A stretch of DNA of 64,000 nucleotides, from assembly GCF_024380015.1 (NCBI RefSeq), contig NZ_CP101509.1, forward strand, positions 372,001 through 436,000, in the 5' to 3' direction. The stretch is from Photobacterium atrarenae (lineage in GTDB: Bacteria; Pseudomonadota; Gammaproteobacteria; Enterobacterales; Vibrionaceae). Every line of letters starts with the position of its first letter. Within the stretch, counting starts at the first letter, position 1. Below the pieces are notes generated by a model. It was not told where the DNA came from. It did not search any database and was given only the letters and a program-made list of their open reading frames with translations. This document shows positions 1-64,000 of the stretch, in pieces. The translations under genes and the position numbers were made by a program.

Positions 1-34
1 TCAGATCGTCAGCGGGGTCAGATCGTCAGCGGGA
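1..34. repeat. 17-bp tandem duplication at the 3' end of cyoE
   Basis: Positions 1-17 and 18-34 are the same 17-mer except for the last base (g versus a). The unit holds the final codons and stop codon of cyoE, so the gene has a second copy of its own tail directly behind its stop. It looks like a replication-slippage duplication. It leaves the reading frame intact because the first stop met is the one at 18-20. Confidence 0.8.
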
Positions 35-884
35 TCAGCTCGACGCCCAACACCGTGCTAATTCCCATCACCACCAGCAGCGAGGTTTTGAACACCGCTT
101 TGGACCACTCGACATAGTTGTCGTCAGTCACTTTGCGGAAGGTCACCCGGGTCCACATCAGGCAGACTGCCGAGGCCACCGCCAGGTATTCATAACCGCC
201 GCCACCCAGCAGGAACAGCCCCAGCGCAACCGCACTGAAGGCCACCACGTAGGCTTGCATGTGCTTGCGTGCTTTCTCAATGCCTTCGACCACCGGCAAC
301 ACCGGAATACCCGCGTCGCGGTAATCCTGCATGCGGAACATGGCGATGGCATAAGAGTGCGGCATCTGCCACAGGCAGAACAGCGCAAACAGCAGCACGG
401 CATCCAGGCTGATGTAGTTGGTCACCGCCAGGTAACCGACCAGCGGCGGAACCGCGCCGGAAACGCTGCCGACCAAGGTGCCGTAAACCGAGGTGCGCTT
501 GTACCACATGGTGTAGAAGAACACGTAAAACACGTAGCCCAGCAACACCACCACTGCTGAAAGCGGGTTGGCGATGCGATAAAGCACCGCGGTTCCCACC
601 AGCAGCAGCACAACTGCATAAATGAACACATGATCGATATTCAAGCCATCCTGGACCAGGATCCGATTCCGGGTCCGGTCCATTTTGCTGTCGATATCGC
701 GATCAAAAATGTTGTTCACCACGCAACCGGAGGCAATCACACAGGCCACACCCAGCAGGGTGAACGCCAGCAGACCAACATCCGCCGCTTCTGTTTTGGC
801 AGCGAGGAAGAACCCCGCCGCCACAGAAATCAGGTTGCCGATGATGATGCCCGGCTTGGTAATGGAAATGTAGCTCTTAATCAT
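18..884 (-). CDS. cyoE: Protoheme IX farnesyltransferase (heme O synthase)
   Basis: CyoE transfers a farnesyl group to heme B to make heme O, needed for the binuclear centre of the bo3 oxidase; it is an integral inner-membrane UbiA-family prenyltransferase. The 288-residue product has the usual length and several hydrophobic segments. It carries the first aspartate-rich site in the stretch NNIFDRDIDSKMDRT and a second polar loop, YRDAGIPVLP. It is last in a cyoABCDE run on the same strand, six bases after cyoD, which supports co-transcription. Family and position make the assignment near certain. A 17-bp tandem duplication sits at its stop codon. Confidence 0.96.
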   Translation of the reverse strand: MIKSYISITKPGIIIGNLISVAAGFFLAAKTEAADVGLLAFTLLGVACVIASGCVVNNIFDRDIDSKMDRTRNRILVQDGLNIDHVFIYAVVLLLVGTAVLYRIANPLSAVVVLLGYVFYVFFYTMWYKRTSVYGTLVGSVSGAVPPLVGYLAVTNYISLDAVLLFALFCLWQMPHSYAIAMFRMQDYRDAGIPVLPVVEGIEKARKHMQAYVVAFSAVALGLFLLGGGGYEYLAVASAVCLMWTRVTFRKVTDDNYVEWSKAVFKTSLLVVMGISTVLGVELIPLTI

Positions 885-890
885 GACGCC

Positions 891-1205
891 CTACATCATC
901 ATATTGACGTTGAGGTTCCACATAATCCAGATGGAACCTGCAATCACGATAAACACCACCAGCGCGGTAAACACCAGGGAGATCATGTTCCACTGGCCGT
1001 CTTCGGTGCGGATCTCCATGTGCAGGAAGTACACCAGGTGCACCAGCAACTGCACAATGGCACAACCGAACATCAGCACGTAAGTGATGGTATCCGGCAG
1101 GCTCTGCGTCGCCACGAAGTAGAACGGGATAATGGTCAGGATCAGCGAGGCGATAAAGCCTTTGACGTAGTCCTGCACCCCAGAATCAGCGTGTTGTTGG
1201 CTCAT
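891..1205 (-). CDS. cyoD: Cytochrome bo3 ubiquinol oxidase subunit IV
   Basis: Small integral membrane subunit of the bo3 quinol oxidase, thought to help assembly and stability of the copper site in subunit I. The product is 104 residues (E. coli 109) with three hydrophobic helices and the typical stretch [13 protein letters not shown] longer in-frame reading back to 1343 exists, but it runs through cyoC and has no family match. The start chosen is the ATG at 1205, which overlaps the cyoC stop as ATGA and gives the expected N-terminus MSQQHADSG. The ATGA overlap indicates translational coupling inside the cyo operon. Confidence 0.95.
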
Positions 1206-1807
1206 GACATGACCCCCAGCAGATAAACGATGGTGAAAACACAGATCCAGACGATATCCAGGAAGTGCCAGAACAGGCTCAGACAATGGAAACGGGTTTC
1301 CATCATCTCGTTCAGGCCCTTGGTATTGAGCTGCCAGTAGCACACCGCCAGCCAGATCAGACCGAAGGTCACGTGCAGGCCGTGGGTCCCGACCAGCGCG
1401 AAGAAGGCCGACAGGAACGCGCTGCGATCCGGGCCGTACCCTTCTTCAATCAGGTGATGGAACTCATACACTTCCATGATGATAAAGCCCAGGCCCAGTA
1501 GGAAGGTGATCCCCATCCAGCGTTTCAGACCGGCAATATCCTTGCGCTTCATGGCAATGATGCCGAAGCCGAACGTGATACTACTGAACAGCAGCATCAT
1601 GGTTTCCGTGAAGACGAACGGCAGCTCGAAAATGTCTTTCCCGCTTGGGCCACCGGCCGTGCCGTTAACCAGGACTGCATAGGTTGCAAACAGGCTTGCA
1701 AACAGGATGCAGTCACTCATCAGGTAAATCCAGAAGCCAAACAGCTTGTTGCCTGCCGTGTCGTGGTGATCATGACCATGATCATGCGCAATCGCATTAG
1801 TTTGCAT
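1202..1807 (-). CDS. cyoC: Cytochrome bo3 ubiquinol oxidase subunit III
   Basis: Subunit III of the proton-pumping bo3 oxidase, a five-helix inner-membrane protein of the COX3 family that packs against subunit I. It is 201 residues (E. coli 204). Visible family marks are a His-rich N-terminus (HDHGHDHHD), the stretch [18 protein letters not shown] and the late block [13 protein letters not shown]. The start overlaps the end of cyoB by about ten bases and the stop overlaps the cyoD start, as in a tightly coupled operon. The His-rich N-terminus is a little longer than I would expect but does not affect the call. Confidence 0.96.
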
Positions 1808-3836
1808 AGGTCACCTCCAGATCATCATCGTTATCTTCATTGCCGGACGTCACTTGCCCTTTCGCTTGTTTCAGCTTGGCTTGACGTTCCGCTTCAATCG
1901 CTTTGATTTCTTCAACGGTCACGTAGTAGTCCACGTCTTCGTTGAAGCTGTGGCGGATACAGGTCACGATCATGCCGACAAAGCCGATCGCGGCCAGCCA
2001 CCAGATGTACCAGATCATCGCGAAACCAAACACCAGAGACCATGCAGAAACATACATCCCGGTTGGGGTGTTTTTCGGCATATGGATTGGCTGATAGTCC
2101 GCTTCCTGATCTTTGTTATGCTCACCACGCTCTTTCTGATACCAGAACGCATCCAGCTCGTCGCCTTTCGGCAGCACGGCAAAGTTGTAGAACGCCGGTG
2201 GAGAAGACGTTGCCCACTCCAGGGTACGGCCATCCCACGGGTCACCGCTCAGATCAGCATTCTGGTGACGGTCACGGATACTCACGAAGATCTGAATGAA
2301 CTGACACAGCACACCTGCGGCAATAATCGCCGTACCACAAGCCGCAACGGCCAGCAGCGGGAAGAACTCAGGATTGATATCCTGGCTCAGACGACGGGTC
2401 ATGCCCATGAAGCCCAGCGCGTACAGCGGGACGAAGGCCAGAATGAAACCGATGATCCAGCACCAGAAGGCACGCTTACCCCAGGCTTCGTTCAGGGTGA
2501 AACCGGTCATTTTCGGGAACCAGTAAGCCATACCGGCAAAACAGCCGAAGACCACACCACCGATGATGACGTTATGGAAGTGCGCAATCAGGAAGACCGA
2601 GTTATGCAGCACAAAGTCCGCACCCGGAACCGCCATCAGAACGCCGGTCATCCCGCCAATCGTGAAGGAGATCAAAAAGCCGATGGTCCACAGCATTGGC
2701 GTGGTGAACGTAATGCGGCCTTTGTACATGGTGAACAGCCAATTGAAGATCTTCACCCCGGTCGGGATCGAGATAATCATGGTGGCGATGCCAAAGAAGG
2801 CGTTCACATTCGCGCCGCCGCCCATGGTGAAGAAGTGGTGCAGCCAAACGACGAAGGCCAGCACGGTGATCACAATCGTTGCCCAAACCAGCGAGGTGTA
2901 ACCGAACAGCTTCTTGCGCGCGAACGTGGCCGTCACTTCTGAGAACACACCGAAGACCGGCAGCACCAGAATGTATACTTCCGGGTGACCCCAGGCCCAA
3001 ATCAGGTTGACATACATCATCATGTTGCCACCCATATCATTGGTGAAGAAGTGGGTGCCAACGTAACGGTCCAGCGTCAAGAGCGCGATAGTCACGGTCA
3101 GGATCGGGAACGAGATAATGATCAGGATATTCGAGCACAGCGATGCCCAGGTAAAGACCGGCATCTTCATCAGTGGCATCGACGGGGTACGCATGCGCAG
3201 GATGGTGGTGAAGAAGTTCACACCCGACAGCGTGGTCCCCACACCGGAGATCTGCAGCGCCCAGATCCAGTAGTCGACCCCGACGCCCGGACTGGCGTCA
3301 ATCCCCGACAGCGGCGGGTACGCCAGCCAACCGGTACGACCGAACTCACCTACCGCCAGTGACATGTTGGTCAGGATCACACCGACCACAAACAGCCAGA
3401 AGCTCAGGTTGTTCAGGAACGGGAACGCCACGTCGCGCGCACCAATCTGCAGTGGCACGATGATGTTCATCAGGCCGATGATCAGCGGCATCGCCACGAA
3501 GAAGATCATAATCACGCCGTGGGCGGTGAAGATCTGATCGTAGTGATGCGGTGGCAGGTAACCAGCTTCGCCCGCAGCAGAAAACAGCTGCTGGCTTCGC
3601 ATCATCACTGCATCGGCAAAACCACGCAGCAGCATAATCATCGCCACAGCGATGTACATAAAACCAATTTTCTTGTGATCGACCGAAGTAAACCACTCAT
3701 TCCAGAGGTATTGCCATTTCCCAGCACGGGTGATCATCGCGACAACCGCGAGACCGACCAGCGCAATCACCCCAAGCGTCACCATAATGATGGGCTCATG
3801 ATAAGGAATGGACTCTAGTGTTAGTCTTCCAAACAT
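1797..3836 (-). CDS. cyoB: Cytochrome bo3 ubiquinol oxidase subunit I
   Basis: Catalytic subunit of the bo3 quinol oxidase: it oxidises ubiquinol, reduces O2 to water and pumps protons across the inner membrane. The 679-residue product (E. coli 663) keeps all diagnostic residues: WGHPEVYIL (CuB His and the cross-linked Tyr), LHHFFTMG (two CuB His), AHFHN (axial ligands of hemes o3 and b), [11 protein letters not shown] (heme b His) and the quinone-site R, D, H and Q in the N-terminal block. The K-channel Lys lies in TGVKIFNW. It sits between cyoA (seven bases upstream) and cyoC (overlapping). The C-terminal cytoplasmic tail is charged and slightly longer than in E. coli. Confidence 0.98.
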
Positions 3837-3843
3837 AATCTCA

Positions 3844-4827
3844 TTAACCTTCGTGTTCAGCCTTGTCCATCTGAGCTTGCTCCATCGCGTGATGACCTGA
3901 ATGGTTGTTGCTCGGATGGTTGTTGCTCATATGGCCATCGCCCATGTGACCTTCTTCCGACATTTGCGAGTGCATTCCGCCTTCGAACTGCATCACAACA
4001 TCAGAGAACAGGGAGTGCGGTACTTTCGAGTAGAACGTCACCGGAACATCAATGCTCGGCTCCGCCAGCGCTTCATAATCACTGAAATCATGCAGCTGCT
4101 GTGGCGCGGCTTTCACCTGCTCAACCCACTGGTTGAAGCTGGCGCGATCGTCCAGAGCCACGGCCTTGAACTTCATGTGCGAAAAACCTTCGCCGCTGTA
4201 GCTGGCCGCGATGCCTTTGTACTCCCCTGCGTGGTTCGCCATCAGGTGCAGACGCGTCACCATGCCCGGCATGGCGTAGATCTGGCTGCCTAAACGGGGA
4301 ATAAAGAAGGAGTTCATGATGTTGTCCGAGGTGATCTTGAAGTTCACCGGCACATCTTTCGGGAAGGCAACATAGTTCACGGTCGCAATGTTTTGCTCCG
4401 GATAGATGAACAGCCATTTCCAGTCCAGAGACACCACCTGGATTTCCACCGGCTTCACGTCACTCACCAGCGGCTTTGACGGCTCCAGCGCATGTGTTGA
4501 ACGCCAGGTGATCACGCCCAGAATGGCGATAATGATGATTGGAACTGTCCAGACCACCACTTCAATCTTGGTCGAATGAGCCCATTCAGGCGCATATTCT
4601 TCCTGGGTATTATCAGAGCGGTATTTGTAAGCGAAGTAGATTGTCATCAGGATCACCGGGATCACGACAATCAGCATCAGAAGCAAAGCTGTAATGATCA
4701 GCTCTTTCTCCTGAACACCGATAATCCCCTTGGGATCCAACAGTGCAGATTCACACCCGGAGAGCATTAAAATTGCACTAAACAACCCCACCCTCGACAA
4801 GATGTTCTTATATCTTGAGGCTTCCAT
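3844..4827 (-). CDS. cyoA: Cytochrome bo3 ubiquinol oxidase subunit II (lipoprotein)
   Basis: Subunit II of the quinol oxidase: a lipid-anchored protein with two membrane helices and a periplasmic cupredoxin domain that lacks the CuA site of cytochrome c oxidases. The N-terminus has a lipobox, LSGC, with the acylated Cys at residue 25. Two helices follow (about 42-65 and 85-105), then the conserved block [14 protein letters not shown]. At 327 residues it is about 12 longer than the E. coli protein. The extra length is a C-terminal tail from about residue 284 rich in His and Met (for example [17 protein letters not shown]). It is first in the cyo operon, with 836 bp of non-coding DNA in front. 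Confidence 0.96.
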
Positions 4828-5663
4828 TTACTTTCTCGATTGTTTTGCAATATTCCCACATAAAAGTTGGCACTTTTAGGATATTGCGATTGGTTTTAAT
4901 ACGTGTTTTTGTTGTTGAGCTTTGTAAAAATCGTCCGTTCTGGCACCGTTCAGGAACGTGCTGCCACTGCATTTGCACCATGCAAACATTTGTGACCGGC
5001 CCGAACATCACAGTTACAAAAAGAAACAATTTGTTACAAGTGACGCATTATCCGGATAAGACCAAGCAACCTCACTAGCGCAAAATGAAAACTAACGTTT
5101 CGAAAATGGTAACGACGTGCTTCAAAAAACCATTGAAAAGCAAAGGATTTAACATTCAAACACTTGTTATCTCAGAAATGTTTCACAAAAAAGAGAGGTG
5201 TGTTACCAAGTAAAAATTGCATGATCCGTACGAACTAATTTGTCATAAAATTTACAAATAGACAGAATCATCAATAATGGGGTTGATTTTTTGGAAGTGT
5301 ACACAGGGTAACCTGCGCGGGTATCAGTACGCCAATGTCCATCACAGGGACACAGCAACGCCTCATGAATCTCAAAAGATTAGAAAGAATAAGCCACTGG
5401 ATGTAATTACACACTAAGTGGCAAAAAATGAAGAGTTAAAGGGCGCAGGAAGATCGAATTTAGTCGCACTATTTTGCAGGGATGGTTATTTTTACACCAC
5501 TCTCACCTCCGCCATCTGTCACCCTGAATTGGACATGCGGTATCGCATGACGGACCGCGATGCCCGAGCAAGGAACAGCCCGCCAAGGCTGTTCCGAAAA
5601 CAGGATGTCACAGATACTCTGACAGCATCATATCAGATGAGTTGTCGCTGTTCGTCAGGCCAG
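4828..5663. other. Long non-coding region upstream of cyoA
   Basis: This 836-bp gap lies between the cyo operon (reading left) and an alcohol-dehydrogenase-like gene that ends at 5664. I see no convincing gene: the plus-strand reading that starts at 5418 is mostly antisense to the dehydrogenase. The AT-rich part (about 4830-5300) should hold the cyo promoter and its regulator sites. The sites cannot be named safely by eye. The right end holds a hairpin described separately. A small RNA cannot be excluded. Confidence 0.6.
5572..5595 (-). terminator. Hairpin downstream of the alcohol-dehydrogenase-like gene
   Basis: GGAACAGCC (5572-5580) and GGCTGTTCC (5587-5595) form a perfect 9-bp stem with a 6-base loop, about 70 bases past the stop of the gene at 5664-6701. 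There is no clear U tract on either strand, so a strong intrinsic terminator is unproven. It may act with Rho or as a 3'-end stabiliser. Confidence 0.4.
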
Positions 5664-6701
5664 TCAAAAGCCTTCCAGAACAATCTTTCCAACGGCACGA
5701 CCGGATTCCAGCTCGGCATGCGCGGCTTTCAAATTCGCGGCATTAATCACACCGAGATGCTTCCCGGCGGTGGTCCGGATATACCCCTGATCTACCAGCG
5801 CCGCGACGCGCTCAAGCAGTTGATGTTGAGCGTCCAGATCCGCCGCCTGATGCATGGCGCGGGCAAACATGAACTCGATATGCAGCGACAGACTCTTGGA
5901 TTTCAGTTTCATCACGTTGAGTGCGTCCGGATCATCAATCATAGCAATTTTGCCGAACGGCACCAGCAAATCAGCGTAGCTGTCAAAATACTGCTGCGTG
6001 GCATTGAGGCTGGCGATATGCGTCACCGGACCAACCTGGTCTGCCGCGATCAGGGCGTCAATTTGCGGCTTGAGCGGCTGAGTATGATCTACCACCTGAT
6101 CAGCGCCAAGGCTTTTCACCCAATCCCGGGATGCATCGCGCGAAGCCGTCGCGATCACGGTCGCACCAGTCAGGGTTTTAGCCAGCTGGATCAGGATCGA
6201 GCCTACCCCGCCTGCGGCGCCAACCACCAGAATCACGTCATCCGTTGCAGCCTCGGCCTCCGGTGAGTGCTGCGGCAGATTGAAGTGATCAAACAACAAT
6301 TCCCAGGCCGTAATCGTCGTCAGCGGCAATGCCGCCGCTTCGGCATCAGAGAGACTGTTCGGTTTATGGCCGACAATCCGCTCATCCACCAGCTGATACT
6401 CGGCATTGCTGCCCGAGCGGGTCAGATCACCGGCGTAATAGACCTGATCGCCCGGTTGAAACAAGGTGGCGTCCTCCCCCGTCGCGACCACTTCACCCAC
6501 GGCATCCCAGCCAATGACTTTGTATTCGCCTGCCGTTGGCGAAACGTTCTGGCGGATCTTGTAATCCACCGGATTCACCGCCACGGCCTTTACCTTCACC
6601 AGTAGATCCCGGCCGCTGGCAATCGGCTGAGGGAGCTCAATATCAACCAGGGCATCGTTGTCGGTGATCGGGCGTGCTTTCGTGTATCCAATTGCTTTCA
6701 T
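5664..6701 (-). CDS. Zinc-type alcohol dehydrogenase-like protein (MDR family)
   Basis: A medium-chain dehydrogenase/reductase of the kind annotated as zinc-binding alcohol dehydrogenase family protein or NADPH:quinone reductase. The N-terminal half is the GroES-like domain (VNPVDYKIRQ, GWDAVGEVVATG). The middle has a nucleotide-binding Rossmann turn, VVGAAGGVGSILIQLAKTL. The usual catalytic-zinc Cys of true alcohol dehydrogenases is not evident, which suggests a zinc-independent quinone/enone reductase. The start is the ATG at 6701 (345 residues, N-terminus MKAIGYTK), with GGAG upstream; a longer reading to 6806 only adds promoter DNA. It is divergent from a LysR gene that probably controls it. 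The physiological substrate is unknown. Confidence 0.85.
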   Translation of the reverse strand: MKAIGYTKARPITDNDALVDIELPQPIASGRDLLVKVKAVAVNPVDYKIRQNVSPTAGEYKVIGWDAVGEVVATGEDATLFQPGDQVYYAGDLTRSGSNAEYQLVDERIVGHKPNSLSDAEAAALPLTTITAWELLFDHFNLPQHSPEAEAATDDVILVVGAAGGVGSILIQLAKTLTGATVIATASRDASRDWVKSLGADQVVDHTQPLKPQIDALIAADQVGPVTHIASLNATQQYFDSYADLLVPFGKIAMIDDPDALNVMKLKSKSLSLHIEFMFARAMHQAADLDAQHQLLERVAALVDQGYIRTTAGKHLGVINAANLKAAHAELESGRAVGKIVLEGF

Positions 6702-6750
6702 GACATTTTCTCCAGTGGGTGCCGCCCCTCGGGGACGTTGAACTGGTAGC

Positions 6751-6773
6751 CAGTGTGACTTTTTATTACACTG
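6751..6773. promoter_or_regulatory. Candidate LysR-type binding site
   Basis: CAGTGT (6751-6756) and ACACTG (6768-6773) form an interrupted dyad that contains TGT-N11-ACA, matching the T-N11-A rule of LysR-type boxes. It lies midway between the divergent dehydrogenase and LysR genes. The assignment rests on position and symmetry only. Confidence 0.5.
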
Positions 6774-6821
6774 CGATAAACAGCCTAATCCATGAAACAT
6801 TATCAATAATTTTTTGAAAAT

Positions 6822-7757
6822 ATGATGATTGAAGATCTGAAAGTCGTGCTCAAAGTGGCCGAGTTTCGCAGCATTACCGCCGCAGCAAACAGCTTAGGCA
6901 TGCGCACCGCAACCGCCAGTGCCGCAGTGAAACGCGTCGAGCAGTCCCTCGGGGGAGAGCTGTTTGTGCGGACCACGCGACAGCTCAGATTATCGACTGC
7001 CGGGGAAAAGTATCTCCCACAATGTGAGCAGGCATTGCAGATGCTGGAGCAGGCACGGCAAAACATCCGTGCCGATCAGGGGACGATCGAAGGCGAACTG
7101 CGCATTGCCGTATCGTCGGACCTGGGCCGCAACTGTCTGCTCCCCTGGGTTGATGAGTTTATGACGGAGCACCCGGGGCTGAGCCTGCGGGTGAATATCA
7201 GCGACAGCAATATTGATTTCTACCGCGATTCCGTGGATATGGCATTGCGATACGGCTCGCCGAGCGATGCCGGTCTGTATGGCTTTCAGATCTGCCATGT
7301 CCCGACCTTGCTTTGTGCCACCCCGGCTTATCTGGCGCAACGGGGTCAACCGAAGCATCCCCAGGATCTGGTGTCGCATAACGGCCTGTTCTATCAACTA
7401 CAGGATATTCCCCACGATACCTGGACATTTACCCGCGACGATCAGCAATTCAAAATCAAAATGAGCGGCGATCGAGTGTCGAATGACGGCGATTTGGTTC
7501 GGCGCTGGTGTGTGGCGGGGAAAGGCATTGCCGTAAAATCCTGCCTCGATATGGCGGATGATTTGCTGTCCGGGCGTGTAGTCAACGTCATGCCGCAATT
7601 CCGGCCGCGAGTCACCGAACTGTGGTTGATCTGCCCGAGTCGGCAGTCGATCACCCCGGCGATGCGGTTACTCAGGGATCACTTGCAGCGCAAATGTGCC
7701 GAGCGCCTCAACGCCCTGGTCGAACAAAAGATCCTGCCAAAGCATGCTTTGGATTGA
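6822..7757 (+). CDS. LysR family transcriptional regulator
   Basis: A 311-residue LysR-type regulator. The N-terminal winged HTH is seen in the first 60 residues (FRSITAAANSLGMRTATASA, then VKRVEQSLGGELFVRTTR), followed by the substrate-binding-like effector domain (LRIAVSSDLGRNCLLPWVDE onward). It is divergent from the alcohol-dehydrogenase-like gene, with about 120 bp between their starts and a T-N11-A type dyad in that gap. The usual inference is that it controls the neighbour and itself in response to a small ligand, here unknown. Members of this subgroup are often annotated as regulators of quinone or aldehyde reductases. Confidence 0.9.
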   Translation: MMIEDLKVVLKVAEFRSITAAANSLGMRTATASAAVKRVEQSLGGELFVRTTRQLRLSTAGEKYLPQCEQALQMLEQARQNIRADQGTIEGELRIAVSSDLGRNCLLPWVDEFMTEHPGLSLRVNISDSNIDFYRDSVDMALRYGSPSDAGLYGFQICHVPTLLCATPAYLAQRGQPKHPQDLVSHNGLFYQLQDIPHDTWTFTRDDQQFKIKMSGDRVSNDGDLVRRWCVAGKGIAVKSCLDMADDLLSGRVVNVMPQFRPRVTELWLICPSRQSITPAMRLLRDHLQRKCAERLNALVEQKILPKHALD

Positions 7758-7891
7758 ATATCTGATGCGGACCGTATGCTCGTTCAGAACATTTCGCTGA
7801 GTATGTCAAATATGCCACAAGAAACCTTAGTCAAACGAACAGACTTCCGCCGCCTTCTGTACACTTTTGTCCATAGTTATCATCGGCAGCA

Positions 7892-8245
7892 TTACCCTGC
7901 ACGGCAACCATTCGGCACCTGACATTCCGGCATCGCCAAACAAGGCGTAATTTTATCTTCAAAGCCAATATCAAATAACATGCCTTGCGAGACTTCACCG
8001 GCCATCTTCCTCTCCGGCAGATTCACCACAAATAACGCTTGCTTGCCTTCAATCTCCTGTGGGTTCTCACGCTCTTGTTTTATCCCGGCCAGGATCGACC
8101 GGGTATGATCGCCAAAATCAACCATCAGCTTCATCAACTTATCGGATCGTTCAACCGCCGAGACGGAAGTAATGGTGCCAACACGAATATCCAGTTTTGC
8201 AAAATCATCGAAAGTGATGAGTTCTTTGATTGGCGCTGGGTTCAT
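7892..8245 (-). CDS. tRNA-binding protein, YgjH/CsaA type
   Basis: A 117-residue single-domain protein with the OB-fold tRNA-binding module also found in methionyl- and phenylalanyl-tRNA synthetases. Visible marks are FAKLDIRVGTITSV, the core VVNLPERKMAGEVSQGMLF and the C-terminal block PNGCRAG, which fit the YgjH subgroup. Known relatives bind the elbow of tRNA as dimers; the cellular role is not settled (export-related chaperone for CsaA, tRNA binding for YgjH). It stands alone on the minus strand, between modF and the LysR gene, with about 130 bp of empty sequence on either side. Confidence 0.88.
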   Translation of the reverse strand: MNPAPIKELITFDDFAKLDIRVGTITSVSAVERSDKLMKLMVDFGDHTRSILAGIKQERENPQEIEGKQALFVVNLPERKMAGEVSQGMLFDIGFEDKITPCLAMPECQVPNGCRAG

Positions 8246-8394
8246 CTGTTTTCCTTATTTTTCAAATGGCACGAATCAAGGGGCACGCAGCTTCTCCACC
8301 TGTATTGTCCGTCAACCATAATCGCAAAGCACTTCTATTTCAGTTCATTCGATCACCAATCCGACAATTCAGTCTTTCAAAAACTCAGACTAAC

Positions 8395-9930
8395 TCAGCC
8401 GGAAACCACCACCGCATACCCTTCACCGTCAGGGACAAAATCAACATAGTTGCGAATGGCCGGCAGGCTGTCTTCCGGATGGTGGGACACATACAACAGC
8501 TGGCTGAGCTGCTCTTCGGCGATCATATTGAGGACCTGGTAGACCAGCTTGCGGTTGACGAAATCCAGCCCCTGGTAGGGTTCATCGAGGATCAGCAACG
8601 CAGGCTGTTTAATGAGTGCCCGGCCGATCAGCAATAGCCGCTGCTGGCCGTAACCCAGGGCGCGAAAAGGGGTGCGCTCTTCATCCGCCATTGCCAGAAT
8701 CGCCAGCCACTCACGGGCTTGCTGCACCTGAGTTTTCGACGGCTGATCGTACAGGCCGATGGAGTCATAAAAGCCGGACAACAGCACCTCCAGCGCACTG
8801 CAACTGACGCGATACTGCATATGCAGTGAGGATGACACCACCCCGATCCGGCGCTTGATATCCCAGATGCTCTCACCGCTGCCGCGTCGATAGCCCAGCA
8901 CCGTCATGTCATTGGCATAACATTGTGGATGATCGCCTAAAATCAGCGCCAACAGGGTACTTTTGCCACAGCCATTCGGTCCGCGGATCTGCCAGTGCTG
9001 ACCCGGCAAAATCTGCCAGTTCACCTGGTCGAAGATCAGCCGGTCAAAATACTCTACTTTGCCGTCACGAATTGCCACCAGCGGCGCATGCCCCTGTTGT
9101 GGCTGCTCTTGGGACAGAGCGTGCGTCAGTTGAGTCTGATAGGCCTGTTGAAATAGTTGCTGGCGCTCGCGGATCAGTGCCATCACCGCGTCACTGCGCT
9201 CAGCCGACAAAGCTTCCAGCTGACGCAGCACCGGATGCGAGGTGAATTCAGCGACCGTCATCCCCGGGCTTAATGTCATGACGTTGGCATTTCCCGCCCG
9301 CTCTGTGGCGGACGTTTCACTGAACATCGCGATATGCGTGATGCAATCGGGAATATGGGATTCTCGCGCGGTGATCAAAACCAGCGTCATCTGCTCGGAG
9401 AGATTGCTCAGTAAGGCGGAGAGTTTTTCCTGGTGGACCACATCCAGCCCGACATAAGGATCATCGAGCACCAGCAACTGAGGATCGACAGCCAGCGCAC
9501 GGGCCAGCATCAGACGTCGGGTCTCCCCTGTCGACAGCTGGCGAAAACCGCTGTTGCGCAGGTGCTCCAAGTCCAGCATCTCCAGCAGTTGCTCGACCTG
9601 ATCGCTGTCCCGGCAACACTCACCAATCAGGTATTCGACCGAATGACCATAATCAATCTGGTCGATGTAATCCGTTTCGTCCTGCTCCAGCTCCGCGTCC
9701 AGCAACGCCTGCTGCTGCGCCAGAGAAACCACCCCGACCCGCTCCGGCAATCCGGTGATGTCGCCGCCGTCAGGCATTCGCTCTCCGCTCAGGAGCTGGC
9801 CCAATAGCGACCCGTAATGCTGATAAGCAGAAAAAATCATCCAGTGCTGACCGGGTTCAATCTCCCACAGGTCAACTTGCAGGCTCCCGTGCGAAAGCGC
9901 CAGTTGCACATCTTGCATGGCAATGGTCAT
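8395..9930 (-). CDS. modF: ModF-like protein with two ABC ATPase domains
   Basis: A 511-residue cytosolic protein with two ABC domains in tandem, matching E. coli ModF (490 residues) along its length; ModF is linked to molybdate metabolism but its exact role is unknown. The second domain is complete: Walker A GPNGCGKST (317-325), signature-like LGYGQQ (425-430), Walker B LLILDEP (445-451). The first has a good signature LSTGE (132-136) but no P-loop: residues 33-48 read FSAYQHYGSLLGQLLS with no Lys-Ser/Thr, and Walker B reads LLVLDDP with Asp for the catalytic Glu. One ATP site is thus probably degenerate. No molybdate transporter genes adjoin it. Confidence 0.85.
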   Translation of the reverse strand: MTIAMQDVQLALSHGSLQVDLWEIEPGQHWMIFSAYQHYGSLLGQLLSGERMPDGGDITGLPERVGVVSLAQQQALLDAELEQDETDYIDQIDYGHSVEYLIGECCRDSDQVEQLLEMLDLEHLRNSGFRQLSTGETRRLMLARALAVDPQLLVLDDPYVGLDVVHQEKLSALLSNLSEQMTLVLITARESHIPDCITHIAMFSETSATERAGNANVMTLSPGMTVAEFTSHPVLRQLEALSAERSDAVMALIRERQQLFQQAYQTQLTHALSQEQPQQGHAPLVAIRDGKVEYFDRLIFDQVNWQILPGQHWQIRGPNGCGKSTLLALILGDHPQCYANDMTVLGYRRGSGESIWDIKRRIGVVSSSLHMQYRVSCSALEVLLSGFYDSIGLYDQPSKTQVQQAREWLAILAMADEERTPFRALGYGQQRLLLIGRALIKQPALLILDEPYQGLDFVNRKLVYQVLNMIAEEQLSQLLYVSHHPEDSLPAIRNYVDFVPDGEGYAVVVSG

Positions 9931-9951
9931 GTTTCATTTCCTTATGAAAAA

Positions 9952-9982
9952 ACGGTTTGGTACCCAATACATACCAAACCGT
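9952..9982 (-). terminator. Intrinsic terminator of the hydroxyproline operon
   Basis: ACGGTTTGGTA (9952-9962) and TACCAAACCGT (9972-9982) make a perfect 11-bp stem with a 9-base loop. Read on the minus strand, the stem is followed at once by a run of six T. It lies 36 bases past the stop of the aldehyde dehydrogenase, so it closes the minus-strand hydroxyproline genes before modF begins. Confidence 0.85.
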
Positions 9983-10018
9983 CACCTTAACTGTAAAACC
10001 GAGACTGTAAATCAGGCC

Positions 10019-11524
10019 TTAATTCTGCAACCAGATGGTCTTGGTCTGCAGATACTGATCGAAGGCTTCCAACCCGTTGTCCCGGCCACCAAACCCGGAC
10101 TGCTTATAGCCGCCGAACGGTGTGGTGATATCCCCTTCGCTGAAGCAGTTGACCGAAACCGTCCCGGCTTTCAGCTGACGCGACACCCGGTGTGCCCGGC
10201 GGATGTCGGACGTATACAGGGATGCGGCCAGGCCGTAGTTGCCCGCGTTCGCCAGACGGATCGCTTCCGCTTCGCTGTCAAAGGTGGTGACCGCCAGAAT
10301 AGGCCCGAACACCTCTTCGCGGAACAGCGCCATCTCCGGCGTCACGTTGTCGAAAATGGTCGGTTCGACAAACAGTCCGGCGCCGAGATCCGGTGTCCCG
10401 CCACCGTGAACCAGCGTCGCGCCATCTGCCTGAGTGCGCTCAAGGTAACTGCGGACCTTATCAAAATGCGCCGGCTCAATCATCGGCCCGATGCTGACCT
10501 GTGGGTCCTGCGGATCCCCCAGTTGCCACTGGCTGAGACCGGCTTTGAGTTTCTCCAGCAGCGCATCTTTGATGCTGGTGTGAACCAGCAGGCGCGAGCC
10601 GCAGCTGCAGTTCTCACTCATGTTCCAGAACGCAGCGTTCAGCACGTCATCGACAATCTCATCCAGGCTGTAAACATCGTCAAAAATCACCTGCGGGCTT
10701 TTACCGCCGCACTCCAGCACGATCTCCTTGAGGTTACTCTGCGCCGAGTATTGCAGAAACAGTCGGCCGACTTCGGTGCTGCCGGTGAACGATACCACAT
10801 CAACATCCGGGTGCAGTCCCAGCGGCTGACCGACCGCTTCACCCAGCCCGGTCACCAGGGTCAGCGCCCCTTGCGGCACCCCGGCCTCGTGCGCCAGTTG
10901 CACCATACGATAGGCACTCAGGCTGGTCTGCTCGGCAGGTTTCACCACCACCGAGTTACCCGCCGCCAGCGCCGGGGCGACTTTCCAGGCGAACATCTGG
11001 GCCGGGAAATTCCAGGGCAGTACCGCACCGACGACGCCAATCGGCTCTTTGACAATCAGTCCCAGGGTATCGGTATTGGTCGGCGCAATGCGGCCGAACA
11101 CTTTATCGATCGCTTCGGTGTACCAGGTAAAGGTATGGATGGTTTCCGGAATGTCGGTATTCAGACATTCGGTGATCGGTTTGCCGGCATCGACACAATC
11201 CAGCGCCGCCAGCTCTTCCGCGTGTTCGCTCATCAGTGCCACCCAGCGCTGTAAAATCGCTTTGCGATCGCCCAGCGGCATCGCTGACCACTCGCCGGAT
11301 TCAAAACTGCTCCGGGCCGCCGTCACCGCGGCGTTTACTTGCGCCTCGCCTGCTGCTTGGATCCGGCCAATCACCTGACCGTCATACGGGCTGTACGTCT
11401 CCAGCGTGCCGATCTCCGCCAGCGCGGCCTCGGACAAGCCGGGGATCAAACATCCGGCAAACAACTCACCCTGCCTGGCAGCCTGAAAAACCTGCTCTTT
11501 CGCTTTTGTAAACGTTAACGTCAT
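10019..11524 (-). CDS. Aldehyde dehydrogenase, probable 2-ketoglutarate semialdehyde dehydrogenase
   Basis: NAD(P)-dependent aldehyde dehydrogenase of 501 residues. The fold is complete: cofactor loop PWNFPAQMFAWK, FTGSTEVG, catalytic Glu271 in LECGGKSP and catalytic Cys306 in NMSENCSCGSRLLV. By sequence it resembles PuuC-like enzymes. By context (deaminase 9 bases upstream, epimerase and D-hydroxyproline dehydrogenase in the same cluster) it should oxidise 2-ketoglutarate semialdehyde to 2-ketoglutarate, the last step of hydroxyproline breakdown. The specific substrate is inferred. An intrinsic terminator follows it, so it is the last gene of the minus-strand unit. Confidence 0.88.
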   Translation of the reverse strand: MTLTFTKAKEQVFQAARQGELFAGCLIPGLSEAALAEIGTLETYSPYDGQVIGRIQAAGEAQVNAAVTAARSSFESGEWSAMPLGDRKAILQRWVALMSEHAEELAALDCVDAGKPITECLNTDIPETIHTFTWYTEAIDKVFGRIAPTNTDTLGLIVKEPIGVVGAVLPWNFPAQMFAWKVAPALAAGNSVVVKPAEQTSLSAYRMVQLAHEAGVPQGALTLVTGLGEAVGQPLGLHPDVDVVSFTGSTEVGRLFLQYSAQSNLKEIVLECGGKSPQVIFDDVYSLDEIVDDVLNAAFWNMSENCSCGSRLLVHTSIKDALLEKLKAGLSQWQLGDPQDPQVSIGPMIEPAHFDKVRSYLERTQADGATLVHGGGTPDLGAGLFVEPTIFDNVTPEMALFREEVFGPILAVTTFDSEAEAIRLANAGNYGLAASLYTSDIRRAHRVSRQLKAGTVSVNCFSEGDITTPFGGYKQSGFGGRDNGLEAFDQYLQTKTIWLQN

Positions 11525-11533
11525 GATGATCTC

Positions 11534-12409
11534 CTATTGCAGTGCCGCATCCAGCAGTTGAAGGAAAGCGTCCTGATCGGTTTTGCAGATCGGTTGCAAT
11601 GGCGCGCGGATTGGGCCCACGTCCTGGCCGCGATGGATCAGCGCCAGCTTGGCCTTCTGGTTATAGTCCGCCGACTCCTGGTTCTGGATCACCGGCAGCA
11701 GCTTGGTCATGATGGCGCGCAAGGCGTTGTAATCACCGATGCGGGCTGACTCCAGCATCTGGACATGGGCTTCCGGCAGATAGTTCGCCGCCCCGCCGAT
11801 CCAGGCGCGAACGCCCCAGAACAGGTAATCAGCGCCCTGATCGTCCGAGCCGCACACCACGGCGAAATCATCCAGGTTCGCATTGATCAGTGACAGCGCT
11901 CGGGTGAAATCGCCGCTGCTCTCTTTGATCCCGACAATGTTCGGATCGCGGCTCAGCTCAATCACGCTGTCCACTTCAATTTCCACCCCGGAGCGGGCCG
12001 GGAAGTTGTACATGATGATCGGCAAGCCGACCTCACGGCTGACAGTTTGATAATGGGTGATAATTTCGCTTTGCTGCGGCAGGCAGTAAATCGGCGGTGC
12101 CAGCATCAGGCCCTGATAGCCCAGCGCTTTGGCCTGCTGCGCTTTGTTGATCGAGCCCTGAGTGTGGGTATCGTTCACCCCGGCAATCAGCTGCGCGCGA
12201 TCCCCGACATGCTCGGCGATAAACGTCAGGACCTGCGTCCGCTCTTCATCACTGAAGGCATAATACTCCCCGGTGGTGCCGCAGGCGACAATACCCGCCA
12301 CACCGGCTTCAATTTGCCAGTCCAGCAGCTTGCCCAGGGCTTCAAAATTGACTTGGTTGTCATCCGTAAACGGGGTAACGACAGGAACAAAAATACCGTC
12401 GAGTTTCAT
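11534..12409 (-). CDS. DapA-family protein, probable pyrroline-4-hydroxy-2-carboxylate deaminase
   Basis: A 291-residue class I aldolase of the dihydrodipicolinate synthase/N-acetylneuraminate lyase family. It keeps the carboxylate-binding GTTGE motif (44-48), the catalytic Tyr134 in IIMYNFP and the Schiff-base Lys162 in VGIKESSGD. In hydroxyproline clusters this family supplies the deaminase that turns Δ1-pyrroline-4-hydroxy-2-carboxylate into 2-ketoglutarate semialdehyde and ammonia. The four-enzyme set around it makes that role far more likely than lysine synthesis. It is nine bases upstream of the semialdehyde dehydrogenase, so the two consecutive steps are made together. Confidence 0.88.
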   Translation of the reverse strand: MKLDGIFVPVVTPFTDDNQVNFEALGKLLDWQIEAGVAGIVACGTTGEYYAFSDEERTQVLTFIAEHVGDRAQLIAGVNDTHTQGSINKAQQAKALGYQGLMLAPPIYCLPQQSEIITHYQTVSREVGLPIIMYNFPARSGVEIEVDSVIELSRDPNIVGIKESSGDFTRALSLINANLDDFAVVCGSDDQGADYLFWGVRAWIGGAANYLPEAHVQMLESARIGDYNALRAIMTKLLPVIQNQESADYNQKAKLALIHRGQDVGPIRAPLQPICKTDQDAFLQLLDAALQ

Positions 12410-12428
12410 AAAGCTCTCCTTGAAATGC

Positions 12429-12450
12429 GGGCCGGACGTCTGACCGGCCC
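12429..12450 (-). other. GC-rich intercistronic hairpin
   Basis: GGGCCGG (12429-12435) and CCGGCCC (12444-12450) pair across an 8-base loop in the gap between the NhaC-type gene and the deaminase gene. No U tract follows, so it more likely sets mRNA stability or partial read-through between the carrier and the downstream enzymes than full termination. Confidence 0.4.
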
Positions 12451-12496
12451 TGATGTAATGTACGCAGTAAAGTTAAAGGTTCTGATGGCCGCCGAC

Positions 12497-13933
12497 TTAC
12501 GAGGACGCTTCGGCTTTCGTCAGTGAAGTTGATTCGTCCGCTACTGACTCTGTCCGCCAAATCGCAATGTTGGCGTAGCCGTAGAAGAGTGAAATCGCGA
12601 GCACCAGGAAGTGGTACCAGAGGAACGGCAGGTAACCGAGGGTCGACACGCCCAGGGTCGTTGCCATAAAGACGCCGCCGTCAGACCAGGGCACCATGGG
12701 TGTGGTGACTGTGCCGCCGGCTTCAGTGTTGCGGGACAGCACCCGGCGATCGATGCCCTGCTGGTCGTAGTTTTTCTCCGTAATCGTGCTGGCAGTGATC
12801 AGCGAGACATACGCCGCGCCGCCGAAGAAGTTGCCGAAGAAACCACCAAACAGGGTCGACAGCGTCAGGCGACCGGCATTGTTGGCCCAGGTCAGGAAAC
12901 GGTTACAAATCACCTGCAAGATCCCGATTTGCTCCATCAGACCACCGAGGCCGAGGGCGAACAGGATCAGGGCAATCACTTCCAGCATCGACAGAATGCC
13001 GCCGCGGTTGAGCAGGGTGTTGAGGAAGTCGACCTCAGATGACATCGCGTTACCGACATACACGGTGCGCACCGCATCCAGGGTCGGCATGCCCTGCGCG
13101 ACCACGGCACAGATAATGCCGAGCACAGCTCCGAGGGTGATCACCGGAATCGACGGCATCCGGCGTGACAGCAGCAGAATCACAACCACCGCAGGCAGCA
13201 GCAGCCAGGGGGAAATCGTAAAGTGTTGCTCCAGCGCCATCATCGCCGCATCCGCGCGGCTGGTATCAACGCTGCCGTCGACATAGAAAAAGCCCACCAG
13301 CAGGAACATCGTGAAGGCAATCACGCAGGCCGGTCCGCTGACATACATCATGGATTTGATGTGATCGATCAGATCCACCTTACACAGCGACGCCGTCATC
13401 ACCGTGGTATCCGACAGTGGCGACATCTTATCGCCGACATAAGCACCACTGATCACCGCACCGGCCACCAGCGGCAGCGGGATCCCAAAGCTGTGACCGA
13501 TCCCGATCATCGCGATCCCGGCCGTCCCTGCCGTACCGAACGAGGTACCGGTCGACAGCGAGGTCATGGCACAGATCACGAACGCTGCGGCCAGAAAGAT
13601 ATTCGGGCTCATCACGTTCAGGCCATAGTAAATGATACTGGGGACAATCCCGCCGGCGATCCACGAGCCAATCAGGGCACCGACGGTGATCAGGATCAGC
13701 ACCGCTTCCATCCCGTTATGGATCCCCTTGATCAACCCGGTCTGCATTGCATGATAGGTTTGCCCGAGCCGTAACCCGAGACCCATCACCAGGAACCAGG
13801 AGGCAAACAACGCCAGCTGGATCGGCAGCGACAGGACATTGATAAACAAAAACATAATGGCAATAAAGCCCGCCATCAGGCCGACCACTTCCATGCTGGT
13901 CGGTAACCGGACAGCACTCGAATTCGTGCTCAT
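12497..13933 (-). CDS. NhaC family Na+/H+ antiporter-like transporter
   Basis: A 478-residue polytopic inner-membrane protein with about 11-12 hydrophobic helices and NhaC-family marks (GTSFGTAGTAGIAMIGIG, SGAYVGDKMSPLSDTT). NhaC proteins are Na+/H+ antiporters, but relatives exchange organic acids or amino acids (for example malate/lactate). Its place inside a minus-strand set of hydroxyproline genes makes hydroxyproline or a breakdown product its likely substrate, since no other hydroxyproline carrier is encoded in the cluster. That substrate is inferred from context. Gaps with GC-rich hairpins separate it from the genes on both sides. Confidence 0.85.
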   Translation of the reverse strand: MSTNSSAVRLPTSMEVVGLMAGFIAIMFLFINVLSLPIQLALFASWFLVMGLGLRLGQTYHAMQTGLIKGIHNGMEAVLILITVGALIGSWIAGGIVPSIIYYGLNVMSPNIFLAAAFVICAMTSLSTGTSFGTAGTAGIAMIGIGHSFGIPLPLVAGAVISGAYVGDKMSPLSDTTVMTASLCKVDLIDHIKSMMYVSGPACVIAFTMFLLVGFFYVDGSVDTSRADAAMMALEQHFTISPWLLLPAVVVILLLSRRMPSIPVITLGAVLGIICAVVAQGMPTLDAVRTVYVGNAMSSEVDFLNTLLNRGGILSMLEVIALILFALGLGGLMEQIGILQVICNRFLTWANNAGRLTLSTLFGGFFGNFFGGAAYVSLITASTITEKNYDQQGIDRRVLSRNTEAGGTVTTPMVPWSDGGVFMATTLGVSTLGYLPFLWYHFLVLAISLFYGYANIAIWRTESVADESTSLTKAEASS

Positions 13934-14023
13934 AACTCTCTTCCTTTTGTTGATGAATACGTCATTGGTTTGCTCTGTTATTTTTTAGCGTGACATCTGT
14001 CCTGCACCCGGTGCCCCTGCTCT

Positions 14024-14043
14024 CTCCGATTGCACAATCGGAG
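14024..14043 (-). other. Intercistronic hairpin upstream of the NhaC-type gene
   Basis: CTCCGATTG (14024-14032) and CAATCGGAG (14035-14043) are perfect inverted halves. In RNA this gives an 8-bp stem with a 4-base loop. It lies between the D-hydroxyproline dehydrogenase stop and the transporter start. No U tract is present, so read-through is likely. Confidence 0.4.
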
Positions 14044-14075
14044 CCTCGCAAGGGATCCGGCAGCAACGACATGAA

Positions 14076-15329
14076 TTAGTGAAAACGGCTCAGCCGGTAC
14101 GCACTGAGATCCAGTCCCGGTGTCTGCCGCCGGGCCAGTTCGGTGATCAGCTGCGCGGTGATCGCCGCTTGGGTGAGGCCGAGGTGATGATGACCCAGCG
14201 CCAGCATGACCCGCAGATCCGGCCCGACCGCATCAATAATGGGCAGCGAGTCCGGCAACGAAGGTCGGCAGCCCATCCAGGGGGTCGCTCCGGCAAGATC
14301 CAGCGGATGTTCAAACAGGGCATCGCCCAGATCGGCCAGCCGGTGGGCGCGCGCCATGTTGGCCGGGCGATCCAGCCCGGCAAATTCCACGGTCCCGGCC
14401 AGGCGAAGACCGCCTTGCATCGGCGTCATGATGAAACGCCGCTCGGCCGAGGAAACTGCTACCGGGATACGATCGGCTTCTTTGGGCAACATCAGGTGAT
14501 AACCGCGCTCGGTATCCAGCGGGATGTTGACGTCAGTGAGCTGATAGACCAGTGACTGACTGAACGCACCGGCGGCCACCAGCACCCGCGATGCCCGCAC
14601 CGGACCTTGGGTGGTGGTCAGCTCCACACCCTGATCAGTGACAAATCCGCCGGTCACTTCCTGCTGGTGATAGGTCATCCCAAGCTCCTGCGCGGCTGTC
14701 ATCAGCCGGGCCACCAGACGATGCGGGTCAACCACATGGCTGGTTTCGGGGAAATCCAGCGCGCCAATCACCCCTCCAGAAAGGCCGGGTACCTGCTGGT
14801 GCAACGCCTTCTTCGCCAGCGGGTTCACCGCGACCCCATTGGCTGCCAGGGTTTTGGCAAACTGGTGCAGCGCCTCGCCGGTTTTCGCCTGTTCGAATAC
14901 CAGCAATGAGCCCTGATGCCGCATTAAATTCTCGCCTTCCATGTCCGCCAGCAGCTGTTTCCAGGCGGCCAGACTGGCCTGGTTGAGCTGGATCAGCCCT
15001 GCCCGGCTACGCTGCTGCGCCTCGGCGCGCATATTGGCGACCAGCTTGAGCATCCAGGGCATCAGGCGGGGAAAGTAGCGCCAGTCGATCCGCAGCGGGC
15101 CCAGCGGATCCAATAACATGCTCGGGATCTGGGTCAGCATCTGCGGGTTGGCCAAAGGCATAATTTGCTCGGTGGCAATATGGCCCGCATTGCCGAACGA
15201 AGCCCCCTGCCCCGGCGCTTCCTTATCGAGCAGCACCACCCGGAATCCGGCTTGTTGCAGCCGGTATGCACAGGCGCAGCCGATAATGCCGGCGCCGATA
15301 ATCGCAATGTCGTGACCCATCTTTTCCAT
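14076..15329 (-). CDS. FAD-dependent D-amino acid dehydrogenase, probable D-hydroxyproline dehydrogenase
   Basis: A DadA-like flavoprotein of the DAO family, about 417 residues. The N-terminus has the dinucleotide-binding turn IAIIGAGIIGCACAYRL and an acidic end at VVLLDKEAPG; the second FAD motif, GCRPSLPDSLPIID, is near the C-terminus. In this cluster it should oxidise cis-4-hydroxy-D-proline to Δ1-pyrroline-4-hydroxy-2-carboxylate, passing electrons to the membrane. Reading on to 15401 would pass through the 22-bp operator, so that start is rejected. ATGs at 15341, 15329 and 15320 are all possible; 15329 was chosen for spacing from GATGAG. It is divergent from the epimerase gene and probably co-regulated with it. 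Confidence 0.88.
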   Translation of the reverse strand: MEKMGHDIAIIGAGIIGCACAYRLQQAGFRVVLLDKEAPGQGASFGNAGHIATEQIMPLANPQMLTQIPSMLLDPLGPLRIDWRYFPRLMPWMLKLVANMRAEAQQRSRAGLIQLNQASLAAWKQLLADMEGENLMRHQGSLLVFEQAKTGEALHQFAKTLAANGVAVNPLAKKALHQQVPGLSGGVIGALDFPETSHVVDPHRLVARLMTAAQELGMTYHQQEVTGGFVTDQGVELTTTQGPVRASRVLVAAGAFSQSLVYQLTDVNIPLDTERGYHLMLPKEADRIPVAVSSAERRFIMTPMQGGLRLAGTVEFAGLDRPANMARAHRLADLGDALFEHPLDLAGATPWMGCRPSLPDSLPIIDAVGPDLRVMLALGHHHLGLTQAAITAQLITELARRQTPGLDLSAYRLSRFH

Positions 15330-15360
15330 TTGTGATCTCATCCCATGAATTTCGCGAGCA

Positions 15361-15382
15361 TGTATATTGTATACAATATACA
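15361..15382. promoter_or_regulatory. Perfect 22-bp palindrome, probable GntR-family operator
   Basis: TGTATATTGTA followed by its exact reverse complement TACAATATACA. The core TTGTATACAA fits the short AT-rich dyads bound by FCD-type GntR regulators, and a GntR gene lies 1.2 kb away in the same cluster. It sits 20-35 bases from the likely dehydrogenase starts and about 125 bases before the epimerase start, in position to control both. Its last 16 bases recur exactly at 62653-62668, in front of the OppA-like gene. Confidence 0.8.
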
Positions 15383-15507
15383 CTAGGGGGGTGTTGTTCA
15401 TTCAGCCAGCGCTTTTCGATGGTTTTGTGATCAGGATCGAGCCAAGGCGCAGATCAAACGAACACAACAGCAAAGCAAAACTTCAATGATTCAAGGAGAT
15501 AGAAACG

Positions 15508-16509
15508 ATGCGTGAAGGAACTTTTTTTTGTATTGATGCGCACACCTGCGGCAATCCGGTACGACTGGTCGCCGGCGGTTACCCCAGCCTGAAAGGCAAT
15601 ACCATGAGTGAGAAGCGTCAGGACTTCCTGGAGCACCATGACTGGATCCGTCGTGCCCTGATGTTTGAACCGCGCGGCCATTCCATGATGTCCGGCTCGA
15701 TCATCTATCCGCCGTGCAGTGACAACGCCGATGCATCGATTCTGTTTATTGAAACCAGCGGCTGCCTGCCGATGTGCGGTCACGGCACCATCGGAACCGT
15801 CACCAGCGCCATTGAACACGGGGTCCTGCAACCGAAAACACCCGGACGCCTGATCCTCGATGTTCCGGCCGGGCAGATTCGGATCGACTATCAGCAAAAC
15901 GGCAATAAAGTCGAAAAAGTGCGGATTTATAACGTCGCCAGCTACCTCGCCCACCGCGACGTGGTGATTGACGTCGAAGGACTGGGTGAGCTGACCGTCG
16001 ATGTGTCATACGGCGGTAACTACTACACCATCATCGAACCACAGAAGAACTTCCCGGGTCTGGAGCACTTCAGTGCCGACCAGGTGCTGCACTATTCGCC
16101 GAAAGTACGGGAAGCCATTAATCAGGTGGTCGACTGTGTTCACCCGGACGATCCGACCGTGAGCGGTGCCAGCCATGTGCTCTGGACCGGCACCCCGACT
16201 CAGCCGGGTGCCCATGCGCGCAATGCGGTGTTCTACGGCGATCGCGCTATCGACCGCTCACCGTGCGGCACCGGGACCAGCGCCCGCATGGCCCAATGGG
16301 TGGCCCGCGGCCGCTTAGGCGTTGGCGAGGATTTCGTCCATGAAAGTATCATCGGCAGCCTGTTTGAGGGCCGAGTTGAATCCATGACCAAAGTGGGGGA
16401 TTATGATGCCATCATGCCGAGTGTTCAGGGCTGGGCACGCGTCACCGGCCACAATACCATCTGGGTCGACAGCGAAGATCCCTATGCGTATGGCTTTGAA
16501 GTAAAGTAA
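15508..16509 (+). CDS. 4-hydroxyproline epimerase (proline racemase family)
   Basis: Converts trans-4-hydroxy-L-proline to cis-4-hydroxy-D-proline, the first step of the pathway, in the cytoplasm and without cofactor. The 333-residue product has both catalytic thiols of the proline racemase family: Cys90 in PMCGHGTIG and Cys253 in SPCGTGTSA. Two Cys point to an epimerase/racemase, because the related trans-3-hydroxyproline dehydratases have lost one. Hydroxyproline is preferred over proline because of the neighbours. The RBS AAGGAGA lies just before the ATG. It is divergent from the D-hydroxyproline dehydrogenase across the 22-bp palindrome and is followed by the GntR gene. Confidence 0.92.
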   Translation: MREGTFFCIDAHTCGNPVRLVAGGYPSLKGNTMSEKRQDFLEHHDWIRRALMFEPRGHSMMSGSIIYPPCSDNADASILFIETSGCLPMCGHGTIGTVTSAIEHGVLQPKTPGRLILDVPAGQIRIDYQQNGNKVEKVRIYNVASYLAHRDVVIDVEGLGELTVDVSYGGNYYTIIEPQKNFPGLEHFSADQVLHYSPKVREAINQVVDCVHPDDPTVSGASHVLWTGTPTQPGAHARNAVFYGDRAIDRSPCGTGTSARMAQWVARGRLGVGEDFVHESIIGSLFEGRVESMTKVGDYDAIMPSVQGWARVTGHNTIWVDSEDPYAYGFEVK

Positions 16510-16517
16510 AATAAATC

Positions 16518-16537
16518 CGGCCGCCGTTAGGCGGCCG
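16518..16537 (+). other. GC-rich hairpin between epimerase and GntR genes
   Basis: CGGCCGCC (16518-16525), loop GTTA, GGCGGCCG (16530-16537): an all-GC 8-bp stem directly behind the epimerase stop. It is followed by A-rich sequence rather than a U tract. It may protect the epimerase mRNA end and lower expression of the regulator gene downstream. Confidence 0.45.
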
Positions 16538-16566
16538 AACCAAGAAGAAAGTTAAAAGGAGTTACC

Positions 16567-17235
16567 TTGCAGCCCAAAACACGTACCCAATATGTTGCCG
16601 ATGCGATCCGTGACAAAATCCTCCGGGGTGAAATCAAAGGCGGCGATCCGCTGCGTCAGGATGCACTGGCAAAAGAATTTGATGTAAGCCGAATCCCAGT
16701 ACGTGAGGCCCTGCTGACCCTGGAGTCAGAAGGACTCCTCGAGTTCCACGCCCATAAAGGCGCGTTTGCCACTGAGCTTTCGACCGATAAGATCCGCGAG
16801 CTGTTTGAGCTTCGGGTACTGCTGGAGTGCCACATGCTGGCCCACGCCATCCCCCTGATGTCAGACGCCGACTTAGATGCCGCCGAAGCCATGTTGCAGG
16901 AGTACGAAGAGATCTTAAATACCGGCAGCCGAGTCGATCACTGGAGCAATTACAACTTCGCGTTTCACAAAGCCCTGTATACCCCGGCCAACCGTCCGGA
17001 AACCATGCAGTTGATCACCCAGCTCAATACCCAGTCGGATCGCTATATCCGCATCCAACTGCTCCATACCGCCGGCGTCGCCAAAGCAGAAGCCGAACAC
17101 CGGGAGCTGCTAGTGCTGTGCCGGGAGCGCAACACCGAAGCGGCCTGCGATCTGCTCAAACGCCACATTGAAGTCTCCGCCGAGGATATCATCGGCCTGC
17201 TGGATCAGCAGAAACAAAACAGCCAAGAGAACTAA
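16567..17235 (+). CDS. GntR family transcriptional regulator (FCD type)
   Basis: A 222-residue regulator with an N-terminal winged HTH (about 5-70: YVADAIRDKILRGEIKGGDP, then EFDVSRIPVREALLTLESEG) and a C-terminal all-helical FCD ligand domain (about 80-215) with the metal-site type residues of that domain (FHKALY and a late HREL). The start is TTG at 16567, set by AGGAG seven bases before; no better ATG is available. It follows the epimerase and is the natural regulator of the hydroxyproline genes. The 22-bp palindrome at 15361 and its 16-base copy at 62653 are the likely binding sites. The ligand, hydroxyproline or an intermediate, is inferred. Confidence 0.9.
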   Translation: MQPKTRTQYVADAIRDKILRGEIKGGDPLRQDALAKEFDVSRIPVREALLTLESEGLLEFHAHKGAFATELSTDKIRELFELRVLLECHMLAHAIPLMSDADLDAAEAMLQEYEEILNTGSRVDHWSNYNFAFHKALYTPANRPETMQLITQLNTQSDRYIRIQLLHTAGVAKAEAEHRELLVLCRERNTEAACDLLKRHIEVSAEDIIGLLDQQKQNSQEN

Positions 17236-17269
17236 TTCCAACCTTTTCTGCTAAAAAAAACCACACATC

Positions 17270-17313
17270 AATGCCTTAAAAACAAAACCCAGCGGGCTGC
17301 TTTTTAAGGCATT
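17270..17313. terminator. Long stem-loop after the GntR gene
   Basis: AATGCCTTAAAAA (17270-17282) pairs perfectly with TTTTTAAGGCATT (17301-17313) across an 18-base loop that itself can pair at CCC/GGG. The AAAAA/TTTTT arms give U-rich RNA from either direction. It lies 34 bases past the GntR stop and separates the hydroxyproline cluster from the exopolysaccharide locus. Confidence 0.6.
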
Positions 17314-17453
17314 CAGTACAAAACGAGCCCTATCCACCACAAACACCCGATGACGGTTGAATATATTTTCACCACAGTACTGAGGATAAGCTATCTTATT
17401 AACATATAGGTTAACAACTAATTTCATAATCTCGACCATGGAAGGACAAGCAT

Positions 17454-17945
17454 ATGTCTGGGGCTATCAAACAACTTATTCTTCTATCAAACCACAGAAC
17501 ACATGTGCGTGCCCTCGGACTCTGTGTTCCACCCAAATTAAAAGTTGGTTTGACCGTTCTTGATGTCAACACATTCGCATCTGAACTGAACAATGAAAAA
17601 AATATGTTAGTTCTGATTGACCTGACGAACCTGGATGCAGAGACCAAGCGATTACTGCAAGATAAGCTCAAATCCGGAACGGCTTCCCTAGCCTTACTCA
17701 GCACAACAGATCATCTTGTTATCGATGAAATAGTCAAGTGGCCAAATGTCTGTGGATACTTCAATCTTGATGACGAGTTCGACATCATTTGTAAAGGCAT
17801 TCAAGCAGTGATGGCTGGAGATACTTGCTTTTCATCCCATGTTGCCTCTCAACTCGACGATTATTACCGTAAACATCAGCCAAAGCGCGCGCAGTTTGAT
17901 CCTGAATCTCGATCACCATACCTCAAAAATATCAGCCACTGCTGA
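17454..17945 (+). CDS. CsgD/VpsT-like receiver-domain protein lacking the HTH domain
   Basis: 163 residues that align by eye with the receiver half of CsgD/VpsT-type LuxR-family regulators: the strand MLVLIDLTN with a possible acceptor Asp56, IVKWPNVCGYF (CsgD has IENWPHINGVF) and GIQAVMAGDTCFSSHVASQL (CsgD has GLQGVLRGECYFTQKLASYL). Full members are about 215 residues and end in a LuxR-type HTH; here a stop comes first and the next 400 bp encode no HTH in any frame that I can see. The VpsT c-di-GMP motif W[FLM][TS]R is replaced by CFSS (125-128). It precedes the exopolysaccharide operon. It may be a remnant or a partner-binding modulator rather than a DNA-binding activator. Confidence 0.7.
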   Translation: MSGAIKQLILLSNHRTHVRALGLCVPPKLKVGLTVLDVNTFASELNNEKNMLVLIDLTNLDAETKRLLQDKLKSGTASLALLSTTDHLVIDEIVKWPNVCGYFNLDDEFDIICKGIQAVMAGDTCFSSHVASQLDDYYRKHQPKRAQFDPESRSPYLKNISHC

Positions 17946-18355
17946 GTCGCGTACGAGGTGCTTGCACTCACGATACAACTCGACAAAACCCTAGCAAGTG
18001 CAGGTGATCAATTTCATACTTTTTTCATACTTCGATACTGAGAGCCTTAGTCTAATTTTAAAGAATAATATCAATAGCCAGAATGATTGACGATTGATAA
18101 GACAACACCATGAACAAAATGATACTGGGCGCTCCAGTAGACTGAAACTTTAAAAATAGCAAGCCTGAGAAATTGTCACTCATTTTTATACAAATGAAGG
18201 AGTTGAACATTCTGTTTTTTCAAGCAAAGTGGGAGCTGTAACCCAATGGCGGTAGCATGCTTGAATACGCACAACCAAAAGTTACACATTGATAAAACAA
18301 ACCGCATAAAACAACGCCATAAATTAAAAGCTGTATTTATAAGGCAAATAATAAA
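17946..18355 (+). other. Non-coding leader of the exopolysaccharide operon
   Basis: This 410-bp AT-rich region between the receiver-like gene and the initiating glycosyltransferase has no supportable gene. It contains a JUMPstart/ops element (described separately) about 100 bases before the first ATG, so the transcription start must lie upstream of 18230. No promoter boxes are strong enough to name. Confidence 0.6.
18230..18259 (+). promoter_or_regulatory. JUMPstart sequence with ops element (RfaH site)
   Basis: GGGAGCTGTAA at 18231-18241 followed by GGCGGTAGCATG at 18248-18259 matches the JUMPstart pattern (TAGCTGTAA, then the ops box GGCGGTAGCGTG) found in leaders of capsule, O-antigen and other long polysaccharide operons. 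In known systems the ops box pauses RNA polymerase and recruits RfaH, which suppresses Rho termination over the following genes. Its position about 100 bases before the first gene of a locus of some 20 kb fits that role. No rfaH gene is in the window. Confidence 0.85.
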
Positions 18356-19756
18356 ATGAAAAACAGAGATATAATTCGAGAAAAGGAGCCTGACTTTGGG
18401 TTGTTATATCGCCTAGTTGATATATCAATCGTTGCCTTAACCCTCTATATTTCTCTCGGGCTCTATCTTCAGGAAGTGGCCAGCAACTATTATATTTCTT
18501 GCGCATTCGGCATGATCTGTTTTTTATTGTCTGCTGAAAGTTGTCACCTTTACCGCTCATGGAGAACAGGGACCTTCCGCGAGCATGCTATCGCAACATT
18601 GTTATCCTGGATACTGACAGTGTTCATACTGATAGCCACCGCCTATTTCACCAAGAAAAGCACTGATTTTTCACGAGTCGTGATCGGACTCTGGTTCGTA
18701 CTGACTCCCTTCGCGCTAATCATCTGGCGCTTTGCCATACTGCAAGTGACTCGACAACTATATCATCGCGGATACTACACACAGAAAGCAGCGATTATTG
18801 GTGTCACAGAGAATGGTATCGCTCTTGCAGAAGAACTAAAGCTCAGAACCGATTCAGGCATCATTTTAGAAGGATTCTACGACGAACGAGATAACGACCG
18901 TATTCCGAAAGATCTCAAAGTGCCGATATGCGGCTCGGTCAGCGACGCTTTAGAGAAAGCCAGACAAGGTGAACTAAAACATATCTACATTGCAATGCCG
19001 CTTTATGCCAAAGGGCGAATCACACAGTTCCTTGAAAAGTTTTCGGACACTACAGCGAATACCTATTTAATTCCTGACTTCTTCAGTTATAACCTTTTGT
19101 ATTCGCGTTTAGGGCATGTAGGCGGCATCCAGGTATTAAGCGTGTTTGATACCCCATTTAATGGCCTGACGGCATGGGTGAAACGTATTGAAGATATTAT
19201 CCTGGCATCCATAATTCTTGTCCTTTCTTCTCCTTTATTAATTGCGATTGTTATCGGCGTAAAGCTCTCGTCACCAGGCCCGGTTCTATTCAAGCAAGAC
19301 AGATACGGTCTGGATGGAAAGAAAATAAAAGTGTGGAAGTTTCGAACGATGAGTACGACAGACAATGGCGCCTTGATTAAACAAGCAACTAGGAATGACT
19401 TCCGTGTCACTGCTTTTGGGGCTTTTCTTCGCCGAACATCACTGGACGAATTCCCCCAGTTTATCAATGTCCTTCAAGGCACAATGTCAATCGTTGGCCC
19501 TCGCCCACATGCTGTCGCCCACAACGAAGAGTACCGAGCGATTGTCGAGCGCTATATGTTACGCCATAAAGTCAAACCCGGTATCACAGGATGGGCACAA
19601 ATCAACGGTTATCGGGGTGAAACGGATACGATCTCAAAAATGGAAAAAAGAGTGGAATATGATCTTGCATACATTCAATGCTGGTCATTATCGATGGATC
19701 TGAAAATCATATGCCTGACCACCGTCAAAATATTCTCAGATAAAATGGCTTACTAA
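18356..19756 (+). CDS. Undecaprenyl-phosphate sugar-1-phosphate transferase (WcaJ/PNPT-like)
   Basis: Initiates repeat-unit synthesis by moving a sugar-1-phosphate, commonly glucose, onto undecaprenyl phosphate at the inner membrane. The 466-residue product has four to five N-terminal membrane segments, a CoA-binding-like soluble domain in the middle (AAIIGVTENGIALAEEL), one more hydrophobic segment near 285-305, and the C-terminal bacterial sugar transferase domain with KFRTM, RRTSLDEFPQFINVLQG, SIVGPRPH and KPGITGWAQING. Both the length and domain order fit WcaJ-type enzymes. It is the first gene after the JUMPstart leader. The sugar cannot be read from sequence; glucose is the likeliest. 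Confidence 0.92.
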   Translation: MKNRDIIREKEPDFGLLYRLVDISIVALTLYISLGLYLQEVASNYYISCAFGMICFLLSAESCHLYRSWRTGTFREHAIATLLSWILTVFILIATAYFTKKSTDFSRVVIGLWFVLTPFALIIWRFAILQVTRQLYHRGYYTQKAAIIGVTENGIALAEELKLRTDSGIILEGFYDERDNDRIPKDLKVPICGSVSDALEKARQGELKHIYIAMPLYAKGRITQFLEKFSDTTANTYLIPDFFSYNLLYSRLGHVGGIQVLSVFDTPFNGLTAWVKRIEDIILASIILVLSSPLLIAIVIGVKLSSPGPVLFKQDRYGLDGKKIKVWKFRTMSTTDNGALIKQATRNDFRVTAFGAFLRRTSLDEFPQFINVLQGTMSIVGPRPHAVAHNEEYRAIVERYMLRHKVKPGITGWAQINGYRGETDTISKMEKRVEYDLAYIQCWSLSMDLKIICLTTVKIFSDKMAY

Positions 19757-19777
19757 GACATGTGGCGTGATATAACC

Positions 19778-20971
19778 ATGAAATATTCTCTCCTTATTCT
19801 GTTATTTATGTCTCCTCTCGCGATGGCTATTTTTTCGCCGGCTGCGTATGTAACAGATTCGGGCATAGAAATCACGCCGGTGATTGCGACCTCGATTCAA
19901 TATGATGACAACGTTACCAATGAAAACGAGAGTAACAATCAAATCTCGTCCATGCTCCTTGAGTTGGAGCCATCCATTTTTGTCAAAGCGACGCACGGCA
20001 ACAATTATTTCTATGGCGACTATATTCTTACCAAAGGCAATTATTTTAATAGTTCAGAAGACAATTACTTAGATCATCGATTCGATTTGATCAGCGAATT
20101 GAATATTAACCACCGTAACCGTCTCAATCTTGCCTATGAATTCGATCGCCTGCATGAAGCGCGCGGGACGGGCATCTCAGAAGGGATCAGCAGCACGACC
20201 GACGGATTTGATGAACCGATTGAATATAGCGCACACTATTTTCATGCCAATTATGCTTATGGCTCTGAAGGTGCCAAAGGGCAGATTGTCGGCTCCGTGG
20301 GCTACTATGATCGATCATATGAAAATTTCCGTGAGGTGACCCGATTCAGAGATTACGACGAAAACCACTATGGTGCGGCCTTCTATTACCGAATGACATC
20401 CAGTACCCGATTGTTTATGGATATCCAGCAAGAAAATCGCCGATACCAGACCACCGCACCGCAGCAACCCAGTTTAGATAACGATGTCACCTATTATTAC
20501 ATGGGTGCTGAATGGGACATTTCCGGAAAAACATCCGGCATCGCCAAGTTCGGCTTACAGGACAAGCGTTTTCGTGACGGGAACCGTAGCGACTTTCGCG
20601 GTAACAGCTGGGATATCAAGCTCTCCTGGTCCCCCAGACGGTACTCAACACTAAGCCTGAGCACTCTGCAACAAGCCAAAGACCCGGATCAGGCCGGTGA
20701 TTATATTAAAGAGACCGCCTATGCCATCGGCTGGCAACATTTCTGGCGGGAGCGATTTTATACCGATCTCTCCTATACAAACTCAGACGAAAGCTACACC
20801 GGTATCAATCGAAAAGATACTACGAATACCTGGCAAATATCTGCCAATTACGACATGCGCCGCTGGCTTACTTTCAGTCTCGGCTGGGACTATACAGACA
20901 GGACATCCTCCCAGCCTGGTATTGATTCCAATAAACAGGTTTGGTCTCTCACAGCAACCTTTGGCCTTTAA
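19778..20971 (+). CDS. Outer-membrane beta-barrel protein of the exopolysaccharide locus
   Basis: About 397 residues with a signal peptide (MKYSLLILLFMSPLAMA) and many short alternating strands rich in Tyr, Trp, Asn and Asp, ending in a Phe-containing last strand (LTATFGL), as in integral outer-membrane barrels (putative beta-barrel porin type 2). It lies directly before a short polysaccharide export (OPX) protein. This suggests it is the outer-membrane pore for the polymer, as reported for barrel partners of short OPX proteins in Myxococcus. An upstream ATG at 19760 would add six residues; 19778 gives the better signal peptide, but neither has a strong RBS. The function is inferred from fold and context. 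Confidence 0.75.
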   Translation: MKYSLLILLFMSPLAMAIFSPAAYVTDSGIEITPVIATSIQYDDNVTNENESNNQISSMLLELEPSIFVKATHGNNYFYGDYILTKGNYFNSSEDNYLDHRFDLISELNINHRNRLNLAYEFDRLHEARGTGISEGISSTTDGFDEPIEYSAHYFHANYAYGSEGAKGQIVGSVGYYDRSYENFREVTRFRDYDENHYGAAFYYRMTSSTRLFMDIQQENRRYQTTAPQQPSLDNDVTYYYMGAEWDISGKTSGIAKFGLQDKRFRDGNRSDFRGNSWDIKLSWSPRRYSTLSLSTLQQAKDPDQAGDYIKETAYAIGWQHFWRERFYTDLSYTNSDESYTGINRKDTTNTWQISANYDMRRWLTFSLGWDYTDRTSSQPGIDSNKQVWSLTATFGL

Positions 20972-21006
20972 TCCAAACCGCTCAGGCCACTCTAGCGAGG
21001 TGTAAC

Positions 21007-21534
21007 ATGACGCTCATCAACGCTATTTTACTCAGCTTATTCATCATATTTCCGGTGTACGCTGCAAGCTTTGAAGATATTTATCAACTTGGCCCGGGGG
21101 ATAAAATCCAAATCCAAGTCTATGGCGAGGAGGAACTCTCCGTTGATCAACTCCTGTTAAGCTCAAGTGGTACGTTTGATTATCCCTATCTTGGCCAAAT
21201 CTCTGCAAAGGGGAAAACCCCTGAGCAATTGAAGAATGAAATCTATCACGGGTTGAAGGGCGACTATTTAGTCTCGCCGAAAGTACGGATCAACATCATC
21301 TCCTATCGTCAGATTTATGTGAACGGTGAAGTCAAACGCCCCGGCGGATATGAATATAAGCCCGGACTCACCGTCGATAAGGCCATCGCTTTAGCCGGTG
21401 GGTTTACCGACCGCGCTTCACGGAATGCGATTAATATCAACCCAGCCAATAATGGTCCCCAGCGGAAAAAGGTCAGCCTGAAACATAATGTTGAGCCGGG
21501 CGATATTATCGTCATCGATCAGAGTTTCTTTTAA
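21007..21534 (+). CDS. Short polysaccharide export protein (Wza/OPX family)
   Basis: A 175-residue periplasmic export protein. After a signal peptide (about 1-20, cleaved near VYA-AS, with no lipobox Cys) come the polysaccharide export domain (YQLGPGDKIQIQVYGEEELS, FDYPYLGQI) and one SLBB domain (VNGEVKRPGGYEYKPGLTVD, ALAGGFTD). Wza of E. coli is about 380 residues and ends in a helix that forms the outer-membrane pore; that part is absent here. It must therefore work with another outer-membrane channel, and the beta-barrel gene just before it is the obvious partner. The start is the ATG at 21007 with GAGG upstream. Confidence 0.88.
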   Translation: MTLINAILLSLFIIFPVYAASFEDIYQLGPGDKIQIQVYGEEELSVDQLLLSSSGTFDYPYLGQISAKGKTPEQLKNEIYHGLKGDYLVSPKVRINIISYRQIYVNGEVKRPGGYEYKPGLTVDKAIALAGGFTDRASRNAININPANNGPQRKKVSLKHNVEPGDIIVIDQSFF

Positions 21535-21580
21535 GAATCAGTCTTCTTCAGTTTGATTTTGCAAACTAAGTGAGTGACAT

Positions 21581-22672
21581 ATGCTAGAAACACCGGTAAA
21601 TCACCCTCAAAGGAAAGAAGCAAACTTTGGCTTCGGAAGCTATCTGTCGACCTTAAAGAAATACAGATTAGCCATCTTTCTCCTGACAACACTCACGGCT
21701 GTCGTGAGCTACTTCTTGGTACAATCGACTACGCCCGTGTACCGCGCCACCGCTGTGCTTCTCATAGAAGCCCAACAGCAAAAAGCTGTATCGATCGAAG
21801 AAGTGGTCGGTATCGATACCAGTAAAAAAGAATATTATCTCACCCAGTTTGAGATCCTGAAGTCGAACAAAATCGCCCAACATGTCATCGACAAGCTGGA
21901 TCTGGCTACCTTGCCGGAGTTTAACGGTCAACTTGAGGACACCGGGTTACTCGCCACCATCAAGGCCTGGCTGAAGTCATCGCTATCCACCCAAACGACA
22001 CTTTCGGAAATTCAGGCCACCACAATGCTGACTCGACAGGAAAAGCTGAAACGAAAAGTGTTGGCAACTTTTAAGGATAAGCTCACCATCGCGCCCATCC
22101 GGAATACTCAACTGGTGAAGATTAGTTTTGAGTCAGAGGATCCGATCTTGGCCGCACATATCGCCAATGAAGTGGGCAACAGTTATATCCAGTCAAATCT
22201 GGAAGCACGGCTATCCATTACCTCTCAGACCTCCGACTGGCTCCGCGAACGCCTGGATGAACTGAAGCAACAATTGGTTGAATCAGAAGCACGGCTCTCG
22301 AACTTTATGCAACAAGAAGGATTGATTGACTTCAGCGGTATCAACGGACTGGCATCGGTTGAGCTGACCGAGCTGACCAATCAACTGTCGGCTGCCCGGG
22401 ATCGCCGGATTGCAGCTGAATCACTGTCGTATCTGCTCAACAAAAATAAAAGTGCCGACGCTGCCAGTCTGTCAACGGTGTCAGAAATCTCCAACCACCC
22501 GCAATTACGCGATATTCGTCTGGCCGAAATTGATGCAGAAAAACGTGTTTCAGAACTATCAAAACGCTATGGCCCCAAGCACGACAAAATGATTCAGGCA
22601 CAGGCGCAGTTAGCGACAATTCAGCGGCATGCGAAAAAAACTCCTGACCCAACTGGCCAAAGGTCTGGATAA
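21581..22672 (+). CDS. Polysaccharide co-polymerase/BY-kinase, N-terminal fragment (frameshifted gene)
   Basis: The first 363 residues of a GumC/Wzc-type protein: cytoplasmic N-terminus, membrane helix 1 (about 31-50), Wzz domain beginning TTPVYRATAVLLIE, then a long periplasmic coiled coil (about 210-360). It stops at 22672, shortly after a run of seven A (22634-22640). The rest of the protein continues in the +1 frame from 22629. Removing one A joins the two readings into a normal protein of about 735 residues. The break falls inside the coiled coil, so this fragment has only one of the two membrane helices and no kinase. It looks like a frameshift and not a natural two-gene split. Confidence 0.85.
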   Translation: MLETPVNHPQRKEANFGFGSYLSTLKKYRLAIFLLTTLTAVVSYFLVQSTTPVYRATAVLLIEAQQQKAVSIEEVVGIDTSKKEYYLTQFEILKSNKIAQHVIDKLDLATLPEFNGQLEDTGLLATIKAWLKSSLSTQTTLSEIQATTMLTRQEKLKRKVLATFKDKLTIAPIRNTQLVKISFESEDPILAAHIANEVGNSYIQSNLEARLSITSQTSDWLRERLDELKQQLVESEARLSNFMQQEGLIDFSGINGLASVELTELTNQLSAARDRRIAAESLSYLLNKNKSADAASLSTVSEISNHPQLRDIRLAEIDAEKRVSELSKRYGPKHDKMIQAQAQLATIQRHAKKTPDPTGQRSG

Positions 22673-23789
22673 AGAGCGCCAGGCCGCACTACAACAGGAG
22701 GCCAGCTTAAATCAGGCATTGAAGGATAAGAAGGATGAATATCAGCAGTTAATCATCCAGGAAGCAAAATACGACGCGCTGAAGCGAGACGTTGAAAGCA
22801 ACCGCCAGTTATACAACCTATTCCTTAACCGCCAGAAAGAAACCAGCGCCACCAGCGACTTGAAATCGACCAATGCACGATTCTCCGACTATGCGCTGCC
22901 GCCGCTACAACCAACCAAACCGCAAAAAGCGAAAACAGTTGCAATCGCCACAATGACCATGATGGTCCTGACAATCCTTCTGGCATTTATGCTTGAATCG
23001 TTTCGCAGCACCATCGAAAAGCCCGACGAAATTGAAGACAAACTCAATCTGCAGGCTTTAGGAGCACTGCCACTTATCAAGCCGAAGAACTACCGGAAAA
23101 AAGGGCTGGATGCGCACCTGTTCTTTGATAGTAAACAACAGGGCTTCACCGAGTCCGTCCGGACGATCCGGACATCCTTGCGACTCCAGCTGATGAATCA
23201 TTCTGGTAAACGAATTGCCGTTACGTCATCTATTCCTGAAGAAGGAAAGACGACGACTTCAATCAACCTGGCTATCGCAATGGGCACCATGGAGAAGGTC
23301 CTGTTGATCGACTGCGATCTGCGAAAACCTGCTATTGGAAAGAGTTTCGGACTATCCAAGGATCATCCGGGGCTCATCAATCTCCTGGTCATGGGAGAGC
23401 CCCTCGAGGCGTGTCTCTATCATGACGCCCAGTCAGGTATCGATATTCTGACGGCCGGTGAGTCCACACCTAGTCCCCAGGAGTTGCTTGGTTCTGAGCA
23501 GTTTGCTGCGCTGCTGGCCACCCTTGAAGCGCAATATGACCGAATCGTGATTGATACGCCTCCGGCCCTGGTGGTCAGTGACGCCCTGATCATGGGTCAA
23601 CAGACCGGGAGCGTCGTCATGGTCGTTAAAGCAGGTACCAAGCTAAATGAGGTCCAGGCCGCAATCGCCAAGATGACAAAACACAACATCCCGATCCATG
23701 GCGTTGTGCTGAACCAAGTTGATCGACAACACACGCAGTATGACAGCTATTACGACAAATTTGCGACCGCCGAACAGCAGCACAGCTAG
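22629..23789 (+). CDS. Polysaccharide co-polymerase/BY-kinase, C-terminal fragment (frameshifted gene)
   Basis: The C-terminal 386 residues of the same Wzc-like gene: end of the coiled coil, membrane helix 2 (about 103-123) and a bacterial tyrosine kinase domain with Walker A PEEGKTTTS (about 203-211), Walker A' LLIDCDLRKP and Walker B IVIDTPP. The tail has a Tyr cluster, QYDSYYDK, the usual autophosphorylation region. Chain-length control and kinase activity need both helices, so this piece alone is unlikely to work. The ATG at 22629 lies out of frame inside the upstream fragment and has no good RBS, which supports an indel in the A tract. If the frame is restored, this gene sets polymer length and export. 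Confidence 0.85.
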   Translation: MRKKLLTQLAKGLDKERQAALQQEASLNQALKDKKDEYQQLIIQEAKYDALKRDVESNRQLYNLFLNRQKETSATSDLKSTNARFSDYALPPLQPTKPQKAKTVAIATMTMMVLTILLAFMLESFRSTIEKPDEIEDKLNLQALGALPLIKPKNYRKKGLDAHLFFDSKQQGFTESVRTIRTSLRLQLMNHSGKRIAVTSSIPEEGKTTTSINLAIAMGTMEKVLLIDCDLRKPAIGKSFGLSKDHPGLINLLVMGEPLEACLYHDAQSGIDILTAGESTPSPQELLGSEQFAALLATLEAQYDRIVIDTPPALVVSDALIMGQQTGSVVMVVKAGTKLNEVQAAIAKMTKHNIPIHGVVLNQVDRQHTQYDSYYDKFATAEQQHS

Positions 23790-23835
23790 CGCCTTAGGCG
23801 CCTGGCACCAGCCAAACAGGAAAGGTTGTACGATT

Positions 23836-25086
23836 TTGAAAGGATTACTGAAGTTTTTGAGTGCGTCCATCGTGACACAGGCGACCGCGGCAATGACCGG
23901 GCTCCTGCTGGCCCACTGGCTGATGGTTGATGATTACGCCATTTATACCGTAATGACGATGATGACCGGTGCCGTTATGGTGTTAACCAAAGGCGGTGTC
24001 AACCTGGGGCTGAACGCCATTTTAGGTCGCGTCTGGCCTGATAAACAGAAAGCTCAGCAAGCGCTGAAAGCCTCATTAATCGTCAGAAGAAAAATCGCAA
24101 TCATATTGCTCCCGATGATCCTGTTTTTTTCATCCTGGTTACTTTTCGAAAATGGTGCTGACATCCTGACCATGCTCATGATGGCCTTGTTTCTCGTCAT
24201 CTACTATATATTTGATTTTCAATCAAAATTACATGAGCAAATCATATTCTTCGATAACAGCGCCCATAAAGTTCAACTCATTGATGGCACACTGTCTCTT
24301 TTTCGTCTGGTCTGTATTTTAGCGCTCAAGTTTATCGGGTTCCTCAATGTAAGCTTAGCGATCTTAGTCGGGGTACTGACCGCAGGACTGCGTATTTTTC
24401 CAATTAGAAAAGCCGTCGCTAAAATTATCCCTCAACACCGGGCAACGCCTGTAACGCATGGAGATATCGACGAAGTAAAGCGCATTGCTCACCGGCAACT
24501 GTCTCTGGATATTTTTATGGTCATACAAGCGCAAGCCGTCCTCTTTGTGATTGCCTACTACGGTGATTATTCTGATACTGCAGCATTTGGCGCGCTGACT
24601 CGAATCGGACAACTTTTTCTACCGGTCACTGCCTTCATTACCGCCTACGCAGTGCCCCGGTTTTGCCAGGTCAGCCATCAAAGGCTCGTTCGGGACCTGA
24701 TGTTATGGACCGGGCTGGTGTTTGGCATCGGCATGATGTTAGTCCTGCTCTCGGCGACTTATCCGGAGCTGTTACTATTCTTGGTCGGTGATAACTATGC
24801 GAGCTACACATATGAGCTACTTATCTCATGTATTTATGTCGCCTTTAACGCAGCCTGCTATTGTTTTTGGACATTACTGGCCAACAGAGGCTTAAATAAA
24901 TACTCCTATGTTCAGTTAATTACTTTCCCTTTCTGGTGCTTGATTGCCCCGCTCGTCTTCGATCTTTCAACATTAAGCGGTGCACTGGCTTTTCAATTTG
25001 GTATTCCAGTAACTTTATTGATGGCAGCGCTCATGGATCTGAAAAAAGAAATGTTCTCGGGAGTTGCGATGAAGTCTCGACATTAA
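23836..25086 (+). CDS. wzx: Polysaccharide flippase (Wzx/MATE-like)
   Basis: A polytopic protein of about 416 residues with around 12 hydrophobic helices and a Wzx/PST-type N-terminus (FLSASIVTQATAAMTGLLLA). It should flip the lipid-linked repeat unit across the inner membrane. No in-frame ATG lies near a good RBS. AGGAAAGG at 23818-23825 points to TTG at 23836 as the start (ATT at 23833 is less likely). The longer reading from 23719 overlaps the kinase fragment and is rejected. Sequence alone does not separate flippases well, but the locus has a polymerase and co-polymerase, so Wzx is the fitting role. Confidence 0.82.
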   Translation: MKGLLKFLSASIVTQATAAMTGLLLAHWLMVDDYAIYTVMTMMTGAVMVLTKGGVNLGLNAILGRVWPDKQKAQQALKASLIVRRKIAIILLPMILFFSSWLLFENGADILTMLMMALFLVIYYIFDFQSKLHEQIIFFDNSAHKVQLIDGTLSLFRLVCILALKFIGFLNVSLAILVGVLTAGLRIFPIRKAVAKIIPQHRATPVTHGDIDEVKRIAHRQLSLDIFMVIQAQAVLFVIAYYGDYSDTAAFGALTRIGQLFLPVTAFITAYAVPRFCQVSHQRLVRDLMLWTGLVFGIGMMLVLLSATYPELLLFLVGDNYASYTYELLISCIYVAFNAACYCFWTLLANRGLNKYSYVQLITFPFWCLIAPLVFDLSTLSGALAFQFGIPVTLLMAALMDLKKEMFSGVAMKSRH

Positions 25087-25167
25087 AAATGTCCGAATCA
25101 CACGACCGCAAACCGTAATGAGCTTGGCACAAATATCACTTGTGAATATCGAAGATATGGGTTTGAT

Positions 25168-26208
25168 ATGAGAATCACGATTGTATCTGAAGTTTTCAGT
25201 CCCAAAATCGGCGGCATGGAACGATATGCCGAAGATATGGCGATGTATTGGTCAGAACAGGGTATTGCCGTCGAAATCATTACGGATACACCGGACAAGG
25301 ACCACCGGCAAATCACGGAGCAATACAGCATACGAAGAGGGCTAAGTTTCACAGAAAAGGTCCGAGTATTCCGAGCGTCTGAAATAATCTTTTTTGTTGG
25401 CATCACGATAGAAAATATCCTGGCCGCATACCTGGCCCGAAGACGCGCCGTCGTCAGTCACCACGGGGTTTATATCTACAGCAATGAATTTAGCCATTAC
25501 ATCAAAGGCATGATCAAACGATTATTGTGCCGTCCGATGAATAACATCAGTGTCAGCAATTTTGTCGCCCGGGAAATCGGGGGCAAACAAAAAGTGATCT
25601 TGAATGGCTATCGGGATGATCTCTTCTTTCCGCCCCAACACAAGCCAAACCCAAGAACCTTTATTTTTTGTGGCCGCCTCGTTCCGGATAAAGGCGTCGA
25701 CTTGCTGATCTCGGCTTTTTCACAAGTCCACCAAACCTACCCTGATGCTTCACTGGTCATCATCGGCGATGGATGCGAGCGGGGCAAGCTGACATCACAA
25801 GTCAATCAATACAACCTGAGCCATCGTGTCACGTTTTTAGGCTCACAGGCTTTACCGAAAGTCGGGGAGCAACTGAGACAAAGTACCTGCCTGGTCGTAC
25901 CATCCCGATGGAATGAGCCCTTCGGCATTGTTGCACTGGAAGGCCTGGCCTCAGGATGTGAAGTGATTGCCACGGCACGAGGGGGCCTACCGGAAGCCCT
26001 GGGGGGCCATGGCCGGATTGTCGCCCCGGATGCAGACGCGATTGCAGCGGCCATGCTCGAGGTTTGCGATAGCAAACGGAACAGGCAGGAAACCGATGTA
26101 AGCAAGTATTTACAATCGAGGTGCGCCTGTTGTGTGGCCGCTGAATATTCAGCCTACCTGTTTTCAAGCATGTCGCAACACGATGTGCGTCGAAACTGGG
26201 TGAAGTGA
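25168..26208 (+). CDS. Glycosyltransferase, GT4 family
   Basis: A 346-residue GT-B fold enzyme. The N-terminus MRITIVSEVFSPKIGGMERY is the usual acceptor-domain start. The C-terminal donor domain begins near FIFCGRLVPDKGVDLLISAF and carries the E-x7-E signature in NEPFGIVALEGLASG. It transfers an unknown sugar to the growing lipid-linked repeat unit in the cytoplasm. It follows the flippase by about 80 bp and precedes another GT4 gene by nine bases. The C-terminal region has two adjacent Cys (SRCACCVAAEY), unusual but of no evident meaning. Confidence 0.88.
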   Translation: MRITIVSEVFSPKIGGMERYAEDMAMYWSEQGIAVEIITDTPDKDHRQITEQYSIRRGLSFTEKVRVFRASEIIFFVGITIENILAAYLARRRAVVSHHGVYIYSNEFSHYIKGMIKRLLCRPMNNISVSNFVAREIGGKQKVILNGYRDDLFFPPQHKPNPRTFIFCGRLVPDKGVDLLISAFSQVHQTYPDASLVIIGDGCERGKLTSQVNQYNLSHRVTFLGSQALPKVGEQLRQSTCLVVPSRWNEPFGIVALEGLASGCEVIATARGGLPEALGGHGRIVAPDADAIAAAMLEVCDSKRNRQETDVSKYLQSRCACCVAAEYSAYLFSSMSQHDVRRNWVK

Positions 26209-26217
26209 GGGAGCATC

Positions 26218-27525
26218 ATGTTTTTAGTCGTCCACCCCGTTGGCAATAATGCGACCAGAATGCTGATTAAAGCCATGAGTGATTCAGACGCACTACACTC
26301 CTTTCACACGTCTCTCGCTTATCATGATGGCTTACAGAGCAAACTTCTACCTCGCTTCGTGGTAGAACAACTCAAACGTCGCAGCTTCCCGGGGATCCCC
26401 AAACGGAAGGTCATGACGTATCCGTACTTCAATCTGGCCCGGATCGCCGCACAACGCCTGAACTTCACGAAACTCGTGAACAATGCAAGCGGCCGGCTCG
26501 GCGTTGAGAAGCTATACCATTACATCGATTCACATGTCGCAAACTACATTGAATCCCAACCGAACGAGCAACTCAGCAGCGTGTATGGCTTCGACGGGAA
26601 ATGCTTATCAACATTCAGGCGCGCCCGGGAGTTAGGTCATCTCCGGCTCTATTATGAAGCGGCTTGTGGCTATACCCCCCATGTTGCGCAAGTGATGGCC
26701 GAAGAGAAAGAGCTCAACCCAGCCTGGCGCGCCAGTATTCCGGTGATTCAGCAAGCCACGATTGATCGACACGAGGAGGAGCTTCACCTGGCCGATCACA
26801 TCATTGTCGCGAGCTCCATTGTCAAGAACGACTTAATCAAACATAACATTCATAAAACGATCTCAGTGGTGCCCTATGGCTCGCCACATGTATCAGATTC
26901 ACCGCATGTACCAGGCTCTCCACACGTCTCAGGCTCACCGCTGATCACAGAGACATCCACCGTGAGCATGGCCCATCAGTCGCCGCTGAACGTCATGTAC
27001 GTCGGCTCACTGTCGCAACAAAAAGGTATTTCGTATTTATTTGATGCCTTCAAGAAAGTTGGCGGTCACCAAAATCTCAATATTACCATCGTTGGCCAGG
27101 ACTATAGCCTCGGCAGAAACAAAGCGCTTGCGAAGCATTTAAAACATTACCAATGGTATAAGTCCGCCCCGAACAACCAAATTATTCAACTGCTAAAAAC
27201 CGCCGACATACTCGTTCTGCCCTCTCTGACGGAAGCGTTCGGACTGGTTGTTCTCGAAGCCCTTTCTCAAGGCACCGCCGTGATTGTCAGTGACCAGTGT
27301 GGCGCCTCCGATCTCATTGTGCATGGCAGCAACGGCTATGTTGTGCCGGTTCGTTGCTCAGACGCAATTGCAGAGAAACTGACCGTACTGGATCAAGACC
27401 GAGACCAGTTACGCGCCATGAAGTTGGCGGCAATCGAAACCGCAAGAACATATAGCTGGCAGCAATATGCTGAAAGTATCCGGCATTCATTAGGGATCGA
27501 GCAAAATGATTTTTCGTGTCAGTAA
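26218..27525 (+). CDS. Glycosyltransferase, GT4 family, with repeat-expanded hinge
   Basis: A 435-residue GT-B glycosyltransferase. The acceptor half runs to about residue 220 (ISVVPYG). The donor half starts at LNVMYVGSLSQQKGISYLF and has the signature EAFGLVVLEALSQG. Between the halves lies an insert of about 30 residues made of a six-residue unit repeated three times (SPHVSD, SPHVPG, SPHVSG) and encoded by an 18-bp tandem repeat at 26881-26934. The sugar and linkage are unknown. The gene overlaps the start of the polymerase gene by 20 bases, so the two are translationally linked. Confidence 0.87.
   Translation: MFLVVHPVGNNATRMLIKAMSDSDALHSFHTSLAYHDGLQSKLLPRFVVEQLKRRSFPGIPKRKVMTYPYFNLARIAAQRLNFTKLVNNASGRLGVEKLYHYIDSHVANYIESQPNEQLSSVYGFDGKCLSTFRRARELGHLRLYYEAACGYTPHVAQVMAEEKELNPAWRASIPVIQQATIDRHEEELHLADHIIVASSIVKNDLIKHNIHKTISVVPYGSPHVSDSPHVPGSPHVSGSPLITETSTVSMAHQSPLNVMYVGSLSQQKGISYLFDAFKKVGGHQNLNITIVGQDYSLGRNKALAKHLKHYQWYKSAPNNQIIQLLKTADILVLPSLTEAFGLVVLEALSQGTAVIVSDQCGASDLIVHGSNGYVVPVRCSDAIAEKLTVLDQDRDQLRAMKLAAIETARTYSWQQYAESIRHSLGIEQNDFSCQ
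26881..26943 (+). repeat. 18-bp coding minisatellite in a glycosyltransferase gene
   Basis: Three diverged 18-bp units at 26881-26898, 26899-26916 and 26917-26934, followed by a partial fourth copy. Each codes for Ser-Pro-His-Val-(Ser/Pro)-(Asp/Gly). Changes between copies are mostly silent or conservative, and unit length is a multiple of three, so copy-number change would keep the frame and only lengthen the interdomain linker. Confidence 0.85.
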
Positions 27526-28828
27526 CCAACAGGAAACAGCCCGTATTATCAAGACGCTTTTCTTTACCGTCTACGTGCTGATGCTGCTTGAAGGGGTTCT
27601 GAGAAAGTGGTTTTTTCCATCGTTCAGCTCATTGATCTTTTTTATCAAAGACCCTTTCGTCCTGCTGATTTATTTTTATGCAATTCAGGCCAAGCTGTGC
27701 CACCGGGGATATTGCTTCTACTTATACATCATCATCACCACCATTTTTATTATCCATACAGGTCTGTATTCAAGCCTGAACCCAGATAACACGGTGATTT
27801 ACCTTTATGGATTTCGAAACTACTTATTCTATTTCCCCCTCATTTTCATTGGCGCGGCAGTGTTAGATAAACAAGACTTTATCAGGATGGCCAAGTTCTC
27901 ACTATGGATTGCAATCCCCATCTCAGCTTTAGTGTTCGTGCAATTTATTTCGCCACCGACCGCCTATATCAATAAAGGAATCCAAAGCGAAGGTTTTGTA
28001 TTCACGATTGCGGAAGGGATTGTCCGACCCTATGGTATCTTTACATTCACCATGGGGCACGTCCTGTTTATTGCCAGCCTGTTTGCCTTTTCACTTGCCT
28101 ACTACTTTGGCGAAATACGGTTCGAAAAGCCGCATTGGAGGCATCTGCTCTTTATGGGAGTTTATATTCTCTGTTTCTCCTTCATGTTCTTCACCACAGG
28201 CTCCCGCTCAATCTACGCCTATGCGTTTTGTACCGCTTTGTTTCTGGGCATCCTCTGTATGATGCATCCCAACCGGTTTACGACCTCAAAACTATTCACT
28301 TTCCTGTGTATTCTGGTTATTTCCGCTTTGTTTTTCTCCTATACCGAGACCTATCAGACATTGTTGGAAAGAAACCTATCAGCAGTTGAATCCGAGGGTT
28401 CCCCCATTGCTCGGGCATTGTCCAGCTTATATGCGTTCACGGGTTACTTTACAGAAGCACCATTTTGGGGATATGGCATCGGCAGTGGCACCAATGCCGC
28501 ATCGGTTATTTTAAGAGGACCCAGTGAGCAAGGAATGGGGTTCATGCTGGCAGAAGATGAATGGTCCAGAATTGTCCTTGAATTAGGCTACCTGCTGGGC
28601 GGCTTATATATCTTCCTGAGAATCATCACTGTCTACTGGCTTTTTCGGTTGTCATGGCAAGCTTTTAAAGTGAATAACTACCTCCCGATCATCACTTTTG
28701 GGTTTATTGGCCCTGTGGTTTTAAATGGTGCGATGACCATGCAAGGGACGGTTCTGGCATACGGCATCATATTCTCGGCCTATTTAGCGGGCAGTGCCTT
28801 ACCTCAGGAGAAATACAATCATGGCTAG
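27506..28828 (+). CDS. wzy: O-antigen ligase/polymerase-like protein (probable Wzy)
   Basis: A 440-residue integral membrane protein with about 11-12 helices and a large periplasmic loop in the C-terminal half (about 275-355, including GYFTEAPFWGYGIGSGTN), the layout of Wzy polymerases and WaaL ligases. The stretch MFFTTGSRSIYAYAF resembles the conserved core of the O-antigen ligase domain. In a Wzx/Wzy/Wzc-type locus it should join repeat units at the periplasmic face. Wzy sequences diverge strongly, so the call rests on topology and context. It overlaps the genes on both sides (20 bases before, 8 bases after). Confidence 0.82.
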   Translation: MIFRVSNQQETARIIKTLFFTVYVLMLLEGVLRKWFFPSFSSLIFFIKDPFVLLIYFYAIQAKLCHRGYCFYLYIIITTIFIIHTGLYSSLNPDNTVIYLYGFRNYLFYFPLIFIGAAVLDKQDFIRMAKFSLWIAIPISALVFVQFISPPTAYINKGIQSEGFVFTIAEGIVRPYGIFTFTMGHVLFIASLFAFSLAYYFGEIRFEKPHWRHLLFMGVYILCFSFMFFTTGSRSIYAYAFCTALFLGILCMMHPNRFTTSKLFTFLCILVISALFFSYTETYQTLLERNLSAVESEGSPIARALSSLYAFTGYFTEAPFWGYGIGSGTNAASVILRGPSEQGMGFMLAEDEWSRIVLELGYLLGGLYIFLRIITVYWLFRLSWQAFKVNNYLPIITFGFIGPVVLNGAMTMQGTVLAYGIIFSAYLAGSALPQEKYNHG

Positions 28829-30017
28829 ATTAAAAATCTTGCGGGTGATCAGCTCAGTGGACCCTACCCATGGTGGCCCGATCTATGGCCTGACCCATAG
28901 CTCCAAGCTCCTGGTCGAAAAAGGCCATCACATTGAGGTGCTGTCGCTGGATGATCCCAATGACAGCAAGATCCGCGGGTTCAATTATCCGCTAACCAGC
29001 TTTCGGGGCATGCTCGGCAAACTCCAGTTCAGCTATGAATTTTCCAGTTGGCTGGATCACCACGTGTCGGAGTTTGATGTGGTGATTACGCATGGGATCT
29101 GGCAATACCACTCCTATGCAACCGCAAAAGCCTGCCGTAAACACAATATCCCCTATGTGGTCTTTACCCACGGGATGCTTGACCCCTGGTTCAACCAAGT
29201 AGACCAAATCAAAGCCCTGAAGAAAAAAATCTACTGGAAACTCTTTGAAAGCTATACCGTGAATAACAGCAATGCGGTGCTGTTTACTTCGCAGGAAGAA
29301 AAAGCGCTCGCCAAAGCCGCTTTTCTCCCTTATTCCCCTGCAGAGCGTGTTGTGGCATACGGAACGCCGCAACCCAATATCGATATTGTCGCGGCAAAAG
29401 CGGCGTTCTTCAGGCTTGCCCCGCAACTACAAGGCAAGCGAATTGCGCTGTACCTGGGCCGGATTCATCAAAAGAAAGGCATTGACCTGATGCTCAAGGC
29501 CCTGGGTAACCTTGCCCCCTTGCCGGAAGATTTCATGCTGGTGATCGCCGGCCCGGACCAAACCGGATTAAAAGAGGAACTGGATGCGCTCAGTCACCAA
29601 CTCGGGATCACAAAGCACATCATCTGGACCGGGATGCTCCAAGGGCACGAGAAATGGGGGGCTTACTATGCTTCCGACGTATTCATTCTGCCCTCTCACC
29701 AGGAAAATTTTGGCCTGGTTATCGCTGAGGCGCTGTCAACCGGCACCCCCGTGTTAACCACCAACAAAGTCAACATCTGGCATGAGGTCGACCACGATCA
29801 GGCCGGCTATGTCGCGCCGGATACCGTCGCCGGGATTCAATCCTTGCTCAGTCAATGGTTCGCTCTCTCGCCTAACGACAGGATCAGCATGTGCAAGCGC
29901 GCGTTGAAGTGCTATTCCCGTCATTTCTCTCTCAAAGCAGCCGCGCAAGATCTGGAAGCCATCCTCCTTGAGGTTCGAAAAGCGCATTCAACCATCACAG
30001 CGGGGAAATGCTCATGA
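28821..30017 (+). CDS. Glycosyltransferase, GT4 family
   Basis: A 398-residue GT-B enzyme. The N-terminal half begins KILRVISSVDPTHGGPIYGL and includes the typical FTHGMLDPWF (GT4 enzymes often have HGMLxPW here). The donor half has ALYLGRIHQKKGIDLMLKAL and the signature ENFGLVIAEALSTGTPVL. The ATG at 28821 is preceded by CAGGAG at the right distance and overlaps the polymerase stop, so the upstream reading from 28794 is not used. It adds an unknown sugar, possibly late in repeat-unit assembly. It overlaps the acetyltransferase gene that follows by ten bases. Confidence 0.88.
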   Translation: MARLKILRVISSVDPTHGGPIYGLTHSSKLLVEKGHHIEVLSLDDPNDSKIRGFNYPLTSFRGMLGKLQFSYEFSSWLDHHVSEFDVVITHGIWQYHSYATAKACRKHNIPYVVFTHGMLDPWFNQVDQIKALKKKIYWKLFESYTVNNSNAVLFTSQEEKALAKAAFLPYSPAERVVAYGTPQPNIDIVAAKAAFFRLAPQLQGKRIALYLGRIHQKKGIDLMLKALGNLAPLPEDFMLVIAGPDQTGLKEELDALSHQLGITKHIIWTGMLQGHEKWGAYYASDVFILPSHQENFGLVIAEALSTGTPVLTTNKVNIWHEVDHDQAGYVAPDTVAGIQSLLSQWFALSPNDRISMCKRALKCYSRHFSLKAAAQDLEAILLEVRKAHSTITAGKCS

Positions 30018-30568
30018 TCCCGAAAGCTAATTTACATGCCCCCGTTTATGGCTGGCAAAACAAGTTCGCAAGAACCTGCTGGAGCCTGGTTTATTACACC
30101 CTCTTTCGTTTGAGCCCCACCCCGTTGTTTGGCTTTCGCCGTCAACTGCTGCGATTCTTTGGCGCAAGAATCGGCAACCAAGCCAATATATATCCCTCAG
30201 CGCAGATCTGGCTCCCTGCCAATCTGGAAATGGCAAGCGGAGCCACGCTGGGTCCCCGGGTACAGGTGTACAACCAGGGATACATCAAAATTGGCAAAAA
30301 TGCGATTGTCAGCCAGGGAGCACACCTCTGCGCCAGTACCCACGATTACGATGATCCACTCCACCCGCTGGTGCTCGCCCCTGTAACTATCGGTGCCAAT
30401 GCCTGGGTGTGCGCTGATGCCTTTATCGGCCCCGGAGTGGATGTAGGCGAAGGCGCGGTTATCGGCGCAAGATCCGTCCTCATGAAAACAGCTGCGGCCT
30501 GGCAAGTCTATGCCGGGAACCCAGCCAGAGCGATCAAGCAACGTGCGCCATTTGGAGGGCAGCAATGA
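30008..30568 (+). CDS. Hexapeptide-repeat acetyltransferase, WcaF-like
   Basis: A 186-residue left-handed beta-helix acetyltransferase of the WcaF/maltose O-acetyltransferase group. The N-terminal block FARTCWSLVYYTLFRLSPTP and hexapeptide turns such as IGNQANIYPSA, IGKNAIVSQGAHLCASTHDY and IGANAWVCADAFIGPGV are visible; the His in THDY is the catalytic base in this family. It probably O-acetylates a sugar of the repeat unit, as WcaF is proposed to do in colanic acid. The start could be 30008 or 30014; both are near GGGGA. It overlaps the next glycosyltransferase by ATGA. Confidence 0.87.
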   Translation: MLMIPKANLHAPVYGWQNKFARTCWSLVYYTLFRLSPTPLFGFRRQLLRFFGARIGNQANIYPSAQIWLPANLEMASGATLGPRVQVYNQGYIKIGKNAIVSQGAHLCASTHDYDDPLHPLVLAPVTIGANAWVCADAFIGPGVDVGEGAVIGARSVLMKTAAAWQVYAGNPARAIKQRAPFGGQQ

Positions 30569-31479
30569 ACGACATCTCGGTCATCATTCTTACCTATAAC
30601 GAAGAAAAGCACATCGGCCGTTGTATCCGGTCACTCCAGGCCGTGACCCATAATATTTTTGTGGTCGACAGCTACTCCACGGACAACACTGTGGCGATCT
30701 GCGAATCACTCGGCGCGATCGTCTGCCAACGGGCCTGGATCAACTATGCCGACCAATTTCAGTGGGGCCTCGAGCATTGTCCGTTTACATCTGAATGGAT
30801 GATGCGCATGGATGCAGATGAATATATCGAGCCCGACCTTGCCAGAGAGCTGGCATCCAAACTCCCCGCCATATCACAGAATGTGACCGGCCTGTACATC
30901 AAACGGAAATACTATTTTATCGGTCAGTGGATTAAAAACGGCAATGTTTACCCGTTAAACCTGCTGAGAGTCTGGCGCAGGGGAAAAGGCCGCATCGAAA
31001 GCCGCTGGATGGATGAGCACATTGTGATTGACAGCGGCGAAACACAACAGCTCCAGGGCCATATCGTTGACGACAATTTAAATACCACCCATTGGTGGAT
31101 AGCCAAACACAACAGCTATGCTGATCGGGAGATGATCGACATTCTGGATCAAAAGTATCACTTCTTTGCTCCCGACCATGGCCTGATCACCAGCGGCAAT
31201 GATTCACAAGCCAAGTTCATCCGCAAAGTCAAACAAGGGATCTACAATAAACTTCCCCTGTTTTTACGCCCGACCCTGTATTTCTTTTATCGCTATTTTA
31301 TCCGTCTTGGTTTTTTGGATGGGCTCCGAGGATTTGCGTATCACTTCATTCAAGGTTACTGGTACCGCACCCTGGTCGACTTACGTGTCCTGGAAGCCAA
31401 TAAGGTGCTTGAAGGTGCCGCCACGAACGATGAACGTCTGACACGTTTAGAGCAGTTAACGGGGTTAAAGCTAAAATGA
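30565..31479 (+). CDS. Glycosyltransferase, GT2 family
   Basis: A 304-residue GT-A fold enzyme beginning ISVIILTYNEEKHIGRCI, with the metal-binding DxD-type motif in MRMDADEYIE and the FVVDSYSTDNTV donor-site block. This looks like the KdtX/WaaE-like group of inverting glycosyltransferases. It has no long membrane segment, though a basic aromatic stretch near 225-260 may sit on the membrane. GGAGGG precedes the ATG, which overlaps the acetyltransferase stop. The donor sugar is unknown. It is followed by the WcaI-like gene through another ATGA overlap. Confidence 0.88.
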   Translation: MNDISVIILTYNEEKHIGRCIRSLQAVTHNIFVVDSYSTDNTVAICESLGAIVCQRAWINYADQFQWGLEHCPFTSEWMMRMDADEYIEPDLARELASKLPAISQNVTGLYIKRKYYFIGQWIKNGNVYPLNLLRVWRRGKGRIESRWMDEHIVIDSGETQQLQGHIVDDNLNTTHWWIAKHNSYADREMIDILDQKYHFFAPDHGLITSGNDSQAKFIRKVKQGIYNKLPLFLRPTLYFFYRYFIRLGFLDGLRGFAYHFIQGYWYRTLVDLRVLEANKVLEGAATNDERLTRLEQLTGLKLK

Positions 31480-32711
31480 ACTTTATCTTATACAGCCTCA
31501 ACCATGCTCCCGAGCTGACCGGTATCGGCAAATACAACGGGGAGCTCTGTCCGGAACTGGCCAAGCGTGGCATTCAAACACAAGTCGTGACTGCGCCGCC
31601 TTATTATCCTGAATGGACCATTCATCACCAATTTAGAAACTGGTGGTCCACCAAACGTGATGATCAGGGGGTGACGATCTACCGCTGCCCGCTTTATATT
31701 CCGGCCAAAGTCACCACCATGAAACGAATAATACACTTGGCTTCTTTTTCGGTCTCATCGGCTCTCACCTTGTGCCGGTTATGGCCCCAAAAACCGGATG
31801 TGATTTTTCTGGTACAGCCGACGCTTTTTTGCGCGCCGTTCACCCTCTTGTTCTGCCGCCTGACAGGGGCCAAGTCAGTCATGCATATACAAGATTATGA
31901 AGTCGACGCCATGTTTGGCTTAGGCATGGTGGGAGAAGGCCGATTGAAACGCATCACCCGGCGCATGGAATCCTGGCTGCTGCAACAATTCGATGCGGTA
32001 TCGTCTATCTCCTACAGCATGCTGGAAAATGCGAAAAGCAAAGGGGTCCGGGAAGAGCAGTTGTTCTTTTTCCCCAATTGGGCAGATACCGAATTTGTCA
32101 CGCCGGATGTGTGCGGCAAGCAACTCAGGCAGGACTGGGGGTTTTCAGCCAACGATAAAGTTGTGCTGTACTCCGGCAATATCGGTGCCAAACAGGGGCT
32201 GGAGATTGTCCTGGATGCCGCCCAATATTTCTCTGCTGACCCTCACGTCAAATTCGTCATTATCGGCAATGGCGCTTACCGCAACACCCTTGAAAATTCA
32301 GCTCGGGAGAAGCAATTGGCAAATGTCGTGTTCAAGCCCCTTCAGCCATGGGAAGACGTTCCCAAAATCATGGCGATGGCCGATGTCCATCTGGTGGTTC
32401 AAAAACGCGGGGCGGCAGATGCAGTCCTGCCTTCCAAGCTGACCAATATTCTTGCCGCCGGCGGTCACGCACTGATCACCGCTGAGCCGCAGACCGAGCT
32501 CGGCAGGATTGAACAGCAACATCCGGGGATCTACACCCTGGCCGAGCCGGAAAACCCTGCGGCCTTTATCGGTCAGTTAGAGACCTTATTGGCTCAAGAT
32601 CTGTCGACACACAACGCTATTGCACGTCAATACGCGGAGCAGTACCTCAATAAGCACTCGATTATCGACCAATTTATTACCGACCTTCGTTCTAAATTTC
32701 AATTTTGCTGA
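31476..32711 (+). CDS. wcaI: WcaI-like colanic-acid-type glycosyltransferase
   Basis: A 411-residue GT-B glycosyltransferase whose start, ILYSLNHAPELTGIGKYNGE, and the following TAPPYYPEW block are the hallmarks of WcaI-type enzymes. WcaI acts in colanic acid assembly and is usually described as a fucosyltransferase. The middle segment VMHIQDYEVDAMFGLGM and the donor-domain start VVLYSGNIGAKQGLEIVLDA also fit. Next to gmd and fcl, which make GDP-fucose, a fucosyl-transfer role is plausible, but it is inferred. It is ATGA-coupled to the GT2 gene before it. Confidence 0.85.
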   Translation: MNFILYSLNHAPELTGIGKYNGELCPELAKRGIQTQVVTAPPYYPEWTIHHQFRNWWSTKRDDQGVTIYRCPLYIPAKVTTMKRIIHLASFSVSSALTLCRLWPQKPDVIFLVQPTLFCAPFTLLFCRLTGAKSVMHIQDYEVDAMFGLGMVGEGRLKRITRRMESWLLQQFDAVSSISYSMLENAKSKGVREEQLFFFPNWADTEFVTPDVCGKQLRQDWGFSANDKVVLYSGNIGAKQGLEIVLDAAQYFSADPHVKFVIIGNGAYRNTLENSAREKQLANVVFKPLQPWEDVPKIMAMADVHLVVQKRGAADAVLPSKLTNILAAGGHALITAEPQTELGRIEQQHPGIYTLAEPENPAAFIGQLETLLAQDLSTHNAIARQYAEQYLNKHSIIDQFITDLRSKFQFC

Positions 32712-32726
32712 GCTTAAGGGAATAAT

Positions 32727-33851
32727 ATGTCTAAAAAAGTCGCTTTAATTTCCGGAATCACCGGCCAGGATGGCTCCTATTTAGCCGAATTTTTACTCGA
32801 CAAAGGCTATGAAGTTCATGGGATCAAACGCCGCTCATCACTGTTCAATACCGAGCGGGTCGATCACATCTATCAGGACAGGCATGAAGGCGATCCTCAG
32901 TTCTTCCTGCACTATGGCGATTTGACAGATCCGTCGAACCTGACGCGCATCATCAAAGAAGTGCAGCCGGATGAAGTGTATAACCTGGGTGCCCAGTCGC
33001 ACGTCGCCGTGTCTTTTGAATCACCGGAATATACCGCCAACGTCGATGCGCTCGGCACCCTGCGCTTACTGGAAGCCATTCGTTTTCTCGGGCTCGAGAA
33101 GAAAACCCGTTTCTATCAGGCATCCACGTCAGAGCTCTATGGCCTTGTCCAGGAAACCCCGCAGCAAGAAACAACCCCCTTTTATCCTCGATCCCCCTAC
33201 GCTGTCGCCAAGCTCTATGCGTACTGGATCACCGTCAATTACCGCGAAGCATATGGCATGTACGCCTGCAACGGGATCCTGTTTAACCACGAATCGCCTC
33301 GCCGGGGGGAAACCTTTGTCACCCGGAAGATCACCCGCGGACTGGCCAATATTGCCCAGGGCCTGGAGCGCTGCCTGTATCTCGGCAATATGAATGCCCT
33401 GCGCGACTGGGGTCACGCGAAAGATTATGTCCGGATGCAGTGGATGATGCTGCAACAGGAAACCGCTGAAGACTTCGTGATTGCGACAGGAAACCAGATT
33501 TCAGTCCGTGATTTTATCCGTCTGTCTGCTGCCGAGTTAGGGATCGAACTGGCATTTGAAGGCCAGGGCGTCCACGAAACCGGCATTGTCATGGCGATCC
33601 AAGGCGACAAAGCACCGGCCCTGAACGTAGGGGATGTGATTGTCAAAGTCGAGCCCCGCTACTTCCGTCCGGCTGAAGTGGAGACTCTGCTCGGGGATCC
33701 GAGCAAAGCAAAAGAGCGCCTGGGCTGGACCCCGGAAATTTCGGTCCAGCAAATGTGTGCAGAAATGATCGCCAACGATTTGGATCAGGCAAAATGCCAT
33801 GCCCTGCTAAAAAAACATGGCCATACTGTCACGATCTCCGTTGAAGAGTAG
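32727..33851 (+). CDS. gmd: GDP-mannose 4,6-dehydratase
   Basis: Catalyses GDP-mannose to GDP-4-keto-6-deoxymannose, the first step to GDP-L-fucose. It is a 374-residue extended SDR with the NADP-binding turn [18 protein letters not shown], the family marks [20 protein letters not shown] and the catalytic [12 protein letters not shown] (Tyr-x3-Lys), plus [17 protein letters not shown]. Length and sequence match Gmd very closely. The RBS AAGGGA precedes the ATG. It is followed by fcl and then by the GDP-mannose genes manC and manB, so the whole nucleotide-sugar route is encoded in order. Confidence 0.97.
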
Positions 33852-33925
33852 AAATCTTCGGCATGCAGGCGACACATGCACCTGTTTCACTATCCACGTT
33901 CATTTCAACCCATCGGTTCAGAATT

Positions 33926-34900
33926 ATGTCATTGAGCAAACACAGCAGAATATTTGTCGCCGGCCATCAGGGAATGGTCGGCTCAGCCATTGTCCGCCAG
34001 CTTCGGGCACAAGGATATCAGGAGATTATCACCCGCTCCTCCTCGGCGCTGGATCTGACCAACCAAAGTGCCACCCAGCGCTTTTTCCGGCAGCATTCAA
34101 TCGATGCCGTCTTTCTGGCGGCCGCAAAAGTTGGCGGGATCCACGCCAATCATGTTCAACCCGCGGAGTTCATTTATCAAAACCTGATGATCGAAGCCAA
34201 TGTCATTCACGCTGCCTGGGAGAACGGGGTGAACCAACTATTGTTTCTGGGATCATCCTGTATTTACCCCAGACTATCGCAGCAGCCCATGCAGGAGCAT
34301 GCGCTCCTCACCGGCCCGCTCGAACCGACCAACGAGCCGTATGCCATCGCCAAAATAGCCGGATTGAAGTTGTGCGAGTCCTACACACGGCAATACGGTG
34401 TTGACTACCGCAGTGTGATGCCAACCAACCTTTATGGCCCGCACGACAACTTCCACCCGGAGCACAGTCATGTGATCCCGGCCATGATCCGCCGTTTTTA
34501 CGAGGCCAAGCAAGCGAATGCACCCGAAATCACCATTTGGGGAACCGGCACTCCGATGCGCGAGTTCTTATACGTTGACGATATGGCATCGGCCTGTATT
34601 CACATCCTGCAGCTCGATCAGTGCCGGTATCGCCAGTTCACCGCACCGATGCAATCCCATATCAATATCGGTACCGGCCAAGACTGCTCCATCCGGCAGC
34701 TTGCAGAAACCCTCGCCCGCGTATCTGATTTTCAAGGTGAACTGAAATTCGATCCGTCCAAACCGGACGGGACGCCACGAAAACTCTTGGATATTTCCCG
34801 TCTTCAACAATTGGGCTGGACCGCTTCGACGCCGTTGGAACAGGGGCTGCACCAAACTTATCAATGGTTTATTGAAAATCATCCATTGGTCAGACATTAA
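33926..34900 (+). CDS. fcl: GDP-L-fucose synthase
   Basis: Also called WcaG: a 324-residue epimerase/reductase that turns GDP-4-keto-6-deoxymannose into GDP-L-fucose with NADPH. Marks are [18 protein letters not shown] (cofactor turn), [20 protein letters not shown] and the catalytic [10 protein letters not shown] (Tyr-x3-Lys). The start at ATG 33926 gives the usual N-terminus; an upstream ATG at 33863 adds 21 residues with no family match, and neither has a strong RBS. With gmd it commits the locus to a fucose-containing polymer. Confidence 0.95.
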
Positions 34901-34964
34901 TTTGCCGTATCTTCCGCTGCTATTTCAGCGCAAGTGAGGATACGTGCTTTGCAGGAGTCATACG

Positions 34965-36365
34965 ATGTTGATACCCGTTATTCTTGCAGGCGGCTCCGGT
35001 ACCCGCCTATGGCCACTCTCCCGCGCACACTACCCGAAGCAGTTTCTTTCGCTGACCGAGGAAAAAACCATGCTTCAGGCAACCATCGCCCGGCTGGCCG
35101 ACATGGACACAGGCACACCAATTATCCTATGTAATGAAACCAACCGATTCCTGGTCGCAGAACAGCTTCGCGAGTACGGGCAACTCGGGCAAATTATCCT
35201 GGAACCCGTCAGCCGCAATACCGCACCGGCCATTGCCCTGGCCGCGCTGGCCGCTCAGGCTGAGCACAGCGATCCCTTACTGCTGGTTTTGGCCGCGGAC
35301 CATGTCATTCAGGACCCCCTGGCCTTTCAACAAGTTCTGACGGCCGCAATCCCTGCGGCCAGCAGCGGCAAATTTGTCACCTTCGGCATTGTTCCCACCT
35401 GCCCGCATACCGGCTACGGCTACATCAAGCAAGGTAAACCGCTCGATGACGGTTATCGCGTATCGCAATTCGTCGAAAAGCCTGACCAAGCAACCGCTCA
35501 GGATTATCTCAATACAGGTGGCTACCTCTGGAATAGCGGCATGTTTATGTTTCGTGCCAGCCGTTACCTGAAAGAATTAGCGCAGCACCGCCCGGCAATC
35601 TACGAAGTCTGCCAGGCAGCCTTTCAGAATAGCCGGGAAGATCTCGACTTTATCCGCATTCAAAACGACATATTCAGCCAGTGCCCGGATGAATCCATTG
35701 ATTACGCCGTGATGGAACATACGACCGACTCCGTTGTCTTTCCGCTCGATGCCGGTTGGAGTGATATCGGCAGCTGGTCATCGCTTTGGGATATTCACCC
35801 CAAGGACGAAAACGGCAATGCCGTTATCGGGGATGCGCTCTTGCATGAGAGCCAAAACTCTCTCGTTTACAGTGAACACCGTTTGATCGCCACAATCGGA
35901 CTGGACAACATGGTGGTGGTTGACACAAAAGACGCCATCCTGATTGCCCGCAAGGATAAAGTTCAGGATGTCAAAACAGTGGTCGAACAGCTGAAAGCCC
36001 ATGGCCGGGCCGAGTTTGAGTCCCATCGAGAAGTGTATCGCCCATGGGGGAATTATGATTCCATCGATCATGGCGGCCGGTACCAGGTAAAACACATTAC
36101 CGTCAAACCCGGCGCCAAGCTCTCGCTTCAGATGCATCATCACCGGGCCGAACACTGGGTTGTGGTGTCTGGCACTGCCAAAGTCACCCTAGGTGACCAA
36201 GAAATCCTCCTCAGTGAAAACCAGTCTTCTTATATCCCGCTCGGCGTGGTCCATGCGTTGGAAAACCCTGGAAAAATCCCGCTGGAATTGATTGAAATCC
36301 AATCCGGGCCCTACCTGGGAGAAGATGACATCGTCCGCTTTGAAGACAGATACGGCCGGAGTTAA
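34965..36365 (+). CDS. manC: Mannose-1-phosphate guanylyltransferase/mannose-6-phosphate isomerase
   Basis: A bifunctional type II enzyme, 466 residues, also called CpsB. The N-terminal nucleotidyltransferase domain has [20 protein letters not shown], and the sugar-site FVEKP. The C-terminal cupin-like isomerase domain (about 345-460) has [20 protein letters not shown] and [12 protein letters not shown] with metal-binding His. It makes GDP-mannose from mannose-1-phosphate and links to fructose-6-phosphate. GGAG lies eight bases before ATG 34965; the longer reading from 34944 is unnecessary. Two bases separate it from manB. Confidence 0.96.
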
Positions 36366-36367
36366 CT

Positions 36368-37738
36368 ATGCCTGAGACACTGAGCTGTTTTAAAACCTAT
36401 GATATCCGGGGGAAGTTGGGCGAAGAGCTCAATCCGGACATCGCTTATCGCATTGGTCGTGCATACGGTGAATACTTACAGCCGAAAACCGTCGTGCTCG
36501 GGGCTGATATTCGCCTCTCCTCGGAAGCGCTGAAACAGGCCCTGGCAAATGGGCTGATGGACGCCGGTGCCAATGTGCTCGACTTGGGCTTAACCGGCAC
36601 TGAAGAAGTCTACTTTGCGACATTTTTTCTCAATGTCGATGGCGGGATCGAAATAACGGCCAGCCATAACCCCAAAAACTATAACGGGATGAAGCTGGTT
36701 CGCGCCGGCAGCCAGCCTATTTCTGGAGATACCGGCTTGCATGATATCCAGCGCCTGGCTGAAGCAAACTGCTTTTCTCCTGTTCGCCGGCGGGGCACTT
36801 ACCAACGGCATCACCTTCTGCCCGCATATATCACACATATCCTCAGCTATATCGATACGCAGCAACTCACCCCCCTGAAATTGGTGGTCAATGCCGGAAA
36901 CGGGGCTGCCGGACATGTGATCGATGCCATCGAAACACAGTTCAAGGCAGAGCAGATCCCGGTGGATTTTATCAAAATCCACCACGAAGCCGACGGCAAC
37001 TTTCCCAATGGTGTTCCCAACCCGCTGCTGCCAGAATGCCGCGCGTGTACTGCCGATGCCGTCAAGGCCCATGGCGCTGATATGGGTATCGCCTGGGACG
37101 GTGACTTTGACCGGTGTTTTCTGTTTGATGAAAACGGTCGGTTTATCGAAGGCTACTATATCGTCGGGCTGCTGAGCGAAGCCTTTTTGAAGAAACAGCC
37201 GGGCGCGAAGATCATCCACGACCCACGCCTGACCTGGAATACCATCGACATCGTCACTACGCATGGTGGCCAGTCTGTCCAATCTAAAACCGGTCACGCT
37301 TTTATGAAAGAACGCATGCGCCATGAGGATGCCATCTATGGGGGGGAAATGAGCGCACACCATTATTTCCGTCACTTTGCCTACTGTGACAGCGGCATGA
37401 TCCCCTGGCTGCTCGTTGCGGAGTTGCTCTGTACGACCGGCAAAACGCTATCGGCACTGGTGGACGCCCGTATCGCCGCCTACCCGGCATCTGGTGAAAT
37501 CAACTGTCAGCTCACGCAACCCGAGGCCACGCTCCGGCACGTACTGGATACATATCAAAGCGAGGCGATAGAAACAGACTTTACCGATGGGATCAGTCTG
37601 TCTTTTTCAAACTGGCGTTTTAACCTCCGGCTCTCTAATACCGAACCTGTCATCAGGCTCAATGTAGAGTCCAAAGCAGATATCAACCTAATGCAACAAA
37701 AAACAGCAGAATTACTCGCACTATTACGCAGCATCTAA
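36368..37738 (+). CDS. manB: Phosphomannomutase
   Basis: Interconverts mannose-6-phosphate and mannose-1-phosphate (also called CpsG). The 456-residue alpha-D-phosphohexomutase has the phosphoserine loop [16 protein letters not shown], the Mg-binding loop [13 protein letters not shown], the sugar-binding loop [11 protein letters not shown] and the phosphate-binding loop [14 protein letters not shown]. The assignment to mannose rather than glucose follows from high similarity to CpsG and from direct coupling to manC, two bases upstream. Together manB, manC, gmd and fcl provide a complete route from mannose-6-phosphate to GDP-L-fucose. Confidence 0.96.
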
Positions 37739-37880
37739 TTGTTTACAGGAACACAAGGATCTTTCAGTCACGATTCGAACAACCAAATGACAACTGATGC
37801 TTCGGCTCTGTATTTACACGCAAGATCAACATCTAATCTCTTTCCGAAATTCGTTTCAGCAATATTGAACGGAGCAAGAT

Positions 37881-38786
37881 ATGATTAAAAAATGCTTATT
37901 CCCAGCAGCGGGTTACGGCACCCGATTTTTGCCTGCAACAAAGTCAATTCCCAAAGAAATGATGCCGATTGTGAATAGGCCGCTCATCGAGTACGGCGTC
38001 ACAGAAGCGATAGAAGCCAATATTGAGGACATCTGTATCGTGACCGGGCGAGGCAAGCACGCCATCATGGATCATTTTGATCAAAACTACGAAATTGAGC
38101 ATCATCTTCATGGCTCTACCAAAGAAACATTGCTGACGGATACCCGGCAGCTCATCGATCAAGCAAATTATACCTTTATCCGCCAACGTGAAATGAAAGG
38201 ACTCGGCCATGCGATTCTCACGGGGCGAGAGCTGATCGGCAATGAGCCTTTTGCAGTCATTCTTGCAGACGATCTCTGTGTCAGCCACCACGATAGCGTG
38301 TTATCTCAGATGGTCGAGCTATATAAACAGTTCCGCTGTTCAATCGTCGCTATTGAAGAGGTACCGGATGACGAGGCCCACAAATATGGCATCATCACCG
38401 GCCAGAAAATCAAACAGGACTTGTTCCGCATCGAAAATATGATCGAGAAACCGGAACCCGGTACGGCCCCGAGTAATATGGCAATTATCGGCCGCTATAT
38501 TCTGACTCCTGATATCTTCAAAATCCTGGAGCAAACGCCCCCCGGCAAGAACGGCGAGATCCAAATTACCGATGCCCTGTTAACACAGGCCAGAAACGGC
38601 TCCGTACTTGCTTACAAATTCAAAGGACAACGGTTTGACTGTGGCTGCGTTGATGGGTTTGTCGCTGCAACAAACTACTGCTACCAACATGTCTATCAAA
38701 CGACACCCGATCAGCTCCCCCAGCAAAAGACAAGCTCAGTCACCAATATTCAACCAGGTATTAATCCACTCATTTCTAATGGTTAA
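37881..38786 (+). CDS. galU: UTP-glucose-1-phosphate uridylyltransferase
   Basis: Makes UDP-glucose from UTP and glucose-1-phosphate. The 301-residue product has the nucleotide-binding loop FPAAGYGTRFLPATKSIPKE, the VILADDLCV metal/substrate site and the family block YIFRQREMKGLGHAI with small changes. UDP-glucose would feed the initiating transferase and any glucosyl or galactosyl transfer in the repeat unit. A gap of 142 bp separates it from manB, so it may have its own promoter. It could serve the whole cell rather than only this polymer. Confidence 0.95.
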   Translation: MIKKCLFPAAGYGTRFLPATKSIPKEMMPIVNRPLIEYGVTEAIEANIEDICIVTGRGKHAIMDHFDQNYEIEHHLHGSTKETLLTDTRQLIDQANYTFIRQREMKGLGHAILTGRELIGNEPFAVILADDLCVSHHDSVLSQMVELYKQFRCSIVAIEEVPDDEAHKYGIITGQKIKQDLFRIENMIEKPEPGTAPSNMAIIGRYILTPDIFKILEQTPPGKNGEIQITDALLTQARNGSVLAYKFKGQRFDCGCVDGFVAATNYCYQHVYQTTPDQLPQQKTSSVTNIQPGINPLISNG

Positions 38787-38861
38787 ATCAAGTGATACGC
38801 AGGTACTTTCCTTTCACATCGCGATTTATCAACGATCAACAATATCAGTCAGAGGTGATTT

Positions 38862-39746
38862 ATGATACGAGATTTTTTTCTGGCCCTCTTTAAAATGATG
38901 CCACAGAAATTACATATCTGGTTAAGATTCAGATACCACGTTGGATACTTCCCTTCATTCAAAAACCCCAGAAGCTATAACGAGAAGCTCCAGCTGAGAA
39001 AGTTATACGATAAGAACCCCTTATATCCGATTTGCTCCGACAAACTGGCAGTCAGAAACTATGTCACAGAAAAGATCGGCAGCCAGTACCTGGTACCTCT
39101 TTTATATGAAGGCGATGATATTAATAAAGAAGTGCTGGCGTCACTCCATGAAGATTATGTGGTGAAACCAACCCATGACTCCGGGAGCGCCTGCATTGTT
39201 CAGCAGGAGGACCACCCCGATTTGGACGCCGTCGTCAGCCAAACCAAACGGGCATTGAACAACGACTTTGGCAAAGAAACGTTAGAGAATTGGTATTCTG
39301 ACATCAAACCAAGAGTCCTCATTGAAAAAATGCTGAAGAACGCAGACGGAAAAAGCCCCGACGATTTTAAATTTCATGTGTTCAATAGTGACGGCGAGTG
39401 CAAAATCATCTTTTCCATCGATTACGACAGACACAAAAACCATAGCCGCACTTTTTATAATGAAGACCTGGAAGTGCTCCCATTCAGTGCAGGGGAATGC
39501 GCCAATTATTTCTTACCCATCAAACATCTGGATAACTATGAGGAAATGCTGGACGTCGTCAAAAAGCTGGCTGCTGATTTTGACTATGTCCGAGTCGACC
39601 TCTACAACCTGGACGGAAAAATCTATTTTGGCGAGCTGACTTTCGCCCCGCAGTCAGGCTTTTTAAATTTCAGTGATTTCGAATCGGACTATCAGCTGGG
39701 AAGCTATTGGAAAATGTCTCCCAAGCAACCTCACTTTTCTTACTAG
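38862..39746 (+). CDS. TupA-like ATP-grasp protein
   Basis: A 294-residue protein of the ATP-grasp TupA family, often found in capsule and teichuronic acid loci. Visible marks are the N-terminal FRYHVGYFPSFKNPRSYNEKL, KLAVRNYVTEKIGSQYLVPL, the ATP-site VVKPTHDSGSACIV, IEKML and DDFKFHVFNSDG, and the metal-site VRVDLYNLDGKIYFGELTFAP. ATP-grasp enzymes join a carboxylate to an amine or similar group, so a plausible job is adding an amino acid or amide to a sugar acid. No uronic acid gene is visible here, so the acceptor is unknown. It is the last gene of the exopolysaccharide locus, followed by a terminator hairpin. Confidence 0.82.
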   Translation: MIRDFFLALFKMMPQKLHIWLRFRYHVGYFPSFKNPRSYNEKLQLRKLYDKNPLYPICSDKLAVRNYVTEKIGSQYLVPLLYEGDDINKEVLASLHEDYVVKPTHDSGSACIVQQEDHPDLDAVVSQTKRALNNDFGKETLENWYSDIKPRVLIEKMLKNADGKSPDDFKFHVFNSDGECKIIFSIDYDRHKNHSRTFYNEDLEVLPFSAGECANYFLPIKHLDNYEEMLDVVKKLAADFDYVRVDLYNLDGKIYFGELTFAPQSGFLNFSDFESDYQLGSYWKMSPKQPHFSY

Positions 39747-39790
39747 CTCTCTCTTTCACTTCCGGCAACACATCTGTGCACCAGTACCCG

Positions 39791-39819
39791 ACCAAAGCCA
39801 ACATCCTGTTGGCTTTGGT
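39791..39819. terminator. Strong hairpin closing the exopolysaccharide locus
   Basis: ACCAAAGCCAACA (39791-39803), loop TCC, TGTTGGCTTTGGT (39807-39819): a perfect 13-bp stem, 44 bases past the TupA-like gene and 41 bases past the end of the convergent Crp-like gene. The U tract is weak on both strands. Its place between convergent genes suggests a shared bidirectional terminator. Confidence 0.7.
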
Positions 39820-39860
39820 CGTTGGGACTCCAGGCAGGCGGCATCAAGCCCCGCGCTTTC

Positions 39861-40616
39861 CTACCTTTCATCTGGTGCGAGGATATCCTCGACAAATGCC
39901 TTCAGCCCGGCAGCATCCAGCAGATTGATTTTTTTATACCCGACCTCAATCAAGCCCTGTTTTTCAAGCACCTTCAACGAGCGACTCAACGTTTGCCGCG
40001 TCGTTCGTGCCAGAACCGCCAGTTTATCCTGGGTATAGAAAATCGTCGGCACCGGATCCGACGATTCGCTGTTTAACTGGGCAATCAGTAAGAGTAATTG
40101 CGCCACACGCCGCTCATGGCTCAGTATTGACGCATCGGTGGTCCAGCGCATTAACAGGCGAAATCGATCACTGATCATATGGATCGCCAACCGATACAAT
40201 TCCGGATGCCGATCCGCCGCTTCACGGACATGACGGCAAGGAATCGCCACCACTTTACATTTGGCTGAGCTATAAAAGTGATACGGCGACGGGCGTTCAT
40301 CAAAACACCCCAGCCAGGTTACCCAATTGCCGGGGCCAAGTACCGCAATACATGCTTCCTCCCCCTCTGCGTTGCTACTGGCAATTTCGATATAGCCTTC
40401 GACCACCAGCCGCAAATGGCTGAGTTCCTGATAGGCGGAATTGAGCAACGTTGGCACGGTGTACTTTTCATATTTCGCATGATGGCTCAGCGCAACAATC
40501 GCATCCGATGACAAGCCTTGCAGCAATTCATGTTGCTGCAACTGACCCAGCACACTTATGCCTTTGTGAAATGCATTTTTTTTCTGCGGGGTCTGAGATT
40601 GTATAGAATTTACCAT
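39861..40616 (-). CDS. Crp/Fnr family transcriptional regulator
   Basis: A 251-residue regulator with an N-terminal cyclic-nucleotide-binding-like barrel (about 25-140: VVEGYIEIASSNAEGEEACI, VLGPGNWVTW) and a C-terminal Crp-type winged HTH (about 170-240: YTQDKLAVLARTTRQTLSRS, LKVLEKQGLIEV). It has no FNR-type Cys cluster at the N-terminus. The cAMP-contact residues of CRP are not conserved in DERPSPYHFYS, so its effector is probably not cAMP. It is divergent from a secreted protein gene 76 bp away and may regulate that gene and the next one. Confidence 0.88.
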   Translation of the reverse strand: MVNSIQSQTPQKKNAFHKGISVLGQLQQHELLQGLSSDAIVALSHHAKYEKYTVPTLLNSAYQELSHLRLVVEGYIEIASSNAEGEEACIAVLGPGNWVTWLGCFDERPSPYHFYSSAKCKVVAIPCRHVREAADRHPELYRLAIHMISDRFRLLMRWTTDASILSHERRVAQLLLLIAQLNSESSDPVPTIFYTQDKLAVLARTTRQTLSRSLKVLEKQGLIEVGYKKINLLDAAGLKAFVEDILAPDER

Positions 40617-40692
40617 TCTCCACGTCCATGCGCTGTTAGGGTTGTTAACAACATGTTACATCGCTTGCACATCAATGGACAGGAGAGCGCAC

Positions 40693-42072
40693 ATGAGAAA
40701 AACCATCCACCTCACACTATCATTAATCTTCACAACAGGAGCGCTGGCACTCAGTACCGCAGTACTGGCAGAGCAAACAGCACAAGACACGCAAACCGCA
40801 GCGTACCAGCCGTTGCCCGGCGAACGTAACTGCCTGTTCCGATACGGCCCGGTTTCTGCTGACCCTTACATTAATGTGGCCTACCCAGATGCAGGCGTGC
40901 AGTATTGGGGCGCTGCATTTACCGTCCCTGAAGGCGCCAGCCTATACTTGGAAGGGCAATTTCCACACTCCCGTTATATGTCGCTGATCAGCTACGACGA
41001 ATATGGCCGTCCCATCCAGTCTCTTGCGGATTACCTGATAGAGCCGACGCCCGGTCATACCAATCCGTTCCGCGAAGGTGCGAAGCGCAACAGCAACCAG
41101 CGTGATTACCAAGTTCGCATCACCAACACGCCGCCAGACAACGACTACACCAAGGGGATTAAACGAACCAATCAGACGGATAACCTGCTCCATGCGCCTC
41201 GCTCGCCTGCCAATCAGCAGGTCATGATTTACCGTATTTATGCTGAAGACAAAGGTCACGGCGTCACTGCAGGTGTGTCTTTACCCATTCCGGTAGTGAA
41301 AACCGCGCAAGGTGACACCCTGAAAGGCAAAGCAGCCTGTGATTACATTCAGGCCGAACAGCCACTGCGCGCAAAACTCAGCGCACTGGGCGTCAGCGTG
41401 GGTCAATATCGCGCCCTGATTAACCAGCCGGACAAGCCCGATACCCATCCTGCTACGAACCCTTCGACCTGGCACATTCAGCTTGATCGGGAAAGCCTGC
41501 TGGGGATCTATACCGGCAATATCAATCCAAACTCTCGCCGCAGTGAAGGCGGTTTCTATCCGAATCTGGATAACAACTATATTCGGACCGTCATTAACCG
41601 TAAGCACGGCCCGGTATATGTCCTGCGCGCCAAAGCGCCGACAACCCCCAAAACATACCAGGGTGATCTAACAATGGGCAGCGGCCAACTCCGGTACTGG
41701 TCGGTCTGCTCCAACAAGAGCCTGGCCGTTACCAAGGTCAATGACTGCCTGTATGATGAACACATCCCGGTAGATAACAATGGCTATTACACCATTGCTA
41801 TCAGCCGGGCCGCCGATCGCCCACGCAACGCCTATGCCCAATGTGGTGTCGGCTGGCTACCAATGGCAGATGATGGAGACGGCCTGTTCGACCAAGACGC
41901 CTCCATCGTCCAAATCCGCCATATGCTGGCCGATGCCAACTTCAGCCAGGCGATTCAGCAAATTGAGTTCGACAAAGATATCGCCAACGTCATGGGCGAG
42001 TTCTACCCCAATACCTTCTATACCACCACCAACAACTTCGAGTTGATGTTTCCCTGCCCACTTGAGGGCTAG
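40693..42072 (+). CDS. Secreted protein of unknown function
   Basis: A 459-residue protein I do not recognise by name. It has a Sec signal peptide (about 1-26, cleaved near AVLA-EQ), no lipobox and no further membrane helices, so it is probably periplasmic or exported. The sequence is rich in Tyr, Asn and Pro, with blocks such as YINVAYPDAGVQYWGAAFTV, FPHSRYMSLISYDEYGRPIQ and YRIYAEDKGHGVTAGVSLPI that read like a conserved folded domain, and four Cys in the second half that could pair. The ATG at 40693 has AGGAGAG before it. It lies between a divergent Crp-like regulator and a small outer-membrane-like protein. Confidence 0.7.
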   Translation: MRKTIHLTLSLIFTTGALALSTAVLAEQTAQDTQTAAYQPLPGERNCLFRYGPVSADPYINVAYPDAGVQYWGAAFTVPEGASLYLEGQFPHSRYMSLISYDEYGRPIQSLADYLIEPTPGHTNPFREGAKRNSNQRDYQVRITNTPPDNDYTKGIKRTNQTDNLLHAPRSPANQQVMIYRIYAEDKGHGVTAGVSLPIPVVKTAQGDTLKGKAACDYIQAEQPLRAKLSALGVSVGQYRALINQPDKPDTHPATNPSTWHIQLDRESLLGIYTGNINPNSRRSEGGFYPNLDNNYIRTVINRKHGPVYVLRAKAPTTPKTYQGDLTMGSGQLRYWSVCSNKSLAVTKVNDCLYDEHIPVDNNGYYTIAISRAADRPRNAYAQCGVGWLPMADDGDGLFDQDASIVQIRHMLADANFSQAIQQIEFDKDIANVMGEFYPNTFYTTTNNFELMFPCPLEG

Positions 42073-42192
42073 TGCTTCACGGCAACATACCGGCTCACCT
42101 CAGAAAACCGAGGTGAGCAGGCTTGCAACCTCCCTGAGAACAATGAGCGCGACAGGAATAGCGCGATCCAATGACGTGTAAGGAAACGAATC

Positions 42193-42858
42193 ATGATCAA
42201 GAAAACTCTATTAGCAGTACTCTGCCTGACGATGCCGGTTACCGATGCCATGGCGACAATCAACTACTTTGGCGATAAGGATGACCCGACCTCGGTGACT
42301 TCATTTATCGGCATGCGTACCGGCACCAACGGCTATGGCGCTATCGGTCAGCTTGGGATCAAGCCCGATCAAAGCCACTGGGCACACAACAGCTTCCTGC
42401 AATTAAAAGATGATTTTGAAACAGCCCACCTACGGCACTTTTCACTGTACAAGCGATCCGGAACCGGGCTGTTTCTTGATGCCCAGCACAACAACAGCGG
42501 ACGGTTTGATGTCAACCGGGCATCACTGGGACTTATCCAGATCATCCCGGTCGGTGAGACAATCCGCGTCAATCCAGCCATTTTATATGGCGAGACCTGG
42601 ACCACGGACAAGCAAATCGAGCAACGCGCTTTTCCCGATACGCCTATCGCGACCCTGTACACTTTCGTGAAATGGCAGATCCACGACGGCTGGTTCCTCA
42701 ACCTGGTGCCGCAATATACCTACAGCACCAGTGGAAGGAATATCCGGTTGTTCGAAATGACCACCCAACTGGGATATAACATCTCGCCTCAAACCAGTAT
42801 GTCAATCAACGCCGATGATGAGGACGAAGTCTGGCTGACCATCAAGCATGCGTTGTAA
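42193..42858 (+). CDS. Small exported beta-rich protein, possibly an outer-membrane barrel
   Basis: A 221-residue protein of unknown function. A signal peptide (about 1-21, cleaved near AMA-TI) is followed by alternating polar and aromatic strands (FLQLKDDFETAHLRHFSLYK, GWFLNLVPQYTYSTSGRNIR) typical of an 8- to 10-strand outer-membrane barrel. The C-terminus ends in HAL rather than Phe, so the barrel assignment is tentative. It follows the larger secreted protein by 120 bp on the same strand and may be co-expressed, perhaps under the divergent Crp-like regulator. A strong hairpin lies about 70 bp downstream. Confidence 0.6.
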   Translation: MIKKTLLAVLCLTMPVTDAMATINYFGDKDDPTSVTSFIGMRTGTNGYGAIGQLGIKPDQSHWAHNSFLQLKDDFETAHLRHFSLYKRSGTGLFLDAQHNNSGRFDVNRASLGLIQIIPVGETIRVNPAILYGETWTTDKQIEQRAFPDTPIATLYTFVKWQIHDGWFLNLVPQYTYSTSGRNIRLFEMTTQLGYNISPQTSMSINADDEDEVWLTIKHAL

Positions 42859-42930
42859 TCCAAACACATACGCTTTCGGGGTGCACCAATCCCGCGGAGT
42901 CCCATTGTTGCGACACGCTTCGCGAACCCG

Positions 42931-42954
42931 CCAGCCAGCCTCCCGGCTGGCTGG
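42931..42954 (+). terminator. Terminator-like hairpin
   Basis: CCAGCCAGCC (42931-42940), loop TCCC, GGCTGGCTGG (42945-42954): a perfect 10-bp GC-rich stem about 70 bases past the small exported-protein gene, followed by TTGAAG. The rest of the 309-bp gap (42859-43167) shows no gene. It probably carries the promoter of the next transporter near its right end. Confidence 0.65.
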
Positions 42955-43167
42955 TTGAAGGCTGACATCCCAGCGTTCCGCTCCCGCTAGCTTACGCTGC
43001 CACTTTCATGGGCCTTAGAGAATTACAACGTCATCAGTAACAAACCCAGCCAGTTACCAATGCCAACAAATGCTTTTCAGCACATCATCGCTTATTCCCT
43101 TTCACCGCTATGATTTTGGCCCGGCGTATGGAATATTCTTTTAAAATTCAACACTCAAGGATGAACC

Positions 43168-44106
43168 ATGATAGAACGCATCACGCAGCTATTTCCGCTG
43201 TGGGCGGTTGCCTTTTCACTGTGCGCTTTTTTGCAGCCCGCTTTATTTGTCGATCTGAAAAGCCAGATCGTGCCACTACTGACGATCATCATGCTCGCCA
43301 TGGGCGTGACCCTGTCACCGAAAGACTTTACCAACGTGATCAAACACAAAGTCGCCGTCGGTGTCGGCGTCGCCTTACAGTTTGGCATCATGCCACTGGC
43401 CGCCCTGGGGATCAGCCATTTGATGGGCCTGAGTACCGAGCTGACCGTTGGCATGGTGCTGGTCGGCAGTGTGGCCGGTGGCACCGCTTCCAACGTGATG
43501 GCGTTTCTGGCCAAAGGCGATGTCGCGTTGTCCATTTCCATGACCGCCATTTCCACTTTGATCGGTGTGGTGCTGACGCCCCTGCTGGTCGCACTCCTCG
43601 TCGGACAAAGCGTCGATGTCCCTACTGGCGCCATGCTGCTCAGCCTGGTCAAAATCGTCTTCGCCCCGGTCCTTCTCGGGCTGGTGATCAATACTCTGGC
43701 ACGCAAGCAAGTCGATAAAGTCCAGCCCCTGCTGCCACTGATCTCCATGGCTGCGATTGTGCTGATTATTGCGATTGTGGTCGCGCTCAATGCCGACAAC
43801 CTCAGCCGCATCGGACCACTGGTCGCCCTGGCGGTGATGCTACATAATGGGTTGGGTCTGCTGTGCGGGTATCTCGCCTGCCGGTTGCTGAAATTTGAAG
43901 AAAAAGTCTGCCGGACGATTGCGCTGGAGGTCGGGTTACAAAACTCCGGGCTGGCCACAGCGCTGGCGATGAAGTTCTTTACCCCGGCAGCCGCAGTGCC
44001 CGGCACCATCTTCTCGATCTGGCATAACATCTCCGGGTCGATCCTGGCCGGTTTCTGGTCCAAACGTCAGGGTTCAAAAGCTACGCCGCAAGATACCGTT
44101 GCCTGA
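43168..44106 (+). CDS. Bile acid:sodium symporter family transporter (BASS)
   Basis: A 312-residue membrane protein with nine to ten helices of the BASS family. Marks are AMGVTLSPKDF, the crossover helices GSVAGGTASNVMAFLAKGDV, the downstream EVGLQNSGLATALAM and the motif GTIFSIWHNISGS. Bacterial members move organic anions such as pantoate or keto acids with sodium and rarely bile acids; the substrate here is unknown. It is a single-gene unit, with a terminator hairpin before it and an intrinsic terminator right behind. Confidence 0.9.
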   Translation: MIERITQLFPLWAVAFSLCAFLQPALFVDLKSQIVPLLTIIMLAMGVTLSPKDFTNVIKHKVAVGVGVALQFGIMPLAALGISHLMGLSTELTVGMVLVGSVAGGTASNVMAFLAKGDVALSISMTAISTLIGVVLTPLLVALLVGQSVDVPTGAMLLSLVKIVFAPVLLGLVINTLARKQVDKVQPLLPLISMAAIVLIIAIVVALNADNLSRIGPLVALAVMLHNGLGLLCGYLACRLLKFEEKVCRTIALEVGLQNSGLATALAMKFFTPAAAVPGTIFSIWHNISGSILAGFWSKRQGSKATPQDTVA

Positions 44107-44128
44107 TCATTTCACTGGCAACCACCAA

Positions 44129-44155
44129 AAACGGGCGCATCTGATGCGCCCGTTT
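44129..44155. terminator. Intrinsic terminator between convergent genes
   Basis: AAACGGGCGCAT (44129-44140), loop CTG, ATGCGCCCGTTT (44144-44155), followed on the plus strand by ACTTTTC and on the minus strand by T-rich sequence. The perfect 12-bp stem lies between the BASS carrier and the convergent MFS gene and probably stops transcription from both sides. Confidence 0.85.
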
Positions 44156-44165
44156 ACTTTTCTCC

Positions 44166-45605
44166 CTAATTCGACAGGACACTCGCCCGGCGGTCACCCC
44201 GGACCAGCCAGACCGCCGGCAGGACACACGCCAGCGTGACCAGGGTTAAGCCCATCAACACCGGCTGAAATGTTGCCGAATGTACGTCCTTCACATACAG
44301 TATCGCAACCATCGCCGGCCCGACAGAGGCACCCAGCAAGGTCAGGATCCGTGATAACGCACTGGCATCCGGGGTTTGTGTGGGCTCCAAGTCATGATAG
44401 GCATGCGACATCCCCAACAAGGTCAACAACCCAATGCCGGCCCCACGCAGGACCATGGTCAACGCGATGAGGGGAGCGCTTCCCTGAATGTCCGGCCACA
44501 GAAACGGTACGGTTCCCAGGACAGCAAGGCCGCAGCCCAGCAACGCGGTATTCCCGACGCCAAACCGCTCACACAGGGTTTTTAGGTAGGGACGGGAAAT
44601 CAACGCCCCGAGGCCATGTGCACCGACCCATACACTGGCCAGCCATTCACTGTGTCCAAATCCCTGAATGAACATCAGGGGCAGCGCAAACAGTCCACCG
44701 TAAAAACTGATACTCGAGAGAAACAGCAGCCCCATCGAGGCACCAAAGGATCCCACACTAAAAACCTGTAACCGGATCAGCGACTGCTCGCCCCGTTTTC
44801 GTGTATGCCGCACAAACAGGAACAGCAAGCCAGCCCCGATTAAAGATGCCCCCGCAGTTTCAAGCCAGTGCCCCCCTCCCTGGCGGCCCAGATCAGACAA
44901 GGACGACAGGCTGAACATCAACAAGATCAGTGCCGGTGCGAGTACCATAAACCCAAGCCCGTCAAACCGGTGGTTCGCCTGTGAAGGCGCGCCAGGCTTC
45001 CGCACTTGCTGCAGATCATCTTTAGCGATCATCATCCAGCCCAGCACAATGGCCACCAACCCAATCGGCAGGTTGATATAGAAAATCATCCGCCAGTCGC
45101 CTATATGAAGGAGGTATCCCGCCAGCAGCGGCCCGGCAATCGGGGCCAGGACCGTCGGCACCGCCATCGTCGCCATCGCCGTTTTCAGCAGCGGTTTCCC
45201 CACGGTGTGGACCAAAACAGTCTGCATTACGGTCATCAGGATCCCGGCCCCGACCCCCTGTACAGCGCGGCTCACCAGCAGCCAGTTGATTGTGGGCGAG
45301 ACGGAACACAACCCGGAGCCTAAAGTGAAAATCACCAGCCCGGTGATCCAGAATGTTTTTGCCCCCCACTGCCGAGTTGCCCAGGCACACACCGTCACCG
45401 TCACGGCAGCAACCAGGGTATACAGCACTGAAACCCACTGTATTTGGGTGACAGACGCTGAAAGGCTGGCTGACAGATCCGGCAGCGCCACCCCCAGAAT
45501 CGTGGCATCGATCAGCGGTAAACAAACCCCGAAGATCAAACTGACGATGACCCAACGCTGTTCACGGCTGAACGCCGTATTATTTCTATCACTCTGATTT
45601 TTCAT
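44166..45605 (-). CDS. MFS transporter, DHA2 (EmrB/QacA) drug-efflux type
   Basis: A 479-residue major facilitator with 14 predicted helices. Family marks are FGVCLPLIDATILGVALPDL in helix 1, the motif A-like region near WATRQWGAKTFWITG, and the antiporter motif C region IAGPLLAGYLLHIGDWRMIF, which is typical of DHA2 proton-coupled drug exporters. There is no membrane-fusion-protein partner beside it, so it probably exports to the periplasm alone. A divergent AraC-type gene starts about 70 bp away and is the likely regulator. The substrate is unknown. Confidence 0.9.
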   Translation of the reverse strand: MKNQSDRNNTAFSREQRWVIVSLIFGVCLPLIDATILGVALPDLSASLSASVTQIQWVSVLYTLVAAVTVTVCAWATRQWGAKTFWITGLVIFTLGSGLCSVSPTINWLLVSRAVQGVGAGILMTVMQTVLVHTVGKPLLKTAMATMAVPTVLAPIAGPLLAGYLLHIGDWRMIFYINLPIGLVAIVLGWMMIAKDDLQQVRKPGAPSQANHRFDGLGFMVLAPALILLMFSLSSLSDLGRQGGGHWLETAGASLIGAGLLFLFVRHTRKRGEQSLIRLQVFSVGSFGASMGLLFLSSISFYGGLFALPLMFIQGFGHSEWLASVWVGAHGLGALISRPYLKTLCERFGVGNTALLGCGLAVLGTVPFLWPDIQGSAPLIALTMVLRGAGIGLLTLLGMSHAYHDLEPTQTPDASALSRILTLLGASVGPAMVAILYVKDVHSATFQPVLMGLTLVTLACVLPAVWLVRGDRRASVLSN

Positions 45606-45674
45606 GCTAAGCTCCTATCGAACCGATCCGGAGACTATTTATACCCGGCATGAAGCTGAGTGAATTTCGTATAT

Positions 45675-46505
45675 ATGGCAAAAAGTATCGAGAATCAGTC
45701 AATCCGCCATGATCCGTCCATGGAGCCCATGACGCATCTGGATTTGAACGAACAAACGCCGATCCGGGCAATCGCCAAACAAGTCGTTGAGCGGGCGGAA
45801 GTCGAGCTTCATCACCACCCCTGGGGACAGATGGTGTTCTCTGATACCGGCGTCGTGCAGGTCAAAACTCCGCAGGCTGCGTACCTGGTGCCACCGCAAC
45901 ACGCGGTCTGGATCCCACCCGGAATCGCCCATGCCGCTTCCCTGCTCGAGCGGGCGCAGATCTTTTCCGTCTATATGCTGCGGACTAATCGCTACTTTCA
46001 CGATGCCGTATGGCAAAACAGCTGGGGAGAATGCCACTGTTTTCAGGTGAGTGTATTGCTCCATGAACTGGTGCGGCGCATCGCCACCCAAACCGTCCAT
46101 GACCTTGGCGAGGATAACTACACCGCCATTTGTACCCTCATCAGCACAGAAGTCATCCAGGCCGAGTCGGTACCCGTCGGACTGCCCATGCCCGCAGATA
46201 AACGCCTGCGCCACTTATGTGACTTGTTCCTCCAGGCACCGTTGCAAAGTACGACGCTCCCGGTGTTAGCAACCCAGGTCGGGGCAAGTGAGAGCACTAT
46301 TGCCCGGCTGTTCAAACAGGAACTACAAATGACGTTCAGCCAGTGGCGGCAACAAGCTCTGTTGACCAGTGCAATCGGCATGGCAGCGAAAAAAATGGCC
46401 ATCAGCACCATCGCCCAAGAACTGGGTTATTCAACCCACAGCGCTTTTGCGGCCATGGTCACCTCACTGGTCGGCAAACCGCCGAAGGCATTTCTCTATC
46501 GGTGA
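45675..46505 (+). CDS. AraC family transcriptional regulator
   Basis: About 276 residues: an N-terminal cupin-type sensing domain (ELHHHPWGQMVFSDTGVVQV, VPPQHAVWIPPGIAHAA) and a C-terminal double-HTH DNA-binding domain (LPVLATQVGASESTIARLFK, then ISTIAQELGYSTHSAFAAMV). This is the short AraC type often found beside efflux pumps. GTG at 45660 and ATG at 45675 and 45720 are possible starts; 45675 was chosen, but no RBS is strong. It is divergent from the DHA2 pump, which it probably controls. A MITE-like repeat begins three bases behind its stop codon. Confidence 0.88.
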   Translation: MAKSIENQSIRHDPSMEPMTHLDLNEQTPIRAIAKQVVERAEVELHHHPWGQMVFSDTGVVQVKTPQAAYLVPPQHAVWIPPGIAHAASLLERAQIFSVYMLRTNRYFHDAVWQNSWGECHCFQVSVLLHELVRRIATQTVHDLGEDNYTAICTLISTEVIQAESVPVGLPMPADKRLRHLCDLFLQAPLQSTTLPVLATQVGASESTIARLFKQELQMTFSQWRQQALLTSAIGMAAKKMAISTIAQELGYSTHSAFAAMVTSLVGKPPKAFLYR

Positions 46506-46507
46506 TA

Positions 46508-46665
46508 ATACCAATCGTAGTCAGTAACTGGTCATCCTAGCTTGTTAAAACGCTCGATAACTACGTTAGAATTTTTGATTGTAGAATCACTACTTATCTA
46601 AAAATTCTGCCTTGTTCTCAAGCATTTTTCCGACGCTATTTCTGATCACTGACTGTGATTGGTAT
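46508..46665. mobile_element. MITE-like palindromic element
   Basis: A 158-bp non-coding element with terminal inverted repeats: ATACCAATC at 46508 and GATTGGTAT ending at 46665. The symmetry continues inward (AGTCAGT near the left end, ACTGACT near the right). A second inner dyad, AGAATTTTT and AAAAATTCT, lies in the middle. It encodes nothing. Elements with ATACCAATC ends are scattered through Vibrionaceae genomes as far as I recall, but I cannot run a search. It sits immediately behind the AraC gene and may supply its transcript end. Confidence 0.75.
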
Positions 46666-47100
46666 AAGAACGGCGCACTGGAAGAAAATCGAAAAAAATA
46701 TGTACAACTGAGAAAAAACGTGTATAGTTCCCGCTCCTGAGATTGATTCACACCATCCCTCAGTTCAGAAAACCTCAGAACCACTTCTCTGCGTACGTTT
46801 TTCGATGTGTCTACACAAAGCATCTTCGGCATTCAGTTGACCGGGGCTTGGCGATTTTCACCGCCGTGCTTTCTGACCATTGAACTTCAAGGCCGCTTTC
46901 GGCCATTGACATCCTAAGCGTTTTAACCAGTGAGTTACCCGTTCATCGGCCTGATCCGGCAGACCATTTAGTCTTACCGATCATCCGTGGGTCCTGAGTG
47001 TTCACCGAATCGAATTTCATTCATCGTGCTTTGGCAATCGCTTTGCGGCCAGGCATCACTGAATGACTTCACCATTTGATTATTGATTAGGAGTACAACA
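46666..47100 (+). other. Long non-coding region, possible structured leader
   Basis: 435 bp without a supportable gene, ending in a strong Shine-Dalgarno AGGAG (47089-47093) before a very short reading frame at 47101. It contains a hairpin with GGCCG (46891-46895) and CGGCC (46900-46904) and several GC-rich segments in an otherwise AT-rich setting, so it may be a structured 5' leader of the trmY transcript. I could not match it to any known riboswitch class; in particular no FMN-type core is seen. Confidence 0.4.
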
Positions 47101-47384
47101 ATGTCCCGAACCACAGGCCGTCAACGATTTTGGTTTCACAGTCGTCATCAAAACAGTCATCAAACAAGGAAAAGATCAGATTGAATATTTGCTTTCATTT
47201 ATTGCAAAACAAAACATCGTGGAAAGCGGTGATCCACCAGCTCAACAGCGATATTTTAGCCAGACATGTGTTACACCACGGCGGCGTTTCCAGCCTGGAT
47301 TTGAATTTCAGTTACTGCGAACAAACCGCCACCGGAAAAATATTGGACAAAAGCACCCTCATCGGTCACTTTTCAGTGCGATAA
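47101..47384 (+). pseudogene. Short leader ORF or decayed small gene before trmY
   Basis: An ATG at 47101 with a perfectly spaced AGGAG starts a frame of only 27 codons (stop at 47182-47184). Directly overlapping it, the +1 frame from 47105 reads like protein (DFGFTVVIKTVIKQGKDQIE). From about 47215 the third frame does (KAVIHQLNSDILARHVLHHG, to a stop at 47384). Two single-base changes would join these into one protein of about 95 residues. Either this is a small gene broken by two frameshifts, or the 27-codon frame is a leader peptide. I do not recognise the product. Confidence 0.3.
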
Positions 47385-47514
47385 CGCGTATACTCCGCCA
47401 CAAATATCCTGTCATCCTGCCGTACCTCGGCTCCCCAGTGTCATCTGACCCGTTAAGATGCCGCTTCCCAGAACGAAGACGCAGGATCGCAACAAAAAAC
47501 AAAGGTAAAAAGTC

Positions 47515-48111
47515 ATGCGCACGTTTGTATTACGAGCCCGCTCTGCCCCAACTGACAGTGAAAAACTGATGGCTGAAGTCGGCGGCAGTTGCCACACTGA
47601 AATTCTGGCCCATTGCACCATGAATGCCCTGTTTATGGCCCAGTCTCATCGTGAGGATACAACCATCCACTTAGTCTTGGAGAGCACCCAGGACTATAGC
47701 CGGACCGTGACGATTAACGCCAATGAGATGACCCAGGTTGGTGGATTTCACGAAGCCGCCCTGCTTGAAATCGTTCGCCAGGCGCTCGTGGCATCGGCTG
47801 GCATGACCAAAGAGCAGATGCGTCACGTTCAGCCCGGCGTCACGGTGCGTACCATCAGCTTTGAAGCACTGCTGAAAGAGCTGACCCAAACGCATTCTGT
47901 CTACATGATGGATAAAAAGGGCGATTCCATTCGAGACATCACCCTGGCAGATAACCCATGCTTTATTCTGACCGACCATATCCCGATGCCGAAAAAAACC
48001 ATGAATTCTTTAAAACGCCTCGGGGTAGAGAAAATCAGCCTGGGGCCGAAAATGCTGTTCGCTTCTCAGTGCATCACACTGATCCATAATGAGTTAGATC
48101 ACCAGATGTAA
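47515..48111 (+). CDS. trmY: TrmY-like SPOUT methyltransferase (UPF0217)
   Basis: A 198-residue SPOUT-class SAM-dependent methyltransferase. It matches the UPF0217/TrmY family along its length: MRTFVLRARSAPTD start, HLVLESTQDYSRTV, FHEAALLEIV, the knot segments FILTDHIPMPKKT and LGPKMLFASQCITLIHNELD. In archaea TrmY methylates N1 of pseudouridine 54 in tRNA. Bacterial homologues exist in Vibrionaceae, but their target is not established, since bacterial tRNAs normally carry ribothymidine at 54. The gene lies behind a long non-coding stretch and a broken small reading frame. A short hairpin follows nine bases after the stop. Confidence 0.88.
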   Translation: MRTFVLRARSAPTDSEKLMAEVGGSCHTEILAHCTMNALFMAQSHREDTTIHLVLESTQDYSRTVTINANEMTQVGGFHEAALLEIVRQALVASAGMTKEQMRHVQPGVTVRTISFEALLKELTQTHSVYMMDKKGDSIRDITLADNPCFILTDHIPMPKKTMNSLKRLGVEKISLGPKMLFASQCITLIHNELDHQM

Positions 48112-48120
48112 TTGAACGCT

Positions 48121-48141
48121 GGATCTGATTTCATCAGGTCC
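48121..48141 (+). terminator. Hairpin after trmY
   Basis: GGATCTGAT (48121-48129), loop TTC, ATCAGGTCC (48133-48141) gives a 9-bp stem with one G-U pair, nine bases behind the trmY stop. No U tract follows, so it is a weak or Rho-assisted terminator at best. Confidence 0.4.
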
Positions 48142-48348
48142 GGCATCAATCAACCTGCCTGAAACATATCATAAAAAATAAATAGAATTGCTATCGATCT
48201 TAAAAGGGAATTTCAGGTACTGATGACCGGTACGATAAATTTACTTGGCGTGCGAGGGATGAATCAGAAAAAGCAGAATGTTGCAGGAGAAAACGGGTAG
48301 AGGGGTAGGAAATAAGAAGTGAAACAAAAGCGACTAAACGGCGATAAT

Positions 48349-48373
48349 GTAAATGGCACAGCGTGCCATTTAC
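48349..48373 (-). terminator. Hairpin downstream of the cold-shock gene
   Basis: GTAAATGGCAC (48349-48359), loop AGC, GTGCCATTTAC (48363-48373): a perfect 11-bp stem, 15 bases past the cold-shock gene stop on the minus strand. The bases after it on that strand (ATTATCG) are only partly T-rich. The position strongly suggests a transcript end. Confidence 0.65.
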
Positions 48374-48388
48374 ATCGAATCTTTAGCC

Positions 48389-48601
48389 TTACAGGGCTAC
48401 AACGTTCGCAGCTTGAGGACCTTTTTGGCCTTGCTCAACGTCGAAAGAAACTTTTTGGCCTTCAGCAAGGGTTTTGAAGCCTTCTGAAACAATCGCACGG
48501 AAGTGAACGAATACGTCAGCGCCGCCGTTGTCTTGAGTAATGAAACCGAAACCTTTCTCTTCGTTAAACCACTTTACCAGACCTGTTGATTTAGTAGACA
48601 T
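48389..48601 (-). CDS. Cold-shock protein (CspA family)
   Basis: A 70-residue single cold-shock domain that binds single-stranded RNA and DNA and melts RNA structure in the cytoplasm. RNP1 (KGFGFI) and RNP2 (VFVHF) are intact, and the start [15 protein letters not shown] and end GPQAANVV are standard. AGGAAA lies before the ATG. About 300 bp (48602-48898) separate it from the MarR gene with no other gene in between. Many csp genes have long regulatory 5' untranslated regions, and the AT-rich sequence at 48602-48720 is the place for one here. The CspA/C/E/G subtype cannot be set by eye. Confidence 0.95.
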
Positions 48602-48898
48602 GTCGTTTTCCTAATCTATTGAATTAAAATTTGAATCGCATTCTCGCGATGCTCTTGATGCTTAAATGTGATGATGAATCTAAGGGAAACACTAAGGATA
48701 ACAACAGTTACGGAGAAATTCAGAGGGTTTACTTTGACTACTTTTCATTAATACGTCTGAGCTACAGAGCGAGATGAATCATACCTGAGTTTGGAGCAGA
48801 GTAAAGGTTTATTTTCATTTTATTTACTTGCTCCGAATAAGCTCAACCAAGGTAGATCCATGTCAAATCGAACTAAGTACATGAATAAGCCGTAAACG

Positions 48899-49336
48899 TC
48901 ACGAGAGTTCATCAAGCACAGACTGAAGTTCCGCAAGCGTATCCGAGATCTCTGCCATATGCGATTTCCCGAGCCTACCTTCCAGCACTTTTGCAAACGC
49001 TGCGTGCTGGGGACTAATTTGCTCTATAGCCGCCAGCCCCTGTGTCGTCGGTTGCAGCAGCTTGGCTTTGCGGTGCGATGGGTTTTCAGCCATCCTCAAT
49101 AGCCCGTCGTCCACCAGTTGGCTCGCAGTTCGACGCACGCTCTGGCGGGTGATCCCCATCCGGCGGGCAATCTCCGCCTGTGTCAATGGTTCATTCAGCA
49201 CTGCCCCCAACACTTGCCAGCGGGTTGCTGTTAACCCCGCCGGCGCTGCAAGTTGCTCGGCAATTTTCAGGAACTGGCCATTGAGCGCAAAAGACGATAA
49301 CGCCATAGCGCTCAATCGTGCTTGGGCATCGCTCAC
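48899..49336 (-). CDS. MarR family transcriptional regulator
   Basis: A 145-residue winged-helix regulator: LTATRWQVLGAVLNEPLTQA, recognition region IARRMGITRQSVRRTASQLV, then the wing LRMAENPSHRKAKLLQPTTQ. The start is GTG at 49336, which overlaps the stop of the DJ-1 gene as GTGA and so indicates translational coupling. A longer reading to 49420 runs antiparallel to good DJ-1 coding sequence and adds nothing. MarR proteins usually repress their own operon and release on binding small phenolic or oxidised ligands. The perfect dyad at 50021-50051 before the operon is the likely operator. Confidence 0.9.
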   Translation of the reverse strand: MSDAQARLSAMALSSFALNGQFLKIAEQLAAPAGLTATRWQVLGAVLNEPLTQAEIARRMGITRQSVRRTASQLVDDGLLRMAENPSHRKAKLLQPTTQGLAAIEQISPQHAAFAKVLEGRLGKSHMAEISDTLAELQSVLDELS

Positions 49337-49998
49337 TGCGCTTGCTCCTGTGCCTGTTCTTGATCTTGCATCAACGCGTAAAACCCGGCTGGATCCTGCT
49401 TGGCAAACAGCTGCCACCACGCATCCAGTGTGCTTTCGTCGTACAAATCCAGAATCCGGAAGATTTCTGCTGCAAAGGCAATGGGTGCCACGCCGCTGGC
49501 AGTGATCACATTGCCATCAGTGATCGCAGGTTGATCGACATAGCGGCTGCTACCCTGATAGCCCGTCATGGCCAGAAACTCTGGCGCATTACTGGTATGT
49601 GCTCGTTTATCCAGCAACCCCTGTTGCGCCAGAGCCGCCGTCGCGCCGCAAATCGCAGCAACCGGCTTCTCCGCGGCCAGAAAACGAGCTGCCATCTCTG
49701 CAAAATCCGCAATCCCACCTGTCGCGGCTGAATCCGCCCCCGGCAGAATCAACAACGCACTGGATTCAGGAACCAGCTGCGCCAGAGTGATATCCGGCAC
49801 GATCCGCACGCCGCCTTTGGTGGTGACAGGCGCCAAAGTGGCCCCCACGGTTTTCACCTCGTAGCAACCCGGTACTTTCTGAAACTCAGGCGACTGAATA
49901 TGCGCAATCGCATAACCGTATTCCCAATCCGCCATGGTGTCATACACCGCCAGATGGACCGTTTGCCTTTCCATTGTTGTTTCCGTTGTCACTGCCAT
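49333..49998 (-). CDS. DJ-1/PfpI family protein
   Basis: A 221-residue class I glutamine-amidotransferase-like protein. The nucleophile elbow is KPVAAICGATAAL with a Cys, and an acidic partner is available in MADWEYGYAIAHI near the N-terminus. This subgroup includes stress proteins, chaperones and glyoxalase- or deglycase-like enzymes, so the reaction is uncertain. The start is the ATG at 49998, with GGAGG at good spacing; the longer reading to 50109 would run through the operator. It forms a two-gene operon with the downstream MarR gene. A Gln/Glu repeat (QDQEQAQEQAQ) closes the protein. Confidence 0.88.
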   Translation of the reverse strand: MAVTTETTMERQTVHLAVYDTMADWEYGYAIAHIQSPEFQKVPGCYEVKTVGATLAPVTTKGGVRIVPDITLAQLVPESSALLILPGADSAATGGIADFAEMAARFLAAEKPVAAICGATAALAQQGLLDKRAHTSNAPEFLAMTGYQGSSRYVDQPAITDGNVITASGVAPIAFAAEIFRILDLYDESTLDAWWQLFAKQDPAGFYALMQDQEQAQEQAQ

Positions 49999-50020
49999 TA
50001 CTGCACCTCCATGATATGTA

Positions 50021-50051
50021 ACAGCATGCTTACACGTTGTAAGCATGCTGT
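50021..50051. promoter_or_regulatory. Perfect 14-bp inverted repeat, probable MarR operator
   Basis: ACAGCATGCTTACA (50021-50034), spacer CGT, TGTAAGCATGCTGT (50038-50051). The dyad begins 23 bases upstream of the DJ-1 start, where it would overlap the promoter or the transcription start of the DJ-1/MarR operon. Arm length and spacing fit a dimeric MarR protein, and the regulator is encoded in the same operon, so autorepression is the simple reading. Confidence 0.8.
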
Positions 50052-50219
50052 CAACTTGAAAGTTCGATGCAGACACTGGAGTCATACAGTGACGTAAAAA
50101 ACACAACAATCCGAATCCGTTCGTATTTTGGATAGTTGGCTCATCAGGAAAGGGAAGCTTCGCTTACAGCCGCCTGCTAGCAAAGGCTGCGATTGATCCT
50201 TTCCCAGGCATGGCGCTTC

Positions 50220-51314
50220 CTACTTGCGAACAATGTACCAATTGTTCTGAATATCATGGGCCAGCTCATTCTTGATCACCGAGCTAAACCCGGCACGCTG
50301 GAGATATTCCCTGGCTTTTTCTTCCCCCCACATCGCCCCTAAACCTTCACCGCCCTGCGCCAGCGACACCGTCATGCAGTGCATACAGGAGATGGTATAC
50401 AGGAAGGTGCCGATGGGATGATCCAGGTTGTTATGAACATGGCTCGAGCCCTTAATATCCTGCATCAGATAGGTACCATCCGGTTTTAGCGTCCGGCAGA
50501 TCCCCTTGAGCACATTCAGCGGTTTTGCCTGATCGTGCACCGCATCAAAGGTGGTCACAAAATCAAACGCATCCGGCGTAGCCACTTCATCAAAGTTACT
50601 GAGATCGCTAATGTCGAACACAATATTGCGCAAATCCTTGTCCTGCGACTCGCGTCTTGCATATTCAACCGCTTCACGGGACAGATCGATACCCAAAAAC
50701 TGACTTGCCGGATAAAGCTCAGCCAGTCGGTTCATGATCCGGCCCCGCCCGCAGCCGACATCCAGGACTTGAATACCCTCTGTCAGCCGATCGGCCAAAC
50801 CGGGCACCAGCGGCACAATATGCGTTTCGAGATTCGACAGCACCGATTGATTACTGTCTTCTGCCATCACTTCATGGAACCGGGGATACTGCGCGTAAGG
50901 CACGCCTCCGCCTTGCCTGAAACATTCAACGATATGGTCCTCAACCCCACCCAACAGCCCGATATACTGCGCAAAGACCGCGAGGTTATCGGCGCCGGCC
51001 GCGCGCGTCACCATCGCGGCATGTTCAGGGGGCAAGGTAAAGCGCGTGGTCGCCGGATCAACCTCGACCACGCCAGCGGTGGTCATCGCACCCAGCCATT
51101 CCCGCACATAACGTTCATTCAAACCGGCACGGGTCGCGATCTCCAGTGACGTCGCGGGTTGGCTGAGTTCACTCATTACATCGAACAATCCGGTCCGATG
51201 GCCAATGGACACCATCAAACATAGCGCACCATTGTTCAGCGCTCTGACGAAATCATCGCCAAACACTTCCGCTTTATTGGGGTCGAAGACAGAGCCTGTC
51301 TGGGTCGTAGCCAT
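50220..51314 (-). CDS. Class I SAM-dependent methyltransferase with N-terminal winged-helix domain
   Basis: A 364-residue protein with an N-terminal dimerisation/winged-helix domain (about 20-100: TGLFDVMSELSQPATSLEIA, LNERYVREWLGAMTTAGVVE) and a C-terminal Rossmann methyltransferase domain with motif I LDVGCGRGRIMNRLA, acidic motif II FLGIDLSREAV and a late LKPDGTYLMQDI. This layout occurs in O- and C-methyltransferases of natural-product type and in conserved proteins of unknown substrate. The start at 51314 has GAGGAGGT before it; the longer reading to 51452 is rejected. It stands alone on the minus strand. The target is not known. Confidence 0.85.
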   Translation of the reverse strand: MATTQTGSVFDPNKAEVFGDDFVRALNNGALCLMVSIGHRTGLFDVMSELSQPATSLEIATRAGLNERYVREWLGAMTTAGVVEVDPATTRFTLPPEHAAMVTRAAGADNLAVFAQYIGLLGGVEDHIVECFRQGGGVPYAQYPRFHEVMAEDSNQSVLSNLETHIVPLVPGLADRLTEGIQVLDVGCGRGRIMNRLAELYPASQFLGIDLSREAVEYARRESQDKDLRNIVFDISDLSNFDEVATPDAFDFVTTFDAVHDQAKPLNVLKGICRTLKPDGTYLMQDIKGSSHVHNNLDHPIGTFLYTISCMHCMTVSLAQGGEGLGAMWGEEKAREYLQRAGFSSVIKNELAHDIQNNWYIVRK

Positions 51315-51463
51315 GATAGGTACCTCCTCACTGCGGCCAATCCGACATATCCAAACTTTCGCTTCTATAAAGCATATACCCATGAAGCTTGGGCCAAATA
51401 TGATTTGGTTATGATGGCGAATTTCACAGTCCTCATCAGCGGATTGCAACACCTGGCGTTTTT

Positions 51464-52582
51464 TTATTTCGCGGCCTGGTAGACAGGATAATCGGTCAGC
51501 CCTTTTTCTCCGCCGCCAAACAGGGTGTCCGGATCATGCGTGGCTACCGGAAAGCCCTGCGCCAGCCGCACCGGCAAATCCGGGTTGGCGACAAACGGAC
51601 GCCCGAAGCCGATCATGTCTGCAAGCCCTGATGCAATCGCCAGCTCGGCTTTGGCAGCCTGATCCTGCTGGGTAAAATAGCGACCGGCATAGATCAGCAC
51701 GCCGTCAAACTGGGCTCGGATCGCCTGCTTGAACGTCATTGGTGTATCCGGCGCATCATCCCAGTCCACTTCGGCAATATGCAAATAGACAATCTTGTGG
51801 CGATTCAACAGTGCCGCCGCTGCCGTGTATGTGGTTTGCGGATCCGCATCAACCGTGCCGTTCAATGTGGTGAACGGTGCCAGACGTACCCCGACACGCT
51901 CGGCGCCGATGGCATTGACTAATGCGCCAACCACTTCGTCCAGAAAACGCAGCCGGTTCTCCAGGCTACCGCCGTACTCATCGGTGCGATGATTTGATTC
52001 GGAATCGATAAACTGGTTGATCAGATAACCATTGGCGGCATGCAGCTCAATACCATCAAAGCCAGCCTCGATGGCGTTCAGCGCCGACTGGCGATACTCA
52101 GCAATCACCTGCTGAATATCGGCCTTTGTCATTTCACGCGGCGCGACCACATCGACAAACCCTGGTGCGTCCGTACCGTTATCGACAAATACTTTGACGT
52201 TCTCCGCCTTCACTGCTGACGCGGAAATCGGCTGAGCGCCGCCAGTGTTATCAGGATTCGTCACCCGGCCGACATGCCAGAGCTGCACGAACATCACCCC
52301 GCCTTCACGGTGCACCGCATCGGTGACTTGACGCCAACCGGCGATCTGCGCCGGTGTATAGATCCCCGGGGTCCAGGCGTAGCCTTTACCCAACGGTGAG
52401 ATTTGAGTGCCTTCAGAGACAATCAGCCCGGCACCGGCACGCTGGGCGTAGTAAGTTGCCATCAGCTCATTAGCCACATCGCCCGGCTGACTGGCGCGCG
52501 AGCGGGTCATCGGCGGCATAACGATGCGGTTTTTCAGGGTCAGGTGACCGAGCGTGATCGGTTGAAACAGGGAGTTGCTCAT
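51464..52582 (-). CDS. Old Yellow Enzyme family NADH:flavin oxidoreductase (NemA-like)
   Basis: A 372-residue FMN-binding TIM-barrel reductase. Marks are LFQPITLGHLTLKNRIVMPP at the start, HAANGYLINQFIDSESNHRT with the substrate-binding His and Asn, DEYGGSLENRLRF, and FGRPFVANPDL near the end. NemA-type enzymes reduce activated alkenes, N-ethylmaleimide and nitro compounds with NAD(P)H. The start is the ATG at 52582. Just upstream is a 33-bp near-palindrome and then a LysR gene on the same strand, so electrophile-induced control through one or both is likely. Confidence 0.92.
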   Translation of the reverse strand: MSNSLFQPITLGHLTLKNRIVMPPMTRSRASQPGDVANELMATYYAQRAGAGLIVSEGTQISPLGKGYAWTPGIYTPAQIAGWRQVTDAVHREGGVMFVQLWHVGRVTNPDNTGGAQPISASAVKAENVKVFVDNGTDAPGFVDVVAPREMTKADIQQVIAEYRQSALNAIEAGFDGIELHAANGYLINQFIDSESNHRTDEYGGSLENRLRFLDEVVGALVNAIGAERVGVRLAPFTTLNGTVDADPQTTYTAAAALLNRHKIVYLHIAEVDWDDAPDTPMTFKQAIRAQFDGVLIYAGRYFTQQDQAAKAELAIASGLADMIGFGRPFVANPDLPVRLAQGFPVATHDPDTLFGGGEKGLTDYPVYQAAK

Positions 52583-52642
52583 TGAGTCTGTCCTCAGTCG
52601 GATTTGAGGGCATCTTAACAAGCAAGATTACGAACATTGACC

Positions 52643-52675
52643 GCAATTACCACAAATCATTTTTGTGATAATTGC
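52643..52675. promoter_or_regulatory. 33-bp near-palindrome in the promoter of the OYE gene
   Basis: GCAATTA-c-CACAAA (52643-52656) faces TTTGTG-a-TAATTGC (52662-52675) with a single mismatched pair and a 5-base centre. It starts 61 bases upstream of the OYE start and ends 18 bases from the LysR stop. It could be the binding site of that LysR protein or of a TetR-type regulator encoded elsewhere. A terminator for the LysR transcript is less likely because no U tract follows. Confidence 0.6.
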
Positions 52676-52692
52676 AATAATAGTGACTGTGA

Positions 52693-53574
52693 CTAGAGCG
52701 TCAGTCGTGGCTGGATAAAATCAATGAACGCACTGATCCGCCTCGCCACCGAGGACGACTTATAATACACCGCATTGACCGGCTCGCGGCCGGTGTTGGT
52801 GGTCTTGACCGATTCAAACAGCGGGATCAAGCGCCCCTGCTCAATATCCTTTTTCACCATGAACCCGGACAAGCAAGAGATCCCGTTCCCCGCCAGCGTC
52901 AATTGCCGCACTAACTCGCCATTGCTGACCACCAGGGTCGGCGTGATCTCCCCCACGCCCGGCAACGGCCAGGTGTTGAGAATTTTCGGTCCGGTAAACC
53001 CAATCAAGTCGTGCTGCTCCAGCTCATTCGGATGATGCAGGCAGCCACGGCGCGAGATATAGTCCGGGGATGTCACCATATACAACTCACTCTTGCCCAG
53101 CGACCGGGCATGGAGGGTGGAATCGGTCAGACGGCCAATCCGAATCGCCACATCGGTCTGTTTTTCTAGCAAATCGACGTAGCCTTCATGGGAGGTCATC
53201 ACCAGTTCAATATCCGGGTAGGCCTCGCGAAACGGTTGGATCAGCGGCACCAGCTGGTGAAACAGAAACGGGGTCGCAGCATCAACCCGCAACCGGCCTT
53301 TGGGCAACTCGCCCCGGCTGACGATATCTTCTTCCGCCTGTTGCAGCTGGCGCAATCCGGCCCGTACCGTCGAGACGAACTGACGCCCTTCGTCGGTCAG
53401 CTCAACGCGCCGGGTGGTCCGGTTGAGCAGGGAAACCCCCAATTGGGATTCAACTTTACTGACCGCACGGGAGACCCGCGCCACTTGAATATCCAGCGCC
53501 TCAGCGGCGGCTGAAAAGCCACCACTGTCGACCACAGCCAGAAAAATTTCCAGATCATCAGAGCGGGTTCGCAT
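52693..53574 (-). CDS. LysR family transcriptional regulator
   Basis: A 293-residue LysR-type regulator with its HTH in the first 60 residues (GGFSAAAEALDIQVARVSRA, VSKVESQLGVSLLNRTTRRV) and an effector-binding domain (LRVDAATPFLFHQLVPLIQP, YVDLLEKQTDVAIRIGRLTD). It is of the AaeR/DmlR-like group common in Vibrionaceae. It lies upstream of the OYE gene on the same strand, 110 bp away, so the two could share a transcript, but the dyad in between suggests separate control. Its ligand is unknown. Confidence 0.9.
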   Translation of the reverse strand: MRTRSDDLEIFLAVVDSGGFSAAAEALDIQVARVSRAVSKVESQLGVSLLNRTTRRVELTDEGRQFVSTVRAGLRQLQQAEEDIVSRGELPKGRLRVDAATPFLFHQLVPLIQPFREAYPDIELVMTSHEGYVDLLEKQTDVAIRIGRLTDSTLHARSLGKSELYMVTSPDYISRRGCLHHPNELEQHDLIGFTGPKILNTWPLPGVGEITPTLVVSNGELVRQLTLAGNGISCLSGFMVKKDIEQGRLIPLFESVKTTNTGREPVNAVYYKSSSVARRISAFIDFIQPRLTL

Positions 53575-53708
53575 CCAGGTATCCTCAAAAAATCTTTATT
53601 TCATTTTTGACAAAAAACCTAACGAATTGAAGTGATTTTTGAAATGATGACATTGTTTCAGCCAGCCAGTACTGCAAACCCTCACGGCAAATGATCAGCC
53701 AGACACAA

Positions 53709-53733
53709 AAACAGACGCAGTAAGCGTCTGTTT
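53709..53733 (-). terminator. Intrinsic terminator of the GMC/enolase/MFS/ALDH operon
   Basis: AAACAGACGC (53709-53718), loop AGTAA, GCGTCTGTTT (53724-53733). On the minus strand the stem is followed by T-rich sequence (TTTTTGTG). It lies 49 bases past the stop of the GMC oxidoreductase, the last gene of the minus-strand operon. Confidence 0.8.
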
Positions 53734-53781
53734 CAAAATGGAAAGTTAATCTATTCCACCCGGTTTACCGCCCAATCGCTT

Positions 53782-55431
53782 TCAGGCGGCTGCCGGCCCT
53801 TCGGAGGGCTGTATTTCGGCTGCGGCCTGTAAAATCATATCGGCACCTTTCTCCGCCACCATCATCACCGGCGCATTGGTGTTCCCCGAGGTGATATTCG
53901 GGAAAATCGACGCATCTACCACCCGCAGCCCCTCCACCCCATGCACTTTCAGCTCATGATTTACCACGGCGTCAGCTTCATCGGGTCCCATCGCGCAAGT
54001 GCCACACAGGTGATAAATCGAGCCGCCATTTTCCCGGAAGTAATCCACCATGGAAGCTTCATCAGTGACCAAGCCGGCTGGTTTGACTTCTACTTCCGTC
54101 AGAGACTGCAGTGTTGGTGCCGTCATGATGTGGCGGATCAGCTTCGTCCCCTGGATCACTTCCTGAATATCTTTCTCGGTACTCAGGTAGCACGGGCGGA
54201 TCGCCGCCGCATCATCCGGATCACCAGACTTCAGGGTGATCTCTCCCCGGCTGCTCGGGCGACAGGGGTTAAACGCAACCAGAAACCCGGAGTAAGGATC
54301 CGGCACCATTTTGGCGTTGGGATCTTTGGGAATTTCATAAGAGAGCGGATTGAAATATAGCTGTATATTCGGCAGTGCTTCATCCTTACTCCCTTTGAAG
54401 AATCCACCCGCCTGATTCACGCTCAGTGCCAGCGGACCGCGACGATTGAGCAAATACTGAAGTCCCGCCTTTGCCTGTCCCCACCAACTTGTCAGATCAT
54501 CATTGAGCGTCTTTTGCGTAGCCCGGTAGTAAAAACTAACACAGACATGATCCTGCAGGTTTTGGCCGACCGCAGGTAAATCTTTCACCACCGGAATGCC
54601 AAGCGACTCTAAACAAGAACGCTCTCCGATGCCGGACAGCATCAGCAGTTTCGGGGAGTCCACTGCCCCTGCCGACAAAATCACTTCCTTGCGAGCATGG
54701 AAAATTTGGTGATCTCCTGCGACCGCGACTTCGACGCCGGTTGCGCGCTGATGCTCATCCACCAGAATTTTCCGAGTCTGGGTATGATGGAAGATGGTCA
54801 GGTTCGCACGCTTTTTTGCCGGCTCAAGGTAGGCAAAGCTACTGGAGTCCCGCATCCCGTTGCGAATATTGGTTTCATAAATACCCGCCCCTTCAAACTG
54901 CGCGCCGTTAAAATCATCATTGAGCGAATATCCCAGCTCTTCGCAGCCTTTGAGGTAAAAGTCGCAGATTTTATGCGCATCATGCTTCATTTGAGTGATG
55001 CCGATCAGGCCTTTTGAGCTGTGGTACTCAGTATCGCCCAACGGATGCTGCTCAAGCTTTTTGAAATATGGCAGCACATCGTCAAAACCCCACCCCGGAT
55101 TACCCTGGCGTGCCCAGTCATCATAATCCTGTCGCTGACCACGAACATAAATCATCGCGTTGATGGAGCCGGATCCCCCCTGGACCTTGCCGCGCGGGGC
55201 ATAAATTGCCCGCCCGGCCATGCTGGATTCCGGCTCACTGTAATACATGTAGTTATACTTCGGGTGATAGTAGGTCTTGGCGAAACCGACCGGTAGCTTG
55301 AACCAGGGGCTGACATCACGGCCCCCGGCTTCAATCAGCAACACCGAGTATTCCCCCGACTCCGTCAGACGATTGGCCAGAATACAGCCGGCAGAGCCGG
55401 CCCCGACAATAATGTAATCGTACTGCTTCAT
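53782..55431 (-). CDS. GMC family FAD-dependent alcohol oxidoreductase
   Basis: A 549-residue glucose-methanol-choline family flavoprotein, close in layout to choline dehydrogenase. The FAD-binding turn DYIIVGAGSAGCILANRL opens the protein, GMC signature 1 is in APRGKVQGGSGSINAMIYVR, signature 2 in ILSAGAVDSPKLLMLSGIG, and the active-site His lies in GGSIYHLCGTCAMGP with an Asn partner in SGNTNAPVMM. It oxidises a primary or secondary alcohol to aldehyde or ketone. There is no betaine or choline gene nearby, so choline is unlikely. The ATG at 55431 has GGAG before it; a GTG at 55440 would overlap the enolase-family stop. It is last in a four-gene operon. Confidence 0.88.
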   Translation of the reverse strand: MKQYDYIIVGAGSAGCILANRLTESGEYSVLLIEAGGRDVSPWFKLPVGFAKTYYHPKYNYMYYSEPESSMAGRAIYAPRGKVQGGSGSINAMIYVRGQRQDYDDWARQGNPGWGFDDVLPYFKKLEQHPLGDTEYHSSKGLIGITQMKHDAHKICDFYLKGCEELGYSLNDDFNGAQFEGAGIYETNIRNGMRDSSSFAYLEPAKKRANLTIFHHTQTRKILVDEHQRATGVEVAVAGDHQIFHARKEVILSAGAVDSPKLLMLSGIGERSCLESLGIPVVKDLPAVGQNLQDHVCVSFYYRATQKTLNDDLTSWWGQAKAGLQYLLNRRGPLALSVNQAGGFFKGSKDEALPNIQLYFNPLSYEIPKDPNAKMVPDPYSGFLVAFNPCRPSSRGEITLKSGDPDDAAAIRPCYLSTEKDIQEVIQGTKLIRHIMTAPTLQSLTEVEVKPAGLVTDEASMVDYFRENGGSIYHLCGTCAMGPDEADAVVNHELKVHGVEGLRVVDASIFPNITSGNTNAPVMMVAEKGADMILQAAAEIQPSEGPAAA

Positions 55432-55436
55432 GCTGA

Positions 55437-56669
55437 TCACTCCGGTTTCACTTTCCAGGATGTCGACGACTCCTGCGTCACATCATATGGCTTTTGATCC
55501 ATCGACAAATGCAGGGTTCGGCTGGTGTACGGCGACCTCGCTTTCACCACATCCATATTCAGCTCAATCCCCAGCCCCGGCTTCTCAGAAGGAATAATGT
55601 AGCCTTTCTCCCAACGGATCGGCTCCTGCAACACGTCGGCATGGAACCCACCCCAGGTCATAATGCTTTCCTGGATCAGGAAGTTCGGGGTCGCCGCAGC
55701 CAGCTGAATACTGGCGGCTGCACCCACTGGCCCGTTATAGAGATGCGGCGCAATCTGAGCATAATGAACTTCCGCCAGTGCAGCGATCTTCTTCGCTTCC
55801 AGGATCCCGCCGACACGCCCCAGGTTCATTTGCAGGATCGACGCCGCGTTATGGCGCAACACCTCATGGAACTCATACTTGGTGGTCAGGCGCTCACCGG
55901 TCGCCACCGGGATCGAGGTCTTCTGTGCCACCCGAGCCATCGCTTCATGCTGGCCCGGTGGGACCGGCTCTTCAAACCAAAGCGGATCAAACGGCTCCAG
56001 GTGCTTGGCCAGGCGAATCGCGGACGACACACACATTTGGCCGTGGGTGCCGAACAGCAGGTCGCAGTGATTCCCGACCGCTTCACGGATCCGTGCACAA
56101 AACTGAGCCGATTTATCCATCGCCTCCAGTGTCAGCTGATGACCGGAGTAGGCCGTATAAGGACCAGCCGGATCAAACTTGAGCGCAGTAAAGCCCAACT
56201 CCATGTTCTGGATGGCACACTCAACCGCTAAGTCGACACTATCGTAGTCGTATTCACCACGGCTGTTTTCCGGATACAGATACGTGTATGAGCGAAGCTT
56301 ATCGTGTACTTTGCCGCCAATGAGCTCATACACAGGTTTACCCGCAGCCTTACCGATAATATCCCAGCAAGCCATCTCCAAGCCGCTGACGACTCCCATC
56401 ATGGTCAGATCCGGCCTTTGCGTGAAACCGCTGGAGTAGGTCTCACGGAAAAAGCGCTCGACATGGTGCGGATCGTGGCCTTTCAGGTAACGCTCAAACA
56501 CATCCTCAATGGCCGCTTTCATCACCTCCGGATGAAACGAAGCAGCATAAACCTCTCCGACTCCTTCAATGCCGCAATCGGTACGAATTTGGACAAAAAT
56601 CCAGTACATGCCGCCAATATGAGGCGCTGGTGTCGCAACAACATGGGTTTCTAAATGCGTAACTTTCAT
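55437..56669 (-). CDS. Mandelate racemase/muconate lactonizing (enolase superfamily) protein
   Basis: A 410-residue acid-sugar dehydratase-like enzyme: N-terminal capping domain (THLETHVVATPAPHIGGMYW) and TIM barrel. Acid/base candidates are Lys164 in ALKFDPAGPY and His309 in QIAPHLYNGP. Metal ligands Glu233/234 (WFEEPVPP) and Glu259 (ATGERL) are present. The usual first ligand Asp, as in the IDFHGR motif of galactonate dehydratase, is replaced: the line reads FGTHGQ with Gly207. Thus it is either a distinct subgroup with another ligand or an altered activity. It probably dehydrates or isomerises a sugar acid made by the neighbouring dehydrogenases. It ends five bases before the GMC gene. Confidence 0.85.
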   Translation of the reverse strand: MKVTHLETHVVATPAPHIGGMYWIFVQIRTDCGIEGVGEVYAASFHPEVMKAAIEDVFERYLKGHDPHHVERFFRETYSSGFTQRPDLTMMGVVSGLEMACWDIIGKAAGKPVYELIGGKVHDKLRSYTYLYPENSRGEYDYDSVDLAVECAIQNMELGFTALKFDPAGPYTAYSGHQLTLEAMDKSAQFCARIREAVGNHCDLLFGTHGQMCVSSAIRLAKHLEPFDPLWFEEPVPPGQHEAMARVAQKTSIPVATGERLTTKYEFHEVLRHNAASILQMNLGRVGGILEAKKIAALAEVHYAQIAPHLYNGPVGAAASIQLAAATPNFLIQESIMTWGGFHADVLQEPIRWEKGYIIPSEKPGLGIELNMDVVKARSPYTSRTLHLSMDQKPYDVTQESSTSWKVKPE

Positions 56670-56672
56670 GGT

Positions 56673-57965
56673 TTAAGCTCCCTGCTTAGCGTCGATCATT
56701 TGTTTTAGTTTCAGGCAGGCAATGGTGCCGATAACGCCCATCACCGCGATATAACCAAAGTAGAGGTGGTACACCGTGAGTCCTTCGTATTTTTCCGCCA
56801 GGTAGCCGTTGATCATCGGCAAGAAAATATCCGGGGTGTATGCAATCAGTGAGATGATCCCAACCGCCAGGCCGGTGACGTGAGCCGGCACATCACACCC
56901 GTCAAGAATTGCCCAGTACAGGCCGCGGATCGCATAGGTCAACACCCCAATCAGCAGCACCAGTGCCAACAGCAGGGTGATGCTCTGCATATCCGGTAGC
57001 GCAATCATCAGCAGCAAACCAATAGACGAGCCGAGCAAAGACAAGGCCAGCACGTTTTCGATCCGGAACCGGTCCCCGAGAAAACCTGCGCCAATGCCGC
57101 CAATCGGACGCATCCAGAGTTTCGCAACCGTGATAAAGCCAGCAGTCACAGCACTGATTTCATAGCTTTGTTGCATGTAAGCGGAGAAAGAATACGTTGC
57201 CCAGAACAGCTGATAACCACAGAAAATCACCCCTGCCACCAGCCACAGCTCAGGAATGGAAGCTAAAAACTTCAGATTACCGATCAACGTTCCCTGACGT
57301 TCGGCCTTTTCTTCTTCAACTTCGTTTTTATTGTTGAAAAACAGGAAGATGACCACCGCCAGTGTCAGGCAGGTGTAGGCATACATGTAGATCACCTGCT
57401 TCAGGGCGACCGTTGTTGATTCGCCATTGGTTTCAATGGCATAGGCAAACAAACCAATCGCTATTGTCGCCAGCACGGCTTCCACCAGACCACGCCCGCC
57501 GTCCAGAATGCCGAAAAATCGGCCTTGTTCATTCTTGCTGGCCAGCATCTTGACCCCTTTGATCAAGGACGCCCAGAAGGTCAATCCTGCTGCCAGGCCC
57601 CAGCCCAAAAAGATGTATGGCAACACGGCTTTAGAAGGAACAGAGGCAAACCAGAGGCCCAGGCCGCCGGTGGCTGCCATTGAAAAAGTGATCAGGAGCC
57701 GGGGAGAAAATTTATCTGCCAGCCATCCGCTCGGCAGGTAGCAGACCATATACATCACGCCCAGTGCCGAGTAATAGCTGCCCAGCTCGGAAGTGGTGAT
57801 GTTAAATACTTCGAGAATCGAGACCTCGAAATTCTGACGCAGATACAGCAGCGGGTAGATCGCGCCGCCCGCCATCAGGATCAATAAAAATTGAAAATAA
57901 CGGCTCATCTGCTCTTTTTTGGATGTAGGCGTGCCTACAACGGGTTCCATCGTTGCATTTGACAT
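56673..57965 (-). CDS. MFS transporter (sugar-acid/phosphate-sugar type)
   Basis: A 430-residue 12-helix major facilitator of the group that includes YihN-like and hexuronate carriers. Marks are LLYLRQNFEVSILEVFNITT near the start, the loop 2-3 motif GWLADKFSPRLLITFSM, and a charged central loop after helix 6 (NNKNEVEEEKAERQGT). It should import the substrate of the operon, probably a sugar acid or related polyol, by proton symport. It lies three bases upstream of the enolase-family gene, so the two are tightly coupled. The substrate is unknown. Confidence 0.88.
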   Translation of the reverse strand: MSNATMEPVVGTPTSKKEQMSRYFQFLLILMAGGAIYPLLYLRQNFEVSILEVFNITTSELGSYYSALGVMYMVCYLPSGWLADKFSPRLLITFSMAATGGLGLWFASVPSKAVLPYIFLGWGLAAGLTFWASLIKGVKMLASKNEQGRFFGILDGGRGLVEAVLATIAIGLFAYAIETNGESTTVALKQVIYMYAYTCLTLAVVIFLFFNNKNEVEEEKAERQGTLIGNLKFLASIPELWLVAGVIFCGYQLFWATYSFSAYMQQSYEISAVTAGFITVAKLWMRPIGGIGAGFLGDRFRIENVLALSLLGSSIGLLLMIALPDMQSITLLLALVLLIGVLTYAIRGLYWAILDGCDVPAHVTGLAVGIISLIAYTPDIFLPMINGYLAEKYEGLTVYHLYFGYIAVMGVIGTIACLKLKQMIDAKQGA

Positions 57966-58043
57966 GATTCAGTCCTTTTGTGTTTGCAGGCGCACTTTGT
58001 ATTTGTTATCTGGCGTGCGCCTTCAAGTCAGGGAAGTCCGGGC

Positions 58044-59468
58044 TTAGTATTTGGCAACCACTAAGCGGGTTTGGGTGTAATCCAGCATGCCGTGCTTGCC
58101 ATCGTCGCCACCGAGGCCGGAGCGTTTCCAACCCTGGTGATAGCCCTGGTAAGGGTCGGCAGGGATCCGGTTGATGTAGAACTCACCGGCTTCGATGTTA
58201 TTTGCCACTTGCATCGCATCACGGTAGCTCTCGGTGTAAATCAGCGAGGCCAGGCCAAACTGGTGGTCGTTAGCCAGTTCAATGGCTTCTTCAATGGTCT
58301 TGTAAGTCAGGATCGGCAACACCGGGCCAAAGATTTCTTCCTGAACAATTTCCATGTCCTGACGGCAATTGGTCAGAATTGTCGGAGGATAGAAATGACC
58401 TTTCCCTTCCGGAATAAAGCCGCCCGTCATCAGATGGGCGCCATCGTCGATGGCACGCTCCACCATCTGATGAATATTCAGCCGTGCATTCTCGTTGACC
58501 AGTGGCCCCATGTAACTCGGCTCCTGCGAGCGCGGGCCATACTGAACACTTTCCATCTCTTGCTTGAGCAACATGGTAAATTCCGACTTGATGGACTCGT
58601 GCACATAGACCCGCTCAACCGCCGTGCACAACTGGCCGCAATTCGAAGTTTTCGAGGCCACAATCTCACGTGCCGCTTTGGCCAGATCTGCATCCGGGGC
58701 CACAATGGCCGGCGTTTTCCCGCCCAGCTCCAGGGAAGACTTGGCAATATTGACCTGAGAGTACTCCAGCACCTTACGCCCTGCGCCGACACTGCCGGTT
58801 AAGGTGATCATGCCGACTTTCGGGTGGGTACACATGGTCTCTGCAGTTGCGTGATCCATGGTCAGAATATTCACCACGCCTGCCGGCAACTCGGCTTCTA
58901 CAATCGCCTGTGCAATCGCAAACGCCGAGCAAGGAGTATTGTTGCTGGGACGGACCACCACGGTATTTCCGGTGATCAAGGCCGGGGCGATTTTGCGCAG
59001 CAGCGTATATACCGGATAGTTAAACGGGATCAGACACGCCACCACACCGATCGGCTCGCGATGAAGCAACAGGTTTTCATCCGGCGTATCGCTGGGAATG
59101 ATTTCCCCTTCAATCCGGCGCGCCCACTCTGCGTGATATCGGGTAATATCCGCCGCATAAATGGTCTCGTTCACAGCATCTTCGACACTTTTCCCGGACT
59201 CCAGCGCCAGCACCCGGCCGATATCACCAGCGTGCTCAACCAGCTTGTCCGCCAGCTTTTTCAGGTGTTCGCCCCGCTCAAGACTGGTCAAGCGACGCCA
59301 GGTACGCTGAGCCTGGCTGGCCACTGCCACCGCATCCAGTACATCCTTTGACGATGCAGCAGTCACTTGGGCGATCTGCGTTTCATTTTCGGGGTTATAG
59401 ACGGCAATCGTTTCGTGACCGACCGTCTCCTGAAACTGATTATTGACAAAATTACGTTCCACTCGCAT
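58044..59468 (-). CDS. Aldehyde dehydrogenase, AldA (lactaldehyde dehydrogenase)-like
   Basis: A 474-residue NAD-dependent aldehyde dehydrogenase similar along its length to E. coli AldA. Marks are IPFNYPVYTLLRKIAPALIT, LTGSVGAGRKVLEYS, catalytic Glu247 in SSLELGGKTPAIV, catalytic Cys281 in NCGQLCTAVERVYV, and EFYINRIPADPYQGYHQGWK near the end. AldA-type enzymes oxidise lactaldehyde, glycolaldehyde and some sugar aldehydes to acids. It is the first gene of the minus-strand operon and divergent from the IclR gene, with a 16-bp palindrome between. It likely acts with the GMC oxidoreductase on the same substrate, alcohol to aldehyde to acid. Confidence 0.9.
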   Translation of the reverse strand: MRVERNFVNNQFQETVGHETIAVYNPENETQIAQVTAASSKDVLDAVAVASQAQRTWRRLTSLERGEHLKKLADKLVEHAGDIGRVLALESGKSVEDAVNETIYAADITRYHAEWARRIEGEIIPSDTPDENLLLHREPIGVVACLIPFNYPVYTLLRKIAPALITGNTVVVRPSNNTPCSAFAIAQAIVEAELPAGVVNILTMDHATAETMCTHPKVGMITLTGSVGAGRKVLEYSQVNIAKSSLELGGKTPAIVAPDADLAKAAREIVASKTSNCGQLCTAVERVYVHESIKSEFTMLLKQEMESVQYGPRSQEPSYMGPLVNENARLNIHQMVERAIDDGAHLMTGGFIPEGKGHFYPPTILTNCRQDMEIVQEEIFGPVLPILTYKTIEEAIELANDHQFGLASLIYTESYRDAMQVANNIEAGEFYINRIPADPYQGYHQGWKRSGLGGDDGKHGMLDYTQTRLVVAKY

Positions 59469-59549
59469 GAGGCTTCTCCACTTTGTTTTGAAGAATCTTA
59501 TGGAGCTACTGATAAATCGGTCAAACGTGATGGGGCTAAAATCAAATTA

Positions 59550-59565
59550 TTTCCATATATGGAAA
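59550..59565. promoter_or_regulatory. 16-bp palindrome, probable IclR operator
   Basis: TTTCCATA followed by its exact reverse complement TATGGAAA, midway between the divergent AldA-like and IclR genes. The TTCCA/TGGAA half-sites recall the boxes reported for IclR-family proteins. It lies 81 bases before the dehydrogenase start and 42 before the IclR start. Confidence 0.7.
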
Positions 59566-59607
59566 AATAAATGTGATAGCATTTCAATTAACGACATTTT
59601 AACAACT

Positions 59608-60378
59608 ATGTTACCAGCCATGTTACCCACCAAATCCAAAGCACCGGCGGTCGATGGCGCCGTGCAGATACTGCAACTACTTGCCCGTTCATCGACCTCT
59701 TTATCCCTGTCAGAGATCTCGGAAGAGACCGGGCTAGCTTATTCCACTACCCACCGATTGCTGGAAGCCCTGCTACAGCACGGCATGATTAGCATTGACC
59801 CCAGCGCCCGCAAAAAATATTGCATGGGCGCAGCCATCTTTCAGCTCGCCTCAACCGTGTTCAGCCGCCAGGATTCCATCTCGATCTTTCATCCGATTGC
59901 AGAAATCCTGAAGAACGAAACCTATCAGTCGGTCTATCTCAATATCGAAGTCGGGAGCCGGATCGTCACCATCGCCAAAACAGAATCATCCATGGCCAGG
60001 GTGTCGAACGTCTACATCGGAACCACCTTTCCGGTGTACGAAGCCGCACCCGGTAAAGCGATTTTATCCACTCGCCCTGCCCGCTTTCAGGAAGATTATC
60101 TCGCGCAAGTCCTTCCCAAGGGCCAAAATGCCCCGCAACGTTTGGCGGCGATGCTGGAAGAGCTGCAACAGGCCCGGCGACTCGGTTACGCCGTCACGGA
60201 AAGTCCGGATTCGTCCAGCCTGAGTTTTATTGCGGCGCCGGTGTTGGATCTCAACAACCAGGCCATCGCCGCCATCAGCCTGGGAGTCAATCGTGAGGAA
60301 TTTACCAAACAGCATATCCGGGAGTTATCGGCGCACCTCATTCAGGCAACCCGGCAGCTCTCCTCCCGATTGCAATGA
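59608..60378 (+). CDS. IclR family transcriptional regulator
   Basis: A regulator of about 256 residues with an N-terminal winged HTH (AVDGAVQILQLLARSSTSLS, LSEISEETGLAYSTTHRLLE) and a C-terminal GAF-like effector domain (YQSVYLNIEVGSRIVTIAKT, VYEAAPGKAILSTRP, VTESPDSSSLSFIAAPVLDL). The start is taken at ATG 59608 because the family domain begins soon after; the reading from 59443 would cross the operator. IclR proteins often repress catabolic operons and respond to an intermediate. Divergence from the AldA-like gene across a 16-bp palindrome makes control of the GMC/enolase/MFS/ALDH operon very likely. Confidence 0.9.
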   Translation: MLPAMLPTKSKAPAVDGAVQILQLLARSSTSLSLSEISEETGLAYSTTHRLLEALLQHGMISIDPSARKKYCMGAAIFQLASTVFSRQDSISIFHPIAEILKNETYQSVYLNIEVGSRIVTIAKTESSMARVSNVYIGTTFPVYEAAPGKAILSTRPARFQEDYLAQVLPKGQNAPQRLAAMLEELQQARRLGYAVTESPDSSSLSFIAAPVLDLNNQAIAAISLGVNREEFTKQHIRELSAHLIQATRQLSSRLQ

Positions 60379-60440
60379 ACCCACTCTGTGAACTCACAGT
60401 CTCAGTTTCTGAGACCCAAAGGATTAATTTCTGCGCCTTC

Positions 60441-60527
60441 GTTAATAAGATGTAAACACACAATTGTGAGCGCTTTCTTGACACTATACATTTGTCATCA
60501 CTTCACACGGATGACACAGAGGATAGG
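60441..60527 (+). promoter_or_regulatory. Promoter region of the Xaa-Pro aminopeptidase gene (duplicated copy A)
   Basis: This segment aligns without gaps to 62619-62705 in front of the OppA-like gene; by hand count about 70 of 93 positions agree, counting into the first codons. Shared blocks are GTTAATAA, TGTAAA, CAATTG, ATACATTT, ACACGGATG and AGAGGATA. Possible -35 and -10 boxes, TTGTGA and TACATT, are 17 bases apart. The GntR-type palindrome seen in copy B is not intact here, only its right end ATACA. Confidence 0.7.
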
Positions 60528-62330
60528 ATGAGTCTTCAAGCAAGTACGCACTGCCCGGTTTCCCAGCGTCTCAGCCAACTACGCGATGCCATGTCGGCGT
60601 TGCAGCTCGACGCCTATATCGTCACCAACAACGATCCCCACAGCAGCGAATATTCAGCCGATCATTGGCTGGCCCGGCGCTGGATCACCGGTTTCACCGG
60701 CTCGGCGGGCGATGCGGTGATCACCCCTGACGGTGGTGGTTTGTGGACCGATGGCCGTTACTACATCCAGGCTGAAGAGCAGCTGCAAGGCAGCGGGCTT
60801 CCTCTGTTTAAAGCCAGACTGGCGGAAACCCCGTCGATCCCAGAATGGCTGGCGCAGACACTGCCGGCCAACAGCCGGGTCGGCGTCGACGGCCGCACCA
60901 TCAGTTATGCGTTTTACCAACAACTTCAGACCGCGTTTGCCGACAAAGCCATCGACATCGTGCTGGAGCACGACCTGATCGGCGGGATCTGGCACGATCG
61001 CCCGGTCCGGCCGACCACACCTGTGTTCAATCATCCGCTGCAATACGCCGGACAGACCACGGCACAAAAGCTGGCCCAAATCCGCCAGTACATGACCAGC
61101 GATCAGGTGGATGATCTGCTGATCTCAACGCTGGATGATGTGATGTGGACCCTCAACATTCGTGGCGGCGATACCCCATACTGTCCAATTTCTGAGGGCT
61201 ACCTGCTAATCAATGCCCAAACGGCTACGCTGTTTATCGATCTGCAGAAACTGCCGGAAGACGTACAAAGCAAACTCGAAGCGCAAGGCGTTAGTTGCCA
61301 GCCTTATGAACACATCAGCGACGTCCTGGGCAAGCTGGATGCCGGGCATCATTTCCGCAGTTGTGCCAGCCACAGCGATGCGCGCCTGATCTGCAGTCTG
61401 CCCGACGGCCTGACCGTGACACACCAGCGCAGTTATGTCACCGACATGAAAGCCAGCAAGAACGACACCGAGCTGGAAAACATGGAAGAGACGTTGCGGC
61501 TGGACGGGATCGCGATGGTAAAGTTCATGACCTGGCTGGAACAGCAGGTCCCCGGCGGCGACGTCACCGAACTCAGCGCCGAGCAGCAGCTACAGCATTT
61601 TCGCGCCTTAGCGCCGACCTACCTGGGTGACAGTTTCCGCACCATTGCCGGATTTGCCGAGCACGGCGCGAAAATGCACTACGCCGCCGATGAAGACAGC
61701 AACAAGCCGGTTGACGAGTCGAACTTCTTCCTGGTCGACTCCGGTGGCCAGTATCTGGGCGGCACCACGGACATCACCCGCACCTTCAGTTTCGGCACCC
61801 TGAGCCAGCAACAGCGCATCGACTATACCCTGGTGCTCAAAGCGGTGATCCGGCTCAGCCAGGCACGTTTTCTCAAAGGCTCTACCGGCTCCAACCTGGA
61901 CGTGCTGGCGCGCGGGGTGTTGTGGCAACAGGGTATCGACTACAAGTGCGGTACCGGCCATGGGGTCGGCATGTGCCTGAATGTCCACGAAGGGCCGCAG
62001 AACTTCTCGCAATCCCCGACCGAGGTCGAGCTGAAGCCGAATATGGTGATCACCAACGAGCCCGGCGTCTACCGCGAAGGCGAATACGGCGTGCGGATCG
62101 AAAACATCATGAAGGTGGTGAAGATTGAGCAGAACGAGTTTGGTGATTTTTACGGTTTCGACACCATCACCCTGGCGCCAATCGCCACCCACCCGCTGGA
62201 GCCGGCCTTGCTGGATGCTTCCGAGCGCCAGTGGCTCAATGACTACCATGCCAAAGTCTTTGACGCGCTCGAAGGGGATTTAACCCCGCAAGAGCGCGAC
62301 TGGCTGCAACGCGCAACAGCGGCGGTGTAA
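60528..62330 (+). CDS. Xaa-Pro aminopeptidase (M24 family, aminopeptidase P)
   Basis: A 600-residue metallopeptidase that removes the N-terminal residue from peptides with Pro at position 2. It has the long three-domain layout: two creatinase-like N-terminal domains (VSQRLSQLRDAMSALQLDAY; a second from about 165) and a C-terminal pita-bread domain. The five metal ligands are visible: Asp in FFLVDSGGQY, Asp in GGTTDITRTF, His in GTGHGVGMCLNVHEGP, Glu in ITNEPGVY and Glu in GVRIENIM. The start is the ATG at 60528, with AGAGGA before it. No signal peptide is seen, so it is cytoplasmic. It shares a duplicated promoter with the peptide-binding gene downstream. Confidence 0.93.
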   Translation: MSLQASTHCPVSQRLSQLRDAMSALQLDAYIVTNNDPHSSEYSADHWLARRWITGFTGSAGDAVITPDGGGLWTDGRYYIQAEEQLQGSGLPLFKARLAETPSIPEWLAQTLPANSRVGVDGRTISYAFYQQLQTAFADKAIDIVLEHDLIGGIWHDRPVRPTTPVFNHPLQYAGQTTAQKLAQIRQYMTSDQVDDLLISTLDDVMWTLNIRGGDTPYCPISEGYLLINAQTATLFIDLQKLPEDVQSKLEAQGVSCQPYEHISDVLGKLDAGHHFRSCASHSDARLICSLPDGLTVTHQRSYVTDMKASKNDTELENMEETLRLDGIAMVKFMTWLEQQVPGGDVTELSAEQQLQHFRALAPTYLGDSFRTIAGFAEHGAKMHYAADEDSNKPVDESNFFLVDSGGQYLGGTTDITRTFSFGTLSQQQRIDYTLVLKAVIRLSQARFLKGSTGSNLDVLARGVLWQQGIDYKCGTGHGVGMCLNVHEGPQNFSQSPTEVELKPNMVITNEPGVYREGEYGVRIENIMKVVKIEQNEFGDFYGFDTITLAPIATHPLEPALLDASERQWLNDYHAKVFDALEGDLTPQERDWLQRATAAV

Positions 62331-62494
62331 CATTTTCGCAATGCCATGAGGTCGCGGCACCTGTCGCAATCTCACAACACAGCTTCCAATCCCTCAATGC
62401 CGGGCCATCGTTCAATCTCCCGAGCGGTCCGGCTTATTTGCCACCCCTGGTTGTGCTCAGCGGTTGGCCTTACTTCCTTACTTCTGTAGTGTTT

Positions 62495-62518
62495 GCCGGC
62501 TTTCAGCCGGCTTTTTTT
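62495..62518 (+). terminator. Intrinsic terminator in the aminopeptidase-OppA gap
   Basis: GCCGGCT (62495-62501), loop TTC, AGCCGGC (62505-62511), then seven T (62512-62518). It lies 165 bases past the aminopeptidase stop. The rest of the 375-bp gap shows no gene: bases 62331-62490 hold nothing I can name, and 62619-62705 is the promoter of the next gene. Confidence 0.9.
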
Positions 62519-62618
62519 ATTCCGATGCCGGCCACAGGTCTCTCGCTGTCAATCTTCACTATTGCCTGCCGCCATGGTCTCACTTTTTGGCACCACCGGG
62601 ATCACTTTATGCCCCCTT

Positions 62619-62705
62619 GTTAATAAAGTGTAAAAATTCAATTGAGAGCATTTTGTATACAATATACATTTATTCTCAACTTACACGGATGTGAAAGAGG
62701 ATAAG
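62619..62705 (+). promoter_or_regulatory. Promoter of the OppA-like gene (duplicated copy B) with GntR-type operator
   Basis: A gapless, diverged duplicate of the aminopeptidase promoter at 60441-60527. Possible -35 TTGAGA (62642-62647) and -10 TACATT (62665-62670) have a 17-base spacer. Inside it, TTGTATACAATATACA at 62653-62668 is identical to the last 16 bases of the palindrome at 15361-15382 in the hydroxyproline cluster. A repressor bound there would cover the core promoter. Confidence 0.8.
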
Positions 62706-64000
62706 ATGAGTACAAGAAAAATCGCAAAACTCAGCATGTTCATTGCCAGTCTGATCACCCTGCCTGCCGCAGCGATGCCTTACCCGGCAGGCACCCAGCT
62801 GGCAGAAAAACAGGAAATTACCCTCAACAACGGTGCCGAAGTCACCTCGATTGATCCGGCCAAACAAGCAGCAGAGCCGGCATTCAATCTGGGTCGGGAT
62901 CTGTTTGAAGGCCTAACCACCCAGGACAAGCAAGGCCAAACCGTGCCGGGGGTTGCAACCCACTGGGACGTCAATGCAAACAACACCGTCTATACCTTCC
63001 ACCTGCGGGACTCGAAATGGTCCAACGGCGAGCCTGTGACAGCCCACGACTTTGTCTACAGCTGGCAACGCCTGCTCGACCCGAAAACTGCCTCGCCTTA
63101 TGCCTGGTTCGCCGCAATTCCCGGCATCAAGAACGCCGATGCAATTATGAATGGTGAGGCCGCGCCGAGCAGTCTGGGTGTCAGAGCCCTGGATGATCAC
63201 ACCTTCGAAGTGACGCTGGAAGAACCCATCCCGTTTTTCATCAAGCTCCTCAGCCACCCGGTCATGGCGCCGGTACACCAGGCCACCGTCGAACAATACG
63301 GCAGCGCCTGGACCCAACCTGAACACATTGTGACCAACGGCGCCTTTACCGTCTCGGCGTGGAAGGTCAATGAGAAAATGGTGATGGTCAAAAACCCCCA
63401 TTACTGGAATGCTGATGCCGTGGTGCTCAATCAAATCACTTGGTTGCCAATCGGTGATGCCAACGTCTCGCTGAACCGCTTCCTGGCCGGTGAACTCGAT
63501 GAAGCGCTCTCGATCCCGGCAGCGCAGAAAAACCGGATCCTCAAACAGTTTCCGACCAAAGTAGCGACCACCAGCGCGTCGCTGGGCTCCATCTTTTACT
63601 ACCTCAATACCCAGTCCGGTCCGACCCAGGATCTGCGGGTGCGCCAGGCGCTTTCCTATGCCATCGACCGCAATATTATGACCCAGGCAATCGTCAAGAA
63701 CGGCGGTGTACCCATGTATACCCTGGTGCCGCCGCAAACCGACAACTTTGACAGCTTCACCCCGGCCTACGCGACCTGGACTCAGCAAGTCCGCAACCAA
63801 AAAGCCAAAGCCCTGCTGGCTGAGGCCGGTTACAGCAAGGCTAACCCGCTCAAGCTGACCTTCACCGTGCCGACCTTCTCCCAGGACGTCAAAATGGCAA
63901 CGGCCATGGCGGGGATGTGGAAAAGCGTGCTGGGCGCCCAGGTGGAAATCAAACAGCTGGAGCCCAAGGTGTTCTACGCCCTGAAAGATCCGGGCAATAT
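62706..64000 (+). CDS. Oligopeptide ABC transporter substrate-binding protein, OppA-like (partial)
   Basis: The first 431 or so residues of a periplasmic peptide-binding protein; the frame is open at the window edge (OppA is about 540). It has a Sec signal peptide (about 1-23, cleaved near LPAAA-MP). Cluster 5 binding-protein marks follow: NNGAEVTSIDPAKQAAEPAF, LFEGLTTQDKQGQTVPGVAT, FHLRDSKWSNGEPVTAHDFV, YSWQRLLDPKTASPYAW and LRVRQALSYAIDRNIM. It captures oligopeptides for import by permease and ATPase subunits probably encoded beyond the window. The ATG at 62706 is preceded by AGAGGATA. The promoter contains the hydroxyproline-cluster operator. Confidence 0.93.
   Translation, partial: MSTRKIAKLSMFIASLITLPAAAMPYPAGTQLAEKQEITLNNGAEVTSIDPAKQAAEPAFNLGRDLFEGLTTQDKQGQTVPGVATHWDVNANNTVYTFHLRDSKWSNGEPVTAHDFVYSWQRLLDPKTASPYAWFAAIPGIKNADAIMNGEAAPSSLGVRALDDHTFEVTLEEPIPFFIKLLSHPVMAPVHQATVEQYGSAWTQPEHIVTNGAFTVSAWKVNEKMVMVKNPHYWNADAVVLNQITWLPIGDANVSLNRFLAGELDEALSIPAAQKNRILKQFPTKVATTSASLGSIFYYLNTQSGPTQDLRVRQALSYAIDRNIMTQAIVKNGGVPMYTLVPPQTDNFDSFTPAYATWTQQVRNQKAKALLAEAGYSKANPLKLTFTVPTFSQDVKMATAMAGMWKSVLGAQVEIKQLEPKVFYALKDPGN

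Follow-up and report, generated by a model that had tools for sequence, protein, structure and literature searches.

Two sites of the same sequence, one between the divergent hydroxyproline genes and the other in the promoter of the oligopeptide transport operon oppABCDF, are very probably operators of one HypR-type GntR/FCD regulator (gene at 16567-17235), which would jointly control hydroxyproline catabolism and peptide import in Photobacterium atrarenae. We give this reading a probability of nearly nine in ten (0.88). A previous sequence-only reading of the window, i.e. the whole analyzed stretch of 64,000 nucleotides, had tied peptide import to hydroxyproline breakdown, and this tie is supported by the conservation of the oppA site across genera and by the occurrence of this opp operon exclusively together with the epimerase gene among 296 Vibrionaceae genomes.

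The first site is a predicted HypR operator, a perfect dyad of 22 bp (TGTATATTGTATACAATATACA, 15361-15382) that is identical to its own reverse complement. It stands, as had been claimed from the sequence, between the divergent epimerase and dehydrogenase genes. The dehydrogenase start (15317, minus strand) is 43 bp away and the epimerase start (15508) 125 bp. The second claim, that the last 16 bases of the dyad recur exactly in the promoter of an OppA-like gene, was likewise borne out: the 16-base copy (TTGTATACAATATACA) occupies 62653-62668 on the plus strand, 37 bp from the oppA start (62706), and belongs to an imperfect dyad (62647-62668) with 3 mismatches to the whole 22-mer. The core TTGT-AT-ACAA (TTGTATACAA) represents a palindromic operator of the FadR subfamily with GT and AC 2 nt apart; Suvorova et al. 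2015 (PMC4494728) give the same spacing for HypR.

Across the genome of 5,406,651 bases, the exact 16-mer is found at the hyp and oppA loci only; the 10-base core, searched by itself, has 6 occurrences. Permitting up to 2 mismatches to the 16-mer added one place on contig C1; with its 2 mismatches it was rejected as a third operator, since a single match is the background level, the reversed control pattern also giving one genome match at this tolerance. The hyp and oppA loci stand alone above the genome background. The sequence-only reading had named many unrelated copies of the dyad in the genome as the outcome that would speak against it, and in the genome-wide scan these two loci alone exceeded the background. 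It had also considered a chance match very unlikely, which agrees with the uniqueness of the 16-mer and with the outcome of 100 dinucleotide-preserving shuffles of the window, none of which matched the 22-mer with 3 or fewer mismatches. One could still regard the 16-base identity as accidental, or as the resemblance of two A/T-rich promoters without regulatory meaning, given that the core is A/T-rich and overlaps the -10 hexamer; however, the shuffles, the genome uniqueness and the conservation of the site in 25 of 26 opp loci (see below) contradict this view, which can hardly be maintained.

The genes around the first site form a hydroxyproline cluster adjoined by a GntR-family regulator gene. 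Among the HypR core set hypE/O/D/H, the epimerase exceeds its curated cut-off, and the other three are placed by family and position. The 4-hydroxyproline epimerase gene hypE (15508-16509, plus strand) reached 605.9 bits against a cut-off of 376 with NF010578. On the minus strand, the gene at 14076-15317 encodes a FAD-dependent D-amino acid, probably D-hydroxyproline, dehydrogenase, which scored below the equivalog and subfamily cut-offs; its start was set to 15317 and not to 15401, because in Photobacterium ganghwense (G019) the longer frame lacks an ATG ahead of the operator. It is followed on the same strand by genes for an NhaC-family antiporter (12497-13933; TIGR00931, 499.7 bits, cut-off 370), for a DapA-family protein (11534-12409) and for an aldehyde dehydrogenase assigned to its Pfam family (10019-11524), which reached no listed equivalog cut-off and, judged from the cluster, probably acts on 2-oxoglutarate semialdehyde. 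The DapA-family protein passed the cut-off of the dapA model (TIGR00674, 211.5 bits, cut-off 206.15) and none for a pathway enzyme, therefore its reading as the pathway deaminase is based on the position in the cluster. The HypR-like regulator with GntR and FCD domains (16567-17235, plus strand, TTG start) is encoded 57 bp behind hypE. It gave three NCBIfam matches, all below cut-off and none of them to a HypR model. All 21 sequences of an alignment that includes the window's and excludes matches shorter than 170 residues share its helix-turn-helix sequence SRIP[VL]REA. No promoter-like hexamer pair was found around the hyp dyad.

At the second site, oppA encodes an oligopeptide-binding protein (62706-64000 in the window, continuing to 64316, plus strand) and is followed by oppB, oppC, oppD and oppF (locus L005), so that the order oppABCDF is complete in an operon running past the window end. 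OppB exceeded its equivalog cut-off, OppA, OppC and OppD remained below theirs, and OppF exceeded the cut-off of a general dipeptide-transporter subfamily only. Downstream of the operon, a gene for a group II intron reverse transcriptase/maturase was noticed (L005:8370-9683). A sigma-70 promoter of oppA is predicted at 62642-62670 on the plus strand (TTGAGA, 17-nt spacer, TACATT); the scanned region gave 2 promoter-like sites against 0.6 expected. The operator occupies most of the spacer between the -35 and -10 hexamers and overlaps the second hexamer, a location that argues for repression by occlusion. The TTG at the -35 offset is kept in 25 of the 26 aligned opp promoters, counted with L070 and without L068. 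Upstream of oppA, the window contains the gene for an Xaa-Pro aminopeptidase-like M24 protein (60492-62330, plus strand). Among PDB entries the protein is most similar to Xaa-Pro aminopeptidase 1 (E 1.1e-106), and it did not reach the NCBIfam equivalog cut-offs. A terminator-like stem separates this gene from oppA, and a search allowing 3 mismatches gave no separate operator match for it. In the relatives, an Xaa-Pro aminopeptidase gene is located directly behind oppF in 27 of 27 loci; in P. ganghwense its match begins 14 bp after the oppF match.

The scan of named genomes with OppB identified 30 loci, 27 of them with OppB of at least 84% identity, and these close loci span Photobacterium, Vibrio, Aliivibrio, Hahella and Osedax symbionts. 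A site with at most 2 of 16 mismatches lies no more than 200 bp ahead of oppA in 25 of the 26 close loci that have a readable oppA start (window included), being exact in 4, with one mismatch in 13 and with two in 8; the 26th locus, from the Osedax symbiont Rs1, has a site with 3 mismatches. This count includes L068; it omits L070, where the reading frame is broken, and L064, where the contig stops within oppA. L040 and L047 represent one locus and were counted once, as was P. ganghwense. Random 200-bp windows contained a site at up to 2 mismatches in 59 of 5421 cases, drawn from all examined loci including the other operators, L040 and two distant opp loci. Full-length OppA matches of the close relatives are 70-81% identical, and the operator is conserved across the opp loci while flanking bases vary. 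Among the distant opp loci, L071 (OppB 53%) and L073 (OppB 35%) have no site, with best matches at 6 and 7 mismatches, and OppA was not found in L072. At L061:2583-3640 of the Osedax symbiont Rs2, an operator-like sequence lies upstream of oppA, accompanied by a divergently oriented GntR gene whose product shares 39% identity with HypR.

The same motif was also detected at other promoters. In the 27 loci of the relatives, 57 sites with at most 4 of 20 mismatches were obtained, none inside a probed gene. They precede hypE in 10 of 10 loci holding the gene start, hypR in 14 of 17, oppA in 21 of 26 and a gene for an M9 collagenase in 1 of 9, while 10 of the 57 have no probed gene start within 300 bp. 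In the single locus examined in this respect (L062), such an unassigned site precedes an ornithine cyclodeaminase gene, a predicted HypR target in Vibrio parahaemolyticus (Leyn et al. 2016, PMC5343134). P. ganghwense has the 16-mer before oppA and a third site 94 bp before a gene for a secreted-type M9 collagenase; in the genome of the window no M9 collagenase exceeded the cut-off, with one weak match of 21.3 bits against 26. The distribution of the motif marks a putative regulon.

The regulator acting at oppA might be another one. The genome contains eight FCD-domain regulators, therefore one of the others could read the operator, and the shared sequence would then reflect family resemblance instead of shared control. 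The FadR subfamily as a whole shares the TKGT/ACMA boxes (PMC4494728), three Hahella loci lack a HypR match in the 3-10 kb fetched upstream, and the Rs2 symbiont has its own GntR gene beside opp. However, the identity extends over 16 genome-unique bases and thus past the family boxes, the motif recurs before hypR itself, the Hahella genomes carry a hypE-hypR pair elsewhere, and in the 296 genomes opp is found only with hypE. Taken together, control by a different FCD/GntR protein appears improbable, and the HypR-type regulator is retained as the probable common reader of both sites.

A further element was found upstream of the oppA promoter, where the direct repeat TGTTA-N6-TGTAA (62618-62633, plus strand) is a possible site for a second regulator. 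In 22 of 26 opp promoters, counted as for the TTG, the repeat TGTTA-N6-TGTTA lies 23-24 bp upstream of the 16-mer with at most 2 of 10 mismatches (none in 18 promoters, one in 3 and two in 1), and mononucleotide shuffles gave up to 1 mismatch in 0.27% and up to 2 in 4.4%. It also adjoins the hypE-dehydrogenase sites of relatives, closer than at oppA, in 10 of 10 cases with 0-1 mismatches. These numbers, together with the helix-turn-helix gene orf287 that is present in 19 of the 27 opp loci of relatives, would fit an activating role of HypR at oppA or its cooperation with a second regulator at the repeat, i.e. control beyond simple derepression. On the other hand, a dimer in the -35/-10 spacer should block the polymerase, the window's own hyp dyad has no repeat beside it (best 3 mismatches), repeat and orf287 do not track each other, and the repeat conservation is in part due to common descent of the Vibrio promoters. 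We consider activation or such additional control unlikely, with about one chance in four, and regard repression by HypR as the more probable account of the oppA site. Co-occurrence did not support orf287 as the reader of the repeat: three Hahella loci have the gene and no repeat, and P. ganghwense and V. diabolicus have the repeat and no such gene in the fetched stretch. In the window's genome, the helix-turn-helix-like protein of those 19 loci is encoded downstream of oppF (L005:7512-8303); the protein search gave 12 homologues, and the copy of the window's genome has no Pfam match over cut-off. A second exact match to TGTTA-N6-TGTWA is present in the window at 40643-40658, at the start of the 40642-42072 reading frame.

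The distribution of the genes was analyzed at two levels. Among 52 Photobacterium genomes, the own one included, the epimerase was found in 3 (E <=1e-100) and this opp in 2 (E <=1e-110), both of which belong to the 3 epimerase carriers. The exact 22-bp dyad is present in all 3 carriers (the window genome, G019 and G032); in G032, HypR is 98% identical, yet this opp was not found. In an even sample of 296 Vibrionaceae genomes from a larger group, this opp was detected in 25 and the epimerase in 29, and all 25 are among the 29 (hypergeometric 2e-32, a value inflated by ignoring kinship). Here opp was scored on 7 first-look candidates per genome, therefore absences among the 296 are less sure than in the Photobacterium search, and this applies also to G225, G229 and G286, where hypE was recorded without this opp. 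Outside the family, each of the three Hahella genomes that carry this opp has, next to each other on one contig, hypE (77-78%) and a homologue of hypR (56-58%). In three genomes of Osedax symbionts, the search for the epimerase and for HypR gave distant relatives only (30-35% and 37-40%), therefore the support for a tie to hydroxyproline comes from the other lineages.

The sequence-only reading had emphasized that the two sites lie some 47 kb apart. OppB and the epimerase are separated by 47-49 kb in two Photobacterium genomes only and by 6-32 kb in 21 other genomes of the family with both on one contig, while 2 of the 25 genomes have them on different contigs. Because of the shorter distances in those 21 genomes, the 47-kb separation looks secondary and a local matter. 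In G032, the regulator gene is directly followed by a homologue of the window gene at 43168-44106, so the stretch of the window from 17 to 43 kb is absent at that place. This stretch harbors a polysaccharide-type gene cluster (17454-43000) with a JUMPstart element at 18222-18259. Further downstream, a cspA thermoregulator RNA was recognized on the minus strand at 48346-48773 (Rfam RF01766, 118.9 bits).

From the arrangement of sites and genes we infer the following sequence of events. Without hydroxyproline or a derivative of it, a HypR dimer would occupy the dyad between hypE and the dehydrogenase gene as well as the -35/-10 spacer of oppA, and would thereby keep the catabolic genes, probably hypR itself, and oppABCDF switched off. 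With the arrival of collagen-type peptides, hydroxyproline released from them would clear both operators, Opp could import hydroxyproline-containing peptides, the neighboring Xaa-Pro aminopeptidase might help to open them, and the hyp enzymes would convert hydroxyproline to 2-oxoglutarate. If true, one regulator would govern a food chain of peptide import and hydroxyproline oxidation widely, and of collagen cutting in one species, with a proline-specific peptidase standing beside the regulated chain. This proposes a substrate for an opp system that would otherwise be called a general oligopeptide importer from its sequence alone, and it singles out those Vibrionaceae and Hahella that seem equipped to use collagen peptides. 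More tentatively, and with somewhat less than even odds, opp might be a dedicated importer of hydroxyproline- or proline-rich collagen peptides under HypR-type control, with a second input at the repeat in Vibrionaceae; this opp system may then have passed as a module for collagen use among Vibrionaceae, Hahella and Osedax symbionts, and in the last it would perhaps be under another GntR protein.

Support from published expression data was also considered. In a transcriptome study of V. parahaemolyticus (PMC5460551), genes for a hydroxyproline epimerase and for an ornithine cyclodeaminase (VpaChn25_1332 and _1335) were down-regulated in the double cspAD mutant and five oligopeptide ABC transporter genes (VpaChn25_1344 to _1348) in the cspA mutant. 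The numbering suggests that these genes are neighbors; as evidence for co-regulation the data were set aside, because the two gene sets come from different mutants and from pathway-filtered tables. Among titles and abstract openings, no paper joins HypR to an oppABCDF operon, and RegPrecise or supplements may already list opp.

Compared with known systems, the closest counterpart is the HypR regulon of Proteobacteria (Leyn et al. 2016, PMC5343134), which shares with the present case a GntR-family regulator next to hydroxyproline genes and comprises a core of hypE/O/D/H, autoregulation and lineage-specific members such as prolyl peptidases, collagenases and the di/tripeptide permease PdtP in Alteromonadales and Aeromonas. 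Its section 11 names no oligopeptide ABC transporter, and the only "oligopeptide" of its main text concerns TyrR; the importer here is oppABCDF, 47 kb from the hyp genes. In Streptomyces coelicolor, HypR belongs to the FadR subfamily and represses hydroxyproline genes as well as a gene for an M9 collagenase (PMC6608401); however, its operator differs (CTNTGC(A/C)ATGTCAC), and the main text contains no word starting with "peptide". The collagen-utilization cluster of Colwellia BB5 (PMC7883544) unites M9 collagenase, prolyl peptidases, transporters and hydroxyproline catabolism, but it uses an MFS transporter and a TonB receptor, and its main text names PutR and not HypR. Since published HypR regulons already include peptidases, collagenases and a di/tripeptide permease, the predicted link between HypR and opp extends, with good support, a gene circuit that is already known and does not represent a new type of system.
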